DNA from: Bacteroidota bacterium
GTDB taxonomy: Bacteria > Bacteroidota > Bacteroidia > Chitinophagales > Chitinophagaceae
Assembly: GCA_013285915.1 (NCBI GenBank)
Contig: JABDGS010000008.1
Coordinates: 1 to 64,000 of the forward strand
DNA length: 64,000 nucleotides
Direction of reading: 5' to 3'
How positions within the stretch are numbered: position 1 is the stretch's first letter; each line of letters begins with the position of its first letter. The notes beneath the pieces were generated by a model. That model was given only the letters and a program-made list of their open reading frames with translations. It had not been told where the DNA came from and did no database searches. This document shows positions 1 through 64,000 of the stretch, piece by piece. The translations under genes were made by a program, and so were the position numbers.

Positions 1-2
1 GT

Positions 3-50
3 ACCTATAGTCACGAAGTAGGCAACCTGTCGCTGTATTTCAGTTGGTAG
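3..50 (+). CDS. C-terminal end of an upstream gene (partial)
   Basis: An open frame enters from the left edge and ends at TAG 48-50. It encodes the 15 residues TYSHEVGNLSLYFSW. The alternating polar/hydrophobic pattern with a terminal aromatic residue is what the last beta strand of an outer-membrane barrel looks like, but the fragment is too short to name. The other two plus-strand frames stop within the same stretch. Confidence 0.3.
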   Translation, partial: TYSHEVGNLSLYFSW

Positions 51-86
51 CTGTATCGTTAAATAATAATGCATAAAAGGAATTAC

Positions 87-731
87 ATGAATAAAAAATT
101 TACGCTCTCGCTAATAATCACCCTGCTGTATTTTACCTTACAAGCACAAAACGCCTGGGTTTTAAAAGCAGACAGGGATGGCATAAAAGTGTTTACCAAA
201 TCTCAGCAAGGCTCAAAATTCAAGGCGATAAAAGTTGAATGCAGTGTGCAGTCAACCCTGTCCAGGTTAACCTATGCAATAATGGATATAGCAACCTGCA
301 GGGAATGGGTGTACAGTACCAAAAGCTGTGTTATGGTTAAGCAGGTTTCGGCATCGGAACTGTATTATTACTCTGAAATAAATGTGCCGTGGCCTGTGAG
401 CAACCGCGATTTTGTAGCCCATCTTGTTGCAACGCAAAATCCGGTAACAAAAGTAGTTACCGTTGATGCTGAGAATGTTGCCGGGCTTGTGCCTGAGAAA
501 GATAATATTGTAAGGGTTGTGCAGTCTGTTGGTAAATGGGTAATTACCCCTGTTGGCGCCAATAGTGTTAAAATAGAATATAGCTTATTCACCGATCCCG
601 GTGGCGTGGTACCTGCGTGGCTCATCAATTTGTTTGTAACCAAAGGCCCGTTTGAAAGCTTCAAAAAATTAAAAGAACACATTCAAAAGCCTGCATTTAA
701 TAACGTCCATCTAAATTATGTAAAAGATTAA
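87..731 (+). CDS. START-domain (StAR-related lipid-binding) secreted protein
   Basis: Predicted secreted protein of 214 residues. The Met at 87 is preferred over the one at 69 because it gives a clean signal peptide (MNKKFTLSLIITLLYFTLQAQ). The mature part looks like a START domain: an N-terminal strand AWVLKADRDGIKVFTKSQ, then WVYSTKSC, INVPWPVSNRDFVAH and a C-terminal amphipathic helix (FESFKKLKEHIQKPAF). START domains bind lipids or other hydrophobic ligands in a deep cavity; the ligand here is unknown. It stands alone, with no co-directional gene after it, and the closest match in Bacteroidota is an uncharacterised START-domain family. The family call is fairly secure, the function open. 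Confidence 0.7.
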   Translation: MNKKFTLSLIITLLYFTLQAQNAWVLKADRDGIKVFTKSQQGSKFKAIKVECSVQSTLSRLTYAIMDIATCREWVYSTKSCVMVKQVSASELYYYSEINVPWPVSNRDFVAHLVATQNPVTKVVTVDAENVAGLVPEKDNIVRVVQSVGKWVITPVGANSVKIEYSLFTDPGGVVPAWLINLFVTKGPFESFKKLKEHIQKPAFNNVHLNYVKD

Positions 732-827
732 TTGAGCATCTCGCCTGTTTGGTAAAACACCGAAAGCATTTAAAGCCAATGCACCTGTAACAATTTAGTA
801 ACAACGAAAATCTTTTCCCGCAACATT

Positions 828-895
828 TGGCGGCGGAGATTTTTCATATCCTGTCATGCCATTGAAATTAAAGGTAATTGGCAAATAACAAAAAT
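828..895. repeat. 68-bp perfect direct repeat, copy 1
   Basis: Positions 828-895 are identical, base for base, to 1703-1770. The repeat begins TGGCGGCGGAGATTTTTCAT and ends AATAACAAAAAT. The two copies bracket a single gene (989-1645, minus strand). After the exact match both copies go into a similar T-rich stretch (TTTTTGTGTT), so the homologous unit may be slightly longer but degraded. The remaining gap between 732 and 988 shows nothing else. Confidence 0.95.
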
Positions 896-988
896 ATTTT
901 TTGTGTTTTTTGTTCTCTGTTGTGTGTACTGGTAGTTGAGAAAAAAGAAACGCAATAAACTGGTTAGAGAAACGGCGAAGCCTACCTA

Positions 989-1645
989 TTAAATTAGTTT
1001 ATCAGCTGATATCCATATTAAGTAACCTTCACCATCGTATGCTTTCACAATTATTGAAGATGCATTAGTTACAAATAATTTCATTGACTCCACAGTTATT
1101 TCGGAGAAAGGGATGATTTTCCTTTGTTCTTCAACATCTAAATTGCTGAATGCGCAAAGGAAAACATAGCTGTTACTTGAGAAGAAGGCATCGGTTATTT
1201 TTTCTAAATTGTTGTTGCCCAAGCCAAAGAAATAATAAATATTTCTTGTATTATATTTTTGGTATTCGATACCCGAAGACTCAAGAGCAAAATCACCGGC
1301 CCATTGTGTACAGTCTTCAAAAAGGCAACATTTTGTGTTATTCAAATTTAAATACTCCTGAATTTCGGATATAACCATTGGCGTGGCATCATTTCTTACA
1401 GGCATCACAAACTGGCCTTCCTTTCGCAGGCTGTCGCTTCCATAAAGCATTCCATAATCAAAATTGTACACCTCATTCTCGGGGGCATCCTCAGGAACAA
1501 ATGAGTATACTCTGCCGGTTTCTATTGTCAACGTATTATTTAAATATTCAGATAATGATAATCCCTTGCTGAGCTCTTCTCTTATATATTTAAACGCCGC
1601 TAAACCAGTAACATCTTTTTTTCGCATCACCGCCATGATTTTCAC
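989..1645 (-). CDS. hypothetical protein between direct repeats
   Basis: A 218-residue cytoplasmic-looking protein without signal peptide, membrane segment or motif that I recognise. It has a basic N-terminus (MKIMAVMRKKDVTGLAAFKY), is mostly mixed alpha/beta, and has a Cys pair (KCCLFEDCTQW) near the middle; Met4 and Met7 are possible alternative starts. The gene is AT-rich compared with neighbours by eye. It is the only gene between two perfect 68-bp direct repeats (828-895 and 1703-1770), so it may have arrived, or could be lost, as a unit. A small toxin/immunity or SMI1-like protein was considered, but no signature supports either. Confidence 0.6.
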   Translation of the reverse strand: MKIMAVMRKKDVTGLAAFKYIREELSKGLSLSEYLNNTLTIETGRVYSFVPEDAPENEVYNFDYGMLYGSDSLRKEGQFVMPVRNDATPMVISEIQEYLNLNNTKCCLFEDCTQWAGDFALESSGIEYQKYNTRNIYYFFGLGNNNLEKITDAFFSSNSYVFLCAFSNLDVEEQRKIIPFSEITVESMKLFVTNASSIIVKAYDGEGYLIWISADKLI

Positions 1646-1702
1646 ATTTTGCCTTTTTTGGCTTTAACAGCCACCGCCATTTTGTCAATAGCCTGTACTA
1701 AA

Positions 1703-1770
1703 TGGCGGCGGAGATTTTTCATATCCTGTCATGCCATTGAAATTAAAGGTAATTGGCAAATAACAAAAAT
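1703..1770. repeat. 68-bp perfect direct repeat, copy 2
   Basis: Identical to 828-895 in the same orientation. It lies just upstream of the start of the minus-strand gene 989-1645, so it would form part of that gene's 5' region, while copy 1 lies past its 3' end. A duplication of the junction or recombination between dispersed copies would both produce this arrangement. Confidence 0.95.
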
Positions 1771-1839
1771 GTTTTTGTGTTCTGTGCGAAGCCATAACAT
1801 GACTTCTGTGCTAAGTAGAACTGTAGTAACTAACAGGGG

Positions 1840-2109
1840 TTACCCTGAAAAATAACCAAGAAAATAGTTTCTTGCTATAATGAGCAATATACCCAATATG
1901 TAGCTTGCTACCCCTAACCCTAAAAGCTTCAAGGCCAACTTCCATTTGCTTGTTTTCTCAAACAGGTCAACAACCACAACTGCTAAAAATATACTGGCTC
2001 CTATAGAAAGAATCACAAGAAACCAAAAATAATAATCGGGTATAATAAAAAAGAGGAAGCTATTGAAAACCGGTATGAGCAGATACAATAGCCTATTTTT
2101 GGCTTTCAT
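1840..2109 (-). CDS. small three-helix membrane protein
   Basis: An 89-residue, strongly hydrophobic protein with three predicted transmembrane segments: about residues 8-36 (YLLIPVFNSFLFFIIPDYYF and following), 34-50 (ILSIGASIFLAVVVVDLF) and 60-83 (LGLGVASYILGILLIIAR). Basic residues (MKAKNR) precede the first helix and KTSKWK lies between helices 2 and 3. No family is recognised. It follows no operon partner closely; the nearest upstream gene, at 2360, is divergent. Real coding is likely because the hydrophobic periodicity is maintained over the full length, but the function is unknown. Confidence 0.55.
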   Translation of the reverse strand: MKAKNRLLYLLIPVFNSFLFFIIPDYYFWFLVILSIGASIFLAVVVVDLFEKTSKWKLALKLLGLGVASYILGILLIIARNYFLGYFSG

Positions 2110-2359
2110 TTTTTCCTTAAGAAGCTTTTAGATGTGTATGTGAAATTAATTGTTTCTCTTGATAGTTTCTTCGGTCATCTTTACTTAATGGATTAGCTTT
2201 GAAACCATTGCTATTGTTTTACCACTGCGCTCCCCTTTTTCGCCGCAACATTTATACTTTTTGTCTCATTTACACAGTATTTCAAAAAATAACCTATAAC
2301 TTAACTTTTCACCAGGTTGTGTTATTCATTTAAACGCATTGCCATATTTTAAACTAACG

Positions 2360-4645
2360 ATGATGAGAAAAGCATTTTACGCTTCACTTGCTGTTTGTTT
2401 TTCCCTCGTATTGATTACAGGGTGTAACAATTCAAAAGAAAACAAGCCACTTGAGGCAGAGCCTTTTGCCTCACCGCGCACAGTTAATGCAAACCCCTCA
2501 CCCGCACATTTAACACCGGAAGAAAGTGTAAAATCTTTTCGCGTACCTGTTGGTTACCATGTTGAGCTTGTTGCAAGTGAGCCGATGATAAAAGAGCCGG
2601 TGGCCATTGCATGGGATGGCAATGCAAAAATGTATGTTGCCCAAATGGAAACATATATGCAGGATGTAAATGGCACCGGTGAACAGGGTGCTATAAGCCG
2701 TATAATGTTACTGGAAGACACTAACCATGATGGCAGGATGGACAAGAGTTCGGTGTTTATTGATAAGCTAAGATTGCCGCGTATGATACTTTGTGTTGGG
2801 CACGAGCTGCTGGTTAACGAAACAAACTCGTACAACATAACAGCTTATAAAGACACAAACGGAGATGGCGTGGCCGATCAAAAAAGAGTTGTTTACCAAA
2901 GCGCAGCGGTTGACACAAAAAACCTTGAGCACCAGCGCAGCGGGCTTGATTGGAATATTGACAACTGGATCTATATTACTGTTGACCCGGTGCGCTTTCG
3001 TTATAGGAACGGCGCACTGCAGGCAGATTCGCTGGTGAGCGGGTCTAATGGTCAATGGGGTTTAACGCATGATGATTATGGGCGCCTTTATTTTAGCAGG
3101 GCCGGCGCAGAAAATGCGGGTGCGGGTTTTCAAATAAACCCGGCTTACGGCCAGCTTGAATTTGCTGATGCCTATGATGATTCAACTTTTGGCGCTGTAT
3201 GGCCTATTATAAAAACAGCCGATGTGCAGGGTGGTTTAAAAAGGCTGCGTGCCGATACCACGCTTAACCATTTTACAGCAGGCAATGGTCAATCCATTTT
3301 CAGGGGTGATAAGTTACCCGCAAGCCTGGTAGGTGATTATTTGATAAATGAGCCTGTGGCACGCATTATCCGCCGCGCTAAAGTGACCGACACAGATGGC
3401 AAAACAACGCTTAAAAATGCTTATACACAGGATGAGTTTATTGCATCGTCTGACATGAATTTTCGTCCCGTAAATACCTATACCGGTCCCGATGGGTGCC
3501 TGTATATTGTTGACATGAACCGGGGTATAATACAGGAAAGCGAATGGACAAAAGCAGATAGTTACCTGAGGCCGCAAATTCAACGGCTCGGGCTTGATAA
3601 AAATACACAGTTTGGCCGCATTTACCGTTTGGTGTACGATGGTATGCAGCCTACCGCAACACCTAAGATGCTTGATGAACCGACAAGTAAACTTGTAACA
3701 TATCTTGATAATGCAAATGGCTGGTGGCGCGATAATGCACAGAAAGAAATTGTGTTGCGCGGCGACAAATCTGTAGTGCCTGCGCTTAAGCAAATTGCTG
3801 TTGGCGAGCAAGGGCCTCTTGCTAATAAACCAACTGCTTTAGGCAGGCTGCATGCGTTATGGACATTAGACGGGCTTGAAGCGACAGATAAAGCAGTTTT
3901 ATTAAAGGCAATGGATGACGACGATGCACAGGTAAGGCGTGCTGCAATATGGATAAGCGAACCTTTTATAAAAGCCGGTGACGCGGATATACTGGCAAAA
4001 GTTGATAAATTGAAGGATGATGACAGTTATGATGTTCGCGTGCAGGTAATGCTGTCGCTCAATTTTGCGAAAGCAAACAACGCGGCAACTGTAACAAAAT
4101 ACCTGGTTGATAAAAACCCGAAAAACGAAATGCTCACGGCGGTACAAACCAGCCTTGCAAGAACGGAGGATATAAAAAAGTTTGGGGCGAAGCTTGGCAG
4201 CCTTGATGAAGCCAGCAGGATAATGGTAACAGGCGGTGCCGTTATTTTCAGGTCGCTTTGTGCTACATGCCATGGGCCTGATGGTAAAGGGTTGCCAACA
4301 AAAGTAGCGCCGCCGATTGTTTTTGAGAATGATTTCAGGCGGATATTTGGCGCAAAAGATACCACCATCAATATTTTGCTGCATGGTTTAAAAGGCCCGG
4401 TTGATGGCAAAACATACTCAGTTGAAATGCCATCCATGGCTTCTAATAACGACCAATGGATAGCATCTGTGTTAAGTTATTTAAGGTACGACTTGAGTTT
4501 TCCCAATCGCTTTCCCGGCCCGATACCACAAACGTTTTTAGACAGGATAATGGTAAGCGCGGCGGAAGTAAAAAAAGTGCGGGAACAAACTGCCGCGCGA
4601 ACAACTCCATGGACCATGGACGAGCTAAAGAAAGGGGGTAAGTAA
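2360..4645 (+). CDS. PVC-type dehydrogenase / HEAT-repeat / cytochrome c lipoprotein
   Basis: Large periplasmic lipoprotein of about 761 residues. The ATG at 2360 or 2363 is preferred over a TTG at 2339 because it gives a lipoprotein signal with lipobox LITGC. The N-terminal half is the propeller-like 'membrane-bound dehydrogenase' domain (PVC-type), with VAIAWDGNAKMYVAQM, LEDTNHDGRMDKSSVF and GPDGCLYIVDMNRG. Next comes a HEAT-like helical region (AMDDDDAQVRRAAIWI). A cytochrome c domain follows with a single haem site, C-A-T-C-H at residues 641-645 counted from the TTG; an axial Met is likely in EMPSMASNN. Such proteins are thought to oxidise carbohydrates or alcohols and pass electrons to the haem. 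The physiological substrate is unknown, and no partner dehydrogenase lies nearby. Confidence 0.82.
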   Translation: MMRKAFYASLAVCFSLVLITGCNNSKENKPLEAEPFASPRTVNANPSPAHLTPEESVKSFRVPVGYHVELVASEPMIKEPVAIAWDGNAKMYVAQMETYMQDVNGTGEQGAISRIMLLEDTNHDGRMDKSSVFIDKLRLPRMILCVGHELLVNETNSYNITAYKDTNGDGVADQKRVVYQSAAVDTKNLEHQRSGLDWNIDNWIYITVDPVRFRYRNGALQADSLVSGSNGQWGLTHDDYGRLYFSRAGAENAGAGFQINPAYGQLEFADAYDDSTFGAVWPIIKTADVQGGLKRLRADTTLNHFTAGNGQSIFRGDKLPASLVGDYLINEPVARIIRRAKVTDTDGKTTLKNAYTQDEFIASSDMNFRPVNTYTGPDGCLYIVDMNRGIIQESEWTKADSYLRPQIQRLGLDKNTQFGRIYRLVYDGMQPTATPKMLDEPTSKLVTYLDNANGWWRDNAQKEIVLRGDKSVVPALKQIAVGEQGPLANKPTALGRLHALWTLDGLEATDKAVLLKAMDDDDAQVRRAAIWISEPFIKAGDADILAKVDKLKDDDSYDVRVQVMLSLNFAKANNAATVTKYLVDKNPKNEMLTAVQTSLARTEDIKKFGAKLGSLDEASRIMVTGGAVIFRSLCATCHGPDGKGLPTKVAPPIVFENDFRRIFGAKDTTINILLHGLKGPVDGKTYSVEMPSMASNNDQWIASVLSYLRYDLSFPNRFPGPIPQTFLDRIMVSAAEVKKVREQTAARTTPWTMDELKKGGK

Positions 4646-4754
4646 CTATTTACCAGCCTGATTAATTGAGAACGGCCATATTAGTAAATAACGTGAGTTT
4701 GGGATAAGTAAAGGAAGTTAACGTCTGCCCATTTTCCTTACTCCATTAGGAGTA

Positions 4755-4789
4755 AAAGCCCGCCCGGCCCTGCCGTTCGGACGGGCTTT
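4755..4789. terminator. bidirectional rho-independent terminator
   Basis: AAAGCCCGCCCG at 4755-4766 pairs with CGGACGGGCTTT at 4778-4789 (12 bp, one G-U), loop 11 nt. A-rich and T-rich sides flank it. It sits between the convergent ends of the cytochrome lipoprotein (+) and the DinB-like gene (-). Confidence 0.65.
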
Positions 4790-4847
4790 GTAGAAAGTAA
4801 AATCATGATCTTCTAATTGCCCCAGCAGGAGCAACCCGCATAGAGTG

Positions 4848-4917
4848 CCACACCTACGGCGTGGTAACATCTTTTTTTGTTTTGCTTACTACAAAGCTTT
4901 TGCCCCTATGGGGCAAA
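4848..4917. repeat. REP-like pair of hairpins
   Basis: Two hairpins lie close together: CCACACC-TAC-GGCGTGG at 4848-4864 (one mismatch), and TTTGCCCC-TAT-GGGGCAAA at 4899-4917 (perfect, 8-bp arms). They lie in the 3' gap between convergent genes, where Bacteroidota genomes often carry short palindromic repeats. I see no second copy in the window, so calling them a repeat family rests on their form only. Confidence 0.4.
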
Positions 4918-4950
4918 TACGTTCAAAGGCCTAATTATTCTGAATTAACA

Positions 4951-5478
4951 TTAAATATTATTTTCTTTTAAAAAGGCATCTAACCGGCTTCTTTGCCTTT
5001 CATGATGTCTCAAGTGCATTTCAGCAAATTGAAACCATTGAACTGCGTTAAAATAACCAAGCCCCAGGTGTTTTGTTTTGCCTTTAAATGCATTTGCTGT
5101 TATAGCGGCACCCGTTTTACTTATTTTATTTTTTAAAGCCTCCAAACGTTTTAGCACATCGGCTTTATCAACCGGTTGTGGGGTAAAAGCGTTACCAGGC
5201 GGCCCGTCTAATACGGCATCGGGAAATTCGTTATTTGCAAACATGGCTTTAGCCGAAGGGGAACATTCCATATCTGCATTATCATTGTTTGCAACGCAAA
5301 TATTTACCTGCTTTATAAAGTATATTGTTGCACTTATAATATGCATATATACCTGGCCGACAGACCAGCTATTTGCCGATGGTTTTGCAAGAAATTGAGT
5401 TGAGCTGTATTTTTCAAGGTTATTTATCCAGTTGGCTATTGTGTTATTAAGATCCCTAACCAGTTGCTTATCGTCCAT
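4951..5478 (-). CDS. DinB-like four-helix protein
   Basis: A 175-residue soluble protein with the DinB/YfiT four-helix-bundle layout. It opens with an N-terminal helix (MDDKQLVRDLNNTIANWINNLEKYS), followed by the WSVGQVYMHIISATIYFIKQ segment, whose His is the usual first metal ligand. The C-terminal helix FAEMHLRHHERQRSRLDAFL carries the other His residues. Members of the superfamily bind a divalent metal and include bacillithiol- and mycothiol-dependent transferases, but many are uncharacterised; this one resembles the DinB_2/DUF1569 type. It is a monocistronic gene pointing into the terminator at 4755. Family secure, reaction unknown. Confidence 0.75.
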   Translation of the reverse strand: MDDKQLVRDLNNTIANWINNLEKYSSTQFLAKPSANSWSVGQVYMHIISATIYFIKQVNICVANNDNADMECSPSAKAMFANNEFPDAVLDGPPGNAFTPQPVDKADVLKRLEALKNKISKTGAAITANAFKGKTKHLGLGYFNAVQWFQFAEMHLRHHERQRSRLDAFLKENNI

Positions 5479-5769
5479 AAAGATTATATTTTACAAATTG
5501 CCTATTTCTGCTACCAGCAAATTTAACCGCAACTTCAATAGCTGCGATAATTAACGTGACATTTTACCGTTACACAGGCCATATGTGTAGCTTGTCACTG
5601 CAGTATTTTTTTCTCAACCTTAAAAATAAATGAATCACCATTTGCTACGCTCACCAAAAAAATCGAACCCATTTTGAGCAACCCTCCAACTTTTATCATT
5701 CCCTTTCCTACTAATTTTATTATTATCTTCATCGTCGTTCCGCCATATTTTCTAACTTACCCAAAATTT

Positions 5770-6882
5770 ATGCTCATGCAATCACGCCGCCGCTTTTTAC
5801 GCAATGCATCCTTATCCGCACTTGCCATTCCGTTTTTACCGGCTTGTACTTTAGCGGGTGTTAAAAACAATGCCACCGGCAAGCCGTTGCGGGTGGCTAT
5901 TATGGGGCTTGGTAGTTATGGTACACGGGTGGCAGATGCTATGCAGGCCTGTACAAGGGCAAAGCTGGTTGGCGCTGTTAGTGGCACACCATCAAAACTA
6001 ACTGCATGGCAAAGCAAGTACAACATACCCGCTAAAAACTGTTACAACTACCAGAATTTTGATGATATAAAAAACAATCCTGATATAGACGCGGTGTATG
6101 TTATTACACCAAACGCCCTGCATAAAGAAGGTGTTATACGCACAGCAAAAGCAGGCAAGCATGCTATTAGTGAAAAACCTATGAGTGTTAATGCAAAAGA
6201 CGGGCAGGAAATGGTAGATGCCTGCAAACAGGCTGGTGTAAAATTGCTTGTGGGTTACCGCATGCATTTTGAACCAAAAACGCTTGAAATTATACGGCAA
6301 CGTAATGCAGGCGATTTTGGTAAAGTGCTGTTTTTCCAAGGTTTGTCTGGGTTTATTATTGGCGACCCAACACAGTGGCGTTTAAATAAACAATTATCCG
6401 GCGGCGGCTCAATGATGGACATTGGCATTTATTCAATAAATGGCAGCCGCTACATGATTGGTGAAGACCCAATTTGGGTTACCGCACAGGAAACCAAAAC
6501 CAACCCGGAGAAATTTAAAGAAGGTGTTGACGAAACAATAGAGTTTCAATTCGGCTTTCCCGGTGGCGCAACTGCATCCTGTTTATCAACATACAGCCTG
6601 AATAATCTAGACCGCTTTTTTTTAGACGGAACAAATGGCTTTGCGGAACTTAATCCATCAACCGGTTATGGACCAATTATGGGGCGCACAAGCAAGGGCG
6701 AGCTAAACTTTCAGCATGTTACACACCAAACGGTGCAGATGGATGAAATGGCCGCTATTATTTTTGATGGTAAACAACCAGTGGTGCCTGTTGATGGTAA
6801 TGAAGCAGTAAAAGACCTGAAGATCATTGATGCCATTTACGAGGCTTGCAAAACAGGCAAAAAGGTTGAGATAAAATTATAA
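5770..6882 (+). CDS. Gfo/Idh/MocA-family oxidoreductase, exported
   Basis: NAD(P)-dependent sugar-type dehydrogenase of about 370 residues. An in-frame ATG at 5674 would add an implausible hydrophobic lead; ATG 5770 or 5776 gives MQSRRRFLRNASLSALAIPF, a twin-arginine-like signal ending at a possible lipobox Cys (LPAC). The Rossmann domain shows VAIMGLGSYGTRVADAM for the dinucleotide, followed by DIDAVYVITPNALHKEGVIRTAKAGKHAISEKPMS, where EKP is the family's catalytic/cofactor signature. The C-terminal domain contains GGGSMMDIGIYSINGSRYMIG. Exported Gfo/Idh proteins are frequent in Bacteroidota carbohydrate metabolism. Substrate not deducible. Confidence 0.85.
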   Translation: MLMQSRRRFLRNASLSALAIPFLPACTLAGVKNNATGKPLRVAIMGLGSYGTRVADAMQACTRAKLVGAVSGTPSKLTAWQSKYNIPAKNCYNYQNFDDIKNNPDIDAVYVITPNALHKEGVIRTAKAGKHAISEKPMSVNAKDGQEMVDACKQAGVKLLVGYRMHFEPKTLEIIRQRNAGDFGKVLFFQGLSGFIIGDPTQWRLNKQLSGGGSMMDIGIYSINGSRYMIGEDPIWVTAQETKTNPEKFKEGVDETIEFQFGFPGGATASCLSTYSLNNLDRFFLDGTNGFAELNPSTGYGPIMGRTSKGELNFQHVTHQTVQMDEMAAIIFDGKQPVVPVDGNEAVKDLKIIDAIYEACKTGKKVEIKL

Positions 6883-6946
6883 AAACAGCCGCAAGCTTTA
6901 CGCTATAAGCTTTAAGCAAAAGCGTTGATGCTCTGGAAAATAAAAG

Positions 6947-6974
6947 GCCCCGAAGATTTTAACGTCTCCGGGGC
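6947..6974. terminator. terminator between convergent genes
   Basis: GCCCCG-A-AGA at 6947-6956 pairs with TCT-C-CGGGGC at 6965-6974, followed by TTTGTTT on the plus strand and preceded by AAAA for the minus strand. It separates the Gfo/Idh gene from the carboxylesterase. Confidence 0.6.
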
Positions 6975-7002
6975 TTTGTTTATAGTTGAGGGTTGGCAGT
7001 TA

Positions 7003-8634
7003 TTATTTCATGTAATCTTTATCCAAAAATAAATAACGGGCACGGGTTGCATCGGGTTGCAGGCTTGTATTTACATCAATATACATTTGCTGGCTGCCAT
7101 CACCAGCTTTTATAGGCAGCCATTTAGGCTGGCCGCCGCCATTGGGGTTACCGGTTTTTATAAAATTGGCAAAGTATTCTTCCATTGTGGCCGACACTTT
7201 GTAATCATCAGCCGTCCATGCATACACTTTATTGCTTGACAGGTTGCCCATGGCATATTCAATTTCAGAAGCGTGTGATGCACCAACTGCAGGTGGCATT
7301 TTAGGTGCCGCAGCATTTGCGTCACCTTTTACAACACCGCCGGCCAGACCGGGTTGTGCATTGCCCATAGATGCAACCATCGCCGGCCTTACACGACCAA
7401 ATATATAAGTGTATACCGGCTTGCCACCTGTTTGGGCGCAAAGGTCTGCCCATTTCCAGGTGCTGTAAACGATAAACCTGTCGCTTGAAAGCGCTGTGGC
7501 AGAATGTATCAGTTCATCCTGGTTTGAAGCCGGATAAAGTTTTAACACTTCATCAGCCTTGTCTTTATATAGGTCCTGTATTTTCTTTGTATAATTTTCT
7601 GTTGTAAGCGCAGTGCCACCCATAAAAAACTGGTAAGGCACTTCTGCTGAGTTCCAGCCAGCAAGCAAAGGCACATGCGCCTGTTCGCCTGCTGCATATA
7701 TAGCCTCGGGTGATTTTGGCAAAAAGTAACCGTCAATAGTTGCAGCAGTTCTGAAAGCACCTGGCTTTGAAGCTGAATCAAGCAGTTGGTCTGCACTCAT
7801 GGCACGCAGATCAGCAAGAGAGTTTGCGTTAACACGTTTTGCAAAGTTTACACCATTAAGTTCGCCTTCAGCAAGCGGTATAGCAGGCAGTGTTGGCTTG
7901 ATCATACCACCGCTTTCGCCTATCGCACCTGCAATAAGATTTTTTGATAATGGCGAAGCCATTTGTGCACACACTGAAATAGAGCCTGCTGACTCCCCGG
8001 CTATGGTTACCTTTTTGGGGTCGCCGCCAAAAGCAGCGATATTTGCCTGTACCCAAAGCAGCGCCGCATTTTGGTCAAGCATACCATAGTTGCCTGATGA
8101 ATGGTGTGAAGATTCCTTTGTCAGTTCAGGATGTGAGAAGAAGCCAAAAATGCCAAGCCTGTAATTTACTGTAACGGCAACAATGCCTTTACGTGCCATA
8201 CTTTCACCATCATAGCGCGGTTCGCTGCCATCGCCCGCAACATAACCACCACCATAAAAATATACCAGTACCGGCAGTTTGCCTTTTGCAGCCTTTGCTG
8301 GCGCCCAAACATTCAGGTAAAGGCAATCTTCACTGTTTCCGCTTGACCGAAAGTTCATATCGCCAAAAACTTTTTTCTGCATGGCATTACCACCAAAATG
8401 GGTCGCATCCTTAACGCCATCCCAGTTTTTAACTGGCTGAGGCTCTTTCCAGCGCAGGTCTCCAACCGGCGGCTGAGCAAATGGCAAACCCCTGAAAATG
8501 TGTATGCCTGAATCATCGGCGCCTTCTACTACGCCGTTTACGGTGGTTACCTGCAGGGCTTTGTTGCCTGTTTGGGCAGAAGCGGCTGTGTAAACACCCA
8601 ATAAAAATAAAAGACTAAAATGCCTGATCTTCAT
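7003..8634 (-). CDS. type-B carboxylesterase, secreted
   Basis: A 543-residue alpha/beta-hydrolase with a signal peptide (MKIRHFSLLFLLGVYTAASAQ). Hallmarks of carboxylesterase type B are present: the N-terminal GxxRWKEPQPV and FAQPPVGDLRW motifs, EDCLYLNVW, the oxyanion segment YFYGGGYVAGDGS, the nucleophile elbow GESAGS (Ser about residue 215) and a late GASHASEIEYAMG segment supplying the catalytic His. It hydrolyses carboxylic esters, probably in the periplasm, and may deacetylate or deferuloylate glycans, though the substrate is not shown by sequence. It is divergent from a Nudix/winged-helix regulator across 136 bp containing a strong palindrome (8692-8714), suggesting direct control. 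Confidence 0.9.
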   Translation of the reverse strand: MKIRHFSLLFLLGVYTAASAQTGNKALQVTTVNGVVEGADDSGIHIFRGLPFAQPPVGDLRWKEPQPVKNWDGVKDATHFGGNAMQKKVFGDMNFRSSGNSEDCLYLNVWAPAKAAKGKLPVLVYFYGGGYVAGDGSEPRYDGESMARKGIVAVTVNYRLGIFGFFSHPELTKESSHHSSGNYGMLDQNAALLWVQANIAAFGGDPKKVTIAGESAGSISVCAQMASPLSKNLIAGAIGESGGMIKPTLPAIPLAEGELNGVNFAKRVNANSLADLRAMSADQLLDSASKPGAFRTAATIDGYFLPKSPEAIYAAGEQAHVPLLAGWNSAEVPYQFFMGGTALTTENYTKKIQDLYKDKADEVLKLYPASNQDELIHSATALSSDRFIVYSTWKWADLCAQTGGKPVYTYIFGRVRPAMVASMGNAQPGLAGGVVKGDANAAAPKMPPAVGASHASEIEYAMGNLSSNKVYAWTADDYKVSATMEEYFANFIKTGNPNGGGQPKWLPIKAGDGSQQMYIDVNTSLQPDATRARYLFLDKDYMK

Positions 8635-8691
8635 ATTTAATTTGTTTTAGCAATAGAATAATGCGGTTATTTGAAAGGCTAATGTTATCTT

Positions 8692-8714
8692 TATTGTAAC
8701 ATTTTGTTACAATA
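8692..8714. promoter_or_regulatory. putative operator palindrome for the Nudix-type regulator
   Basis: TATTGTAAC (8692-8700) and GTTACAATA (8706-8714) form perfect 9-bp arms around a 5-bp spacer. The site lies between the divergent carboxylesterase and the NrtR-like regulator and is the only long perfect palindrome in that gap. Confidence 0.6.
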
Positions 8715-8770
8715 GTAAATACTTTTATTAATCCGGAAAAATTTTTTGTTAGTTTTCCACAAAATTTAAT

Positions 8771-9490
8771 ATGTCAAAGCAGGGAGATGGTGCAAAAGAA
8801 GGGGAGGGTTTTATGGCCGGCCTTGCTATTGACGCGGTTATATTTGGCTTTCACGACAGGCAGTTGAAAGTGCTGCTGCTTGAGTATAAAAGCACGGGGC
8901 TGTTTGCCTTGCCCGGTGGTTTTATAAAGGATACTGAGGATGTTGATGATGCCGCCAAAAAAATGGTTACCCGGCGTACCGGGTTGCACGATATTTTTCT
9001 TGAGCAATTTTACACATTTGGCGACTATAGCCGGTTTGACCCCGAGCCAATGAGGGCTATTATGAGTGCCAAAGGGACAATGCCACCGTCTGACCATTGG
9101 CTGCTGCAGCGGTTTATAACCATTGGCTACTATGCCCTTGTTGATTTTACACAAGCCATACCAACACCCGATGAAATATCTGACAGTTGCAAGTGGTACC
9201 AGCTTGATGCTTTGCCCGTTTTAATGCAGGACCACGCCCTTATTATAAAGAAAGCGCTGGAAACATTACAGGTAAGCCTTGACCAAAAGCTTACCGGCTT
9301 TAACCTGCTGCCAGAGCAATTTACCATGGGCGAGCTGCAAAGCGTTTATGAAACAATTTTAGGCAAAACCCTTATCCGCGCTGCCTTTCAGCGCAAAATG
9401 CTAAGCCTGGATATTTTAGAACTGGTGGCCAAAAAAATGACTGGCAAGGCACACAAAGCGCCTTATTTGTACAGATTTGTAAAGAAATAG
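8771..9490 (+). CDS. NrtR-like transcriptional regulator (Nudix domain plus winged helix)
   Basis: A 239-residue regulator. Residues about 15-150 form a Nudix fold (VIFGFHDRQLKVLLLEYKS, LPGGFI), but the Nudix box is degenerate. Where active enzymes have REUxEEXGU, this protein reads KKMVTRRTGL, so the catalytic glutamates are gone. Residues about 165-239 (FTMGELQSVYETILGKTL and PYLYRF) match the C-terminal winged helix of NrtR-type regulators. In Bacteroidota such proteins, AraR being the known case, sense sugars or nucleotide-like ligands with a dead Nudix domain. The neighbouring divergent esterase and the palindrome at 8692-8714 are the likely target. Ligand unknown. Confidence 0.85.
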   Translation: MSKQGDGAKEGEGFMAGLAIDAVIFGFHDRQLKVLLLEYKSTGLFALPGGFIKDTEDVDDAAKKMVTRRTGLHDIFLEQFYTFGDYSRFDPEPMRAIMSAKGTMPPSDHWLLQRFITIGYYALVDFTQAIPTPDEISDSCKWYQLDALPVLMQDHALIIKKALETLQVSLDQKLTGFNLLPEQFTMGELQSVYETILGKTLIRAAFQRKMLSLDILELVAKKMTGKAHKAPYLYRFVKK

Positions 9491-9608
9491 ATTGATTTGA
9501 TTGCACTGCAAGAAATGCTATATAAATATTTCGTTGTTTCCACCTTAACCAAACTTTGTAAATTACGCTTTAATAAGCCTTCGGTAACTCTAACTGCTTC
9601 ATAACCTT

Positions 9609-12600
9609 ATGCGGATTGCTTTATTTATATTATTGACTTTCCCGTTAACTGCATTATCTCAAAATAATGGCACCGCCGCAATTGCATTGCCTGAAAGCAT
9701 TTATTTTAACAAGCCGGAGGTTTTACAAACAGCAGGCGTAAAATATGTAAACGAAATCTATAAAGATAGCAGGGGTTTTATGTGGTTTGCTACCGGCAAT
9801 GGCCTGTTTCGTTTTGATGGCACCAATGTGTTGTACGCCCGCCAAAGGCTCGATGATTCAACAGCACTGCCTTCAAACGATGTTAACAGTGTAACTGGAG
9901 ATAAGCTGGGCAACATTTATGTGGGCACCAGTAAAGGTGCGGTAATAGTTGACCCCAACACGCTGGTTTGCACAAGGCTAAGGGAGAGCAACGGTAACTG
10001 GCCGGGTTATAAATTTAAATGCTTTGCTGATGAAGACGGTACTGTTTGGGCAATAAATGATGTAGGCCTTTACCAGTTTGACAAAGAGAAAAAGAACCTG
10101 AAGCTTGTTTGGGCTCAAATGAAAAATGGAGATGTTGCAACACAGGCTATATCATCCATTGCAACGTATAACAAGGATGAGCTTGTTGCGGGCACCCTGG
10201 GCGATATTGTTTTTATAAATAAGAAAGATTTTTCCTCGCACAGGCTTAATATTCTACCCGGTAACGCCGGTGTCGATGTATCAAAAGTATACGTGGATGC
10301 CAATAAACAATTGTGGGTTTGCACCTGGGGATTTGGGTTGCTTTATTACGATAAAGCTTCACGATCATTCAAAACATTTCAGATACAAAAAAACATACCG
10401 GCTGACGCCTATAACGTTTTATTTGACATAGTAAAAGTTACCATAAGTAATAAAAGTTTTTTGTATATCGGTGCGCCGGGTGGCTTGATAAAAGCCCCTT
10501 TGCAAAAAGACGGCGTTTCGCCTATTGAAAATGCCCAGGCCTATTACATACATAAACCAGACACGGAAGGCAGTATACCTGCAGGCAGTATTTATAAACT
10601 ATACCCCGCTGAGAACGACAATTTATGGATAGGCAGCAACGGCGATATTGGTGTTGCCAAAATAGAATTGAGCGAATCGCTGCTATACACTTTACCGGTT
10701 AAGCACGAAGGCAATGTGCAGGATATTGACCAGCTTAGTGCAGCAGGCAAAAAGTATTATGCAATATGCAGTTGGCACGGCTCAACCGGGCTTGTGCTGC
10801 TGGACGAAGGTTTTAACCAGTTGAAGGCTTTCGACAAGGTACCCGCAGATGCTGACCACGATGGGGTAAATGTTTCATCCGTTGGGCTCGATAAAGAAAA
10901 CAGGTTTTGGGTATCGTCGTGGAAAGGGGTTACTGTAATGGATAAAGACCTGCATGTGGTAAGGGTGCTTGACCACAGAACAAAAGGCCCCGACACCCTT
11001 TACAGGGAAAAAAATAATTTTCTGCTTATAAGCAATGATACCGTTTGGATAGCATCGTACAAACGGGGCATTGATCTTTTTACAACCGGTTTTAAACGGC
11101 TTAAGCATTACTCAATAATGCAGGACAATGGCCTTCTTGAAGATCTTATCTGGAAATTTTACCGTACCCACGATGGCAAAATTTGGCTGCTCGGCAATGC
11201 ATTTTTATACAGTTATGATGCCCATAAAGACAGGTTTATACCTTACCGTTTTTCAAAAGATGGTGCGCCCTACGGGCCTGTTGATATTGCCGAAAAAAAA
11301 GATGGCAGCCTTTTAATGGCAGCGGCTACCGGGCTAATAAGTTTTAAACCCGGCGACAGCAATTACACATACCTGCGCAGCCCGCTGCTTGATAAGGAAG
11401 ATAATGTAAATGCTGTTAGTGTTGATGAGAATGATAATGCCTGGTACTTAACCGACGACCACCTGGTGTATTATAATTTTAGCAGCAACGTTTACACTAT
11501 ATATGGCAAGCAGGATGGGCTTGATGTTTCAAACGGGCTGTATATGATGCGCTATGTAGGCAATAACAAAGTGCTTATAGGGCAATATAATAAGTTGACT
11601 ATTTTTACAGCGCCACAATCATCGCAACAAAACCGGCCGCCCGGCCTTGCGGTTACCGGCATATATGTTAACGACAGTCTTTTCAACAGCAGCCTGCCGG
11701 CTAAAGGCTTACATTTAAGCTATAATCAAAACAAGATAAATATTGCTTTCGCTTGTATTAATTATAACAGGCCCGAACAAAATATTTACGCTTACAGGCT
11801 GAAAAATGCCGATACTGCATGGACATATACAAGGCAGGGCAATGTAACCTATGCAAACCTTTCACCTGGCCAATATACTTTTGAGGTAAAGGCTGCCAAC
11901 TTTGCAAGGGTTTGGAGTAAAGTAAGCGCCTTCCAGGTAAATATCAGCCCCCCCTTTTGGCAGTCATGGTGGTTCAGGATACTGGTGTTAGCTATTGCAG
12001 TGTCAGCCACATACATGGTGTTTAAATGGCGCGTTAACAATATAAGGAAGGAGGAGAAAATTAAAACCGATCTAAACCGTAAAATGGCGCAGCTTGAAAT
12101 GAAAGCCTTACGCGCGCAAATGAACCCGCATTTTGTTTTTAATTCTCTTAGCTCCATACAGGAAAGTATTGTAACAGGTAAAACCGAAGCAGCATCAAAA
12201 TACCTGTCAAAGTTTTCAAAACTCATCCGGCTGATACTTGAAAACTCTGGCAAACAGTTTATTTCACTTAAAACAGAAATAGAATCGCTGACATTATATC
12301 TTGAGCTGGAATCGTTCAGGTTTGAAAACTTCACCTATACTTTTTCTATTGACCCGCACGTTGATGCAAATTTTACCATGATACCCAGCATGGTTATACA
12401 GCCTTTTGTAGAAAACGCCTTAAAACACGGCCTGTCAAAAAAGAAGGATGACAAACACCTTAAAATAGACATTCGTAAAGACAGCGGCAGGCTTGTAGCA
12501 GTAGTGGAAGATAATGGCGTTGGGCGGTCAAAGGCTACTGAAATGAAATCTGACGAAAGAAAAGACCACCATAGTATGGGCATTAAAATAACTGAAGAGC

Positions 12601-12719
12601 GCCTGCAGTTGCTGGGTGTACAAAGTAATGCGGCAACAGAAATTACTGACCTTTACGATAAACAGGGTAACGCCGCCGGTACACTTGTTAAAATAATATT
12701 GCCTGAAGAAAATGTATAA
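9609..12719 (+). CDS. large sensor histidine kinase with two-component-regulator propeller
   Basis: A 1036-residue inner-membrane sensor. It has a signal peptide (MRIALFILLTFPLTALSQ), then a long periplasmic region of reg-prop repeats (KYVNEIYKDSRGFMWFATGNGLFRFDG; DKENRFWVSSWKGVTVMDKD), a Y_Y_Y domain at about 690-780 (NYNRPEQNIYAYRLKNADTA) and one transmembrane helix near 788-807. The cytoplasmic part is a LytS-type kinase with ALRAQMNPHFVFNSLSSIQ (phospho-acceptor His841) and a HATPase (QPFVENALKHG). There is no receiver domain; the LytTR regulator gene starts 42 bp downstream and is the obvious partner. Related sensors in Bacteroidota usually respond to glycans, but no glycan locus is adjacent. 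Confidence 0.9.
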   Translation: MRIALFILLTFPLTALSQNNGTAAIALPESIYFNKPEVLQTAGVKYVNEIYKDSRGFMWFATGNGLFRFDGTNVLYARQRLDDSTALPSNDVNSVTGDKLGNIYVGTSKGAVIVDPNTLVCTRLRESNGNWPGYKFKCFADEDGTVWAINDVGLYQFDKEKKNLKLVWAQMKNGDVATQAISSIATYNKDELVAGTLGDIVFINKKDFSSHRLNILPGNAGVDVSKVYVDANKQLWVCTWGFGLLYYDKASRSFKTFQIQKNIPADAYNVLFDIVKVTISNKSFLYIGAPGGLIKAPLQKDGVSPIENAQAYYIHKPDTEGSIPAGSIYKLYPAENDNLWIGSNGDIGVAKIELSESLLYTLPVKHEGNVQDIDQLSAAGKKYYAICSWHGSTGLVLLDEGFNQLKAFDKVPADADHDGVNVSSVGLDKENRFWVSSWKGVTVMDKDLHVVRVLDHRTKGPDTLYREKNNFLLISNDTVWIASYKRGIDLFTTGFKRLKHYSIMQDNGLLEDLIWKFYRTHDGKIWLLGNAFLYSYDAHKDRFIPYRFSKDGAPYGPVDIAEKKDGSLLMAAATGLISFKPGDSNYTYLRSPLLDKEDNVNAVSVDENDNAWYLTDDHLVYYNFSSNVYTIYGKQDGLDVSNGLYMMRYVGNNKVLIGQYNKLTIFTAPQSSQQNRPPGLAVTGIYVNDSLFNSSLPAKGLHLSYNQNKINIAFACINYNRPEQNIYAYRLKNADTAWTYTRQGNVTYANLSPGQYTFEVKAANFARVWSKVSAFQVNISPPFWQSWWFRILVLAIAVSATYMVFKWRVNNIRKEEKIKTDLNRKMAQLEMKALRAQMNPHFVFNSLSSIQESIVTGKTEAASKYLSKFSKLIRLILENSGKQFISLKTEIESLTLYLELESFRFENFTYTFSIDPHVDANFTMIPSMVIQPFVENALKHGLSKKKDDKHLKIDIRKDSGRLVAVVEDNGVGRSKATEMKSDERKDHHSMGIKITEERLQLLGVQSNAATEITDLYDKQGNAAGTLVKIILPEENV

Positions 12720-12761
12720 GCGTGGTTTAATATTGCAAATGATCTCAAAATAAAAACGCTG

Positions 12762-13508
12762 ATGATAACTGCTGTTATAATAGATGATGAAAAAAAATGT
12801 GTCTCGTTACTGAAACATTTAATAGAAAACCATTGCAAAGATATTAACGTTGTTGGTGAGGCAGAAAGTGCAGCACAGGGGTTACAGGTTATTCAGCAGC
12901 ACAAGCCAGACCTGGTTTTTTTAGATATTGAAATGCCCGACAAAACCGGGTTCGAACTGCTTAAGAGTTTACCAGAAATAAATTTCGATATAATTTTTAC
13001 AACTGCGTATAACCATTATGCCATTAAGGCAATACGCTTTAGTGCGCTTGATTACCTGTTAAAGCCAGTTGACCTTGATGAGCTGAAAAACGCGCTGGCA
13101 AGGGTTTATAAAAAACACCAAAAAGCAGGACCGCAGCAAAATGTTGACGTACTGATGAGCAATATCAAGTCGCCGCAGCCAAATTTTTCCCGTATATCAT
13201 TATCAACACAGGACGGTCTGGTGATATTGCATGTTGATGAAATCATATACTGCGAAGCTTCGGGCACATATACCATTTTCTATCTCAAGAACCGGGAAAA
13301 GATAATAGTTTCAAAGACACTCAAAGAATATGAAGAGCTTTTAAAAGATCATAGTTTTTTTCGTGTGCACAACTCCTTTCTTATTAATCTCAATGAAGTA
13401 AAAAAATACGTTAAAGGAGATGGCGGCTCGGCTTTTATGAGCAATGGGGATGAAGTATTTGTATCAAAAAGAAGAAAAGAAGAATTTTTGTCGGTACTAA
13501 ATAAGTAA
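12762..13508 (+). CDS. LytTR-family response regulator
   Basis: A 248-residue two-domain regulator. The receiver domain has the acidic pair DDE (8-10), phospho-acceptor Asp55 in LVFLDIEMPDKTG, and the conserved Lys in LDYLLKPVD. The C-terminal LytTR DNA-binding domain spans about 140-245 (DEIIYCEASGTYTIFYLKN, FFRVHNSFLINLNEVKKY). It follows the sensor kinase at 9609 by 42 bp and is almost certainly its cognate output. Targets cannot be read from the sequence. Confidence 0.92.
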   Translation: MITAVIIDDEKKCVSLLKHLIENHCKDINVVGEAESAAQGLQVIQQHKPDLVFLDIEMPDKTGFELLKSLPEINFDIIFTTAYNHYAIKAIRFSALDYLLKPVDLDELKNALARVYKKHQKAGPQQNVDVLMSNIKSPQPNFSRISLSTQDGLVILHVDEIIYCEASGTYTIFYLKNREKIIVSKTLKEYEELLKDHSFFRVHNSFLINLNEVKKYVKGDGGSAFMSNGDEVFVSKRRKEEFLSVLNK

Positions 13509-13658
13509 GCCTCCGGCACCTCTGTTCAAAAGTCCCCTTACCGCCTGTTAACCAAATAAAGCAATGCGGCTTCAATTTAATGCCACTTATTAAGTGCGGC
13601 AAATGCATATTTTATCCTGCGTTTAATTTGCACTTCCCGTCTTTCATAAAAATCAGCT

Positions 13659-13886
13659 ATGCACAGGATTGGCATTTATATTGACCCTTCAGGTTCATTC
13701 TTAATAATTGAGACCCCGTCGGCGCTTCAGTTTGAGTTGCGTGACAGCAACGATAAATTGCTTATTACCGGCAATAAATTAAGGCAGCCCTCCTTAAGCA
13801 TCAGCATAAAGAGGCTTATAAAAGGCAGCTATACCTTAAAAATTACAATAGACGGCGAGGTTGTGTCTAAAACCATTGAGTTATAA
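13659..13886 (+). CDS. small hypothetical protein, beta-rich
   Basis: A 75-residue protein with no signal peptide. The pattern (FELRDSNDKLLITGN, LSISIKRLIKGSYTLKITIDGEVVSKTIEL) resembles the secretion-type C-terminal (Por) domains that end T9SS cargo, with the typical 'L.kGsYtlki..dgevvsk.iel' ending. Here, however, the domain stands alone with no exported cargo in front. It may be the remnant of a longer secreted protein or an intracellular stand-alone beta sandwich. No operon partner closer than about 100 bp. Confidence 0.5.
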   Translation: MHRIGIYIDPSGSFLIIETPSALQFELRDSNDKLLITGNKLRQPSLSISIKRLIKGSYTLKITIDGEVVSKTIEL

Positions 13887-13945
13887 CAACAATCACCTTC
13901 CCTTGTTTTATATTACAGCATACACCACAGCATCCTAAACTGTTG

Positions 13946-13953
13946 TATTTTTG
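13946..13953 (+). promoter_or_regulatory. putative -7 box (TATTTTTG)
   Basis: TATTTTTG matches the Bacteroidota -7 consensus TAnnTTTG and lies 30 bp before the chosen ATG (13984) of the redoxin gene. No clear -33 TTTG is seen at the right spacing. Confidence 0.35.
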
Positions 13954-13983
13954 AAACAGTGCCCCACACCTGCACTGTTTAAT

Positions 13984-15108
13984 ATGAAAAAATTGCTGCC
14001 ATACATTATTGCAATAAGTTGTTTAACCTGTGTTTCCGCTGCTGCCCAACGCCAGCACCCAACACTGCCCATCGGTTCCGCTGCGCCTGGTTTTAAATTA
14101 TTGGGTATTGATGGCAAATATTACACACTTGCATCCTTTAAACAGGCAAAAGTGCTGGTCATTATTTTTATGTGCAACCACTGCCCTACCTCGCAGGCCT
14201 ACGAACAACGTATTATTCAGCTGACCACCGATTATAAGGACAAAGGCGTTGCGGTTATAGGCATCAATCCAAACAACCCTGCATCTTTAAGACTTGATGA
14301 GCTGGGCTACAGCGATGTTGGCGATTCCTACGCAGATATGAAAGTGCGTGCCAAAAATGCCCATTTCAATTTTCCTTATTTATATGATGGCGAGACAGAA
14401 ATAGCCTCCAATAAATATGGGCCGGTGTCAACACCACATGCTTTTATCTTTGATGCGGAAAGAAAACTGCGTTACCAGGGGCGTATTGATGATATGGAAA
14501 ACCCGCACAAAACGCCGCATAGCCTTGATACACGCAATGCCATTGACGCCCTTTTAAATAACCAGCCCGTGCCTGTTGAAACAACAAAAGTGTTTGGCTG
14601 TTCCATAAAGTGGGCAGAAAAAAAAGACTGGATAGATAAAGCCAAAATTAACTGGGCAAAAGAACCTGTGAACATTTATAACGCTGATGCTGACAGCATT
14701 GCCGCCTTACTAAAAAATTCCTCTGATAAGCTGCGCCTTATAAATATTGGCTATACGCTCAACAGCACAAACGCTGCTCAATTCCCCCAATTTATTACGA
14801 TCCATCATTTGTACCGCGACCGCGGTTTTGAGTTTATGAGCATTAGCCTCGACAACGCAACGGAAAAAGATAAATTACTGGCATTTTTACAAAAAAACAA
14901 TGCATCAGGCCCCAATTATTTATTTTCCGGCGAGGATAAGAAAAAGCTTATTACCACTGTTGACCCCAAATGGAACGGCACCACCCCTTATGCCATTCTC
15001 GTTGAACCCGGTGGCAAGATCGTTTATGCCAAAGCGGGCGTTATTGATGCCGAAGCTATGAAGCAGATAATATTTAACGATGCCCTTATTGGCAGGGTAT
15101 ATAATTAG
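13984..15108 (+). CDS. two-domain redoxin / thioredoxin-fold protein, exported
   Basis: About 374 residues from ATG 13984, chosen because it begins a signal peptide (MKKLLPYIIAISCLTCVSAAAQ). The first domain is an AhpC/TSA-type redoxin: PIGSAAPGFKLLGIDGKYYTLASF, then IIFMCNHCPTS with a CxxC (C-N-H-C) active site, and TPHAFIFDAERKLRYQGRIDD. The second, after about residue 240, is again thioredoxin-like (LINIGYTLNSTNAAQF, FEFMSISLDNATEKDKLLAFL, AILVEPGGKIVYAKAG) but has lost the CxxC. Probably a periplasmic thiol oxidoreductase. The fusion of an active and an inactive domain is seen in some Bacteroidota redoxins. Confidence 0.8.
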   Translation: MKKLLPYIIAISCLTCVSAAAQRQHPTLPIGSAAPGFKLLGIDGKYYTLASFKQAKVLVIIFMCNHCPTSQAYEQRIIQLTTDYKDKGVAVIGINPNNPASLRLDELGYSDVGDSYADMKVRAKNAHFNFPYLYDGETEIASNKYGPVSTPHAFIFDAERKLRYQGRIDDMENPHKTPHSLDTRNAIDALLNNQPVPVETTKVFGCSIKWAEKKDWIDKAKINWAKEPVNIYNADADSIAALLKNSSDKLRLINIGYTLNSTNAAQFPQFITIHHLYRDRGFEFMSISLDNATEKDKLLAFLQKNNASGPNYLFSGEDKKKLITTVDPKWNGTTPYAILVEPGGKIVYAKAGVIDAEAMKQIIFNDALIGRVYN

Positions 15109-15743
15109 TCTCACCCACCAGTTCCGTCATCTTTCCCGGGGCGATGGGAGGAAAAAAGGAGGAAAAAGTTTACCATCCAATTTTACTCAATTAATTGATA
15201 ATCAAGTTTTTACAAAAAAAATTAAATAAATTACCAATAAAATTCAATTTGGTATTTATTGCTTTTATTGTCCGCCGTGAACTATTTTAATGCCTGTAAA
15301 ATCAACCAAAATTTCAAAGAACCTTTCGTGCTTCCGCCTTAAACCTTCTTCCTTCCACCTCCCTGTACTATATATAAAAACTGCTGTTTTGTCCGCTGTT
15401 TTTCACAACTATTTTTTTCCACACATGATTGCAGATTTGTGCCATGGAGAAGGGTCGGACGTTTCCCGTTGCACGGCTTCAGCAACAGTTCAGCCGTGGT
15501 GTTCAATGTTATCAAGACCTATAAGGTTTCTAAAACCTTATAGGTCTTACCTTTGCGCTTCATACGCTCCTTAAACTTCCGGAGGGTGCCCAGTTTTCGG
15601 CCCTGATGTTTAATTCTCAGCTTTAGTTCATAACTTCAACAGCTTTTCAATTCAACACTTGCACCGCGCTTAACAATCAATCAATTCGCTGCCTTCACAA
15701 ATATTTGAACATTTTATATAATACTGCTAACCACCCCACAACT
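15109..15743. other. 635-bp gap with a long perfect palindrome
   Basis: No convincing gene. An open frame at 15290-15574 runs straight through the palindrome 15514-15548 and has no protein-like features. A weaker inverted repeat, CACGGCT...AGCCGTG, lies around 15472-15500 and includes ACAGTTCAGC, a core also present in the repeats at 23073 and 31051. The remainder is AT-rich leader to the gene at 15744. Confidence 0.6.
15514..15548. repeat. perfect 16-bp-stem palindrome
   Basis: AAGACCTATAAGGTTT (15514-15529), loop CTA, AAACCTTATAGGTCTT (15533-15548). The stem is perfect over 16 bp. Short ACCTTATAGG-type palindromes of this kind are dispersed as REP-like elements in many Bacteroidota. It lacks a T tract, so it is not a typical terminator. 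Confidence 0.75.
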
Positions 15744-16673
15744 ATGATAAGACTTTTAAGTATATTTTTATTGGCCTTTTTATTTTCATCTTCTTTTAGC
15801 CAAACAATGGAAACGCAAAAAATTCCAATAATGAATAAGCGGTATTTTACAGAAGAAGATTTTAATAAGAAGTATGGAAAGGAAATGGTTTCTGCAATCA
15901 CCGTTTATCAAGACATGACTAAAAGCGGTTTTGAAGAAAATGCGCTGGCAACTTTTGACTTTGATTTCACTTCTGACACAAAAGAAAAACTTGACTCATT
16001 GGCAAAGTTCTTAACAGACAACTATGGCTTCAAACTTAAAAGCCCCGAAAAAGAAAACGACCTTTGGATTGTAGAAGGCGATGCAATAGAACTGCCTTAT
16101 ACTGAGGACAACTTAATGTTTTGGGCTCTTGACCTTTACTGCAAAGGCTACGAATTTGATTGCAGGCTGAATGGTTATGGGGCTTTGACAGATCCTAAAA
16201 ATTTGACCTGCCTAAATTTAGAAAATCAAACCGAAGACAGTTTTCATAAAAAAGGAATTGACGCACTAAACAAAAGAGATTTTGGTGCTGCAATTATTTA
16301 TTTTACAACAGCATTAAAATTAGACCCCCAAAACAAAACAACATTATTGGCAAGAGGATATTGCAAGGATGAAATTCATACCTGGAAGGCAGCCAGGAAA
16401 GACTATGACAAAGCATTGGAGATTGACCCAAATTACGTTGACGCTTTATTAATCAGGGCGACAAACAAAGACGATGCAGGAGAACATAAGGAAGCACTAA
16501 AAGACTATGACAAAGTAATTCAACTCGAACCTGAAAATGATTTGGCTTACTTTAATAGAGGCAACACAAAATTTAGTTTAGGTGACAAAAAAGGTGCTTG
16601 TGAAGACTGGACAAAGGCAAAAGCATTGGGTTCGCCTTATGCACAAGATAGATTGGCCGCAGAATGCAAGTAA
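15744..16673 (+). CDS. RraB-like domain fused to TPR repeats, exported
   Basis: About 309 residues from ATG 15744, which opens a signal peptide (MIRLLSIFLLAFLFSSSFS); the Met at 15705 would precede it with a hydrophilic lead. Residues about 40-165 resemble the RraB/RNase E-inhibitor fold (TFDFDFTSDTKEKLDSLAKFL, DLWIVEGDAIELPYT, DLYCKGYEFDCRLNGYGAL). Three to four TPRs follow (AAIIYFTTALKLDPQNKTTLL; KDYDKALEIDPNYVDAL; KDYDKVIQLEPENDLAYFNRGNTKFSLGD). An RNase-regulator fold carried into the periplasm is odd, so the domain has probably been reused. The gene looks AT-richer than its neighbours. Confidence 0.7.
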   Translation: MIRLLSIFLLAFLFSSSFSQTMETQKIPIMNKRYFTEEDFNKKYGKEMVSAITVYQDMTKSGFEENALATFDFDFTSDTKEKLDSLAKFLTDNYGFKLKSPEKENDLWIVEGDAIELPYTEDNLMFWALDLYCKGYEFDCRLNGYGALTDPKNLTCLNLENQTEDSFHKKGIDALNKRDFGAAIIYFTTALKLDPQNKTTLLARGYCKDEIHTWKAARKDYDKALEIDPNYVDALLIRATNKDDAGEHKEALKDYDKVIQLEPENDLAYFNRGNTKFSLGDKKGACEDWTKAKALGSPYAQDRLAAECK

Positions 16674-16794
16674 AGACAGTATCCCGGTTCTTAGTTAGGT
16701 GTAGTTAAAGCTTTGGGCGCAGTATAACTTTAGCTCAGCTACTATTTTCAAATTCCAGTCAAAGCCCGAGAAATCAGGCTGGCTCTTATTTATA

Positions 16795-16825
16795 ATCCAA
16801 AGAGCGTTGCACTAACTCTTTGGAT
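16795..16825. terminator. hairpin after the RraB-TPR gene
   Basis: ATCCAAAGAG (16795-16804) pairs perfectly with CTCTTTGGAT (16816-16825), loop 11 nt; a run of six T follows about 10 bp later. It could end transcription of the gene finishing at 16673. The rest of 16674-17032 shows no gene; a 65-codon minus-strand frame covering this hairpin is judged spurious. Confidence 0.4.
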
Positions 16826-17032
16826 AGCACCACGATTTTTTGTACTGAACACTACGAACAGCCCGGAGACTAATTCTAAGAAAGCAACCGTAAAGTATAG
16901 CTCGGATTGCGTTGTTTTTGGTTGTTCTACAGTAAGGATAATTCTGTTGTGGTACCACATTAGTAGTTCATGATAAAGTTTTACCAATCCAATTGAATTC
17001 TGATAAGATTAGTTTTGGGCGAGGATTTCCTC

Positions 17033-17923
17033 TCAAAAGCTAACCTCAAGCTTATATCCTTTGCCACGGATAACAACGATATTGATATTAGGATCAAGTT
17101 CCAGTTTTCTTCTGAGTTTTGATATGAACATATCAAGACTGCGGCCTACTATAACTCCTTTATCTTCCCATATCTCTTTTTGCAGCCTGCTTCTCTCTAT
17201 GGTCTCGTTAGGTGAAGATGCGAAGATGTGCAACACACGGGTTTCAGTTTCGGTGAGATCAATCGTTTTTCCATTTATTATGAGCTTACGGTTTTTTTCA
17301 TCAAACAACATTGAGCCCAAAGTGATTACATCGGTAACCTCGCCACCAGGTAAACTCCGGCGCGGCCTGGCAGACCTGAAAAATATAAAACCCATAAATG
17401 CTAAAAAGGGCAAACCGCCTAACAAAACCACGGTCTTTACTGTATTTAGGCTTGTGGGTTTAAATTTTATGTTGATCATGTAAGGTGCCCTGGGTTGCAC
17501 CCTTCCCCTGCAGGCTACAATATCATCTTTTTTGTTTTTGGATATAGCATATCCATAGGCTACACCAGGTTTGCCACTGTTAAGTACTGTTACCACATAA
17601 TCAGTTGCCATGGGGTCTTTGCCCAGCAAACGCCGGGTAGTATTCACCAGCGAGTCTGGTTGAAAAGTAAGCTCATTCTCAAAACTTACCTGGTATTCAT
17701 TTTCGGCCATCTTTTTTACCGGAAGCACCCTTGATTTATTGTCGCCCGACTGTGTGAGCAGTTCGTCGCCTATCTTCCGGAGCAAAACTTCCCTCCTGGC
17801 GATAGCAAAACCGTCACTGCCGGTGGTACTGAAGGCGACGCAGATTACAGAGATAAACACGAGTAGTATTAATCCCAATAGATATTTGCGTTTCCCGTAA
17901 AGTAGGTTTTGGCTATAAAACAT
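17033..17923 (-). CDS. membrane-anchored winged-helix regulator
   Basis: A 296-residue one-component regulator. Transmembrane helix 1 is at about 14-31 (LLGLILLVFISVICVAF), followed by a periplasmic domain at 32-162 of unknown fold, and transmembrane helix 2 at 163-183 (KTVVLLGGLPFLAFMGFIFF). The cytoplasmic C-terminus at 200-296 is an OmpR/PhoB-type winged helix (KTIDLTETETRVLHIFASSPNETIERSRLQKEIW, SLDMFISKLRRKLELDP, VVIRGKGYKLEV). There is no receiver domain. Compared with ToxR/CadC the order is reversed, DNA-binding domain last. It is divergent from two small exported proteins starting at 18027, its likely targets. Confidence 0.85.
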   Translation of the reverse strand: MFYSQNLLYGKRKYLLGLILLVFISVICVAFSTTGSDGFAIARREVLLRKIGDELLTQSGDNKSRVLPVKKMAENEYQVSFENELTFQPDSLVNTTRRLLGKDPMATDYVVTVLNSGKPGVAYGYAISKNKKDDIVACRGRVQPRAPYMINIKFKPTSLNTVKTVVLLGGLPFLAFMGFIFFRSARPRRSLPGGEVTDVITLGSMLFDEKNRKLIINGKTIDLTETETRVLHIFASSPNETIERSRLQKEIWEDKGVIVGRSLDMFISKLRRKLELDPNINIVVIRGKGYKLEVSF

Positions 17924-17943
17924 GCCGTTTTACGATTTATTTA

Positions 17944-17973
17944 CAAAGGTTACGTTTTTATTTACAATCCAAA
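17944..17973 (-). promoter_or_regulatory. putative promoter of the membrane regulator
   Basis: On the minus strand TTTG (complement of 17970-17973) is followed by 17 bp and then TAACCTTTG (complement of 17944-17952). This is close to the Bacteroidota -33/-7 pair, with one extra base in the -7 box. The start codon lies about 20 bp on. Confidence 0.4.
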
Positions 17974-18026
17974 TACCCGGGCGGAAAGGTATCTGGGTAA
18001 TTTCGCTGAACCAATTGTAAAAGGAT

Positions 18027-18599
18027 ATGAAAAATAAAATAATCGTTTTGTCCTGCCTGGTTATTCTGTTAATAGGGGTAATTTATTTTGCCGTACAGGC
18101 TCATCAAAAAAATGGCACTCATCGCGCTAACTTTTCTGGCGAATGGAAATCCAAAGAATCGATAAGTATGGGCGGAAATATTGTTTGCACGTATGTTGAG
18201 GGTGATCGTATGCTCTCTAAAACAACGAAAATAGCAGAGCAGGCAGATTTTCTAACTATAGAAACACCAAACCTGTCTCCTGGAGCAACGCTGGCTGCAA
18301 GCCAGGAGAAACTGGCCTTCGACGGTAAAGAAAGCCAAATTAGTTATGGCCAGCAAAGAGGAAAGAAGTTTACCGCAAAGTTGTCAGCTGACAGGCAAAC
18401 TATGACTGTTAACTCAATTGTGCACCTGGTGGTTGCCACCCCTTACCATGTAAATGTTCAGGAACAATTAATTGTTTACGTAACAGAGGTTTGGAAGCTG
18501 AGCAATGACGGCGGGTCTATTTCTGTTCAGGCCAATGCAAAATCAAACTTATTCGGCCCGGAGCGTTCATGGAAGACCGTTTTCGATAGGGTCGATTAG
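18027..18599 (+). CDS. hypothetical exported protein
   Basis: A 190-residue protein with an N-terminal membrane segment/signal (MKNKIIVLSCLVILLIGVIYFAVQ). The start is supported by an AAAAGGA purine stretch 5-6 bp upstream, one of the few Shine-Dalgarno-like sites in the window. The mature part starts RANFSGEWKSKESISMGGNIVCTYVEGD and continues in short beta strands, suggesting a small barrel or sandwich of the lipocalin-like type, but no family is recognised. It heads a plus-strand set (18027, 18663, broken gene 19203) that ends at the terminator at 19617 and faces a membrane-bound regulator. Possibly a signal-responsive envelope protein. Confidence 0.7.
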   Translation: MKNKIIVLSCLVILLIGVIYFAVQAHQKNGTHRANFSGEWKSKESISMGGNIVCTYVEGDRMLSKTTKIAEQADFLTIETPNLSPGATLAASQEKLAFDGKESQISYGQQRGKKFTAKLSADRQTMTVNSIVHLVVATPYHVNVQEQLIVYVTEVWKLSNDGGSISVQANAKSNLFGPERSWKTVFDRVD

Positions 18600-18662
18600 T
18601 ATACCTTGAACGAACCTGGTTTATCAGCAAATAGATTGATGTTAATTAAACCTGCAAAAAAT

Positions 18663-19190
18663 ATGAAAAAAGTAATGTATGCGCTTATCTTACCGCTGGT
18701 GGTGGTAGGGGGGCTGGTATTTGCTAATCGCGAAACTTCTAAAAAGGCCGCCCCCAAGCCGCTTACTGCTGCAGAAATAGCGGCCGAACGGAAAAAATGG
18801 GAGGCCAGCCCTGAGGGTATAAAGTATACAAATTGGGTAGCTTCTCCCGAAGGTAAAAAAGTGTATGCCGGTATTGCTAACATACGGAAGGATGTAAGTG
18901 CTTTTACCAATATGGAGGCTGTTATAACTTCTCTTTCCCTTCCGCCTGGTTCAAGATTAGGTTTCGGTGTAATGGCAAGGATTAAAGGCGAAGATTACAT
19001 TGTAAAATTTGATGCGAATGAGTCTCAAATTGAGCAATTGCAGGGCCTGAAAGTTAACGACAAAATAATTATAAGAAGCCATAACATATCGCTTGCGCCC
19101 AAGTATGCATACCCAATAGTATCTGCCGAATATGCAGAACAGGATGGTAAAGCAATTTTTAAACGTATCCATCCCAAAGGCGGTTGCTAA
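18663..19190 (+). CDS. hypothetical exported protein with OB-like C-terminus
   Basis: About 175 residues from ATG 18663, which begins MKKVMYALILPLVVVGGLVFANRE, an uncleaved or cleaved signal; the earlier Met at 18606 lacks a signal. A helical Ala/Lys/Glu-rich spacer (KKAAPKPLTAAEIAAERKKW) leads to a beta-rich domain (GSRLGFGVMARIKGEDYIVKFDANESQIEQLQGLKVNDKIIIRSHNIS) that resembles an OB-fold strand set. The protein ends in Cys. No named family. It lies 63 bp after 18599 in the same direction and is probably co-transcribed. Confidence 0.65.
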   Translation: MKKVMYALILPLVVVGGLVFANRETSKKAAPKPLTAAEIAAERKKWEASPEGIKYTNWVASPEGKKVYAGIANIRKDVSAFTNMEAVITSLSLPPGSRLGFGVMARIKGEDYIVKFDANESQIEQLQGLKVNDKIIIRSHNISLAPKYAYPIVSAEYAEQDGKAIFKRIHPKGGC

Positions 19191-19202
19191 GTAAATAAAA
19201 TT

Positions 19203-19532
19203 ATGAAATACGTATTGTATGCCTTATGCCTGGTACCTGTATCGTACACTTTTCATTAAAACCTGGCTTCGCAAAAAGGCACCGGCTTCTGCCAGTGCCG
19301 TGTTTTTCCGGTTGCGCAACAGCTTCCGGATTTCCCCATTTTTTGTGCGCTAAAGGCGTGCCAGATAACGGCCGTCTTTTTGACAAAAGGCAGCGAAACA
19401 TTTTGTGGCAATTATACGCGCGATTTTTTCAACAGGTGCGTGTTATGAAAAGGCATTTGCTGTATGATCGGCCCTGCAATTCCACAAACAGGTTGGGTTG
19501 CCAGTGCCTGTAGTCTTTATAAATTCTGTTAA
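19203..19532 (+). pseudogene. broken Cys-rich secreted protein (two in-frame stops)
   Basis: ATG 19203, 10 bp after the preceding stop, opens a typical signal peptide (MKYVLYALCLVPVSYTFH), but TAA 19257-19259 stops it after 18 residues. The same frame then runs on for 62 codons (from NLASQKGTGFCQCRVFPV to FFNRCVL) to TGA 19446-19448. It continues for another 27 codons to TAA 19530, including KGICCMIGPA and SACSLYKFC. About ten cysteines appear in this single frame. A signal peptide followed in frame by a Cys-rich mature part is unlikely by chance, so a decayed secreted Cys-rich protein is the best reading. Other frames are also open here, which lowers confidence. Confidence 0.4.
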
Positions 19533-19616
19533 TAGTTTTGAGAAAGGGGCAAATGAAAATGGCTTGATAGTTGTACAGGTGAACACGGTTTTTCAAAGGA
19601 TATTGGAATTAAAACG

Positions 19617-19645
19617 GGGCGGGATTTTTATCCGGCCCTTTTTAT
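19617..19645 (+). terminator. rho-independent terminator
   Basis: GGGCGGGAT (19617-19625), loop TTTT, ATCCGGCCC (19630-19638), one mismatch, then TTTTTATTT. It terminates plus-strand transcription from the 18027-19532 set just before the 3' end of the convergent CheY-like gene. Confidence 0.7.
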
Positions 19646-19664
19646 TTACAGCAAGCTAAAGTTA

Positions 19665-20081
19665 TTACGACGATGGCAGCAAGGCGGTTGCAAACCAGTA
19701 CGCGCAAACAGTTGTCAGCATATGGCTCCAGGTCTTAATATCGTTGGGCTTGGGAATAAAACTATTGGCACCGGCTTTATAACTAAGCCGGACATCTTCC
19801 TGCCATGCTGAAGTACTCATAACTACCACGGGTATGTGTTTGTACCGGATATCTTGTTTGAGGGTTGCGAGCAGTTGTGTGCCGTTCATACGCGGCATAT
19901 TCAGGTCTGTCAGGATCAGGACAGGGAAATCATTTGGATGGCCGGCAAGAAATTGCAATAATTCTTCCCCATCTTCAACGAATTCAATCTTTGCAGGGCA
20001 CGGAACACTCTTAAAAACTTCCCCCATGATTTCGCGGTCTTCTTCATCGTCTTCCGCAGCAAGTATATAGGGTTTGCTCAT
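19665..20081 (-). CDS. single-domain response regulator (CheY-like)
   Basis: A 138-residue stand-alone receiver domain: acidic pair EDDEED (10-15), phospho-acceptor Asp59 in VLILTDLNMPRMNG, the switch region VVVMSTSAW, and the conserved Lys in SFIPKPND. The C-terminal helix (WSHMLTTVCAYWFATALL) is of the Rcp1 or CheY-like type found with phytochrome-type or hybrid kinases in Bacteroidota. No output domain and no adjacent kinase, so it must take its phosphate from a kinase encoded elsewhere and act by protein contact. The gap 20082-20349 shows nothing recognisable. Confidence 0.88.
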   Translation of the reverse strand: MSKPYILAAEDDEEDREIMGEVFKSVPCPAKIEFVEDGEELLQFLAGHPNDFPVLILTDLNMPRMNGTQLLATLKQDIRYKHIPVVVMSTSAWQEDVRLSYKAGANSFIPKPNDIKTWSHMLTTVCAYWFATALLPSS

Positions 20082-20349
20082 TGCATTTTTTTTACACTGG
20101 TTATTTTACTCTTATACTCACAAACAGCAGGGACGGTTGAAGCAGCAGTTTGGCGGGACGGATGATCCGGTTGAAACAGGACGCAAAGGTAAAATGTTCA
20201 ATCTTTTTCGGGATGAAAATTGCGTTTTTAAGCGAAAATTAATAGTGGCGGTGTTTGCGTAAAAACTGTGCGGATGTTGCGTTTGAAGCTTAAGAAGAAA
20301 AGCGGATGCGCCCGCTAAGTATTCTGCTTGCATTATAGTTTTAATCCCA

Positions 20350-20427
20350 CTGGCGCAAGTGTTCCCGCCACGCGGGGCCACTTGTGTCTTGTAGTGTTAG
20401 GGGACTGTGTCCCCCATTACAAAAACA
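20350..20427. repeat. intergenic repeat family A, copy 1
   Basis: Runs CTGGCGCAAGTGTTCCCG ... CCACTTGTGTC ... GTGTTAGGGGACTGTGTCCCCC ... TTACAAAAAC. It has two hairpins: a 10-bp outer stem with a CCCGC/GCGGG inner stem, and GGGGAC/GTCCCC. It matches copy 2 at 21453-21520 nearly base for base apart from an 8-bp insertion in the first loop. Confidence 0.8.
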
Positions 20428-20560
20428 TTTCCGTATTACACAGCCAAATGAATGTTACAGGCCTTGCCGCGTATAACCTACGTGGGTTTAAGGGTAATTA
20501 GCTCAAAATGCCACCTTGCCGCACATCAAAAAAACAATACTATGTAACCATTCGCCGCCT

Positions 20561-20568
20561 TATATTTG
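20561..20568 (+). promoter_or_regulatory. putative -7 box (TATATTTG)
   Basis: Matches TAnnTTTG and lies 44 bp before the chosen ATG at 20612. This supports that start over the in-frame Met at 20516, which is upstream of the box. No -33 TTTG was found. Confidence 0.4.
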
Positions 20569-20611
20569 CGCCATTAAATTTTTCAACCGGCAGTATAAAC
20601 CTTTAAAAATT

Positions 20612-21436
20612 ATGCGGACTCCTTTCAATGTTTTGTTTGTTTCAGTTGTAGTGCTTTTTTCTGCGTGCTCAAAATCAGGCAACAGCGGTAATAATAACGG
20701 CGGAGGTAATAATGGTGGCGGTAATAACCCCACACCCCCGCCAAACTATCTTTTGCATACTTCTTATACGGTGCAGCGCAATTCGTCTGGCGCGGTAACC
20801 AACAGCGAAGGCAATATATATGCTTATGATAAAACCAACAATACTGCTACCATTTACCGCGCTGATACTATAAACGGCCTGCCATACCCAGACACCCTGC
20901 TTTTTACACTAACTGGCGATGTGGTATCACTTACCTATAAAAAGGCCCATATAACCAGTACTACTTATTTACACAGCGGGCACAACTACCCCGACAGTAT
21001 GGTATTGGTAAACAGCCCAATTACCAACCGCACAAAATACGAATATACCTTTGATGGCAATGGTAAATTAGCCACCCGTAAGCTTACAGAAACTATTTAT
21101 ACAAATGGCACCCAGGGCTCTGCCGAGGTTAGCACAAACGTATATACCTGGGTGAACGGCAATATGGTAAGTGATAACCTTACCGATAACTCCTTTACCT
21201 ATTCCGCCACCTTTGATGCAAACGCGCTGGCAGCGGCGCCAGACCCTATAATGAATTTAATAAGCCCTTTAAACCCTGTGTTGACAAACAAGAACATTAT
21301 AAAAACATCCGTATCAACCTTTAGCGGCTCCGTGCAAAACCTTGTTTTTACATACGACGATAAGGGCAGGGTTATAAACGAAGCCTATTCTGATAACCAT
21401 GGCACTACTTCTGCCATTATTAACACGTATTATTAA
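20612..21436 (+). CDS. lipoprotein with Gly/Asn-rich linker (DUF4595-like)
   Basis: A 274-residue lipoprotein from ATG 20612 (MRTPFNVLFVSVVVLFSACSKSG, lipobox FSAC). After the acylated Cys comes a low-complexity Gly/Asn tether (about residues 25-42) ending in a proline run. A repetitive beta-strand region follows with YD-like units: NSEGNIYAYDKTNNTATIYRAD, YEYTFDGNGKLATRKLTETIY, LVFTYDDKGRVINEAYSDN. This looks like the DUF4595/YD-type surface lipoproteins of Bacteroidota. Lies between two copies of repeat family A (20350 and 21453). Function unknown; probably surface or outer-membrane-anchored. Confidence 0.75.
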   Translation: MRTPFNVLFVSVVVLFSACSKSGNSGNNNGGGNNGGGNNPTPPPNYLLHTSYTVQRNSSGAVTNSEGNIYAYDKTNNTATIYRADTINGLPYPDTLLFTLTGDVVSLTYKKAHITSTTYLHSGHNYPDSMVLVNSPITNRTKYEYTFDGNGKLATRKLTETIYTNGTQGSAEVSTNVYTWVNGNMVSDNLTDNSFTYSATFDANALAAAPDPIMNLISPLNPVLTNKNIIKTSVSTFSGSVQNLVFTYDDKGRVINEAYSDNHGTTSAIINTYY

Positions 21437-21452
21437 GCCTGGTATTTCTATA

Positions 21453-21520
21453 CTGGCACAAGTGTTCCCGGGCCACTTGTGCCTTTTAGTGTTCGGGGAC
21501 TATGTCCCCATTTACAAAAC
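21453..21520. repeat. intergenic repeat family A, copy 2
   Basis: Contains GGCACAAGTG (21455-21464) paired with CACTTGTGCC (perfect 10 bp), then GGGGAC-TAT-GTCCCC and TTTACAAAAC. Same order and orientation as copy 1 at 20350-20427. A related GGGGGA/TCCCCC hairpin is at 23216-23232. Confidence 0.8.
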
Positions 21521-21525
21521 TGTTT

Positions 21526-21645
21526 ATACCAATTAGACTTTAAAATTGCCTCTTATTCGCCTCATCCCCTAACCCCTTCTCCTCGCGGAGAAGGGCCCGA
21601 CGAGATTGTGGAGAAGACCATATATTTTTAAAGTCCAATTGGTAT
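21526..21645. mobile_element. 120-bp MITE-like element with 20-bp terminal inverted repeats
   Basis: The left end, ATACCAATTAGACTTTAAAA (21526-21545), is the reverse complement of 21626-21645 with one mismatch. The interior holds a perfect hairpin CCCTTCTCC-TCGC-GGAGAAGGG. It has no coding capacity, and no clear target-site duplication is visible. The remaining 21646-21948 contains no gene or other structure that I can see. Confidence 0.5.
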
Positions 21646-21948
21646 TACCTATAATTAAGGTATAAAATATGCAGCTTTAGCTAAAGCGCTTTTCAAAAGA
21701 AATTAAATGATAAATCTGCTTTAAAAACCGCGTTTTATTCATTAACGCCAGGGCGGCAAAGAGCAAATATTCCTTATTTTTCTGCACCCCAAACAATCCG
21801 GCACCCGGGCATCAAGGGTTGAAAAATGCATACCGCAAATCCTCAACGGAAAGGGGTTAAATGATGATTACTTACAGGCGGTAAAATAAATTACCAAACT
21901 TACCGTCCTGAAAGGGTTTCGTTGATTGCCATGGGCAGACATGTATTG

Positions 21949-22872
21949 CTATTGTGAAGCATTTTCCTTATTAAGTAATCTTGTCAAGTTTGCCACCCCC
22001 ACAGCTCCAGCGTCTAATGCCTCGGGCATGCCTGCAAGTAATCCTAATGTCGCCATAGTGGTTGGCGCATTTTTAGTTGTAAATAGAGAACATACTTTGG
22101 CTTGATACCAATAAAACAAGTTGCCATTTGGGTTCTCTTTTGTGCGGGAAAGTGCATATTTGTCTGACCATAATTTATAGGTATCGTCAAAATTGTCAGT
22201 AAAAAACCCAAGGGTCTTATTAGCTTCAATTTTTAAATCTTCATATGTTTTTTTCCCGAGATCATTGATTGTAGTTAACCCAATTGTTTCAAATGGTACA
22301 GTGTTCCTATAAAGTGACTTAACAATATCTTGCGACTTGCTAATATCTTGTTGCTGGCTTAGGTCCACAAGCTTACTTAGCTCAGTAAGTTGGTTCAAGT
22401 TTACAGGTTGGCTCAATTGAACCGCTTTACCAAGTTCTGCAACTTTGCTTAATTCAACGGGCTTACTCCATTCAACCGGCGCACTCATCTGCTGTACCGG
22501 TGTACTCATCTGCTGCACAGGTGTACTCATCTGCTGTACAGGTGTGCTCATCTGCTTAACCGACGTGCTCATTTGCTGAACAGGTGTGCTCATCTGTTGT
22601 ACCGGGGTACTCATTTGTTGAACGGGTGTACTCATCTGCTGTACAGGTGTACTCATCTGCTTAACCGGCGTGCTCATTTGCTTAACCGGTGTACTCATTT
22701 GCTTAACCGGTGTACTCATTTGCTGCACTGGCTTGCTCATCTGCTGCACCGGTCGGCTCATCTGCTGTACTGGCCTGCTCATCTGCCGCACTGGCTTTGT
22801 CCATTGACTTTGTGCATTTAAATAATTTAACCCCGGCATTAAAGACATTAGTATTAATAAAGAACGTATCAT
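21949..22872 (-). CDS. secreted protein with 15 tandem heptads (MS-x-P-V-x-Q)
   Basis: A 307-residue exported protein. The signal peptide is MIRSLLILMSLMPGLNYLNAQ. Residues 31-135 are 15 uninterrupted heptads, mostly MSTPVQQ or MSTPVKQ, beginning MSRPVQQ and ending MSAPVEW. After them the register loosens into six-residue units (SKPVEL, SKVAEL, GKAVQL, SQPVNL, NQLTEL, SKLVDL) up to about 175. The C-terminal 130 residues are non-repetitive and mostly helical (TINDLGKKTYEDLKIEANKTLGFF, ATLGLLAGMPEALDAGAVGVANL). The periodicity 'hydrophobic-polar-Pro-Val' could give an extended fibre, a solenoid or a coiled-coil-like rod. No named family recognised; isolated gene. The DNA units differ at synonymous sites, so purifying selection on the protein is plausible. 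Confidence 0.75.
   Translation of the reverse strand: MIRSLLILMSLMPGLNYLNAQSQWTKPVRQMSRPVQQMSRPVQQMSKPVQQMSTPVKQMSTPVKQMSTPVKQMSTPVQQMSTPVQQMSTPVQQMSTPVQQMSTSVKQMSTPVQQMSTPVQQMSTPVQQMSAPVEWSKPVELSKVAELGKAVQLSQPVNLNQLTELSKLVDLSQQQDISKSQDIVKSLYRNTVPFETIGLTTINDLGKKTYEDLKIEANKTLGFFTDNFDDTYKLWSDKYALSRTKENPNGNLFYWYQAKVCSLFTTKNAPTTMATLGLLAGMPEALDAGAVGVANLTRLLNKENASQ
22468..22782 (-). repeat. 15 x 21-bp coding minisatellite
   Basis: 315 bp made of 15 units of exactly 21 bp, each containing CTCAT on the plus strand, encoding the heptads of the gene 21949-22872. No unit is shortened. Third-position differences among units (GTACTCAT versus GTGCTCAT, CTGCTG versus TTGTTG) show that the array is not a very recent expansion. 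Confidence 0.95.
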
Positions 22873-23072
22873 ATTGTTAAAGATTTAAGTATTATACTCA
22901 AAATTTCGTTCACGGGCTTGATATAAATGTGGATGAAAGTATGCTTCAAAAAAAGCAGCTTAAAATAGCAATCAATTTCAATCTCTATACCGAACAAAAT
23001 ATAAAAAGATGTTGATATTTCAAAGCTTTTATAAGAATATTATTTCAGGGCGCTTTCCTCCCTTTTGTAAAG

Positions 23073-23164
23073 GGCATTTGAAAAACCACAGCCGAAGTGA
23101 GTGGCACCCACTTGAACGTCCCGATTTCGGGAGGGCAGGCAACTACAGTTCAGCAAGGCTATGG
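23073..23164. repeat. intergenic repeat family B, copy 1
   Basis: Starts GGCATTTGAAAAACCACAGC, continues CGAAGTGAGTGGCAC and ends ACAGTTCAGCAAGGCTATG. It is related to 31051-31108 but carries about 35 extra bases in the loop, containing CCCGATTTCGGG. The ends CCACAGCC and GGCTATGG pair. A further hairpin, GGGGGA/TCCCCC, is at 23216-23232. The rest of 22873-23355 shows no gene; open frames of 60-85 codons here overlap the repeat and look spurious. Confidence 0.7.
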
Positions 23165-23355
23165 TGCCCTTTCGCCAACAGCCTTCAACTTTGCGTCCTT
23201 GTACCTTTTGGTACCGGGGGACTGTCTCCCCCACCCATTTCCCCTCAATACTTTGCGTTGTTATAAAGTTTGGCTATGTTTAGCCCTGTAATGGTTATTA
23301 GTTGTCGCAAAACACAACTTCAAAAAATGCCTGCGGTTTTTTCAATTGAGTTTGT

Positions 23356-24399
23356 ATGATAAAAAGCTTGCCCTTCGTATTTACTGCATTATTATTTATT
23401 GCCGGGTGCCGGGAGAAAGAAAACTATCCGCAGGTATCAACATTTGCAGGTACAGGCGCTATGGGCAAAGCGGATGGTACCGGCACTTCCGCGTCATTTG
23501 CAAACCTGATGGGGTTAGCAATAGATACTGCAGGTAACATATTCGTGGCAGATTCGCACAATAACCTGGTGCGAAAAATAACCCCGGGCGGGGTTGTTAC
23601 AACAATTGCAGGCAACGGCAACATCGGGGCAGCAGATGGTACAGGGGCAGCAGCATCTTTTTTTAATCCAGAATATGTGGCTGTTGACAAAAGCGGCAAT
23701 ATTTACGTAAGCGATACACACAACAGCCTTATACGTAAAATAACGCAAGCCGGTGTGGTTACAACAATTGCAGGCCGAAGGTTTGATAGCGGCACTACCA
23801 CAAAAGATACTTCAATAAAATTTGATAACCCGGCCGGTATCGCTGTTGATGAATATGGTAATGTGTATGTAGCCGATTGGGGTAATGATCGTATACGAAA
23901 AATAACCGCTTCGGGTAGGGTAACAAATTTTGCGGGTTGCGGCGTGCCCGGTGCAAAGGATGGCGTTGGAGATGCTGCCTCATTTTACCTGCCGTGGGGC
24001 ATTGCGGTTAATTCAGCAGGCAGCATATTTGTTGCCGACAGTTATAACAACATGATACGCAAAATAAGCCCTGTGGGTGTTGTTACAACTTTTGCGGGTA
24101 AAAAGGCGCGTGGCGCAAACGATGGAAAAGATACTGCGGCTTCATTTTTTCACCCGGCAGGTATTGCTATTGATGCCCACGATAATATATACGTGGCCGA
24201 CGCAGGCAATAATAAAATTCGCAAAATAACCGCTGGTGGGGTTGTTACAACAATAGCGGGCAGTGGCCTGCGTGGCTTCGCAAATGGCAGGGACACAGCA
24301 GCAACCTTTTACCGGCCTTACAGCGTGGTTGCAGATAAAAATGGAAATGTTTTCGTAGCTGATTATCTTAATAACGTGGTACGTAAAATAAGTTTTTAA
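23356..24399 (+). CDS. NHL-repeat beta-propeller lipoprotein
   Basis: A 347-residue lipoprotein (MIKSLPFVFTALLFIAGCREKE, lipobox IAGC). The mature protein is six consecutive NHL repeats of about 50 residues, each with the pattern '(F)xxPxGIAVDxxGNIYVADxxNNxIRKIT..GVVTTIAG', so it closes a six-bladed propeller with no extra domain. NHL propellers act as protein- or ligand-binding scaffolds or, in some cases, lyases; nothing here indicates catalysis. The next gene starts 43 bp downstream and is also a propeller lipoprotein, suggesting one operon for two envelope propellers. Confidence 0.88.
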   Translation: MIKSLPFVFTALLFIAGCREKENYPQVSTFAGTGAMGKADGTGTSASFANLMGLAIDTAGNIFVADSHNNLVRKITPGGVVTTIAGNGNIGAADGTGAAASFFNPEYVAVDKSGNIYVSDTHNSLIRKITQAGVVTTIAGRRFDSGTTTKDTSIKFDNPAGIAVDEYGNVYVADWGNDRIRKITASGRVTNFAGCGVPGAKDGVGDAASFYLPWGIAVNSAGSIFVADSYNNMIRKISPVGVVTTFAGKKARGANDGKDTAASFFHPAGIAIDAHDNIYVADAGNNKIRKITAGGVVTTIAGSGLRGFANGRDTAATFYRPYSVVADKNGNVFVADYLNNVVRKISF

Positions 24400-24442
24400 T
24401 TTTATACAGGTGCACTGCTTAATTATTCAAACCCCTCAGTAT

Positions 24443-26137
24443 ATGATCAAACGTTTTGCTTTGCCGCTTTTATTAACAGCATCGGTTTTTATGGGCTGCT
24501 CAAAAAAAGGTGGTGGTGGTTCAAACAACAATCCCCCTCCGCCGGTAAATAGCCAGCATATTTCTGTGCTTACCCAGCATAATGATAATACACGTGCAGG
24601 CCTTAATGATAAAGAAACAAGCCTTACAACAACCAATGTAACAGGCGCACATTTTGGTAAATTATTTACGCTTGCCGTTGATGACCAGGTATATGCCCAG
24701 CCATTAGTTGTGGGTAATTTATCAATTGCATCAGCCGTCCATAATGTGGTATTTATAGCAACTGTTAATAATACGGTATACGCTTATGATGCTGACAGTG
24801 GCAAATTATATTGGCAAAAAAACTTTACGGTTTCCGGCATGAGGACTCCCAATGCAGGTGATATGAAGTCTGACTGGTGCTCACCTTACACCAACATTAC
24901 AAATAACATTGGCATAATAGGCACACCTGTTATAGATTCTGTTTCGCACACAATTTATTTCGTTGCCCGCAGTACAGATGGCACCCACTTTGTTCAGCAT
25001 TTGCACGCAGTTAACATTATTACCGGCAGCGAACAGCCGGGCAGCCCCGTGATAATTACCGCAAGCGTACCCGGCACCGGCGATGGTAACGTGGCCAGTA
25101 TAGTAAGTTTTGACCCCATGCGTAATAACCAGCGGCAGGGACTTGCATTGGTAAACGGCGTGGTATATATAAGTTACTCCTCGCATTGCGACTGGAACCC
25201 TTACCACGGTTGGATACTTGGGTATAATGCGCAAACGCTGCAGCAGCAAATAGTGTATAACGACACGCCTGATGGCGAAGGCGGCGGTATTTGGGAAAGT
25301 GGCCAGGGTATTGCTGCTGATGTGCAAGGCAACCTGTATATAACTACCGGTAACGGCACTACCGGAAAGGGCAATTTGTACACTGCCACCGGCAACGGAA
25401 CGCAGGATAACGGTCCGAATCCCGACCCAACTGATGTTAAAAACCGCTCAGAGAGCGCGCTTAAATTAACACCATCCGGTTCAACCTTAAAGGTTTCAAG
25501 CTATTTTACACCAACCAACTACTTTAACCTTAATACAAACGATCTTGATTATGGAGTAATGGGTACTCTCTTAATACCCAATTCCGACTACTATTTTACG
25601 GGTTGCAAAGATGGTAATATATACCTGCTTAATAAGGATAACATGGGCAGTTATTCCGCAAGTACAAACCTGGTGCAGCAAACAGTATCACTTAACACAA
25701 ATTTTCATTGCCAGCCTGCATATTATAAGGGCGCGGGCAATGAATTTGTATTTGTGTGGAGCGAGAACGACAGGCTGCGTGCGCTTTCATTCATCAGGAG
25801 CAGCAATACATTTTCAAACGATCAAATAGTTTCTTCTGATATCGGCCCGTCAGGCCAAACAGGGGCGATGTTGTCTGTATCATCTAATGGCACGTTGGCT
25901 GGCACAGGCATACTTTGGGCTTACTGTGCCGCCACAGGAGATGCGGAATCAAACACCACACCAGGCGTGCTGCGGGCATACGACGCAAGCGATGTAACAA
26001 AGGAAATCTGGAGCAGCAAAACCAATGCGGCAGACTACCCGGGCAATTTTGCAAAGTTTGCTTCACCAACTATTGCCAATGGCCATGTATACCTGGCTAC
26101 CTTTTCAAACGAGGTTGAGGTGTACGGGTTAAAGTAG
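24443..26137 (+). CDS. PQQ-like beta-propeller lipoprotein
   Basis: About 564 residues from ATG 24443 (MIKRFALPLLLTASVFMGCSKKGGGG, lipobox FMGC; the Met at 24410 is too far upstream). A Gly/Asn/Pro-rich tether is followed by a PQQ-type eight-bladed propeller (FGKLFTLAVDDQVYAQPLVVG, NTVYAYDADSGKLYWQKNF, GIIGTPVIDSVSHTIYFVART, DGNIYLLNKDNMG, NGHVYLATFSNEVEVYG). No cytochrome domain and no typical quinoprotein active-site set is obvious, so binding to a glycan or protein is as likely as redox chemistry. Its relatives are often annotated 'pyrrolo-quinoline quinone' only by fold. Confidence 0.8.
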   Translation: MIKRFALPLLLTASVFMGCSKKGGGGSNNNPPPPVNSQHISVLTQHNDNTRAGLNDKETSLTTTNVTGAHFGKLFTLAVDDQVYAQPLVVGNLSIASAVHNVVFIATVNNTVYAYDADSGKLYWQKNFTVSGMRTPNAGDMKSDWCSPYTNITNNIGIIGTPVIDSVSHTIYFVARSTDGTHFVQHLHAVNIITGSEQPGSPVIITASVPGTGDGNVASIVSFDPMRNNQRQGLALVNGVVYISYSSHCDWNPYHGWILGYNAQTLQQQIVYNDTPDGEGGGIWESGQGIAADVQGNLYITTGNGTTGKGNLYTATGNGTQDNGPNPDPTDVKNRSESALKLTPSGSTLKVSSYFTPTNYFNLNTNDLDYGVMGTLLIPNSDYYFTGCKDGNIYLLNKDNMGSYSASTNLVQQTVSLNTNFHCQPAYYKGAGNEFVFVWSENDRLRALSFIRSSNTFSNDQIVSSDIGPSGQTGAMLSVSSNGTLAGTGILWAYCAATGDAESNTTPGVLRAYDASDVTKEIWSSKTNAADYPGNFAKFASPTIANGHVYLATFSNEVEVYGLK

Positions 26138-26212
26138 TGTAGTTGCTTTAGTGTTTTATAACAACAAACAAAGTAATCTATCCCCATAAAAGCGTGGTAG
26201 CATAAAAATATT

Positions 26213-28993
26213 TTAAAACCGCATAAACCTTTCAATACCGCCTACCTTACCTACCTTGCTGCCCTGCAGGTTTCTAAAGTTGTAGGTAAATGTTAGCATA
26301 AAATACCGGCGCAGCACATTAACCTGTGTGTTTACATTATAATTTTCGGTAGTGTATTTTGTAATGGCAAGGTTTTGATTAAACAGGTCGCTTACTGAAA
26401 ATTTTAGCTGAGCTGCATTGTCTTTAAGAAACAAATAATTCACAGCGGTATTTACTACGGTAACATCTGGTGTTATGCCGCCAATAATGCCGGTATTGCT
26501 GCGGTAGTTCAGCGATTCCTCCCAAACAAAATGCCTGGGCCAGCGCAGCACAAGCTCTGCTATAACGGCATTTGTTTGAAAAGCAACATCGCTGAACTGG
26601 TTGTTATTGTATGCCGTTTTGTTAAATGAGTGCTGGTAATTCAATGTCCACTCAATAACATCTTTCCAGTTTAAGGTGGCATTTAGTAAAGGTGCAATAC
26701 CCGTTGTTTGCATTAACGACCTGTTGCCGTTTACCATTATGTAATTTCTGTTGTACGATAAATTGTAGCCGCTCCCTAAACTTCCCCTTAGCACAGTGCT
26801 GAATTTCTTCTGTTTGTTAAAATGAAAGTTGTTGTTGAATGCAGCGGTACCATTGGCATTATACGGGTGTGTTATTTCAGCACCATTTGTATTTACCGTT
26901 TTACTTACATAAACAGCGTTTTGATAAATAGCGCCATTAACAAAAAAACCCACAAACAAACCTTTATGCGGGTTAAACTTGCTTAACGACAAATTAATAT
27001 TATGCGTTATTAACGATTTAAGTGCCGGGTTACCTTCTCTTATATACAGCGGGTTGCTGTTATCTGGCACCGGTTGCAGGTACGATACACCAACAGGCGT
27101 TACATCCACATTATAACCAAAGCTGAAAATGTTTGCATTAACAACCAGCCCGGGGAACAGGTAATTTTCATGTTGCCTGATGACGTCTGTTGATTTTTGA
27201 AAGTTGTTGCTTACATCAATATGTGTATAATTAAGCGTGAAGGCAACGTATAGATTTTGGCTAACATAATTAATACCTGGACTTATGGTGTTTTTAAGCA
27301 ATTGCTGGTTTACCCTGTCGCTCAGCTTAATGTTCGGCACATCATATTTAGCTGATGCATTGTTATAATCATAACTATACAACTGGTCGGTGTTGTTATA
27401 ATAAGTTCCGTTATACCCGGTGCGGAACCTGAACTTTGCCGAAATGGGGTCAGTATAAATAGCGCTTATTAATGCATTGTTTGATGTTAGGTGCGTAGCC
27501 CTTAGCTGCTGCAGTACAGACGAGTCCTGGGGATTGTAAAATACGCTGTTGGCCTTGTCAGTTTCATCATCATTTGTTCTGCCAATGTTAACCGTGTTTG
27601 AAATGTTCAGCGTACGCCCCTTTTTCCTGAATGTTTTAAACAACAGTAATGTATGTGTATAGTTAATATCATTTATTGTTTCACCAGCACTGCTTACATT
27701 TCTGTTTAAAATTTTTGCACCGTTTTGTGTAAAGCTTTGGCTGTTTTCTTTGTTATTTTCATCAGACACAATAAGCCCCGGCCTGAAATCAATGCGCAGG
27801 GTTGAATCAATTTTCCCCTTCAGCACAAAAGCAAAACGGTGGCTGTTAATTACTGGTTGCCTTTTTAAGGCTGCAGTTGTTTGCAATGTGGTATCGCTAA
27901 AAAATTGCTGCTGTACTGTCTGCTGATCAACAACCGTGTTAACATGACCGTAAAAGTATTGCGAGTTAAGTATCAACCCATTTTTAAACACATTATTCAA
28001 GTTAAAACCTGCTCCACCGCTTGCAGTAATACCCTGGTTGTTGCCGCCAAATGTTAGCCCGTTAACCGAGGCTGTACCGGCATGCGACACTTCTATGTTT
28101 CCTCCTCCCCTGTCAAATCCGCCTAAACTTCTTAGATCATCTAAGCCAAAGGCCGCCCTGTTTAAGTTGTTGGCATAGCCCAATAAACTTATTTGAAAAG
28201 TGTCTTTAAAAATATTGGCAATACCACCTGCTTCATAACGCCCGTCTGAGCCCGCACCGCCATAGCTCTTACCAAACCATCCTTTTTTAATAGCCTTTCT
28301 CAGCTTTAAATTTATTATCTGCCCTAAAGCGGCCTTCGGCTTATCGGGGTTCATCTCTGCTTCATCTTTGTCGTCTGTAACCTGTACTTTGTCTATAATG
28401 TTCGCGGGTAAATTTCTCGTTGCCATGCGTGGGTCACCGCCAAAAAATTCTTTGCCATCAACAAGTATCCTGGTAACGCTTCTGCCGTTTACAGTAATAT
28501 TACCTGCGGCATCAACTTCAACACCAGGTAGCTTTTTCAAAAGGTCTTCCACAAAAGCGGTGGGCAATGTTTTAAATGCCGATGCATTAAATTCAATAGT
28601 GTCTTTGCGAATGTTTATTGGTGGCCGCTCTGCAGAAACTTCTATTGCTTGTAAAGCATTGGCATCGGGCTGCAGAACTGCATCTATATTTAAAGTATGC
28701 TGCGCATTATTAAGCTCAACAACTTTCCTGTACACGCTGTAACCTGCATACGTAACAAGCACCCTGAAAGGCTTGTTAACAGGCAGCTTGGGTAAAGTAA
28801 ATTTTCCAGAATCGTCACTCAACCTGAATTTAATTACCGTTGTATCCATTGTAAAAACGGTAATGGTCGCAAGCGGCAATGGCTTTTTTGTAATTGCGTC
28901 CATAACACGTCCGTTAACTGTTCCGGTATTATCGTCCTGCGAATACGCATTAAATGAAAGTACAGTTACTAATATCAGTAAGCAGCAGCGCAT
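26213..28993 (-). CDS. TonB-dependent outer-membrane receptor (CarboxypepD_reg + barrel)
   Basis: A 926-residue outer-membrane protein. It has a signal peptide (MRCCLLILVTVLSFNAYSQ), an N-terminal carboxypeptidase-regulatory-like domain about 25-105 (GTVNGRVMDAITKKPLPLATITVF), a plug about 115-230 (VEDLLKKLPGVEVDAAGNITV, RILVDGKEFFGGDPR, IIDKVQVTDDKDEAE) and a C-terminal barrel of the OMP_b-brl type ending in Phe. There is no SusD partner next to it. A LytS kinase and LytTR regulator start in the opposite direction within about 220 bp, making them the probable regulators. The ligand, which may be a peptide, glycan or siderophore, cannot be told. Confidence 0.9.
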   Translation of the reverse strand: MRCCLLILVTVLSFNAYSQDDNTGTVNGRVMDAITKKPLPLATITVFTMDTTVIKFRLSDDSGKFTLPKLPVNKPFRVLVTYAGYSVYRKVVELNNAQHTLNIDAVLQPDANALQAIEVSAERPPINIRKDTIEFNASAFKTLPTAFVEDLLKKLPGVEVDAAGNITVNGRSVTRILVDGKEFFGGDPRMATRNLPANIIDKVQVTDDKDEAEMNPDKPKAALGQIINLKLRKAIKKGWFGKSYGGAGSDGRYEAGGIANIFKDTFQISLLGYANNLNRAAFGLDDLRSLGGFDRGGGNIEVSHAGTASVNGLTFGGNNQGITASGGAGFNLNNVFKNGLILNSQYFYGHVNTVVDQQTVQQQFFSDTTLQTTAALKRQPVINSHRFAFVLKGKIDSTLRIDFRPGLIVSDENNKENSQSFTQNGAKILNRNVSSAGETINDINYTHTLLLFKTFRKKGRTLNISNTVNIGRTNDDETDKANSVFYNPQDSSVLQQLRATHLTSNNALISAIYTDPISAKFRFRTGYNGTYYNNTDQLYSYDYNNASAKYDVPNIKLSDRVNQQLLKNTISPGINYVSQNLYVAFTLNYTHIDVSNNFQKSTDVIRQHENYLFPGLVVNANIFSFGYNVDVTPVGVSYLQPVPDNSNPLYIREGNPALKSLITHNINLSLSKFNPHKGLFVGFFVNGAIYQNAVYVSKTVNTNGAEITHPYNANGTAAFNNNFHFNKQKKFSTVLRGSLGSGYNLSYNRNYIMVNGNRSLMQTTGIAPLLNATLNWKDVIEWTLNYQHSFNKTAYNNNQFSDVAFQTNAVIAELVLRWPRHFVWEESLNYRSNTGIIGGITPDVTVVNTAVNYLFLKDNAAQLKFSVSDLFNQNLAITKYTTENYNVNTQVNVLRRYFMLTFTYNFRNLQGSKVGKVGGIERFMRF

Positions 28994-29208
28994 AGTAGTT
29001 GGCTTTGGTAATAAAATACAAGTATATAACGGTTGTTAATTGATTTACAGGTGGTGGTACTGGCCATCACTAAATTGTTATGACGGTGGCGAAATATGTT
29101 TTTTATCCCTGCATTGCAGGTTTCGGCTGTTTTGTACCAGCTTTTTGGCATTTGCAACCATTTACACAAAAGCGCAGCAGTTATACCCCGAATTTTATAT
29201 ATTTAAAA

Positions 29209-30291
29209 ATGGCAGCTAACATTAATGTAAGGTTTGTTATAAAGGTGCTGTTGGTTGTGCTGTTAATAAGCATAAACGGCTTTGTATTTTTTGGTTTTCA
29301 GCACCAGGTTAATTGGTCAGACGCAACCAAGGGAGCAGGCAATCAAAATTTATTGCTGCTGGTGTTTGCAATACATATTGCGCTGCAGTTGGTGTTTGGA
29401 TATGTATTATTATACAAAGTTTTCAGCCGCTCCCAACCGCTAAAAAAAGGTGCAAAGCTAATAGTAACCTTAACAGGCCTGCTTTTACTTTTTTATATTG
29501 CCGACAATATTATCACAGGCCATTTTTTAGCAATAGTTTATCACCACAAAACTGTGTTCGCCCACTCGCCTCGCTGGATCATTTCTTTTGTACTCTATGC
29601 TTTTACTTTAATAATCGCAGTATCATATCGTTTAGGGGCAAGGGCTTATGCAGGTGAGAAACAAAAGCAGTTATTAATTGAAAACCAGCTATCAACCGAA
29701 CTAAATTTCTTAAAGGCACAGATTGATCCGCACTTCCTTTTTAATTCGCTTAATAATTTATTCTTTCTTGCACAGCAACAAAATAATGCAGCGTTAATGA
29801 ATGGTATTGCAAAACTGTCTGACCTGATGAAGTTTTCATTATACGAAACCAACCGGCCATTTATTGAGCTTGAAAAAGAAATTGAGTATATTAAAAATTT
29901 TATAGGCCTTGCTCAATTAAGATATAAAGAAAAGGAAATAGAAACCAGTTTAACCATAACCGGCGATGTAAAAGGTGTCTGCATTGCTCCAATGATCTTT
30001 TTACCCTTTGTTGAAAATGCTTTTAAATATTCATTCGATTTCGAGAACCCTTCTTACATTAATATTCAAATAAATGTTGACAATAAAATAGTTTTGTTTA
30101 CATGCAAAAACCGGGCGAATACGGCCTTAAAACAACCTTCCGCCTCCGCAAAAGGCGTAGGTCTTAAAAATGTAAAGCGCCGGCTTGAATTAATTTATGG
30201 CAACAGCCATACATTAACATTGCAGGAGAAAGAGGAAGTATTTACTGTACATCTGCAAATTAATACCGATGATAAGCTGCATTATAATTGA
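29209..30291 (+). CDS. LytS-type sensor histidine kinase
   Basis: A 360-residue kinase from ATG 29209; an in-frame Met at 29080 adds a segment unlike a kinase start. Four predicted membrane helices come first (VIKVLLVVLLISINGFVFFGF; LLLVFAIHIALQLVFGYVLLY; IVTLTGLLLLFYIADNIITG; WIISFVLYAFTLIIAVSYRLG). The PF06580-type kinase core follows: FLKAQIDPHFLFNSLNNLFF with phospho-acceptor His about 175, and PFVENAFKYSFDFE as the HATPase N box. No periplasmic sensory domain, so signal detection is likely in the membrane. The regulator gene overlaps its end by 23 bp. Confidence 0.9.
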   Translation: MAANINVRFVIKVLLVVLLISINGFVFFGFQHQVNWSDATKGAGNQNLLLLVFAIHIALQLVFGYVLLYKVFSRSQPLKKGAKLIVTLTGLLLLFYIADNIITGHFLAIVYHHKTVFAHSPRWIISFVLYAFTLIIAVSYRLGARAYAGEKQKQLLIENQLSTELNFLKAQIDPHFLFNSLNNLFFLAQQQNNAALMNGIAKLSDLMKFSLYETNRPFIELEKEIEYIKNFIGLAQLRYKEKEIETSLTITGDVKGVCIAPMIFLPFVENAFKYSFDFENPSYINIQINVDNKIVLFTCKNRANTALKQPSASAKGVGLKNVKRRLELIYGNSHTLTLQEKEEVFTVHLQINTDDKLHYN

Positions 30292-30970
30292 TGATGAACC
30301 AAATGCAATAGAGATATTAAAAACTTATTTGCAAAATATTTCATCGGTTAAGCTGGTGGAATGTTTTCGCAACCCGGTAAAAGCATTAAATTACCTGCTT
30401 GTTAAACAGGTTGATCTTATCTTTCTTGATATAAATATGCCGGGTATGTCTGGCATTGATATTATAAGATCGTTGCATTATAAACCGGCAGTAATATTTA
30501 CTACTGCCTACATGGAATATGGGGCGCAAAGCTATGACTACAATGCTGTTGATTACCTTGTAAAACCTATAATACAGGAGCGTTTTATTAAAGCCATAAA
30601 CAAAGCAATGGCACTGCTAATACCAGTAACTAAGGGCGAAGCCACTATAATTGAAAGCGATCATGTTTTTCTAAAAAGCGGTACAGAACATATTAAAGTG
30701 CAATTGGCTGATATAATAATGGTTGAAAAAAAGGAAAACTACCTGTGTTATGTAACCCCCGATGCAAAAATTCTTGTGCGTGGCAATATGCAGGATGTTC
30801 AGGGCTTTCTTCCTTCATCAAAATTTTTGCGGGTACACAAGTCGTATATAGTTGGGCTGCTGCACATAACAAAAATAGACAGCAATTCCATTTTTATTGG
30901 TTCATATCACATCCCCATCAGTGACCCATATAAATCTCAAATTCAAAAAATTTTACAGCCAAAAAAATAA
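30269..30970 (+). CDS. LytTR-family response regulator
   Basis: A 233-residue regulator whose start overlaps the kinase gene by 23 bp, a translational-coupling arrangement. The receiver has DDE (8-10), phospho-acceptor Asp54 (LIFLDINMPGMSG) and the Lys in VDYLVKPI. The LytTR domain spans about 125-230 (HVFLKSGTEHIKVQLADIIMVEKKENYLCYVT, FLRVHKSYIVGLLHI). Position next to a TonB-dependent receptor transcribed away from the pair suggests it controls that receptor. Gap 30971-31205 holds repeat family B only. Confidence 0.92.
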   Translation: MISCIIIDDEPNAIEILKTYLQNISSVKLVECFRNPVKALNYLLVKQVDLIFLDINMPGMSGIDIIRSLHYKPAVIFTTAYMEYGAQSYDYNAVDYLVKPIIQERFIKAINKAMALLIPVTKGEATIIESDHVFLKSGTEHIKVQLADIIMVEKKENYLCYVTPDAKILVRGNMQDVQGFLPSSKFLRVHKSYIVGLLHITKIDSNSIFIGSYHIPISDPYKSQIQKILQPKK

Positions 30971-31050
30971 GGCAGAGTTAGTTTTAGCGCTTTTCGGATT
31001 TCTAATAAAAGCTATCCCGGAATATCGGAACGAAGTTTCGGGCCACGACT

Positions 31051-31108
31051 GGCATTTGAAAAACCATAGCTGAAGTGAGTGACACAACCACAGTTCACCA
31101 AAGCTATG
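31051..31108. repeat. intergenic repeat family B, copy 2
   Basis: GGCATTTGAAAAACCATAGC, then TGAAGTGAGTGACAC and ACAGTTCACCAAAGCTATG. It matches 23073-23164 without the loop insertion. CATAGCT and AGCTATG pair here, where copy 1 has CACAGCC and GGCTATG, so pairing is kept despite base changes. Confidence 0.7.
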
Positions 31109-31205
31109 CAGCTCACACCCATAAAACCTTCTTCCTTTGCGCCTTCGCGCCTTTGCGTGAACCTAACCGGCATGCCCGAAGGGTATGTGCAACCGTCTCC
31201 CGCTA

Positions 31206-33092
31206 TTATATTGCCTCATGCCCTGTGCCATCCTTAGTAACCTTTATATTAAAAGGCGGTGCTTTGTAGTTTTTATCCAAATAATCAGTGGGTATAGTTG
31301 AACCATTGCCGTCCCTTGCAGCCCGGTAATGCGGCGACATTATTTCTATACCTGCTTCATTGCAGCAATCCTGTATATTCTGGTGCAGTTGCGAGTAAAT
31401 GCCAGACTGCCTGTTTGCCTCTTTCGTATGGGCATTTAGCTGGTACGAAACATAAAAATCGTCAAGGCTTGTTTGCAGCACAAATGGCATGGGGTCATTC
31501 AAAATAAATTCAGTACGCAGCCCCGCGTTTATCAATGCCTTGTGCACATCTCGCCAGGGCACATCGTAGCCAATAGTTACAGTGGTGTGTAATATAACGC
31601 CTTTGTCGGCCGGTTTTGTATTGCTTGAGTAGTTAATGGTGCTGCCTGATAAAACAGTTGAGTTGGGTATGGTAATATCTTCATTTTTGCTGGTACGTAT
31701 TCTTGTAACAAGCATGGTTTTTTCTATTACATCGCCTGTTATATCACCAATTTTTATACGGTCGCCTATTTTAAACGGGCGCATATAAGTTATCACCATA
31801 CCCGCTACCATGTTGGCAATGGCGTTTGACGAGCCTAATGAAAGTATTACACCAACAAAAACCGATACCCCCTGGAACGCGACAGATTTACTGCCCGGCA
31901 GGTACGGAAATATCAGCACGATCATAAATGCATACAGCAAAAATTTTACAATATTAAAAGTGGGTTGTGCCCAATCTGCATGAAAACCGCTTAAAGTAAT
32001 GTTTCCTTTTTCAATTTCATCTACAAAATATCTAAATCCTTTTATGGTGTACCTGAAAATAAAATAAATAACAAGTATGGTAAATAAATTTGGAAGGAAA
32101 TGAAATACACCGGCCATTGCAGACCTTGCCGGGGTTAATATCCAGCCTAATAGTATATCTGTCCATGCTTTGGTTTCAGGAAATACGCTAAACAGCAACG
32201 GTAATGAAAGGTATACTATTAAAATAAGCAGTATTATCCGCAGCACATTGCTTACCTGCAATTCTATTAACTGCAACTGCTCGGCACTTAGTATTTTTAT
32301 TTTTCTAATAGTTAAGCCGCCAACATATTTGTGTGTGCCTGTTTTGCGAAAATTAATTACCAGTTTAAACAGCTTGTTTACAAAAAACACCAGTATGCTT
32401 AAGCTTAATATTATAAGGCACACCAAACCAATGCGCCTTAGCCAGCTTTTCAGGCTGTTTGCATCTCTTTCGGCAGCTATATTTTTTTTAATTTTTGCAA
32501 CATAATCACTGGTCAGTTGCTTTGGGTCTGCGCCAAGCCACAGGGCATCCATTCCCGTAACTGTCAAAATAAGTGTTTCATTATTATACAAAACATCAAA
32601 CCCATTCTCTGTTTCATTTATTTTCAGCGAATCGGCGTTATAAAACGGCGCATTGTATAATTTTTTAATTCTTTCATTTATTGCCTGCGCCCTCTCACGC
32701 GGGCTAAATGATCCAACTTTTGTGTAAATAAAAAACAGGGTATCCGTAAACGGTACTACTGCAAAACCGGTTGCGTTCTTTTTAAGCTCCGCAATTTTCA
32801 GTAACTGTTGAGCCTTATGTATGGAGTCGGTTGTAACAAACAGCCTTAACCTGTCTTCAAGTTCTTTTGTTTTTTGCTTGTCGCCGGTTGCTAATTGCAG
32901 TTCATTTTGTAACTGTGCTTTCATTAACGAATCTAATTGTTGCTGCTGGCGTTGCTGTTGCAGTAAATTTTCTATGTTGCGGCGCAGGCTATCGGTTTGC
33001 AGGCTGTCAACCGCGTTCTTGTTTTGCGCGAATAGTGTTGGGGCAGCAAAGCACGCTGCAATTAAAATAACTACAAATTTTAGCTTATTCAT
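31206..33092 (-). CDS. MscS-family mechanosensitive channel
   Basis: A 628-residue inner-membrane channel of the large MscS type. It has a signal peptide (MNKLKFVVILIAACFAAPTLFAQ), a periplasmic Gln-rich coiled coil (about 35-75) and an alpha/beta periplasmic region to about 205. Membrane helices follow from about 215 on (LVCLIILSLSILVFFVNKLF; VLRIILLILIVYLSLPLLF; FLPNLFTILVIYFIFRY; IVKFLLYAFMIVLIFPYL). The pore-lining helix is GVILSLGSSNAIANMVAGMVITYMRPF and the beta domain is IGDRIKIGDITGDVIEKTMLVTRIRT. Releases solutes on hypo-osmotic shock. The long N-terminal extension is like that of YbiO/MscK-type members. Confidence 0.92.
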   Translation of the reverse strand: MNKLKFVVILIAACFAAPTLFAQNKNAVDSLQTDSLRRNIENLLQQQRQQQQLDSLMKAQLQNELQLATGDKQKTKELEDRLRLFVTTDSIHKAQQLLKIAELKKNATGFAVVPFTDTLFFIYTKVGSFSPRERAQAINERIKKLYNAPFYNADSLKINETENGFDVLYNNETLILTVTGMDALWLGADPKQLTSDYVAKIKKNIAAERDANSLKSWLRRIGLVCLIILSLSILVFFVNKLFKLVINFRKTGTHKYVGGLTIRKIKILSAEQLQLIELQVSNVLRIILLILIVYLSLPLLFSVFPETKAWTDILLGWILTPARSAMAGVFHFLPNLFTILVIYFIFRYTIKGFRYFVDEIEKGNITLSGFHADWAQPTFNIVKFLLYAFMIVLIFPYLPGSKSVAFQGVSVFVGVILSLGSSNAIANMVAGMVITYMRPFKIGDRIKIGDITGDVIEKTMLVTRIRTSKNEDITIPNSTVLSGSTINYSSNTKPADKGVILHTTVTIGYDVPWRDVHKALINAGLRTEFILNDPMPFVLQTSLDDFYVSYQLNAHTKEANRQSGIYSQLHQNIQDCCNEAGIEIMSPHYRAARDGNGSTIPTDYLDKNYKAPPFNIKVTKDGTGHEAI

Positions 33093-33252
33093 TTTTTGGT
33101 TGCTGGCTTGTTAACCGGCCTTTAAAAGGCGCCCGTAAATATACTAAACGCGTACTTATAACCTGCTATACATTCGGTAGTTTTAATAGCGGGTGTATAA
33201 CTGTATTTTACACGCAGTGCAAAACACCGGGCTTTATATAAAACCTTGTTAT

Positions 33253-35646
33253 TTAGTTATTTTCCGTATTCTCCACCGGCGGTGGCGTAAAAGCAGGCTT
33301 CTTTTCTTCGGTGTGGTTTATACCAAAATTGTAGCGTATGGTAATGCCGCAGCGGCGGCTGTCCTGCAGGCGTGTACCATCCACAGTTATGCCCTGCTGC
33401 TGTATACGAAAGATGGATTTATTGGTATGAAGCAGATCATTCCCCGAAACAATAATACTTAGCTTTTTATGCATCAGGTTTTTGGTTGCGCTAAGGTTAA
33501 GCTGCCCCATGGTTTTTAATTCGTTAAACAGGCGAAAGCCGTTCACCAGCATCCAGCCATTCAGGTTAAAGCTGAGCGTTGGTGTGGCCTTAAACTGGTG
33601 TCCGGTAAAAAATGTCCAGCTTGCACGGCTGTAATCTAATGGTGCATTGTTGTATTGTCCGGTATAATGCACATAGTTAAACTGCACACCGGCATACATA
33701 AAATATTTGTGGCCGCCCGGCACACCACCAAACAGGCGCCAGTATATTTCGCGGTAGCTGCCCAGGTTATCATAAGTGCGAAATGCAATTTTGCTGGTAT
33801 CGTTTTGATAAGTTACCATGCTGAACACATCTTTGGTGCGGTTTATACCAATTGCAAAAACCGGGAAGTCATTATACGTAGCATTCACTTCGTAATTAGT
33901 AGTAAACTGCGGCTGCAGGTGCGGGTTACCGCTATTATAGGTAAACTGGTCAACAAACTGCGGGGATGGGTTTAGCTGCTCATAGCCAGGCCTTGTAATA
34001 CTCCGGCGTAAAACTACATTACCCACAAGCGGGTAGCCGAATACACTAAACAGGTTCTTTTTAATATACAGGTATGGAAAAAGGTCTGTGCGTTTAATGG
34101 AAAAAGGAATACCAACCGGCACAGTTTGGTGGCCCGATATATCCGTATACTCAAGCCGCAGCCCTGCTTTAAATGTATAACCGTGGTACAGTTTTGACAG
34201 TTGTGTATAAGCCGACCCTATATTTTCATCATAATTAAAAGTGTTCGTTTTAAAACTGTCCAATTGTTTTACCTGCCCTGTTTGCTGGTAATACAAAGCC
34301 ATATTGTCATTGGCGGCACTGCTGAATTTTAGTCCCGTTTCCAAAACGTAATCGTGCTTCATTCTCAGCGAGAGGTCACTCTTAAAACTTACAGCATTTG
34401 CCTTACTGTTCGTGTTGCCATTGCCATATAATAATAAGCCCTGCGGCAAAACCTGCTGCTGCGTGTAGGTTTGCATGTTAGTGTTATGGCTGTACACATA
34501 ATCCAGTTCATTATCCCACTCACTGCCTGCGGAATCAATCTTATATTTCGCAAAAACAGTATTATTCAATACCAGCGAATTACCACCGCTGTTTATGGGG
34601 CTTTGTGTTTCAAAAAAAGCATCCTGTGTATTGCTTATAGTGTTATAGGTACTGGCAAAATTGGTGTTATGTGTAGCGGTAACACGAACGTCATAACTCA
34701 AGTCGAATTTGTTGCTAAAAGCAACACCAATACCGCCACTGGCATAATTTGTTACAGGCGCATATTTGGTAAGCGACCTTTGCATCAGCAATGTATCAGC
34801 TTTTATTATGCGGGTTGATTGTATGTCGTCAAAATAATGGCGGCGTGTGTATTGATACGAGAGGTATGAGCGCATTTTACCCACGCTCCTGTTTAATGTT
34901 ATTCCCGCCGTTGTGTTATTATATACCCCCTGGTCAATCCTTACATTGGCACTGCCCGATGTACCTACCTGCACACCTTTTTTCAACACAATATTTACAA
35001 TGCCGCCATTGTTGGCAGCATCATACCGTGCCGAGGGCGTGCGTATAATCTCAATCCGGCTAACGCTGCCGGCAGGCAGGCTTTTTAGCAACGCAGCAAT
35101 ATCATCTGTGCTCATGTGTTGTTGCACACCGTTTATATAAATAGCCGCGGGGGCAGAGCTGTTAAGGTAAACATTCCCGTCCTGGTCAAGCACTACGCCG
35201 GGCACTTTTTCCAATACCTCGTATGCGTTGGTGCTGGTTGTAGCTAATTGCTCGGCATCAACCAGTGTTTTATCATCTTCCTGCCGCATTAACGGCTTTG
35301 TTGCTGTAACTGTTACATCGTTTAGTTTTCCAAAAGATGATCTTAGCACAAAGCTTACGTTTATTGGCCTGCTGCCAGCAGTAATGGTTTTATACTGTTC
35401 TTCATAACCCACAGCAACAATATAAATACGATATGTGCTGTTGGCCCGCACATGCAGCGTGTTTATGGGCTTGCTTATTATGGTTTGCAGCAATGTACTA
35501 TCAGGCCAGGAATAAAGCTGTATGGTTGCACCGGCAACGGTGTCTTTGCCAATGGTTGACAAATTAACCCGAACAGGTACTGTTTGGGCTTTAATAACAT
35601 TACACATTAAAACAAGAAAAGACAATGCCAATAATTGTTGCCGCAT
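33253..35646 (-). CDS. TonB-dependent / outer-membrane beta-barrel family receptor
   Basis: A 797-residue outer-membrane protein. A signal peptide (MRQQLLALSFLVLMCNVIKAQ) is followed by an N-terminal beta sandwich at 22-105, a plug about 108-225 (EVLEKVPGVVLDQDGNVYLN, AIYINGVQQHMSTDDIAALL, IEIIRTPSARYDAANNGGIVNIVLKKG) and a barrel of the OMP_b-brl_3 type. After the last barrel strands (CGITIRYNFGINHTEEKKP) the chain ends in an unusual Pro-rich acidic tail (FTPPPVENTENN), so it does not finish in the usual terminal aromatic. No SusD-like partner. Monocistronic as far as can be seen. Confidence 0.88.
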   Translation of the reverse strand: MRQQLLALSFLVLMCNVIKAQTVPVRVNLSTIGKDTVAGATIQLYSWPDSTLLQTIISKPINTLHVRANSTYRIYIVAVGYEEQYKTITAGSRPINVSFVLRSSFGKLNDVTVTATKPLMRQEDDKTLVDAEQLATTSTNAYEVLEKVPGVVLDQDGNVYLNSSAPAAIYINGVQQHMSTDDIAALLKSLPAGSVSRIEIIRTPSARYDAANNGGIVNIVLKKGVQVGTSGSANVRIDQGVYNNTTAGITLNRSVGKMRSYLSYQYTRRHYFDDIQSTRIIKADTLLMQRSLTKYAPVTNYASGGIGVAFSNKFDLSYDVRVTATHNTNFASTYNTISNTQDAFFETQSPINSGGNSLVLNNTVFAKYKIDSAGSEWDNELDYVYSHNTNMQTYTQQQVLPQGLLLYGNGNTNSKANAVSFKSDLSLRMKHDYVLETGLKFSSAANDNMALYYQQTGQVKQLDSFKTNTFNYDENIGSAYTQLSKLYHGYTFKAGLRLEYTDISGHQTVPVGIPFSIKRTDLFPYLYIKKNLFSVFGYPLVGNVVLRRSITRPGYEQLNPSPQFVDQFTYNSGNPHLQPQFTTNYEVNATYNDFPVFAIGINRTKDVFSMVTYQNDTSKIAFRTYDNLGSYREIYWRLFGGVPGGHKYFMYAGVQFNYVHYTGQYNNAPLDYSRASWTFFTGHQFKATPTLSFNLNGWMLVNGFRLFNELKTMGQLNLSATKNLMHKKLSIIVSGNDLLHTNKSIFRIQQQGITVDGTRLQDSRRCGITIRYNFGINHTEEKKPAFTPPPVENTENN

Positions 35647-35654
35647 ACTGGCTG

Positions 35655-35662
35655 CAAAGGTA
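35655..35662 (-). promoter_or_regulatory. putative -7 box of the receptor gene
   Basis: TACCTTTG on the minus strand (CAAAGGTA on plus) matches TAnnTTTG. It is only 8 bp before the ATG at 35646, so the transcript would be nearly leaderless. Confidence 0.35.
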
Positions 35663-35900
35663 CAAGTTTGCGCTGCTGCATGTTTTGCAACATGTTAAAA
35701 ATATCCCTTTTGTTACCGGCAGCAGTATTTCATAGCATCTTCGTTGCTACGCAAGCTCTTTAGCTGCTGTGCAGGTGTCGTCTTTTTAAAACCTGGTAGC
35801 CAAAAGCCATATTTAATTTCACCGGACTATCTAACTAAAAAATCTTTCCTGCCCATTCAAATAAATACAGACCTTTAGCGTCCCTTTAAAATTACATTAC

Positions 35901-36761
35901 ATGAAACGATTAATTGTGTCGCTTACCGGTATTGCCTTGTTTTGCATTGTATACACAAACAGTCAGCCTTACAAAGGCGCTTCCTTTATTAGCCCTTCTA
36001 AAGATTGGAAATTTGGCATTGCCCTCTGGACTTTTCACAGCGTGCCGTTTGCCGACGCGCTTGATAAAATTGACAGTGCAGGCATACAGTACATTGAGCC
36101 CAACACTTTTACCAAAGCTGGTGGCGAACTTAAAGATTCGATTATTATGCAGCTTTCACCCGCAGGCATTATAAAGCTTAAGGCCATGATAGCCGCCAAA
36201 GGGCTTAAATGCGAGTCTGTTTATATTGCAGGCGGCCCAACCATACAATCGTGGGTAAAACAGTTTGATATTGCCAAAGCCATCGGTGTTAAGTTTGTAA
36301 CAACCGAGCCACCGCTGAATATGTGGGATGCTATTGACAGCCTGGCCGGCGTGTACAAAATGAAAGTGGCCATTCACGAGCACTGGAAAGGTTTTAGCCA
36401 CTACTGGAACCCCGATACTACGCTTATGGCTATAAAAGGGCATCCAAATTTTGGTGTATGTGCCGATTTGGGCCATTGGCCAAAAAGTGGTATTAACCCC
36501 ACAGAGGCTATAAAAAAATTAGCTGGTCATATAATCGCGATCCATCTGAAAGATATTGCAGCTTATAACGATACAAAGCTGGTTGACGTGCCTGTGGGCA
36601 CGGGCGTTGTTGATTTTCCGGCTATTTTCCAGGAGCTGAAAAAGCAGGGCTTTAAAGGTTACATATATATTGAGCGCGATGCGGAAGACAAACCTAATAA
36701 CCTGCCATCGGTTATACAGGAGAAAAAATATTATTACGACCAGGTGAATAAGCTAAAATAA
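35901..36761 (+). CDS. sugar phosphate isomerase/epimerase-like TIM barrel, exported
   Basis: A 286-residue xylose-isomerase-like TIM barrel (AP_endonuc_2 superfamily) with a signal peptide (MKRLIVSLTGIALFCIVYTNSQ). Metal/substrate residues typical of the family are visible: YIEPNTF, KFVTTEPP, KVAIHEHWKG, NFGVCADLGHW, IAIHLKD and GYIYIERD, that is the Glu/Asp/His set placed at strand ends. Exported members occur in Bacteroidota glycan metabolism; their reactions include epimerisation or hydration of uncommon sugars. A GH28 gene follows after 79 bp, suggesting joint use in pectin-type glycan breakdown. Confidence 0.85.
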   Translation: MKRLIVSLTGIALFCIVYTNSQPYKGASFISPSKDWKFGIALWTFHSVPFADALDKIDSAGIQYIEPNTFTKAGGELKDSIIMQLSPAGIIKLKAMIAAKGLKCESVYIAGGPTIQSWVKQFDIAKAIGVKFVTTEPPLNMWDAIDSLAGVYKMKVAIHEHWKGFSHYWNPDTTLMAIKGHPNFGVCADLGHWPKSGINPTEAIKKLAGHIIAIHLKDIAAYNDTKLVDVPVGTGVVDFPAIFQELKKQGFKGYIYIERDAEDKPNNLPSVIQEKKYYYDQVNKLK

Positions 36762-36840
36762 ATACCACATCGCGAAATATTTAATATCAAACCCAAAAAA
36801 TATCCATCTTCAATATAAGAATAGATTACGCTGTTGCTGT

Positions 36841-38289
36841 ATGATAAAGTATGTTTTACTGCTGTTGCCACTGTTTGCCCGTGCAGGCGAAGATTATAAA
36901 GCTTCGCTGTTTGGTATACGGTCAGATGGCAGCACGCTAAATACCCGTTCCATACAATACGCGGTTGATTACATTAATAACAAGGGTGGTGGCACGCTGG
37001 TATTTGAAGTTGGCAGGTATATTACCGGCTCAATTCATTTAAAATCAAATGTGTGCATCGAGTTGAAAGAAGGCGCTGTTTTAGTAGGCTCTCTAAACCC
37101 CTTCGATTACGATAAAAATGGCTTTACCGCATTGCTGCTTGCTGATAGCCAGCAAAATATTACCATAACCGGCAAGGGTATAATTGATGGGCAGGGCAGG
37201 CAGGTTGCCGCAAACATTGTTGCGTTGGTACATGGCGGGGTTATTAAAGACCCCCTGGTGCAGGACAGGCCAAATGAAACCATAAGGCCAATGCTTATTT
37301 ATTTTAAAAGCTGCAGTAATGTTACCATCAAAAACGTCACGCTAAAAAATGCAGCTTCATGGGTTGAAACATACGACCAATGCCAGAACCTTAGTATCGA
37401 CAGCATACATGTTTACAGCAAAGCATATTGGAACAACGACGGCGTTGATATTGTTGACTGCAACCACGCAAGTGTTACAAATTGTTTTATTGATGCGGCC
37501 GATGATGGCATTTGTCTTAAATCACACAGCGCGTCTGCTTCCTGCGACAATGTTTTAATACACGGCTGTACCATTCGCAGCAGCGCCAGTGCAATTAAGT
37601 TCGGCACCGCATCTTTCGGCGGTTTTAACCACATACGCATTATTCAAAACAAAGTATATGATACTTACCGTTCAGCAGTTGCCCTTGAAGCTGTTGATGG
37701 TGGGAGTATAAAAGATGTTGTTGTTGACAGCCTTGAAGCCATTAACACAGGCAATGCAATTTTTATACGCGCAGGCAACAGGAACGGCAACCATACCAGC
37801 AGTGTTAGTGATATACACTTAAGCAATATTTCTGTTGAAATAGCAACCACCAAGGCCGATGCCGGTTATGAATATGAAGGCCCCGTTGAAGATGAACCAC
37901 GCAATATATCACCAATGGTTTTTGCAGGCTTGCCGGGTGTGCCGTTAACAGGCATACATCTATCAAATATTACCATCACCTATCCCGGCGGCGGTAATGC
38001 ATTTATCGCCAACCGCAGCCTTGATGCTTTAGACAGTATTCCTGAATTGCCTGCTAAGTACCCTGAATTTTCCATGTTTAAGGAATTGCCTGCGTGGGCT
38101 TTGTACATAAGGCATGCGAAAGATGTAGATATGCAGCAAGTAACATTTACCTGTGCTGCTAAAGACTACCGCACAGCAGTTGTGCTTGATGACGTACAGT
38201 CGGCCAATATAACGGCACTAACAATAAAAGAACCGGGTAATAAAAAGCCTGTCTTTCAGCACAACACAAAAGGCATTGCAATAAAATAG
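36841..38289 (+). CDS. glycoside hydrolase family 28 (polygalacturonase-like)
   Basis: A 482-residue right-handed parallel beta-helix enzyme with a short signal (MIKYVLLLLPLFARAG). It opens with the pectinase-type start (ASLFGIRSDGSTLNTRSIQYAVDYINNKGGGTLVFEVGRYITGSIHL). Catalytic landmarks are NND at 198-200 (canonical NTD), DD at 221-222 in DAADDGICLKS, HG at 241-242 and IKFG at 252-255 in place of RIK. The changes from NTD and GHG/RIK suggest an exo- or side-chain-acting relative, such as exo-polygalacturonidase or rhamnogalacturonan-type, rather than a classic endo-polygalacturonase. Likely acts in the periplasm on galacturonan-like oligosaccharides. Confidence 0.85.
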   Translation: MIKYVLLLLPLFARAGEDYKASLFGIRSDGSTLNTRSIQYAVDYINNKGGGTLVFEVGRYITGSIHLKSNVCIELKEGAVLVGSLNPFDYDKNGFTALLLADSQQNITITGKGIIDGQGRQVAANIVALVHGGVIKDPLVQDRPNETIRPMLIYFKSCSNVTIKNVTLKNAASWVETYDQCQNLSIDSIHVYSKAYWNNDGVDIVDCNHASVTNCFIDAADDGICLKSHSASASCDNVLIHGCTIRSSASAIKFGTASFGGFNHIRIIQNKVYDTYRSAVALEAVDGGSIKDVVVDSLEAINTGNAIFIRAGNRNGNHTSSVSDIHLSNISVEIATTKADAGYEYEGPVEDEPRNISPMVFAGLPGVPLTGIHLSNITITYPGGGNAFIANRSLDALDSIPELPAKYPEFSMFKELPAWALYIRHAKDVDMQQVTFTCAAKDYRTAVVLDDVQSANITALTIKEPGNKKPVFQHNTKGIAIK

Positions 38290-38313
38290 CTACCAGGTTT
38301 ATTCCGAAGGTGT

Positions 38314-38799
38314 TCACCGCTTCCCAAACCCTTTGGGAAAACGGTCCGCAACAAGGTTTAGCTGTATGCCATATTCAAGATATGCTTTAAGGCCGGCCAG
38401 CACCCAGGTAAACCCGCCGGTTGAGTCAAGTGCCTTTTTTACTACCTCGTCGCCTGTGCCTTTAAATCCTGAATTTGTTACATTTAAAAATGTGTAGTTA
38501 TTTTCATAAGGGGTAAACACCCACTCAATTCTTGTATAACCGGCGGCATCGCTGCCCCAATCCATAACAATCCTTTTATTTGCTTCAACAGTTAATACTT
38601 TAACATGGGCGTGCACATTATACATCTCCCAATCCCATTGCACTGTTTTACCTTCTTCAATTCTTCCACTGCTTTTTGTAAACCAAAACTTAGTAATTTT
38701 TTCAGGGTCAACTATAGCGTCAAATACCTCTGCAATTGGCTTGCGTATTAGCATGCCTGTTTCAGCAATTGGGTCAATATGTAATAGTAAATCTCCCAT
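38314..38799 (-). CDS. AHSA1/SRPBCC-domain protein
   Basis: A 161-residue soluble protein with the START-like AHSA1 fold: IRKPIAEVFDAIVDPEKITKFWFTKSSGRIEEGKTVQWDWEMY, then IVMDWGSDAAGYTRIEWVFTPYENNYTFLNVTNSGF and a long C-terminal helix (GGFTWVLAGLKAYLEYG). Members bind small hydrophobic ligands or act as Hsp90-cochaperone-like folds; most bacterial ones are uncharacterised. Convergent with the GH28 gene (24 bp between stops), so operon membership is excluded. Confidence 0.85.
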   Translation of the reverse strand: MGDLLLHIDPIAETGMLIRKPIAEVFDAIVDPEKITKFWFTKSSGRIEEGKTVQWDWEMYNVHAHVKVLTVEANKRIVMDWGSDAAGYTRIEWVFTPYENNYTFLNVTNSGFKGTGDEVVKKALDSTGGFTWVLAGLKAYLEYGIQLNLVADRFPKGFGKR

Positions 38800-38803
38800 A
38801 ACA

Positions 38804-38811
38804 CAAAGCTA
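38804..38811 (-). promoter_or_regulatory. putative -7 box of the AHSA1 gene
   Basis: TAGCTTTG on the minus strand (CAAAGCTA on plus) matches TAnnTTTG and abuts the ATG at 38799, implying a leaderless transcript. Confidence 0.3.
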
Positions 38812-38879
38812 TACAAACTTATTTTATGCGGCTCTAATGACATCTTGCATGATGCTTTATGCCAACCGGGTAGATATTT

Positions 38880-40880
38880 TTATTTCCTCAACACTGCCTT
38901 CAAATTTTTAGGAACTACCGCAAGTTTTTCGCCGGTAAATAGATCTGTTTGCGGGTTAACCGATAGATAGTCGCTAAATATTGCCGGCAATTGTTGTGCA
39001 ATGGCAAGTATGTTGCCCTCCATTGACCCTGTTCTGTCAGTATCCGGTTGCGAATTCATATAAAAGAGTACATCAAAACCGTTATCAAACATATAGGCAT
39101 ACGTTTCAAGCCCGCATAAACCGCCATTATGCTGCAGTCTGCCAGCTGTTCTGTACCAGTCTTTGGCAAAGCAATCTGTGCATCCTGTACTGGGTGTTGT
39201 AATTGAATCAAGCCAGTTGGGTTTTATAGGTGCAACCCTTTTTTTCACCCGGTCAACAGCAGTTAAAAATTTCATGTGGTCAACAATATCTATTACCCAG
39301 GCGCCCTCGGCTTCTGTCGCATTTATACTCAGGTTATCCGGATCACAGGTCCTGTACGGGTTTGGGTAATAGGTTACTTCATTAACTTTATTATGAATAT
39401 CTATAATTGACATTTTTGCCACATCTATGCCCAGCGGCGCCATAATATCTTTTATATAATCAGGGTATTCGCTGCGTCCGCTTTTCAATTCAATTATTTT
39501 GCCAAGCACTGCATAATTAAAATTTGCATACATGGGCATTTGCCCTGGGTTATATAGCAACACAACCTTAGATATCACACTCGATATATATTTTGTTTTT
39601 GCAGTGCTGTAGTCAAGGTTGTTATAAGTCTCTGGCCCTGGCACACCTAGTGAAACAACGCTGTCGTTAAAACCGCTTGTATGCTCAAGCAGGTTATCAA
39701 TGGTTATATTATTTAGCCTAACATCTTTTTTACTTAACGTGTTTAAAAACGGGTAATCACGAAAAGGATGATCAGAAAGCCTGATGATACCATCATTAAC
39801 TAAATGAATAATGCCATAAGCGGTTATTTGTTTGCTGAGGCTCCCAATTCTAAAGCGGTTATCTACCCTGAGTTTTTCGCCTGTAGCAGTATTAGATACC
39901 CCATAGCTTTTTGCAAAAATAAGCCTGTCGTCATAGGCTACAGCCATAGTAAAACCAGGCATGTGCATGGTAGGGTATTTACCCATAAGACCGTTTATAT
40001 CATTGTCAATTTTATTTATGGCAGCAGTATTTTGTGGAACGGAGGCCCATACACCTGAATACTTGGCTTCGCCACCAGCCTCATACCCGCAAATGTCAAT
40101 TTCATTATAGTTCTGGTAATAGTATTCGTCAGAAACATGTTGAAAATTGTCGCTGGTTTCGTTATACCAAAAAGCATAAGGTGTTGCCGCGCGTTTTTCA
40201 TATATGCCGCAGAATTTTACAGTTCCGTTAACGTTGTATGGATATAATTGAACAGGCATATAGCCCTGCGCAGACAATTGTTTATTTCTTGCTTCAAAAT
40301 CAGTGGTATTTAATGTATGAAAGGAAGCCCATGGCGTACTTAGGTCGTCTTTCAAAAATAACGCGGCAATACATTCCTGCCCGTTTGCCATATAACCGCA
40401 TACTTTTACGGGTTTGTAACCCTGCTGTTTATAGGTATTAAAAATAGCCTGGTAACTGCTAACGGGTATAAGGTATCTAACATACCAGCCTGTGGCGGGT
40501 GTATTTTTAACCCACAGGCCGGTGTAATAATCGGCGCCATTACAATTAAAGGCAGAAATATCTGCAAGCCTGTAACCTTGTGCCGGCAGGGTTTTAAAGT
40601 CATTCTCAAACTGTGCACGGTTTAAGCCATGGTGCGCTATAAAAGCCTTATGCTGGATATTTGCCTCAAACAACACTGAATATTTAATACTGTTGTTTAC
40701 GCAATACCCATTTAAGCGTTTTGGGTAAAAGCCGCTTGCCATAAAAGTATTAAACTGGCTTTGGTATTGCGCAGCATCAAGGCCGTACCGTGTTGCCCAT
40801 GCCTGTGCAAAATTTTTGTTTACAAAAACGGTTAACAGTATAACTGTTAATAAAAGATGGGTTGGTTTATGAAGTTTCAT
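38880..40880 (-). CDS. beta-lactamase-fold serine hydrolase with five N-terminal tandem repeats
   Basis: About 666 residues from the Met at 40880 (MKLHKPTHLLLTVILLTVFVNKNFAQ signal; the in-frame Met at 40910 is too far out). Five repeats of about 45-50 residues follow, each 'W.(t/r)..gl....Y...F......GY.p......n....Y..l(f/w)', the BTRD1/polyglycine-hydrolase type. The C-terminal 350 residues are a class-C beta-lactamase fold: SLSK about residue 345 (nucleophile and Lys), YANFNYAVLGKIIE (Tyr motif) and QHNGGLCGLET (H-x-G-G triad). It is probably an exported peptidase or esterase rather than an antibiotic-resistance enzyme; the repeat plus hydrolase architecture is shared with fungal polyglycine hydrolases. 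Confidence 0.85.
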   Translation of the reverse strand: MKLHKPTHLLLTVILLTVFVNKNFAQAWATRYGLDAAQYQSQFNTFMASGFYPKRLNGYCVNNSIKYSVLFEANIQHKAFIAHHGLNRAQFENDFKTLPAQGYRLADISAFNCNGADYYTGLWVKNTPATGWYVRYLIPVSSYQAIFNTYKQQGYKPVKVCGYMANGQECIAALFLKDDLSTPWASFHTLNTTDFEARNKQLSAQGYMPVQLYPYNVNGTVKFCGIYEKRAATPYAFWYNETSDNFQHVSDEYYYQNYNEIDICGYEAGGEAKYSGVWASVPQNTAAINKIDNDINGLMGKYPTMHMPGFTMAVAYDDRLIFAKSYGVSNTATGEKLRVDNRFRIGSLSKQITAYGIIHLVNDGIIRLSDHPFRDYPFLNTLSKKDVRLNNITIDNLLEHTSGFNDSVVSLGVPGPETYNNLDYSTAKTKYISSVISKVVLLYNPGQMPMYANFNYAVLGKIIELKSGRSEYPDYIKDIMAPLGIDVAKMSIIDIHNKVNEVTYYPNPYRTCDPDNLSINATEAEGAWVIDIVDHMKFLTAVDRVKKRVAPIKPNWLDSITTPSTGCTDCFAKDWYRTAGRLQHNGGLCGLETYAYMFDNGFDVLFYMNSQPDTDRTGSMEGNILAIAQQLPAIFSDYLSVNPQTDLFTGEKLAVVPKNLKAVLRK

Positions 40881-41032
40881 AATTAATGGTTTTGAGTTTA
40901 TTAAATGCACTGTAAAGGTTGCTAAAGTGTTTGCCTTTTTAAATACACGTTTAGAGTGATTTTGCTATACACCAAAATAATTACCACATACACTAAAATG
41001 GGTATGGCATGCAGCTTGCATCACTAAAGGGA

Positions 41033-41419
41033 ATGGAACATCATAACGATCTAATAGCAAAAGCCCGCGCACTTGAACAGGAAGAAAAGCCTGAAGAGGC
41101 CGCCGCTTTCTATGAAAAAGTAGTGAAGGAAGATGCCCTAAATGAAAATGCTATTGGTCGCCTGCTCATTATTTACCGGAAATTAAAAGAATACCGTAAA
41201 GAGATGCAATTGTTAAATGCATCAATAAAAGCCGGTACCACCAAAGTACAGGATAAGCAGGCGGCATGGAGCAAAAAGCACCCAAAGGCAGCGAAGGCCA
41301 GTAAGTATTTATTGTACATTTTAAGCACAGCAAAAACAAAAGCCTTTACCAATTACGAAGAACCTGCAGTACAAAGCTGGCGCAAAAGAAAGGAGGGCCT
41401 GGCGAAGAAAATGAAATGA
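41033..41419 (+). CDS. small TPR-like protein
   Basis: About 128 residues. ATG 41033 is preferred over the Met at 41009 because an AAAGGG sequence lies 4-8 bp before it. Residues about 5-55 form one or two TPR-like helical hairpins (IAKARALEQEEKPEEAAAFYEKVVKEDALNENAIGRLLIIYRKLKEYRKEMQLL). The rest is highly basic (AAWSKKHPKAAKASKYLLYIL, QSWRKRKEGLAKKMK). No signal peptide, so cytoplasmic. It may bind nucleic acid or a partner protein; no recognised family beyond TPR. Confidence 0.65.
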   Translation: MEHHNDLIAKARALEQEEKPEEAAAFYEKVVKEDALNENAIGRLLIIYRKLKEYRKEMQLLNASIKAGTTKVQDKQAAWSKKHPKAAKASKYLLYILSTAKTKAFTNYEEPAVQSWRKRKEGLAKKMK

Positions 41420-41472
41420 TTTTATAACAATTACCTGCTTTTGCAGGTGACGCTGCACGATAAGCAGTACTA

Positions 41473-42567
41473 TCACTTTCTTGCATTTTTAGTAATTGCG
41501 CGGTACCTTGCAAATCTTATTGCCTGGTAACTTTTTACAAAAAATCCGGTATCAGGGAACCGATACTTTATATTAATCCGCAGATTTTTAAACAGCGTTG
41601 CATACAATTTCATTTTTGGTAATTTTACCCCTGAAGTAAAAGTGAGTATATCAACTTTAGCATTAACATTGCAGGGGATGGGCGCATAAACACCGTGTTG
41701 CAATAAAATATAACAGCCATAATCAAACAGGTGTTCTTTCTTTTCCAGCACTGCCAGCTTACGGGCCTTATCCCAAAAGTTTTTATTTTCTTTGCTATTA
41801 AGTAAAGCAATATCAACAATCCAGTTTAAATTATCCATTTGCCGGTTTACCACGGCATGTATAATTATCATAAAAACTTCATATTCAATTGACGGCTTCA
41901 GCGCACCGGGCAGAAGACTGTAACTTTCAAGATTTTGCATCAATTTCTCGTTAAACTGTTTGGAGCATAGTGATCCAAATTTCCAATGCAGGTCAAGCCG
42001 CGTTCCAGTAAGGGAATGAGTAAAATCAAATGAATGAGAAAAAGCAGTAATTAAACCGAAGTGTTTAAAAAGCAAAGGCTCTTTTGCCTTATCTGCTTCA
42101 TAACCAATAGTCTTTAAAATTTCGAGTGCTTTTTTTATTTCGGCTGGCCGGATCAGAACATCAAAATCCGCCATGGATCTCAATTCCGGCAGTACGTAAA
42201 ATGACATTATAGAAGCCCCTTTAATAACTATGGGTTGTATTCCGTGCTTTAGCAAAGTTGCGTTCACAACTTTTAACTGGTTAAAAGTATGTTGGGTTTT
42301 AAGCCACCAATACTTATATATAACTTTTAAACGCTTATCATGCAAAGTGGCAATGCCCCATTGTTTGTTTTTATGCATAAAAAAAGGCACCAACCGCAAA
42401 CACCTGTAATCCATTTCATTCATCACTACAGTTGCTTCCCATTCCCTCACAGCTGCGCTATGCCCGCTTGCTGATTTAGCGATGCACGCTTTTATCATAA
42501 GCAACTGCGTTTTGCTTAGGCTATCGGTTGTATTAAAACCATTTAATTTCATCGGCAATATTTTCAA
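41473..42567 (-). CDS. nucleotidyltransferase family protein (NTP_transf_5-like)
   Basis: A 364-residue cytoplasmic protein of the PF14907-type nucleotidyltransferases. The active-site segment is VIKGASIMSFYVLPELRSMADFDVLIRP: KGAS at 116-119 replaces the usual GSxA and DFD at 134-136 supplies metal-binding Asp residues. A helical C-terminal domain follows (YEVFMIIIHAVVNRQMDNLNWIVDIALL). Such proteins occur as accessory genes in lasso-peptide clusters and other PqqD/HprK-containing systems, where they may transfer a nucleotide to a peptide or sugar. This is the last gene of the minus-strand operon; its start overlaps the ABC gene by 35 bp (Met at 42552 is an alternative). Confidence 0.8.
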   Translation of the reverse strand: MKILPMKLNGFNTTDSLSKTQLLMIKACIAKSASGHSAAVREWEATVVMNEMDYRCLRLVPFFMHKNKQWGIATLHDKRLKVIYKYWWLKTQHTFNQLKVVNATLLKHGIQPIVIKGASIMSFYVLPELRSMADFDVLIRPAEIKKALEILKTIGYEADKAKEPLLFKHFGLITAFSHSFDFTHSLTGTRLDLHWKFGSLCSKQFNEKLMQNLESYSLLPGALKPSIEYEVFMIIIHAVVNRQMDNLNWIVDIALLNSKENKNFWDKARKLAVLEKKEHLFDYGCYILLQHGVYAPIPCNVNAKVDILTFTSGVKLPKMKLYATLFKNLRINIKYRFPDTGFFVKSYQAIRFARYRAITKNARK

Positions 42568-44158
42568 AGCCCTCCTGGTGACTGATAATTATTATGATCG
42601 CGTTATTTTTTGCGTTAACAACTTCTTTTTTTATTTCGCTTATAGCATACTCATCCAAATGGTTAAGTGGTTCGTCTAAAATAATAAGGTCTGATGAACG
42701 AAGCCATTCACGGATAAGCGCAATACGCCTGGCTTCACCGCCAGACAGGCCTTCCCCCTTTTCACCTATCCTTCTCAGCTCAGGCGGCCCACCTGGTAAT
42801 AACGCAGATAGCCAGTTGCCTGTCAATCCGGCCCATGCTTCAGCTGGTGAAGGGTGGCCAAATAAAACGTTATCTTTTATTGTGCCGGTAAACATGGGGG
42901 CATCCTGGTGCAAAAACGCAAACCGGCTCCTAAGTGCTTTCAACTCTTCCCAGACTGTTTCTTTGCCATTAATGCATAGTTTGCCATGTTGTGGCTGCAG
43001 CAGGCCAAGCAGTATATGCGCAGTGGTGGATTTGCCACTTCCATTAGCACCATGCCACAGGTATATTTTGCCTTTCTCCAGCCGCACGCAAATATTATTT
43101 ATGGCCGCGTTGCCACCGTATGAAAATGAAACATTATTTATTGAAATCGTATCAACCTTTGGAATATCATTTAATGGTAACCCCGCAGCATCGTCTTCCG
43201 ATGGCAGCTCAAAAAAAGCAGCTATTGTTTTTGCAGCTTCCTGTCCTTCCATAAAACTCACTATTGCCGCAGGCACATTCGCCATATTGTTTTGTATAAC
43301 GCTCACAATAAGCAAAACAAGCAGCAGGCTGGTAAAGTTTATGTAACCAACCTGTACCCAGTAAATGCCGGTAATAAAAATAACAACCCTTACAAGGTTA
43401 ATACACACCTGGTTTATCGCCCGCCAGCGGGATTGGCTAATTACCATTGCTTTATTAGTGGCCAGGAACACCTGCGTATTTTCATTGTTACGTGCTGCAG
43501 ATCGCTGGTAGCCGCGGCCCATTTTAAGCAGGTCAAACTGGTCAACAGTAGCGGCAACCCAAAAATGTTGCTCACGCCACGCATTATGAAATTTTTTAAG
43601 GTAAGGCCTTACCCGGGTGGTTGAATAAAAATGCAATCCTGCAGTTAATAATAAGCCTGCAGAGCAAACAATAAACATTGGTACGTTTATAAGCAATATG
43701 GTTAATGCCAGTACAAGTACAAGAACAGTATTTACAATTACCATCTCTAGTAAAGCGGCCATACCCTGCCTTAGGCGCCATGCTTCTATCATCATCATAT
43801 CAAAAAAATAAACCCTGTTTTTGTTGTGAAAAACCAGCCATTCAATACTGTTCATTTTTTTCCAAATCCGCTCTCCTAATTTTAGCGAGAACTCCTGCAT
43901 AATTGATGCATTCACTTTTGACTGCATATGCGCGGCTATACCGCCAATGGTAAACATACCTATAACACCAATACTAAGCCATGTTATATATGCTGCGTTA
44001 TTATTATGATTTTTTTGCAGAAAATGATACAGTATATAGGGCCACACAGCAGAAAACAATATTCTTACGCAGCCATAAAGCAGCGATAAAAAAAGTTGCC
44101 GGCGCGGCAAGGACACTAAGAATCCAGTCCAGTTTGTATCTTTTAGTTTTGTTTCCAA
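42533..44158 (-). CDS. ABC-type exporter (fused membrane and ATPase domains)
   Basis: A 541-residue half-transporter. Membrane helices lie within about 20-300 (YGCVRILFSAVWPYILYHFL; IVNTVLVLVLALTILLINV; VCINLVRVVIFITGIYWVQV). The ATPase domain is complete: Walker A GANGSGKST (370-378), signature LSGGE (471-475), Walker B LIILDE (491-496) and H-loop His527. There is no C39 peptidase domain at the N-terminus, so it does not itself remove a leader. It would work as a homodimer exporting a lipid, peptide or glycan-linked product. It lies between a glycosyltransferase (2 bp away) and the nucleotidyltransferase, with which it overlaps. Confidence 0.9.
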   Translation of the reverse strand: METKLKDTNWTGFLVSLPRRQLFLSLLYGCVRILFSAVWPYILYHFLQKNHNNNAAYITWLSIGVIGMFTIGGIAAHMQSKVNASIMQEFSLKLGERIWKKMNSIEWLVFHNKNRVYFFDMMMIEAWRLRQGMAALLEMVIVNTVLVLVLALTILLINVPMFIVCSAGLLLTAGLHFYSTTRVRPYLKKFHNAWREQHFWVAATVDQFDLLKMGRGYQRSAARNNENTQVFLATNKAMVISQSRWRAINQVCINLVRVVIFITGIYWVQVGYINFTSLLLVLLIVSVIQNNMANVPAAIVSFMEGQEAAKTIAAFFELPSEDDAAGLPLNDIPKVDTISINNVSFSYGGNAAINNICVRLEKGKIYLWHGANGSGKSTTAHILLGLLQPQHGKLCINGKETVWEELKALRSRFAFLHQDAPMFTGTIKDNVLFGHPSPAEAWAGLTGNWLSALLPGGPPELRRIGEKGEGLSGGEARRIALIREWLRSSDLIILDEPLNHLDEYAISEIKKEVVNAKNNAIIIIISHQEGFENIADEIKWF

Positions 44159-44159
44159 T

Positions 44160-44852
44160 TTAGCTTAAACTATCCAATCCGCGTTTTTTATCAATATGCG
44201 ATTTTAATATTTTAAGATACGCATTTTTATTTACACCCCGGGTTGTATTAGCATTATGCACGCGCCTGTATGCCAGCACTTCCTCAACCATTACCATGTT
44301 TTTATTATCACGAACAAGCCGGCTAAACCATTCAATAAAATCCCCCATGCTTATTTTTTCATCAAACCCACCATATTTAACAAAGTTTAAGCGGTGTGTA
44401 AGCATTGTTGTTTTAAAATAGCCTTTTATGGGTTTTAAACGTGCTGCGTATCCATGGCTATGGTCACCTGGTGATATTGTATCAAATTCGCTGATGTACG
44501 TAAAACACATATCAGCATCATCGCGTTCCATCTGCAGCATTTGCTTTTTCAGCTTATCGTTATGCCACAAATCATCAGCATCAAGAAGGGCTATGTAGTT
44601 TGCTGTTGATGCTGCTACTCCTGTATTTAACGCGGTAGCTACGCCCGTATGCGGCAGCGGTATAATTTGAATATTTGCATAAGTTACTTCCAGCTGATGT
44701 AACACAGCCAGGGTGCCGTCGGTACTGCCGTCATCAACAACAATTATCTTAATATTTTGCCAGCTTTGCCGCACTGCCGATTCAATGGCTTCCGCAACAA
44801 ATGCCTCGCAATTATATACGGCAATAATAACGTCAATTAATGGTTCATTCAT
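44160..44852 (-). CDS. family 2 glycosyltransferase
   Basis: A 230-residue GT-A glycosyltransferase with one GT2 domain: IDVIIAVYNCEAFVAEAIESAVRQSWQNIKIIVVDDGSTDGT at the N-terminus and LLDADDLWHNDKLKKQM as the DxD metal site (about residue 92). No membrane segment, so it acts in the cytoplasm from a nucleotide sugar. The start overlaps the end of the preceding two-domain glycosyltransferase by 4 bp (ATGA type), and the ABC exporter begins 2 bp after its stop, giving strong translational coupling. Acceptor unknown. Confidence 0.9.
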   Translation of the reverse strand: MNEPLIDVIIAVYNCEAFVAEAIESAVRQSWQNIKIIVVDDGSTDGTLAVLHQLEVTYANIQIIPLPHTGVATALNTGVAASTANYIALLDADDLWHNDKLKKQMLQMERDDADMCFTYISEFDTISPGDHSHGYAARLKPIKGYFKTTMLTHRLNFVKYGGFDEKISMGDFIEWFSRLVRDNKNMVMVEEVLAYRRVHNANTTRGVNKNAYLKILKSHIDKKRGLDSLS

Positions 44853-46267
44853 CGGCCGTTCATTTGTTTATGAAGCAGGTTTAATATCTCGTTTCGCAAT
44901 AGTTTCTTATTAAAGCTTGCATTGGTACCATGTAACCATTTTAGCAATAACAATACATCTGCATTGTCTTCTTTAAACCCGGCATTTCTCAGCCGTCTTA
45001 TAAGGTCCATATCACTGCTTACTGTAAGGTCGGCCTTAAATCCGCCAATACTTAACAGGGCATGCCTTCGTATAAGCAGTGCGCTTGGTATAAATGACCG
45101 ATGTTCCTCCTTTAGTTTTTCATCAAAATAAACCGGAAAATCAACATTGTCATAGCACACCAAACGCTGGTTACACGTAACAAAAGCACAATAAGGATCA
45201 CTGCGTAAAATATTCCATTGGGTTGTTAGCTTATCCTGCAACCACTCATCATCCTGGTCAAGAAAAGCGATCAATTCACCGGACGAAACTTTAATACCCT
45301 TATTACGCGCGGCAGCTACACCCGCGTTTTTTTGCCTGGTTATTTTTGCAACGGGGTAATGTTTTTCAATCCATTCAGCGCCGCCGTCACTTGATCCATC
45401 GTCTATTATACAAAGTTCCCAGTTGGTATATGTTTGTGCCAGCACACCCTGTATTGTTTTTTCAATAAATGCTTTGCCATTGTACAATGGCACGATAATA
45501 CTTATAAGTGGCTCATTTCTCAATACCCTAAAGTCGGCAACCTGTGGTATTTGCTTTGTTTGATTGCCATAGTTACGCCGCTGAAGCGATGCATGCAATA
45601 CTTTTAAAAGCTGAAGTTCCTTAAGGCTTTTATTGACCGACATATTGTTACCGTGTACATGATATAATAAAGTCGTGAACTCAGTAATAACAATATGGAT
45701 ATTATTTTCACGCAATCTCAGCCACCAGTCCAGGTCCTCGCTAAATTTCAGCGACTCATTGAAATAGAAGCCCCGGTCAAAAATCGTTTTACGCACCAGC
45801 AACGAACCGAGGTGCACATGGGTTAACCTGTGATTGGTATCTTCGTAACGTAATATGGGCGATGCCTGGCCCTCATCTATTACATATTGTATCTTTCCGC
45901 CGGCAACTTCCGCCACGTCATCTTCAAAAAAAGGCAATAATTGCATTAATTTATCCTCTGGCCATTCATCATCAGCATCTAAAAACCCTATAATATCACC
46001 CTTCGCCTGTTTTATTCCAAAGTTTCTTGCTGCCGCCGGCCCCATTTGCTTTTCCAGTTGCAATAACTCTATTGCCCGGTAATTGGTTGCAAGCTGTTGC
46101 AGGCCGTTAGTAAATTCCGCTGCAGACCCATCGTTTACAATAATTATCTGCAGGTTATATTCTATATTCTCCGGCTGCTGCTGGTTAATAATGCTTTTAA
46201 CAGCGCGTTCTATTTCCGGGCCGTTGTTAAACGTTGGAATAATTATGCTTACACCGCCCTTATACAT
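44849..46267 (-). CDS. tandem two-domain GT2 glycosyltransferase
   Basis: A 472-residue protein with two complete GT-A domains. Domain 1 (about 5-230) has VSIIIPTFNNGPEIERAVKSI, IIIVNDGS and GFLDADDEW with DxDD at 97-100. Domain 2 (about 252-470) has LISIIVPLYNGKAFIEKTIQ, CIIDDGSSDGG and AFLDQDDEW with DxDD at 337-340. Two active-looking domains in one chain suggest alternate sugar additions, as in polysaccharide synthases such as chondroitin/hyaluronan-type enzymes. The start overlaps the end of the HprK-like gene by 8 bp. Confidence 0.9.
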   Translation of the reverse strand: MYKGGVSIIIPTFNNGPEIERAVKSIINQQQPENIEYNLQIIIVNDGSAAEFTNGLQQLATNYRAIELLQLEKQMGPAAARNFGIKQAKGDIIGFLDADDEWPEDKLMQLLPFFEDDVAEVAGGKIQYVIDEGQASPILRYEDTNHRLTHVHLGSLLVRKTIFDRGFYFNESLKFSEDLDWWLRLRENNIHIVITEFTTLLYHVHGNNMSVNKSLKELQLLKVLHASLQRRNYGNQTKQIPQVADFRVLRNEPLISIIVPLYNGKAFIEKTIQGVLAQTYTNWELCIIDDGSSDGGAEWIEKHYPVAKITRQKNAGVAAARNKGIKVSSGELIAFLDQDDEWLQDKLTTQWNILRSDPYCAFVTCNQRLVCYDNVDFPVYFDEKLKEEHRSFIPSALLIRRHALLSIGGFKADLTVSSDMDLIRRLRNAGFKEDNADVLLLLKWLHGTNASFNKKLLRNEILNLLHKQMNGR

Positions 46268-47282
46268 TGTTTATAAAATTGTGAAATGATGATTGAAAAT
46301 TTTGAACATCATAGCCAAGCATCCATGTATACGCTGGTATGCGGGATGAAAGATAACTGAGTTTTTTGTATGAGATATCCCTGTTATGGGGTAAATGGTG
46401 TAATGTAGTTGGCGCCATGCAAAGTAATGCCTTTGAGGGCGGCGCATTATGAAATGACGAATATTGCCGCTTGCCTATTGCTGGTAATACAATTGCTTTT
46501 AGTGTAATGCAAGGCAACCACTGTTGTGGAAATAATTCTTTAATATCAAAAATTGCTTTTTCATCATTATACGTCTGGCTGTTTTTTATAAAAGGCATCC
46601 AGTCATAAAACTTGCCCCGCAGGTTATCCGCTTCAATTTTTGCGGTTTGGTAAAGTGCGTGTACCACCGGCGTTTCATCAAACTCAATCCAAACATAGTC
46701 ATCCCCTAGATATTTGTAACCCGCTTTTAATAAATTAAGGCATGAAGTTGATTTGCCCGAACCGCTTGGCCCGGTTATTAAAACACCCGTTGTTTCATTA
46801 GCAATTGCTCCTGCGTGCACCAGCTGCGCGGGCAGGTTATAGCTCCAAAAATGAAATATTATCCTGAATGAAAATGTAACTTCCCACCACGGCACATCAC
46901 TTACTGTATCAACCCAATAAATAGCCGTTTGCTTTGATTTTGAGTAGAGAAAAACCTGCTTTTGCCAGGGTTGAAAAAACACCCGTACATCTCCATTTTC
47001 ATTAGAGGCATTATAACCCTGGGCATTAAATTCCGCCCAGGGTGGGGCATTAAGCTTGCCAGCTAAATTTTTACCCTCGGCGTACCAAATAGTGAGGCCG
47101 GGTTGTTTATTGTTCTTATCAACAACCAGGTGCGATAAAGCCGGAAGGAAAAGATTTCGCAAGGCTTCAGACGGTGTATTAAGATGTACTAACCGGCCTG
47201 CCAGTAATAACACATCGGTTTTAAAAGATGGAAGGGAGGTAAATAGCTGCAGGGCATCGTCAAAATATTTGTCAGCTTCCAT
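46260..47282 (-). CDS. HprK-related kinase
   Basis: A 340-residue protein whose C-terminal half is an HPr kinase-like P-loop domain. A conserved LVHAGAI (His156) precedes Walker A GPSGSGKST at 171-179, then SCLNLLKAGYKYLGDDYVWIE with DD at 194-195, the acidic motif of HprK. The N-terminal half (about 1-150) is not the HprK N-domain but a divergent beta-rich module. HprK relatives linked to PqqD-like proteins occur in lasso-peptide clusters, where some phosphorylate the peptide's last Ser, and in the uncharacterised HPr-rel-A systems. Here it follows the PqqD-like gene by 9 bp. The likely substrate is a peptide or protein, possibly the PqqD tail, but that is inference. Confidence 0.82.
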   Translation of the reverse strand: MEADKYFDDALQLFTSLPSFKTDVLLLAGRLVHLNTPSEALRNLFLPALSHLVVDKNNKQPGLTIWYAEGKNLAGKLNAPPWAEFNAQGYNASNENGDVRVFFQPWQKQVFLYSKSKQTAIYWVDTVSDVPWWEVTFSFRIIFHFWSYNLPAQLVHAGAIANETTGVLITGPSGSGKSTSCLNLLKAGYKYLGDDYVWIEFDETPVVHALYQTAKIEADNLRGKFYDWMPFIKNSQTYNDEKAIFDIKELFPQQWLPCITLKAIVLPAIGKRQYSSFHNAPPSKALLCMAPTTLHHLPHNRDISYKKLSYLSSRIPAYTWMLGYDVQNFQSSFHNFINNV

Positions 47283-47291
47283 GTCCTTTTT

Positions 47292-47699
47292 TTAGGGAGT
47301 TTGCTTAACGGCCCAGCCTTCTTCATCAACGTCGTGTATCGGGTCCAGCATTAAAAGGTCCTGCATATCAGCGTAGCGGTTAAAACGTGATGGAACATAC
47401 ACACCCGCTACTGGCAATTCCCGGTTTGCAGGGGTAACAGGCGCGTCAGATTGTTTTACAATTTCCTCGGCCAATAACTGTTGCCATATGTTGCCCAGTT
47501 CAGTTTCTATGCCAGCAGCATTTGCGGGGTTTGCCTGCATTACCTGTGTTATATAATCAACCGGCGCATCAAACGGCAGTGCCTGCAAAAGCGAAACTGC
47601 AGAGCCCTGTACATTATAATAAAGCCCTGTATCAAGATTGGCAATAACATACTCGTTATCAAATATATCTGCAGCTAGCCTCGGGTTTAAATAATACAT
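47292..47699 (-). CDS. PqqD-like peptide-binding protein with acidic C-terminal tail
   Basis: A 135-residue protein from Met at 47699; the Met at 47726 adds a doubtful nine residues. Residues about 1-85 follow the PqqD/RRE pattern: a beta hairpin (YYLNPRLAADIFDNEYVIANLDTGLYYNVQGSA) and helices (VSLLQALP...LGNIWQQLLAEEIVKQ). Such domains hold a substrate peptide for modifying enzymes. The tail after a Pro/Ala linker (about 90-135) contains MQDLLMLDPIHDVDEEGW, rich in Asp/Glu with an aromatic end. It heads the operon with the HprK-like kinase, glycosyltransferases and exporter. No separate precursor peptide is visible in the 86 bp upstream, so the tail is a candidate substrate. Confidence 0.75.
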   Translation of the reverse strand: MYYLNPRLAADIFDNEYVIANLDTGLYYNVQGSAVSLLQALPFDAPVDYITQVMQANPANAAGIETELGNIWQQLLAEEIVKQSDAPVTPANRELPVAGVYVPSRFNRYADMQDLLMLDPIHDVDEEGWAVKQTP

Positions 47700-47785
47700 A
47701 ATAAAGAAAAACAATGTGTCACGCAATATATATATAAAAATTCAAAAAAGAGGTTGGAAATCGGTAATCACCAACCTGCAACTGC

Positions 47786-48871
47786 TTACGCCTCCAGCCC
47801 AATCCATACTGCACCGCCAATGCTGTCACGGCTTGCACCGGTAACGCTTGCCATCACCGTATTTTCTTCACGCCAGCGCAGCAAACCAAGCAAAGCCATT
47901 ACCAGCGCCTCTTTATATTCAACAACATTTTTACCTAGTACAACCACTTCTACGGCAAGGGGGTTAAGCATACTTTGCAACCTTTCAATCAAAAAGCTGT
48001 TAAACGCGCCGCCACCTGTAACAAGCAGTTTGCCTTTGCCTGCTTCCATATCGTAAAATGCGCCGCATACCTGTTCCGCAATATGCTCTGTAAACGTTCT
48101 TAATGCATCTTCAACGGGCAGCCCCGCTGATAGTATCTCCGGGTACAACACATCTGTTCCAAATTCGTTGGCCAAAGCTTTGGGGGGCGGCTGCCTGTAA
48201 TACTCCTGGCGGTTTAATTTTACAAGCAGGTCAATATCCACGTTACCGGTTTTTGCAATATCACCATCTTCATCAAACGGCTTATCCTTTAATTGGGCCA
48301 GCATGTTAAGCACGCGGTTGGCAGGGCATATATCGTATGCAATAAATGAATCATTTTTTTTGAAAGAGGCATTTGCAATACCACCAATATTTAAAAAGTA
48401 ATTGGTATCACTCCACAAAAGTTTTTCACCCATCGGCACAATCGGCGCACCCTGGCCGCCCAAGGCTACATCTATCGCCCGCATATCGCTCACTACATTA
48501 ATACCCGTAACGGCAGCAATAGCAGCGCCATCGCCTAATTGAGCCGTCATTTTTTTCCCCGGTGTATGAAAAACAGTGTGGCCGTGGCTTGCAATTAACT
48601 GCACCTGGTGGTGCAGGTTATTTGCCTCAATAAAAGCATTTATTCGTTCGCCAATATAGCGGCCATATTCGGCATGCAACGCTAAATAATCAAATGCATT
48701 TAAATGCCTGGCGCTCTTCAATTTTTCTACCCACTCACTCCCATATTCAATACAATCAGCACAAACTATATTAAATGCCCATTTGCCACCGCTGTCGTCA
48801 AGTTCAATAAAAACAATATCAAGCCCGTCTAACGATGAGCCGCTCATTACACCAATAACCCTGTAAACCAT
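47786..48871 (-). CDS. anmK: anhydro-N-acetylmuramic acid kinase
   Basis: A 361-residue ASKHA-fold sugar kinase. The N-terminus YRVIGVMSGSSLDGLDIVFIEL is the AnmK phosphate-1 motif (VMSGTSLDG in most homologues). SHGHTVFHTPG, GDGAAIAAVTGINVVSDMRAIDVALGGQGAPIVP and LNIGGIANASF are the other diagnostic blocks, and LVTGGGAFNSFLIERLQ is the adenosine motif. It phosphorylates 1,6-anhydroMurNAc during peptidoglycan recycling, giving MurNAc-6-phosphate. It ends 86 bp before the PqqD-led operon on the same strand, so read-through is possible, but its function looks unrelated. Divergent from upp across 60 bp. Confidence 0.95.
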   Translation of the reverse strand: MVYRVIGVMSGSSLDGLDIVFIELDDSGGKWAFNIVCADCIEYGSEWVEKLKSARHLNAFDYLALHAEYGRYIGERINAFIEANNLHHQVQLIASHGHTVFHTPGKKMTAQLGDGAAIAAVTGINVVSDMRAIDVALGGQGAPIVPMGEKLLWSDTNYFLNIGGIANASFKKNDSFIAYDICPANRVLNMLAQLKDKPFDEDGDIAKTGNVDIDLLVKLNRQEYYRQPPPKALANEFGTDVLYPEILSAGLPVEDALRTFTEHIAEQVCGAFYDMEAGKGKLLVTGGGAFNSFLIERLQSMLNPLAVEVVVLGKNVVEYKEALVMALLGLLRWREENTVMASVTGASRDSIGGAVWIGLEA

Positions 48872-48931
48872 AATTTATTAATTAACAGCGCTAAGGTAAA
48901 CGCTATTGTGTTTGTTTGCTAACTTAGCGTT

Positions 48932-49585
48932 ATGGTTGTAAACCTTAGTCAAAAGCACAGCCTTGTAAGCAACTGGATGAGCGAGCTGCGTAATGTTGAA
49001 ACGCAGGGTGACCGGCCGCGCTTTCGCCGTAACCTTGAACGGCTTGGCGAAGTTGTGGCTTATGAAATAAGTAAGGAATTGCCCTGCAAAACGGTTGAGG
49101 TACAAACACCGCTTGGTACGCATACCGGTAAGGTTTTGGTTGATTACCCGGTGCTTGCTGCTATATTATGGGCAGGGCTGCCCATACACCATGGCATGCT
49201 GAATTATTTTGATAAGGCCGGTACTGCGTTTATTGGCACAACACGAAAAACCCGCCACGACGGCAGCATTGAAGTTAATATTGACTATGTAAGCAACACT
49301 TTTATTGAAAACAGCGTCATAATCATCAGCGATGCTATGATTGCAACGGGGGCAACAATAATAAAAACGCTTGCAGCGTTAAAAGGTGCAGGTACACCTG
49401 CCGATATACATATTGTTTGTGCAATAGCCAGCACCATAGGCATTGAATATATAAGGCGCGAGGCCGGCAGGAAAATTAAGATATGGTGCGGCGATGTAGA
49501 TGACGAAATTACTGCTAAAGGTTTTATAGTGCCGGGACTTGGTGATGCCGGTGATTTGGCGCTGGGGATAAAAAACACCGATTAA
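48932..49585 (+). CDS. upp: uracil phosphoribosyltransferase
   Basis: A 217-residue type-I PRTase. The PRPP loop is IIISDAMIATGATIIKTLAAL (DPMLATGGT in most homologues). The UPRT-specific C-terminal signature is FIVPGLGDAGDLALG, and the N-terminal part has LRNVETQGDRPRFRRNLERLGEVVAYEISKELP. It salvages uracil with PRPP to UMP in the cytoplasm. The Bacteroidota form is slightly divergent in the PRPP loop (A-M-I for P-M-L), but the complete active-site set is present. The short divergent gap to anmK contains a CGCTAAG/CTTAGCG inverted repeat. Confidence 0.93.
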   Translation: MVVNLSQKHSLVSNWMSELRNVETQGDRPRFRRNLERLGEVVAYEISKELPCKTVEVQTPLGTHTGKVLVDYPVLAAILWAGLPIHHGMLNYFDKAGTAFIGTTRKTRHDGSIEVNIDYVSNTFIENSVIIISDAMIATGATIIKTLAALKGAGTPADIHIVCAIASTIGIEYIRREAGRKIKIWCGDVDDEITAKGFIVPGLGDAGDLALGIKNTD

Positions 49586-49659
49586 AAGTTGATAATCATA
49601 GCTGTTTTAGCAAAACATATTATATAATTAGCTATTTTAGATTTTCCAAAAACTGCAGA

Positions 49660-50667
49660 ATGAGAGTTATTTTTTTGATGTTGTTAGTGACGTATGCAGG
49701 AAGTTGTATAGCGCAGGATCCGCATTTTTCTCAATTTTATTCCTCGCCGCTAACCCTTAATCCCGCATTTACCGGCAAGTTTGACGGTAATTTTCGCTTC
49801 GCCGGCAACTACCGTAACCAATGGCCCAGTATTGACCATGCCTATGAAACCGGTACTGCCTCAGTTGATTTCCCCATTTTTCGCAACAAAATTTCTTACA
49901 GGGATACGTGGGGAATGGGTTTTATGGCCTATACTGACAAAAGTTCAAACGGGGCAGTATCGTATAACTATTTCTCGGCTTCTACAGCTTTTCATAAAGG
50001 GCTTGATGAAGATGGCTATAACCAGTTAGGCGTGGGTTTCCAGGCTACTTACAGCAATATGCTTATTAACACCAGTAAGTTGTTTTTTGAAGACCAGCTT
50101 ACGCCTACCGGCTTTGACCCGTTTAAGCCCACCGGCGAAATATTTAATTCTTCTACACTAAGCTCCCACTATGTTGACCTTAATGCAGGCCTGCTGTACA
50201 CTACCAGCACCAGCGATAAGGATAACTATTATTTTGGAGTTAGCGTGTATCATATCACCAGGCCAAAACAAACATTTACCGGCGCGTTATACCTGCTTGA
50301 TCCGCGCGCTACTTTTCATGCGGGTGGCTACTTTCCCATAGGTGAAACAACAACCCTGCATTTCAGTGGCTTGTACAGTACCCAGGCAAACGCCCACGAA
50401 ACAGTATTGGGTGGCGCGATGGAATTTAATGTTACACAGGATGAAGACAACCCCGTTAATTTTTACGCAGGCGCCTGGATGCGTTTGGGCGATGCCCTCA
50501 TACCCTATATAGGCCTTGAGTATGGCCAGTTCAGGCTGGGCACCACCTACGACATTAATACCTCAAGCTTAAAGACTGCCTCCCAAAGCCGCGGCGGTAT
50601 TGAACTATCAATTATCTACATCGCAAAATCAGCAGGCAGCAAAGGCTTGCCTTGCCCGAAGTTTTAG
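49660..50667 (+). CDS. PorP/SprF-family type IX secretion-associated membrane protein
   Basis: A 335-residue outer-membrane protein. It has a signal peptide (MRVIFLMLLVTYAGSCIAQ) then DPHFSQFYSSPLTLNPAFTGKFDGNFRFAGNYRNQWPSI, the hallmark PorP/SprF start. The remainder is a series of amphipathic beta strands (WGMGFMAYTDKSSNGAVSYNYFSAS, YYFGVSVYHITRPKQTF). SprF-type proteins attach particular T9SS cargo such as adhesins to the cell surface. No large SprB-like adhesin or other T9SS component is adjacent, so the cargo gene must be elsewhere. Confidence 0.9.
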   Translation: MRVIFLMLLVTYAGSCIAQDPHFSQFYSSPLTLNPAFTGKFDGNFRFAGNYRNQWPSIDHAYETGTASVDFPIFRNKISYRDTWGMGFMAYTDKSSNGAVSYNYFSASTAFHKGLDEDGYNQLGVGFQATYSNMLINTSKLFFEDQLTPTGFDPFKPTGEIFNSSTLSSHYVDLNAGLLYTTSTSDKDNYYFGVSVYHITRPKQTFTGALYLLDPRATFHAGGYFPIGETTTLHFSGLYSTQANAHETVLGGAMEFNVTQDEDNPVNFYAGAWMRLGDALIPYIGLEYGQFRLGTTYDINTSSLKTASQSRGGIELSIIYIAKSAGSKGLPCPKF

Positions 50668-50724
50668 AGGGGGTGAAGGAGATTACAAAATTCGCCTGTA
50701 GCAATACGCGTCAATGGAATTAAT

Positions 50725-50732
50725 TATATTTG
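50725..50732 (+). promoter_or_regulatory. putative -7 box (TATATTTG)
   Basis: Matches TAnnTTTG and ends 8 bp before ATG 50741. This favours that Met over one at 50714 as the start of the small gene and implies a very short leader for the toxin-antitoxin-like pair. Confidence 0.4.
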
Positions 50733-50740
50733 CATTGCTA

Positions 50741-50947
50741 ATGAGCAATAAAGATTTAAATATAAAATTAAAGCAGGTTTTATACAAGGCGCTTGAAGAA
50801 AAAGCAAGCAAAAACCTGCCACTTGTTTACCGCAACAGGTTTTGTACAAAAGAAAACCAGTTTATTCACGCTTACCCTAATGGCCGTAAAGTTCTTATAC
50901 AGCAAGATCCTAAAACTTCAGTAGAGAAAGTTATAAAAGAGTTTTGA
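50741..50947 (+). CDS. small partner of zeta-like toxin (putative antitoxin)
   Basis: A 68-residue soluble protein from ATG 50741 (MSNKDLNIKLKQVLYKALEEKASKNLPLVYRNRFCTKENQF). The N-terminus is an amphipathic helix; the C-terminal half reads as short beta strands (IHAYPNGRKVLIQQDPKTSVEKVIKEF). It ends 8 bp before the ATG of a zeta-like P-loop protein. Small genes in this position commonly accompany zeta-like toxins in Bacteroidota and are taken to be antitoxins, but there is no recognised epsilon-antitoxin motif here. AT-rich compared with neighbours. Confidence 0.6.
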   Translation: MSNKDLNIKLKQVLYKALEEKASKNLPLVYRNRFCTKENQFIHAYPNGRKVLIQQDPKTSVEKVIKEF

Positions 50948-50955
50948 TATTGGTG

Positions 50956-51567
50956 ATGCCCCCAGCACTTTTTATAATAGCAGGGCCAAATGGCGCAGGC
51001 AAAAGCCTTTTTTCAAGTTCACTTGTTGAGGTTGATTTCGAAGTTTTTGACGGTGATAAATACATTGCCGAATTGAAAGTAAAATACCCTGAAACAGGGA
51101 GCGATGTGTTGCAAACAAGTGTAAATGAAAATCAATTTTATAACGCTAAAGAGCTTGCTATTAAAACAAGAGGAAGTTTTGCTTTTGAAACAAACTTTAG
51201 CTCTGATGATCCCACGCAGTCATTAAGGCAATTTAAGAATGCAGGTTATCATTGTCATCTTATTTTTATGGGGTTGAACACAATAGGAGAATGCGTTCAG
51301 AGAGTGTCTATGAGAGTTAAAGCAGGGGGGCATAAGGTTCCTGAAAGTTCCATTGAATATAATTATGTTCAGGGGCACAAAAACTTATATACTTATTATG
51401 ACCATTTTGATACAGTAACACTAATGGACAGTTCTTTTCCCGAAAATGAAGAAATTAAAGTTCCTGAAAAAATATTGTTGTGGAGAAATGGTCGAATTAA
51501 ATTATTCAAAACAGCGTTTCCTAAATGGGTTGAAAAATTTATTGCAGTGACGCAAGGTCAAAAATAG
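50956..51567 (+). CDS. zeta-toxin-like P-loop protein
   Basis: A 203-residue protein from ATG 50956; an in-frame TTG at 50944 overlaps the previous stop and is less likely. Walker A is IIAGPNGAGKSLFSSSL at the very N-terminus; RGSFAFETNFSSDDP is the switch region; RVKAGGHKVPESSIEYNYVQGHKNLYTYY matches the 'R...GGHxVP...RY..s..nl' motif of zeta-like kinases. Zeta toxins phosphorylate UDP-GlcNAc and stop wall synthesis; many chromosomal relatives of this shorter kind are unproven. Pairs with the small gene 50741. A phosphotransferase role not linked to toxicity is an alternative. Confidence 0.75.
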   Translation: MPPALFIIAGPNGAGKSLFSSSLVEVDFEVFDGDKYIAELKVKYPETGSDVLQTSVNENQFYNAKELAIKTRGSFAFETNFSSDDPTQSLRQFKNAGYHCHLIFMGLNTIGECVQRVSMRVKAGGHKVPESSIEYNYVQGHKNLYTYYDHFDTVTLMDSSFPENEEIKVPEKILLWRNGRIKLFKTAFPKWVEKFIAVTQGQK

Positions 51568-51958
51568 CAGCTCGCTGATTACAGCTTGTACGGATAAAAA
51601 TATTATTCCAAGTCTGTAATAACGAGATTGAATGCCATTGGTGGTAAGATAATTCCGCGTGGTTGCAGATATTGCACTAAAACAATTACAAACCATTTTA
51701 TCAATACCCACAATCTCACTCATGCTGTTGATGTACAAAAAATATGATGGCTATTATAATGGCGAGTATTATAAGAACTGCGATAACAACTTTTACTGAC
51801 GATACAGGCTTTTTACAATAAATTTTACCTGTTTGACCGTTCCCTATTATTCTGTTTTATATTTAAAAGTAAAATAAAAATATGCTGCCGCTGCAAATAG
51901 AGGTGTTAATTTTATTGCAGCAACAATGCAGATAATACTGCAGCGTTAAATTATAACC
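51568..51958. other. 391-bp gap with a start-less membrane-segment frame
   Basis: On the minus strand, 51840 down to 51716 reads without stop as GQTGKIYCKKPVSSVKVVIA followed by LIILAIIIAIIFFVHQQHE and a stop. That is one clean transmembrane helix with a basic lead, but there is no ATG, GTG or TTG in frame before an upstream TAA. It could be a 5'-truncated relic or chance. Nothing else recognised here. Confidence 0.35.
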
Positions 51959-53185
51959 ATGCAATCAAAATACATATCAATATTCTTTTTAGTGTTGCTG
52001 TGCACAACCAGCAGCGCGGGACATTGCCAACCTGATACGACACGCAAACTGTGGCTTGGTTACTTGGATAAAATTGCCCGGCCTGTAATAAACAACCTTG
52101 CGGATGATAACTTAAGGGTCGCAATGCCGGTTGATTTATCTAAACAAAGTGATAATACAGACAGCCGCACAAAAGCAGCATATCTTGAAGCCTTTGGACG
52201 CACGTTGAGTGGTATTGCACCCTGGCTTGAGCTGGAAGGTGGTGCAAGTGAAGAAATTACTTTGCGGGATCAATACCGTAATTGGTGCCTTAAAGCTATA
52301 GCCAATGCAGTAAATCCAAACGCGCACGATTACATGCAGTGGCAGGGTGGGCAGGCATTGGTTGATGCATCTTTTTTTGCATTAGCGCTGGTTAGGTGCC
52401 CGTGGTTGTGGCAACACCTTGATGCAGCGGTTAAACAACAGGTTATTACTACGTTAAAAAGCACCCGCAGCATTGTGCCTGTGTATAATAACTGGTTGTT
52501 ATTTAGCGGCATGATAGAAGCATTTTTATGCAAGTATGATTTAGGGGACGACCCGTTACGTGCAGATTATGGCGTTCGCGAGTTTATACAACATTGGTAT
52601 GTGGGTGATGGAATGTATAGTGATGGAATGACCTTTCATTTTGATTATTATAGCAGTATTGTTATACACCCTTTTCTTAGCGAGATTTTAAAAATTTATA
52701 ATGAAAAGAAAAAGAATTACCTACCGGAAGCAGTAAAAGAATTGGCGGCCGGGCAGCGTTACGCAGAGATAATGGAGCGGCTAATAAACACCGATGGCAG
52801 CTACCCTGCAACAGGACGCTCTATAACCTATCGCACCGGTGTTTTTCATCACCTGGCCAATGCAGCTTATTTAAGGCAGCTGCCTCAATCATTAGCACCA
52901 GCACAAGTACGTTGCGGGTTAACCGCTGTGCTGAAAAAAACCATGGAACCACCTTCAACTTTTACAAACAATGGCTGGCTTAATATTGGCCTGTATGGGC
53001 ATCAGCCAGGCCTTGCAGATTTTTACATTACCACAGGCAGCCTTTATATCTGCACAGAAATTTTTCTGCCGCTTGGCTTACCTGCAACCGACGAATTTTG
53101 GAGTGCACCACCACACCCATGGACCTCAGTTAAAATATGGAGCGGCCAGGATGTAAATGCCGATCACGCACTGGATTTGAAGTAA
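51959..53185 (+). CDS. DUF2264-domain protein, exported
   Basis: A 408-residue secreted protein (signal MQSKYISIFFLVLLCTTSSAGHCQ). The mature chain matches DUF2264, a helical (alpha/alpha)6-type protein: KLWLGYLDKIARPVINNLADDNLRVAMPVD, YLEAFGRTLSGIAPWLELEGGA, DYMQWQGGQALVDASFFALAL, VPVYNNWLLFSGMIEAFL, YVGDGMYSDGMTFHFDYYSSIVIHPFLSEIL, SYPATGRSITYRTGVFHHLA. The family occurs in polysaccharide utilisation loci and is suspected to be a glycan lyase or hydrolase. The 3' end has a relic duplicate at 54131-54172. Confidence 0.85.
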   Translation: MQSKYISIFFLVLLCTTSSAGHCQPDTTRKLWLGYLDKIARPVINNLADDNLRVAMPVDLSKQSDNTDSRTKAAYLEAFGRTLSGIAPWLELEGGASEEITLRDQYRNWCLKAIANAVNPNAHDYMQWQGGQALVDASFFALALVRCPWLWQHLDAAVKQQVITTLKSTRSIVPVYNNWLLFSGMIEAFLCKYDLGDDPLRADYGVREFIQHWYVGDGMYSDGMTFHFDYYSSIVIHPFLSEILKIYNEKKKNYLPEAVKELAAGQRYAEIMERLINTDGSYPATGRSITYRTGVFHHLANAAYLRQLPQSLAPAQVRCGLTAVLKKTMEPPSTFTNNGWLNIGLYGHQPGLADFYITTGSLYICTEIFLPLGLPATDEFWSAPPHPWTSVKIWSGQDVNADHALDLK

Positions 53186-53236
53186 CCCAGGATGTTATTT
53201 TATTACGCTCGTCATGGCTTGCAGGCAAAAGAATAT

Positions 53237-53686
53237 TTACCAGCTTTGCCGGCTTTTTAATTGCGCGCATATACCAAAACACAGGTTAGCCGTGCCGGCA
53301 TAGTCAGCCTGTGCAAAAAGGTGACCCCACCTTAAACGCGCGCTCACTCCAGCTTTCCAGCCGTTTTGCCAGGTTATCCCCTTAACCTCGTCTGAACTGT
53401 ATTTTAAATAAGCGGCTTCTATTTGGGGTAAAAAAGCCAGGTTATCCGCAAGCATAAATTCGTAACCGGCCTTGAATGACATCGTTGCAGGATCGGCCAC
53501 ATTCATGTCAATTGGCGGCGCTTTCATTTCAACTTCTAACACTACGTGTTTCAACTGGCAACCGCCATACAAATTAATTACGGCAGACTTAAAACTATTG
53601 GTACCGGCGCCGAATCCCATAAATCCCTGCGCCATTAATGTGGTAAATAAAAATGAACTTACCACCAGTAAGGAGGTTTTTTTCAT
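53237..53686 (-). CDS. small outer-membrane-like beta protein
   Basis: A 149-residue exported protein with signal peptide MKKTSLLVVSSFLFTTLMAQ. The rest alternates short beta strands and turns (GFMGFGAGTNSFKSAVINLYGGCQLKHVVLEVEMKA, MSFKAGYEFMLADNLAFLPQIEAAYLKYSSDE, WQNGWKAGVSARLRWGHLFAQADYAG), which fits an eight-stranded barrel of the small OmpW/OmpA-like class. No family can be assigned. It ends convergently with the DUF2264 gene (51 bp between stops). Confidence 0.7.
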   Translation of the reverse strand: MKKTSLLVVSSFLFTTLMAQGFMGFGAGTNSFKSAVINLYGGCQLKHVVLEVEMKAPPIDMNVADPATMSFKAGYEFMLADNLAFLPQIEAAYLKYSSDEVKGITWQNGWKAGVSARLRWGHLFAQADYAGTANLCFGICAQLKSRQSW

Positions 53687-54130
53687 AGAAATTTATATTG
53701 GATGATTGGATAAAATATACAGGTAAACAGGTGGCTGCAGGCATTTGCCGCTTTAGCTGTTTAGCACCATGCAGTAATACCATTTAGCTACCCGGTAAAT
53801 AAGCACAGGTGTGCTGCTATTTGCGTTTGCTTATGCGCACAGGCTATCGCTTTTTAAGCGTATGCAAAGTATTTTGTGGAAGAAAGGCTGGGTAATAAAA
53901 TGACAATAATTCGGGTGAAATTGTGTTGGGCTTCATAGAATTGGTTTTATTGTTTTGGATTTATAGCGTTAAGTTAAAACAATATTTTGATAAAAAGTGC
54001 ACGGGCTGCCGATTAAAATTTGGGCTGTGGCAGCTGTACAAATTTTACTTTGTTGTGGGATTTGATTTAATGAGGGATATTTAGTTGGTACACAGGCTTT
54101 AATACCAAAAACATAAATAAATTTCATCAC

Positions 54131-54172
54131 AGCAGCCATGCGAATGCTGAGCATGCACTGGATTGGAAGTAA
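54131..54172 (+). pseudogene. relic of the 3' end of a DUF2264-type gene
   Basis: The plus-strand frame reads S-S-H-A-N-A-E-H-A-L-D-W-K-stop, ending at TAA 54170-54172. The true DUF2264 gene ends S-G-Q-D-V-N-A-D-H-A-L-D-L-K-stop, so the last 10 codons align with few changes. It lies about 1 kb downstream of that gene with nothing open before it, so a second copy was probably deleted except for its end. The rest of 53687-54273 shows no gene. Confidence 0.5.
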
Positions 54173-54273
54173 TACGCCACAATTCTTGATACGAGGATTT
54201 GTTTGATTTAGATTCTAAACCGCTTACAATAAATTTGTGCTGCTAAAAGTGCTCATTTAAGAGATTGGAGCCG

Positions 54274-55236
54274 CTACCCTTTTAAATTAAACAGCGTATC
54301 TACAAACTCGTGTTTGTCAAAAATTATCAGGTCGTCAATTTTTTCACCAACACCAATATATTTAACGGGTATTTTAAACTGGTTGGCTATTGCCAGCACA
54401 ACGCCACCTTTTGCAGTGCCGTCTAATTTAGTTATAACCATGGCGGATACATCAGTTGCAGCAGTAAACTGTTTGGCCTGTTCCAGTGCGTTTTGCCCTG
54501 TAGAACCATCCAAAATAAGCAGCACTTCATGCGGGGCATCCGGTATTACTTTTTGTATAACACGCTTTATCTTGCTCAGCTCATCCATCAGGTGAATTTT
54601 ATTGTGCAGGCGGCCTGCCGTATCAACTATTAACACATCTGCCTGCCTTGCTATGGCGCTTTGCACAGCATCAAACACCACCGCAGCAGGGTCGCTGCCC
54701 ATGGGCTGTTTTACAATCGGCACTCCCACCCTCTCGCTCCATATAGTCAATTGGTCAACAGCAGCCGCACGAAACGTGTCACCTGCTGCCAGTATTACAC
54801 TTTTACCGGCCTTTTTATAGTTGTTCGCCAGTTTGCCAATGGTGGTAGTTTTACCTACACCATTTACACCAACCACCAAAATAACGTAGGGCTTTTTGCC
54901 CGCTGGTATATCAAAGTTTTTATAGCTGTTATCTCCCGCATCCGCCAGCATATTCACAATCTCTTCCTGTAATATGCCATTTAGCTCGCTCGTGTTAATA
55001 TATTTATCACGGGCAACGCGCTCTTCAATTTTCTTTATTATCTCAATGGTGGTATCAATACCCACATCGCTGCTTACAAGGGCATCCTCAAGGTTATCCA
55101 GCACTTCTTCATCAACGGTACTTTTACCGGCCACAGCCTTTGCTATTTTGTCAAAAAAGCCGGCCTTCGTTTTTTGTAAACCCTGGTCAAGGCTTTCCTT
55201 TTCCTTTTTTCCAAACAACTTTCCGAGAAAACTCAT
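54274..55236 (-). CDS. ftsY: signal recognition particle receptor FtsY
   Basis: A 320-residue SRP GTPase from Met 55236 (MSFLGKLFGKKEKES), the short Bacteroidota form with only a small acidic N-terminus; the Met at 55275 adds a non-homologous lead. NG domain motifs: VVGVNGVGKTTTIGKLANNYKKAGKSVILAAGDTFRAAAVDQL, VLIVDTAGRLHNKIHLMDELSKI, TKLDGTAKGGVVLAIA, IPVKYIGVGEKIDDL. It docks the ribosome-SRP complex at the membrane translocon. Encoded downstream of the ribosomal block (rpmB-rpmG-DUF4295) on the same strand but separated from it by a terminator at 55470-55500. Confidence 0.96.
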   Translation of the reverse strand: MSFLGKLFGKKEKESLDQGLQKTKAGFFDKIAKAVAGKSTVDEEVLDNLEDALVSSDVGIDTTIEIIKKIEERVARDKYINTSELNGILQEEIVNMLADAGDNSYKNFDIPAGKKPYVILVVGVNGVGKTTTIGKLANNYKKAGKSVILAAGDTFRAAAVDQLTIWSERVGVPIVKQPMGSDPAAVVFDAVQSAIARQADVLIVDTAGRLHNKIHLMDELSKIKRVIQKVIPDAPHEVLLILDGSTGQNALEQAKQFTAATDVSAMVITKLDGTAKGGVVLAIANQFKIPVKYIGVGEKIDDLIIFDKHEFVDTLFNLKG

Positions 55237-55469
55237 CTTGATTGATTTAGCGTAAATGTATTGCAGATTGGTCACGCCACAGCGTGGCAGATTGCAGATT
55301 TTTATGAAGTATTTATGGAACGCAGATTGAAGGGATTTTCAGGATTTGCAGGATTTTTTTTATCTGCGGGTATCTTTAACATCCATTCAATCAGCGTTCA
55401 ATTCATCCTCTTCAAAAACTTTAAACTGGAAACTTTAAACTTCAAACTTTCTTTAAGCCTTTCAAATAC

Positions 55470-55500
55470 AAAAAGCCATCCCGGTTAGAGATAGCTTTTT
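55470..55500 (-). terminator. terminator of the ribosomal protein operon
   Basis: On plus, AAAAAGC-C-ATC (55470-55480) pairs with GAT-A-GCTTTTT (55490-55500), one mismatch. Read on the minus strand it gives a hairpin followed by U-rich sequence just after the DUF4295 stop at 55526. The region 55276-55469 otherwise holds nothing recognised. Confidence 0.6.
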
Positions 55501-55525
55501 ATAGTTAGTTTGTACTTGCGGCCTG

Positions 55526-55699
55526 TTATTTCTCAGCCAAAAAATCTTTTATCTTATCCTTGTGCACTATAGCTTCTTTAAAAGTATAGGCGCCGCTTTT
55601 GGGGCTACGCACAGCTTTAATAACTTTTGTCCAGTTTTTAGCTTCGGCTGCGGCCTTTTGGTCTTTTGTCTTAATCGCGGTTTTAGCTTGCTTAGCCAT
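55526..55699 (-). CDS. DUF4295 ribosome-associated small protein
   Basis: A 57-residue basic protein, MAKQAKTAIKTKDQKAAAEA then KNWTKVIKAVRSPKSGAYTF and KEAIVHKDKIKDFLAEK. It begins 2 bp after the rpmG stop, in the order rpmB-rpmG-DUF4295 typical of Bacteroidota. The SPKSGAYTFKEAIV segment matches the DUF4295 signature. The family is restricted to this phylum and, from what I recall, a homologue has been reported as a ribosomal subunit (bL38) in Flavobacterium; that memory should be verified. Very likely a constitutively expressed ribosomal protein. Confidence 0.85.
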   Translation of the reverse strand: MAKQAKTAIKTKDQKAAAEAKNWTKVIKAVRSPKSGAYTFKEAIVHKDKIKDFLAEK

Positions 55700-55701
55700 G
55701 A

Positions 55702-55884
55702 TTATTTAATTTCTTTATGAACAGTAACTTTTTTCAAAATAGGATTAAGCTTCCTTAGCTCTAAACGCTCAGGAGTATTCTTTTTATTTTTCTGGGTTAT
55801 GTAGCGGCTGGTACCGGGCATGCCACTTGCTTTATGCTCAGTGCATTCCAATATTACCTGTACCCTGCTTCCTTTCTTTGCCAT
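55702..55884 (-). CDS. rpmG: ribosomal protein bL33
   Basis: A 60-residue bL33 ([60 protein letters not shown]). Only one of the zinc cysteines (ECTEH) remains, so this is the zinc-free C-minus type. Follows rpmB after 26 bp and is followed by DUF4295 after 2 bp. Confidence 0.95.
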
Positions 55885-55910
55885 TATATAAACAATTTAA
55901 ATTGTGCTGA

Positions 55911-56147
55911 TTAGATTTTTGTGCCTTTGGCTTTCAATTCCTTGATCACAGAAGCCAGGCCATTTTTATTAATGGTACGGATAGCTTCAGTTGAAACCTT
56001 TAATGTAACCCAGCGGTCTTCTTCAGCGTAAAAAAAGCGCTTGGTTTGTAAATTTGGCAGAAAACGGCGTTTGGTTTTAATGTTTGAGTGTGAAACACTG
56101 TTACCAGTAACCGGCTTTTTTCCTGTAACCTGACATACTCTTGCCAT
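55911..56147 (-). CDS. rpmB: ribosomal protein bL28
   Basis: A 78-residue bL28: [39 protein letters not shown] then [29 protein letters not shown]. First gene of the minus-strand ribosomal block and preceded by a well-formed promoter (56212-56242). It lacks the second Cys pair of zinc-binding forms. Confidence 0.96.
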
Positions 56148-56211
56148 GACTGTAATTTTTTCTTCCCGATATTTTGGGCCGGAATTATCCCGGTCGTTTT
56201 TTTTCGGACGG

Positions 56212-56242
56212 CAAAGGTCGTAAAAACCACCGAAATAACAAA
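56212..56242 (-). promoter_or_regulatory. promoter of rpmB-rpmG-DUF4295
   Basis: On the minus strand, TTTG (complement of 56239-56242), a 19-bp spacer and GACCTTTG (complement of 56212-56219) match the Bacteroidota -33/-7 pattern (TTTG-N19-TAnnTTTG), with one mismatch in the -7 box. The leader to rpmB would be about 60 nt. The gap 56243-56461 also has the 5' region of the divergent thioredoxin gene and no other feature. Confidence 0.55.
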
Positions 56243-56461
56243 AAGAAATACGGGTTTTTTACATTAATTATTCACATCGCGGGAATAAACAACGCTTTAA
56301 ACTTATTTTAAACAAATATAACAAACAGCAACCCAACCTTTTTTGTTTACATTCAATCTATTTGCGGCTAAATGCCCGGGATGTTATTTAAATGCAAAAA
56401 GGGTATTTTCCACGTACTTAAACAATGCAACAGCCGTTTTTCCTAAAAAATTGAGTATCGT

Positions 56462-56905
56462 ATGAAAAAATTACTGGTTTTACCGTGTGTGGCTATGCTT
56501 TTTTCTTTCACCCAGTGGCATTACGACTTAAAAGAGGCAGAGCAAATTGCCCGAAGCCAGCACAAGTATATAATTCTTAATTTTTCCGGCAGCGATTGGT
56601 GCGGCCCGTGCATAAGGATGCACAAGGAAATTTTTGAGAGTGATGCTTTTTCAAAATTTGCTGATACAAGCCTGGTAATGATAAATGCTGACTTTCCCAG
56701 GATGAAGAAAAACCAGTTGCCTGCAAAACAGCAGGCAATTAATGATGACCTGGCAGATAAGTATAACTCAAATGGTGCTTTTCCACTTACGGTGCTGCTA
56801 AATGCCGATGGAAAGGTTATAAAGCAATGGGATGGCTTGCCAAAAGAGTCGCCGGAAGATTTTGTTTATGATGTTAAAATAGCCATTAACAGTGACGGCC
56901 ATTGA
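56462..56905 (+). CDS. thioredoxin-family protein, exported
   Basis: A 147-residue thioredoxin-fold protein with an N-terminal signal (MKKLLVLPCVAMLFSFTQWH). The active site is FSGSDWCGPCIRMHKEIF (Cys47, Cys50), and FPLTVLLNADGKVIKQWDG is the C-terminal strand with the cis-Pro region. It heads an operon with apbE (14-bp overlap), DUF4266 and DUF3570, a recurrent arrangement linked to extracytosolic flavinylation. Probably keeps thiols or the c-type partner reduced in the periplasm. Thioredoxin_7-like. Confidence 0.88.
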   Translation: MKKLLVLPCVAMLFSFTQWHYDLKEAEQIARSQHKYIILNFSGSDWCGPCIRMHKEIFESDAFSKFADTSLVMINADFPRMKKNQLPAKQQAINDDLADKYNSNGAFPLTVLLNADGKVIKQWDGLPKESPEDFVYDVKIAINSDGH

Positions 56906-57842
56906 TATTAATACAAAGCGGCTATTTAAAAAACAGGTAAAACTGATGGGTAACCAGTTTGAAATAAGCGCGGTTGCCACAGATGAATATTGGGCTGAAG
57001 GTGTTATACAGGCAGCAATTGACGAAATAAAACGCATTGAGCAATTGCTTACTACTTACAGGGATGACAGCGAAACAAACCTGGTTAACCAAAACGCAGG
57101 CATTAAGCCGGTTAAAGTTAGCCAGGAAACTTTTGACATTATTGAACGCTCAATACGTATTTCGCAGGCTACACAGGGCGCCTTTGATATTTCTTATGGC
57201 TCTATAGATAAAAAGCTGTGGAATTTCGATACCACTTCAGTAAGCCTGCCGGATAAAAAAACGGCGCTTAAAATGGTGCGGCTTATAAACTATCGCAACA
57301 TTATACTTAACAGGCAGCAGCTAACTGTTTTTTTAAAAGAAAAAGGTATGCGTATTGGCTTTGGGGGTATTGGCAAGGGTTACGCTGCAGAGAAAGCCAA
57401 ACAGGTTATGATAAATATGGGCTGCACCAGCGGCATAGTAAATGCTTCGGGTGACCTTACCGCGTGGGGTTATCAGCCTAACGGTAACCCGTGGACGGTT
57501 GGCATTGTTAACCCCAATGCAGCAAATACAGCCTTTTCATACATGAATATTACTAACATGGCGGTTGCAACATCGGGTAATTATGAAAAATACATAATGA
57601 TCGGCGGCAAAAAGTATTCGCATACCATTAACCCCAAAACAGGGCTGCCGGTTACCGGTATTAAGAGTGTTACAATAATTGCCCCTAATGCCGAAATAGC
57701 CGATGCAATGGCTACGCCGGTTATGGTTATGGGCATTGAAGCCGGCCTTTATATGATAAACCAGATGAAAGACATTGAAGCAATACTGATAGATGATAAT
57801 GACAAAATTTACGCGTCAAAAAATATCCATTTTACCAATTAA
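56892..57842 (+). CDS. apbE: FAD:protein FMN transferase (ApbE)
   Basis: A 316-residue ApbE. The start is a GTG overlapping the thioredoxin gene by 14 bp (MTAIDINTKRLFKKQVKLMGNQFEISAVATDEYWAEGVIQAAIDEIKRIEQLLTTYRDDSE); an ATG at 56946 would cut off the conserved KQVKLMG. Diagnostic blocks are MRIGFGGIGKGYAAEKAKQVM, VNASGDLTAWGYQPNGNPWTVGIVNP, NMAVATSGNYEKY and YSHTINPKTGLPV, with the Asp/Thr metal site in IAPNAEIADAMATPVMVMG. It transfers FMN from FAD to Ser/Thr of exported proteins. No signal peptide is evident, so membrane attachment or export is uncertain. The operon partner DUF4266 contains an SGA segment that may be related to the flavinylation site. Confidence 0.92.
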   Translation: MTAIDINTKRLFKKQVKLMGNQFEISAVATDEYWAEGVIQAAIDEIKRIEQLLTTYRDDSETNLVNQNAGIKPVKVSQETFDIIERSIRISQATQGAFDISYGSIDKKLWNFDTTSVSLPDKKTALKMVRLINYRNIILNRQQLTVFLKEKGMRIGFGGIGKGYAAEKAKQVMINMGCTSGIVNASGDLTAWGYQPNGNPWTVGIVNPNAANTAFSYMNITNMAVATSGNYEKYIMIGGKKYSHTINPKTGLPVTGIKSVTIIAPNAEIADAMATPVMVMGIEAGLYMINQMKDIEAILIDDNDKIYASKNIHFTN

Positions 57843-57852
57843 ACAAAATTTC

Positions 57853-58077
57853 ATGATCAAGAATGTGGTGATCAAAATAGTTGTAGCAGTTACAGGTATC
57901 CTTATGGCAGCCTCGTGCGCCAACGTAAAAGCTTACCAGAAAAGCAGGTTAAATGATTCGGAAATGGCCCTTTCCGGAAGAAAAATAGAAAAAACAGATG
58001 CAAATTTTCAATCGTACCGTGAGGGCTCATCTGGCGCCAACGGTGGTAAAACAGGCGGTGGCTGCGGCTGCAATTAA
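57853..58077 (+). CDS. DUF4266 small lipoprotein
   Basis: A 74-residue protein from ATG 57853 (MIKNVVIKIVVAVTGILMAASCANVKAYQKSRLNDSEMAL), the Met at 57793 lying inside apbE. The lipobox AASC predicts a lipoprotein. The mature peptide is short and ends SYREGSSGANGGKTGGGCGC then N, a Gly-rich stretch with two Cys and one SGA triplet. DUF4266 is a known partner of ApbE and DUF3570. The Gly/Cys-rich tail could bind metal or be modified by FMN transfer, but the consensus Ser/Thr acceptor after SGA is Asn here. Confidence 0.85.
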   Translation: MIKNVVIKIVVAVTGILMAASCANVKAYQKSRLNDSEMALSGRKIEKTDANFQSYREGSSGANGGKTGGGCGCN

Positions 58078-58119
58078 TGCCCGCTTATTCCTTCATAAAA
58101 AGTTGATCACTTAAAGCAC

Positions 58120-59376
58120 ATGAAAAAATTATTTTTAACTACCATTGGCCTTTACCTGCTGTTATTAAACGCGTTCTCTCAAAAATCATCTGCAGATTCA
58201 ACAGGCTATGCACCCAAGCCTTTAAACCTGGAAGAAGTAAACCTTGTTTCAAGCTATTATACACAAAATGGAGACCACTCACCTGTTACCGGGGGCATCG
58301 GTACCGAAAAGGTAACCGACCTGTCAAACGGGCTTGACGTAAAATTTACCGGGGTAGATCTAAAAGGCCGTAAGCACACTATAACGGCGGGTTTTGGTGT
58401 TGACCATCATACATCAGCCTCATCAGCATTTGTTTCAAAAACAGGCGCATCACAAACAGGCGGCTCACGTATATATCCTTCTCTCAATTGGGAAGTAGAG
58501 AACCCGGTTAAAAAAAGAACTTTTGGGGCTGGCCTGTATTATTCTTCCGAGTATAACTACCAGTCGTTTGGTTTGGATTTGGAATATTCTAAAAAAACAA
58601 AAACAAACGGAGAATTCAGCGCTAAGGCAAATGCCTATTTTGACCAGGTAAAAATGATCTATCCTTCTGAACTGATACCGGGTACTACTACCACAACCGA
58701 TGGTGGCACTACTACTTATACTACAGCAAGCGGCAGAACGGTAACACTTGGCGGCGGTGAGGATAAGAAGTATAATATACCAAGCAGCCCAAGAACTACG
58801 GTAAGCGGCTCTTTTTCATTCGCTCAAATTATAAACAAAAGGCTACAGGGCAGTATTAGTGTTGATGTTGTTGGGCAAAGCGGCTATTTGGGTTTGCCTT
58901 TTCACAGGGTGTACTTTACAACCGGCACAGATGCCGTTGAAAACCTGCCGTCAAGCCGGTTTAAATTACCTATTGGCGCACGTTTGAATTACTTTTTAGG
59001 GGATAAGGTTATACTGCGAAGTTATTACCGCTATTATGTGGATGATTGGGGTATACGATCGCAAACGGCGAGCCTTGAAGTACCCGTTAAAATAACGCCG
59101 TTCTTTTCAATAGCGCCGTTTTACCGGTATTATACACAAACCGCATCTACATATTTTGCGCCTTTTGAACAACATAAAGAAACAGATACTTATTACACAA
59201 GCAACTACGCATACTCAGCATTTTCAAGCGGTTATTTCGGCTTTAATGTGCGTATAGCACCACCAAAGGGCTTGTTTAATTCTTACTTAAATACACTTGA
59301 AATAAGGTATGGGCATTATACCCAAACCACTGATCTGGTATCGAATGTAATCGCATTAGCCTTTACGTTTAAATAG
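58120..59376 (+). CDS. DUF3570 outer-membrane protein
   Basis: A 418-residue outer-membrane barrel with signal peptide MKKLFLTTIGLYLLLLNAFSQ. It has the DUF3570 pattern: YTQNGDHSPVTGGIGTEKVTDLSNGLDVKFTG near the N-terminus, followed by many aromatic-edged strands (RRTFGAGLYYSSEYNYQSFGLDLEYSK-like; RLNYFLGDKVILRSYYRYYVDDWGI; TPFFSIAPFYRYYTQTAS). The C-terminus ends in IALAFTFK. The family is always near ApbE and DUF4266 and probably provides the outer-membrane part of a flavin-dependent electron or export system. Confidence 0.85.
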   Translation: MKKLFLTTIGLYLLLLNAFSQKSSADSTGYAPKPLNLEEVNLVSSYYTQNGDHSPVTGGIGTEKVTDLSNGLDVKFTGVDLKGRKHTITAGFGVDHHTSASSAFVSKTGASQTGGSRIYPSLNWEVENPVKKRTFGAGLYYSSEYNYQSFGLDLEYSKKTKTNGEFSAKANAYFDQVKMIYPSELIPGTTTTTDGGTTTYTTASGRTVTLGGGEDKKYNIPSSPRTTVSGSFSFAQIINKRLQGSISVDVVGQSGYLGLPFHRVYFTTGTDAVENLPSSRFKLPIGARLNYFLGDKVILRSYYRYYVDDWGIRSQTASLEVPVKITPFFSIAPFYRYYTQTASTYFAPFEQHKETDTYYTSNYAYSAFSSGYFGFNVRIAPPKGLFNSYLNTLEIRYGHYTQTTDLVSNVIALAFTFK

Positions 59377-59398
59377 CTAATTAAAAACATGGCAAATA

Positions 59399-59423
59399 AA
59401 AAGGGCCCGTTTTGGGCCCTTTT
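59399..59423. terminator. bidirectional terminator between convergent genes
   Basis: AAAAGGGCCC (59399-59408), loop GTTTT, GGGCCCTTTT (59414-59423), perfect 10-bp stem. It ends both the DUF3570 operon (+) and the M13 peptidase gene (-). Confidence 0.85.
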
Positions 59424-59465
59424 GCATTATTATATTTTCAATCACTTATTTATAATTTATGCTCT

Positions 59466-61502
59466 TTACCAAACCCTTACCCTTGTGCTGTCAGGTTTGT
59501 ACATTTTATTATTGGGTTGTACATTAAAGGTTTCGTAAAACGCGTCAACGTCGGTGAATGGCCCATTAACACGAAATTTAGCTGGTGAATGTACATCCGT
59601 TAATACAAGGCTGCGTAATAACTCAGGGCGGTCGCTTTCAAGCCACCCAAGTGCATACCCTAAGAAATATCTTTTTGCGGGAGTTAAACCAGCAACAGGC
59701 TGGTTGTTTTTGTATTCATCGGTAAGCTTAAAGGCGTCCCACCCAAGCAATATACCACCAAGGTCGGCAATGTTCTCCCCCAGCGATGCCTTTCCATTTA
59801 AATGAAACGTGTCAACGGCAACATACTGGCTAAACTGGTCGGCAAGTTTGTTAGCTTTTTGCTGAAATTGGGCAGAATCATTTTTTGTCCACCACATTTT
59901 TAAATTGCCCTGCGCATCATATTGCCTGCCTTCATCATCAAAACCGTGGGTAAGTTCGTGGCCAATGGTTGATGCTCCGCCATAACCATAAACAAGCGCA
60001 TCATCCAGTTCGTTGTCTTTATATCCCGGCACGGTAAATATACCCGCTGGCAGCACTATTTCGTTATTGGTTGGGCTGTAATAAGCATTGTAGGTTTGCG
60101 GGTACATACCCCATTCGTCTTTATCAACCGGCTTTCCTAGTTTATTTATGTTGTAATTATGCCAGAACACATTTGCATTAATTACATTTTGCACATAGCT
60201 TTCTTTATCAATTTTCATGGCCGAGAAATCTTTCCATTTATCGGGATAACCAACTTTCTTTTTTACTGCCGCCAGTTTTGTGTAAGCTTTTTGTTTGGTG
60301 CTGTCACTCATCCATGTAAGGTTTGCTATGCGGTTTTTTAGTGCAGTACGAATATTCTCCACCATGTCCGAGTATCTTTTCTTTGCAGTTGAATCAAAAT
60401 ATTCCTGCACATAAAGGTGGCCCATCAATTCGCCCATTTGTCCCTCTTCAGCGCCTATAACCCTTTTCCAGCGCGGCCTTCGTTCTTTCGCCCCCGAAAA
60501 TAATTTGCCAAATTCAAATGCTTCTTTGCCAAATACATCAGGGAGTGAGCCGGAGAATGACATCAGCAGGTTATACCGCATATACTCCTTCCAGGTGTCA
60601 AGCGGTACGGTTTGCAAAAGTTTGCCGGCTTCTTTATAATAGTCTGGCTGGCCTATAATTACAGAGTCAACCTTATTCACACCATATACGGTCATGTAGT
60701 TAACCCAATCAATATCCGGCGATACTATGTTAAGTTTTGCAACCGCAAATTTGTTGTAGTTAAGATAAGGATCGCGCAGGTCTTCAAGCTTTCGGTGCGA
60801 TCTTGCCATTTCTGTTTCCATGGCCATAATATTTTTTGAAGCAGCATCTGCTTTTACTGAATCCTCACCAGCAAGCATCAACATCCTGGCTATATGTTTT
60901 ACATAAGCTTTGCGTATAGCAACGGTTGATGAATCGGTTTTAAAATAATAATCCCTCTGCCCAAGGCCTATACCGGTTTGCCCCATTTGCAATGCGTAAA
61001 CATCGCTGTTCTTATCATCCTGCCTTACATTCATATCAATTGGGCCGCCAACGCCTATTTTATCCAATTCTGCAAAAGTGCTTTGCAGTGTTTTTTTATC
61101 ATTCACAGCATTTATCATGTCAAGGTAAGGCTGCAGTGGTTTTATTCCATCGCTTTCAATTTTAGTTGTATCCATTGCCACCGTCCAGAAATCCCCTATT
61201 TTTTGTTCTGTGGTTCCTTCTGCAGCATTTGCTTTAGCAGCTTTTTCCGCAATCTCCCTTAGCCTGTTGCGGTTTTCCTCCATAACAAGGCCGCCAATGC
61301 CCCAGGTGCTCTGGTCACCGGGTATTGGGTTGGTTTTTATCCACCCGCCGTTTGCATACTCAAAAAAATCATCTGCCGGGTTTACAGTTGTATCAAGGTT
61401 GGCAGCAAGTATATCTTTTTTGTCTGCGGAGGAAGTTGTATCATTTTTACACGCAGCAAGGGTAATAACGGCTGCAAAAAGCAGGTACCGGCAATAACTC
61501 AT
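59466..61502 (-). CDS. M13-family metallopeptidase (neprilysin-like) lipoprotein
   Basis: A 678-residue zinc endopeptidase. N-terminal lipoprotein signal MSYCRYLLFAAVITLAAC. It contains the M13 N-terminal helical domain (NPADDFFEYANGGWIKTNPIPGDQSTWG) and the catalytic part with IGHELTHGFDDEGRQYDAQGN (HExxH at about 514-518). The third ligand is in ENIADLGGILLGWDAF, and the C-terminal substrate region is RVNGPFTDVDAFYETFNVQPNNKMYKPDSTRVRVW. Family members degrade peptides in the periplasm or on the surface. Monocistronic. Confidence 0.95.
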   Translation of the reverse strand: MSYCRYLLFAAVITLAACKNDTTSSADKKDILAANLDTTVNPADDFFEYANGGWIKTNPIPGDQSTWGIGGLVMEENRNRLREIAEKAAKANAAEGTTEQKIGDFWTVAMDTTKIESDGIKPLQPYLDMINAVNDKKTLQSTFAELDKIGVGGPIDMNVRQDDKNSDVYALQMGQTGIGLGQRDYYFKTDSSTVAIRKAYVKHIARMLMLAGEDSVKADAASKNIMAMETEMARSHRKLEDLRDPYLNYNKFAVAKLNIVSPDIDWVNYMTVYGVNKVDSVIIGQPDYYKEAGKLLQTVPLDTWKEYMRYNLLMSFSGSLPDVFGKEAFEFGKLFSGAKERRPRWKRVIGAEEGQMGELMGHLYVQEYFDSTAKKRYSDMVENIRTALKNRIANLTWMSDSTKQKAYTKLAAVKKKVGYPDKWKDFSAMKIDKESYVQNVINANVFWHNYNINKLGKPVDKDEWGMYPQTYNAYYSPTNNEIVLPAGIFTVPGYKDNELDDALVYGYGGASTIGHELTHGFDDEGRQYDAQGNLKMWWTKNDSAQFQQKANKLADQFSQYVAVDTFHLNGKASLGENIADLGGILLGWDAFKLTDEYKNNQPVAGLTPAKRYFLGYALGWLESDRPELLRSLVLTDVHSPAKFRVNGPFTDVDAFYETFNVQPNNKMYKPDSTRVRVW

Positions 61503-61674
61503 ATAACTAATATTTTGTGGCTAATGTAGTTAGTTTTCAAAAGCGGTTAATATGTTTTTTATACACAGCAGCAGCCGGCAAATATTAAAAAACTATTATA
61601 AAAGCCTACTTTACAGCAACTTAATTAATTAATTTATAAGTAACATTGTTATACATTATAATTTATTTTGAGGT

Positions 61675-64000
61675 ATGAAAAGATCAATAATAACCAGGTT
61701 ATATATTGGCTTTGCAATGGCAATTATTTTGGTAATTGGCGTTGGTGTTTCATCTTACCAGGCATCACAGCACGAGGCTTATTCAGGCCAGTGGGTTAAG
61801 CATACTTACGAGGTAATGAATAAAACAAAAGACCTGCAGCTGATAATTGTAAGAATGAGGGCTGCCGGTAAGAATTTTTATATTTCTGGTGACGAGCGCT
61901 TTTTTCTGCCTTACAAGCTTGGTTTGTCAACTATTTTTAAAGAAACTGATGATCTTAAAAGCCTTGTTGCAGATAACCCGCTGCAAATAGCGCGGGTTGA
62001 CAGTATGGTAGTTGCCATAAAAAACCTGCTAATGTTTTGGGAAGGGCTGAAGGTAAGTGATACCGCCTCGAAGCAGGTTAAAACAGCACTGATGCTGCAG
62101 GAAGAGGAGCGGATTGATGAGGTAACTAACTTAATAAGAAGCTTCTATTCTGATGAGCAGCGGCTGCTTTTGGTAAGGGAAAATGATGATAATGATTCAA
62201 ATAGCCTTTCGTCAGAAGTGCTAATTGCGGGTATTACGCTTATACTTGTGATTGTAATAACCCTTATGTATTTTATACTTAAAGAGTTTAAACAGAGAAC
62301 ACTGGCGGAAGAAGGGCTTAACAAAACACTGGGAGACGTACGGTTACTTAATGATGCTGCCGATAAGCGAAACTGGCAGCTAACCGGCGTTGCCAATATA
62401 AGCAATGGCCTGCAGGGTAAAGAAAGTGTTGCGGGCATTGCAGGCAGTGTTTTAGGCACTTTAGCAAAATACTTTGAAATACCTGCTGCCGCGTTTTATA
62501 TTGCTGACGGAGATAAGGGCACCCTTACCCTGCTGGATTCCATTGGCTTTAAGCCGGCTGCAGGCACCACTTACGCTTTAAAGCAATTGCCGGGAGGGTT
62601 GCCTGCAAATAAGGAAATTAAAATTATAAAGGATGTACCTGCGGGCTTTTGGAAGATACAATCGGGTTTGGGTAATGCAATGCCAGGCGAACTTGCCATT
62701 TTTACCCTTTACTTTGGTGCAGAATTAAAAGGGGTTGTTGAGCTGGCCAATTTTAAACCCTTTACAGCCGAGCAAATTGAATTGCTGAAAGTAATAAGCG
62801 ATAACATAGGTGTAGCGCTTAACACCGTACAGGCAAGTGAGCGTATTATGGTCTTGCTGGCCCAGGTACAGGAGCAAAAAGAAATATTGGAAAACCAGCA
62901 GGAAGAACTGCGCCAGAGCAACGAAGAACTTACCCGGCAGGCTGAGGTTTTGCAGGCATCAGAAGAGGAACTAAAAGTGCAGGAAGAAGAATTACGCCAC
63001 ATAAATACAGAGCTGGAAGAAAAGAATGAAGCAGTTGAGCTGGCGCGCCAGGCCTTGCAGGTAAAAGCAAAAGAACTGGATGATACCAGCAGGTATAAAT
63101 CAGAGTTTTTGGCAAATATGAGCCACGAGTTAAGAACACCGCTTAACAGTGTGCTTATTCTTGCAAATATGCTTGCTGAAAACAAGAAGAGCAACCTTAC
63201 TGAAAAGCAAGTTGAGTACGCACACATTATCCATAAGTCGGGCACAGACCTGTTAAACCTCATCAACGACATACTCGATCTGTCGAAAATTGAAGCAGGC
63301 AAAATTGATGTGCAGATTGAGCAAACGTCCCTAAAAGGAATTGTGGATGACATCACGCCGTCCTTTATCATTCTTGCCGAAAACAAAAAGCTGCATTTTG
63401 ATACTGTTATTAGCGAAACTGTTCCTGCATATATTTCAACAGATAAATTAAGGCTTGAACAAATAATAAAAAATCTTTTAAGCAACGCCTTTAAGTTTAC
63501 TGAAGAACGTGGTTCTGTCACATTATCGTTTACCACAGCTGCAGGTAACGAAAATGCCGGGGAAAAAGAGTTTTTGTCAATTGCAGTTACGGATACCGGC
63601 ATCGGTATTCCCGCCGATAAACAGCGGCTTATTTTTGAAGCCTTTCAGCAGGCTGATGGCTCAACCAGCCGTAAATACGGCGGCACAGGGCTGGGGCTTT
63701 CCATTAGCAAGGAGCTGATACGCATACTTGGCGGTTTTATTACAGTTAGCAGCGGGCAGGGCGTTGGCAGCACATTTACCATATTTGTACCGATAAACTT
63801 AACCGAGAGTGTACAAAAGCCTGCAGCACAGGTGATAAAAACTTTAAGCTTGCCGCAGCAGGCCGATGTTAGGCAGCAAACTGAATTAAAAGATGACAGG
63901 AACGATATTGAGAAGGGCGACAAGGTAATGCTGATAATTGAGGATGATGTAAAGTTTGCCTTTATTTTACAAAGTTTTGCCCGCGACAGGAATTATAAAA
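61675..64000 (+). CDS. hybrid sensor histidine kinase (right edge truncated)
   Basis: An open frame from ATG 61675 to the edge, at least 775 codons. Order: membrane helix about 7-28 (LYIGFAMAIILVIGVGVSSY); periplasmic all-helical sensor about 30-180; membrane helix about 180-205 (VLIAGITLILVIVITLMYFIL); GAF-like domain about 230-395; Glu/Gln-rich coiled coil about 385-475 (EEQRQSN-like EELRQSNEELTRQAEVLQ); HisKA with NMSHELRTPLNSVLILANML (phospho-acceptor His484); HATPase about 590-710 with NLLSNAFKFT and GTGLGLSIS; then the start of a receiver domain (LIIEDDVKFAF, Glu756-Asp758). This matches the cytosolic architecture of several hybrid kinases in Bacteroidota. The remaining receiver(s) and any further histidine phosphotransfer domain lie beyond the window. 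Confidence 0.9.
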   Translation, partial: MKRSIITRLYIGFAMAIILVIGVGVSSYQASQHEAYSGQWVKHTYEVMNKTKDLQLIIVRMRAAGKNFYISGDERFFLPYKLGLSTIFKETDDLKSLVADNPLQIARVDSMVVAIKNLLMFWEGLKVSDTASKQVKTALMLQEEERIDEVTNLIRSFYSDEQRLLLVRENDDNDSNSLSSEVLIAGITLILVIVITLMYFILKEFKQRTLAEEGLNKTLGDVRLLNDAADKRNWQLTGVANISNGLQGKESVAGIAGSVLGTLAKYFEIPAAAFYIADGDKGTLTLLDSIGFKPAAGTTYALKQLPGGLPANKEIKIIKDVPAGFWKIQSGLGNAMPGELAIFTLYFGAELKGVVELANFKPFTAEQIELLKVISDNIGVALNTVQASERIMVLLAQVQEQKEILENQQEELRQSNEELTRQAEVLQASEEELKVQEEELRHINTELEEKNEAVELARQALQVKAKELDDTSRYKSEFLANMSHELRTPLNSVLILANMLAENKKSNLTEKQVEYAHIIHKSGTDLLNLINDILDLSKIEAGKIDVQIEQTSLKGIVDDITPSFIILAENKKLHFDTVISETVPAYISTDKLRLEQIIKNLLSNAFKFTEERGSVTLSFTTAAGNENAGEKEFLSIAVTDTGIGIPADKQRLIFEAFQQADGSTSRKYGGTGLGLSISKELIRILGGFITVSSGQGVGSTFTIFVPINLTESVQKPAAQVIKTLSLPQQADVRQQTELKDDRNDIEKGDKVMLIIEDDVKFAFILQSFARDRNYK

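Follow-up and report, generated by a model that had tools for sequence, protein, structure and literature searches.

The operon and its first protein

The window, the 64,000-nucleotide stretch of DNA analyzed here, holds on its minus strand a tight operon of six genes that overlap their neighbors or lie a few bases apart. The first gene (47292..47699) starts with ATG and encodes a 135-residue protein in which a predicted RRE of the PqqD/lasso-B1 type carries a fused C-terminal tail. It is followed by an HprK-like kinase (46260..47282), a double-domain family 2 glycosyltransferase (GT2; 44849..46267, with two stretches matching PF00535), a second GT2 (44160..44852, also PF00535), an ABC exporter whose membrane and ATPase parts share a single chain (42533..44158), and a PF14907 nucleotidyltransferase (NTP_transf_5; 41473..42567), the only one found in the genome. 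The open reading frame (ORF) list and domain searches identified all six genes; among them is no SpI-type signal peptidase and no leader peptidase gene to release a product. Searches of the 135-residue protein against Pfam and NCBIfam returned no match in either. Elsewhere in the window, a gene at 38880-40910 on the minus strand encodes a protein in which five BTRD1 repeats, of the polyglycine hydrolase-like kind, precede a serine hydrolase domain of the beta-lactamase type.

The window kinase retains intact His-Lys-Asp-Asp residues (H156, K177, D194, and D195), a motif described for HprK-like kinases (PMC9266682) and kept in 21/21 of those aligned, and judged by these residues it looks active. 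Several homologues of the kinase carry GT2 domains in the same chain, a hint that the two activities may work together.

The AF2 model of the tailed protein has a pLDDT mostly above 90 up to residue ~83 and contains three strands followed by three helices (E8-13, E16-21, E26-31, H33-39, H46-56, and H58-77), the bbb-aaa winged helix expected of an RRE. With this model as the query, Foldseek matched TbiB1 (5v1v/5v1u; prob 1.00, TM 0.73), a lasso RRE whose structure was solved together with its leader; a profile of five relatives also matched TbiB1, weakly, among PDB sequences. Because of the Foldseek match, we assign residues 1-83 (47451..47699) to a predicted RRE of the PqqD/lasso-B1 type, in agreement with the sequence-only reading, which had placed an RRE-like part at residues ~1-85.

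The remainder of the chain comprises a variable linker of low pairwise identity (residues 84-100; 47400..47450), a leader-like segment recognized by a motif and by a predicted strand and helix (residues 101-117, YVPSRFNRYADMQDLLM; 47349..47399), a core-like segment delimited by conservation and the AF2 model (residues 118-129, LDPIHDVDEEGW; 47313..47348), and a C-terminus that is short and variable in the homologue alignment (residues 130-135; 47295..47312). The sequence-only reading had singled out 47292-47430, which spans residues 90-135 and the stop codon, and the tail motif that it quoted, MQDLLMLDPIHDVDEEGW, is present in the sequence. Our analysis shifts the start of the meaningful element to Y101 (47399), and the supposed linker turns out to contain part of a leader-like motif.

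Conservation of the tail and gene content of tailed loci

Close relatives with the same gene order as the window operon are present in Niabella, Pedobacter, and a Dyadobacter metagenome-assembled genome, and distant ones are spread over several classes of the phylum, with one on a plasmid of the cyanobacterium Crinalium. The endings of the form LLxLDPIHDVDExGW that the sequence-only reading had attributed to related proteins are real and occur across this whole range; their recurrence is far above chance. Phyla other than Bacteroidota were sampled via plasmids and one contig scan; the plasmid search gave a full-length match in Crinalium alone, and no relatives turned up in viral contigs. The Crinalium plasmid, pCRI9333.04, is mobilizable and carries the tailed-RRE cluster together with an FkbM methyltransferase (L014:5896-14354); this location is consistent with horizontal spread. 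Two tailed-RRE systems coexist in each of three genomes (loci L110 and L111 in G1032, L112 and L113 in G960, and L115 and L120 in G1084), and the second copies L111, L113, and L115 are shorter and divergent, with tails like LIKLDPIHEVxxxGWPNKK and no Pro motif.

Among 21 sequences, mean pairwise identity was 0.63 in the tail (residues 106-130), 0.27 in the RRE, and 0.11 in the linker (residues 83-105). This is the outcome that the sequence-only reading had named as favoring a role for the tail, and classic PqqD/B1 proteins lack such a tail. Comparison of the five closest sequences gave a tail identity of 93% for residues and 44% for third codon positions; since third codon positions vary while the tail residues hold, selection acts on the protein. 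Conservation as a DNA-level effect is thereby ruled out, as is an overlap with the kinase gene, since the two genes do not overlap. That the tail is more conserved than the RRE itself, through selection at the protein level, argues for a precursor peptide built into the RRE protein.

A tail-only profile run against 396 genomes matched the tailed RREs (E values of 1e-14 to 1e-19), and its sole other match was a weak, chance-level hit in an unrelated 981-codon frame; no unfused tail was found in these genomes. Locus L108, which had appeared to carry a tail without an RRE, was rejected because it is cut by a contig end. When ORFs of 25-230 codons were compared across the 22 tailed loci, the tailed RRE was the only small protein present in every locus and no other small ORF was conserved as a separate precursor peptide, so the earlier remark that no separate precursor is visible holds across these loci. 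Both results, a tail never found unfused and no other conserved small ORF, favor a precursor within the RRE chain.

The same searches returned many tail-less RREs of about 90-100 residues. Some of these have long ORFs, which we considered as possible carriers of other tails and rejected as upstream extensions. In a tree built on the RRE columns alone, 21 tailed sequences split from 72 tail-less ones with support of 97/94 and in 98% of bootstraps, although the interior of this tree is unsure owing to few columns and long branches. That the tailed RREs fall on one side of a single branch favors an RRE-precursor fusion.

The two groups also differ in their neighbors. Gene counts were made within the compared stretches, some of which are cut by contig ends, so that a single absence may represent missing data. 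Among the tailed loci (n = 22), HprK was present in 21, GT2 in 21, the nucleotidyltransferase in 19, and the ABC exporter in 10, and neither a B2 leader peptidase nor an AsnB-type cyclase, the two genes expected of a lasso cluster, was present in any. Among the tail-less loci (n = 21), the corresponding counts were 17 for HprK, 2 for GT2, 10 for the nucleotidyltransferase, 9 for the exporter, 15 for B2, and 14 for AsnB. The B2 and AsnB contrast (0/22 tailed versus 15/21 and 14/21 tail-less) is clear despite the contig ends. The tail therefore accompanies the loss of lasso chemistry and the gain of glycosyltransferases. It is present in all tailed orthologues with the kinase and glycosyltransferases, and the refuting case that had been foreseen, a tail variable or absent where the kinase and glycosyltransferases are kept, was not encountered.

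Two further features of the tailed loci were observed. Single chains joining the HprK-like kinase to one or two GT2 domains are encoded at L015:11413-13221, L116:7029-8813, and L114:11905-14376. In one family of tailed systems, the GT2 genes adjoin homologous proteins of ~420-480 residues, mostly paired (L015:14799-16241 and 16247-17632; also L016, L017, and L118); two of these were tested and had no Pfam domain above the cutoff.

A leader-like and a core-like segment

The motif [Y/W]xxPx[L/V/I/F/A] mediates the binding of lasso and LPP leaders to discrete RREs (PMC13381572). The corresponding motif in the homologue tails is [YWF]xxPx[LVIFAM]: at 18, 15, and 13 residues before DPIH, an aromatic residue is found in 16/22 sequences, Pro in 13/22, and a hydrophobic residue in 21/22, with all three in 12/22. 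Shuffling the linkers placed the complete motif at this fixed position in a mean of 0.06 and a maximum of 2 sequences (20,000 trials); the position and the widened letters (F and M) were picked after inspection, but the margin over the shuffles is large. The window copy is degenerate (YVPSRF, with the Pro off by one place), and the motif is missing from the three most divergent homologues, both of which weigh against a leader origin.

Tail-less loci hold real lasso-like precursors, such as YATPVLKHYGSVQKLTFG in L020. Five likely lasso precursors with YxxPxL...T leaders (L020:7166-7303, L128:12637-12991, L137:6329-7075, L138:18030-18191, and L103:1968-2114) adjoin tail-less RREs of the same phylum, many of them with HprK and PF14907 genes. 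When the tails were aligned as a profile with the lasso precursors of tail-less loci, the match spanned exactly tail columns 1-16 (P = 0.0024), opposite the part of the lasso leaders that runs from Tyr to the penultimate Thr. Owing to its shortness, the segment yields an hhalign probability of only 12%, which counts against the relationship. At offsets unused in selecting the precursors, the similarity still exceeded that of shuffled sequences (P = 0.0008), and register 0 alone stood out. The penultimate Thr of lasso leaders is replaced by Leu, Ile, or Val in all tails and is retained in none; we count this in favor of the fusion. Residues 101-117 resemble a lasso-type leader in these comparisons.

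In the crystal structure of LppB, residues -12 to -7 of the LppA leader form the RRE-bound strand (PMC13381572). Aligning Y101 with Y-16 of LppA predicts a bound strand at residues 105-110, in agreement with the AF2 model, in which a confident strand (105-109) and a short helix (112-116) precede a region with pLDDT below 50 from residue 123. The model of a divergent homologue that lacks the Pro motif is similar, with a strand at 103-108, a helix at 111-117, and low confidence from residue 121. The strand and short helix before the core presumably dock on the RRE like a leader, and we infer from the models that this docking would occur in cis, in the leader groove of the same chain. The objection that the tail might prove to be a helix packed on the RRE is not upheld, as the invariant part is predicted to be disordered.

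These models also bear on two other explanations. The tail could simply extend the RRE fold at its C-terminus as a structural element, unrelated to precursor peptides, as the confident strand and helix would allow; yet the leader motif occurs at a fixed register far above chance, the segment is similar to lasso leaders, and the most conserved residues fall in the disordered part, and we consider this the least probable of the explanations weighed here. Alternatively, the leader-like strand could act as a self-inhibitory lid that blocks the RRE until the true precursor displaces it. The motif and the predicted strand would suit such a lid, which is nevertheless very improbable: it leaves unexplained why conservation peaks beyond the strand, and no precursor was found that could displace it.

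The leader-like segment is followed by LDPIHxVDxxGW, which is invariant across homologues: D119, P120, H122, G128, and W129 do not vary, and I121 is replaced by Val in one truncated homologue. Since the leader alignment ends at the position of the penultimate Thr, LDPIHDVDEEGW starts where a lasso core would start. No position of the core has a conserved Ser, Thr, or Tyr in the homologue alignment. Of the related enzymes, LppK phosphorylates only Ser and left S3T and S3Y variants unphosphorylated (PMC13381572), and in pseudomycoidin the kinase acts first, followed by hexose addition by a nucleotidyltransferase homologue, on Ser (PMC9266682). Phosphorylation of the core by the intact HprK is doubtful because the core lacks a conserved Ser, Thr, or Tyr, and the earlier proposal of a tail that receives phosphate or hexose is not supported in that form. 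Given Ser-only LppK, either the acceptor is unusual or the core is a docking motif and the substrate lies elsewhere.

It is conceivable that the tail derives from a precursor while its core now gathers HprK, GT2, and the nucleotidyltransferase around the RRE as an adaptor, the true substrate, either a glycan or a peptide from another locus, being supplied in trans. A short, invariant, disordered, acidic-hydrophobic core without a hydroxyl acceptor would suit this role, as would the lack of a peptidase gene, the intact HprK catalytic residues beside a tail without Ser, and the HprK-GT2 fusions of several homologues, which point to enzyme assembly. However, an RRE filled in cis by a leader segment could not easily take up another leader, the loci share no separate precursor, and tail-less RREs beside HprK and the nucleotidyltransferase work without such a motif; we regard the adaptor as possible but less likely than a built-in precursor. 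On balance, we infer that the core would be a substrate rather than purely a docking motif.

A proposed fused precursor and its relation to known systems

We propose that a lasso-type discrete RRE (B1) fused with a lasso-derived precursor peptide (A). Residues ~101-117 would dock as a beta strand in the protein's own RRE leader groove, and the former core, residues 118-129, would be held out beside the HprK kinase, the GT2 enzymes, and the PF14907 nucleotidyltransferase, which would act on the core or be assembled by it. The lasso cyclase, the leader peptidase, and the penultimate leader Thr would have been lost in the tailed lineage, so that the peptide would be neither cut nor cyclized by lasso chemistry. 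This reading rests on tail conservation, the single clade, gene content (with B2 and the AsnB-type cyclase missing from all tailed loci), leader similarity at the best register and a motif count of 12/22 against 0.06 expected, and a modeled core disorder that follows a strand matching in position the LppB-bound strand of the LppA leader. Against it stand the core without a conserved hydroxyl residue beside relatives of Ser-only kinases, an operon without a peptidase gene for product release, a core invariant across phyla where most RiPP cores are not, and an exporter in only 10/22 loci. We give about an even chance to a natural fusion of this kind that presents its core to the cluster enzymes. 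An invariant peptide that is neither cut nor cyclized might further serve as a permanent carrier, its core holding a phospho-sugar or glycan built by the kinase, nucleotidyltransferase, and GT2s and attached through its Asp, His, or Trp or the backbone; this extension seems unlikely.

The suggestion of a recognition domain fused to its own substrate therefore survives as an apparent precursor with leader-plus-core anatomy, and the sequence comparisons support a fused precursor/RRE architecture. RREs guide the search for precursor peptides, and an RRE locus in which none is visible is usually passed over; should the precursor lie inside the RRE protein, many loci of this kind would become readable. 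A fused precursor tail is not described in the accessible text of the RRE surveys, and the literature searched (subscription papers and most preprints being outside the search) held no report of an RRE-precursor fusion. What is new here is the tail anatomy, a lasso-leader-like stretch and an invariant core on the RRE chain. According to a 2025 survey, 21% of PF05402 proteins exceed the length of a discrete RRE and carry no second Pfam domain (PMC12710340), a group that could include tailed RREs. Here, a system for peptide natural products would be changing into one whose peptide is fixed and shared across phyla.

Among the closest known systems is LPP (LppA/B/K/S/D/N; PMC13381572, 2026), which likewise has a discrete RRE, an HprK-like kinase, an NTP transferase, an MsbA-like exporter, and a YxxP leader motif and no cyclase. 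The tailed system has this kinase, NTP transferase, and exporter (the last in the window and in 10/22 loci overall) and adds GT2s, which LPP lacks. In LPP, the precursors are separate and vary at their C-termini, an SpI-type peptidase acts on the leader, and a Ser is phosphorylated, whereas in the 22 tailed loci no separate precursor with a variable C-terminus was found, precursor and RRE would form one chain, the window operon encodes no peptidase, and the core is invariant and has no conserved Ser position as an acceptor. The lasso peptides paeninodin and pseudomycoidin share with the tailed system the RRE B1, the His-Lys-Asp-Asp HprK-like kinase, the nucleotidyltransferase, the ABC exporter, and the YxxPxL leader, whose motif is complete in 12/22 tailed homologues and degenerate in the window; they differ in having a lasso cyclase, a B2 peptidase, the penultimate Thr, a C-terminal Ser acceptor, and a precursor that is not fused to B1.

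In borosins, the core peptide is attached to the methyltransferase itself, so that a recognition or enzyme part and the substrate form one polypeptide, as proposed here; the tailed system has no methyltransferase, and the fusion partner is the noncatalytic RRE. Mycofactocin and PQQ are RiPPs with a conserved core and a PqqD-like domain, and mycofactocin also involves a GT2. Their precursors are separate and, unlike them, the window operon has no radical SAM gene, but the tailed system shares with both the PqqD-like domain and a core that is constant across taxa, and with mycofactocin the GT2.
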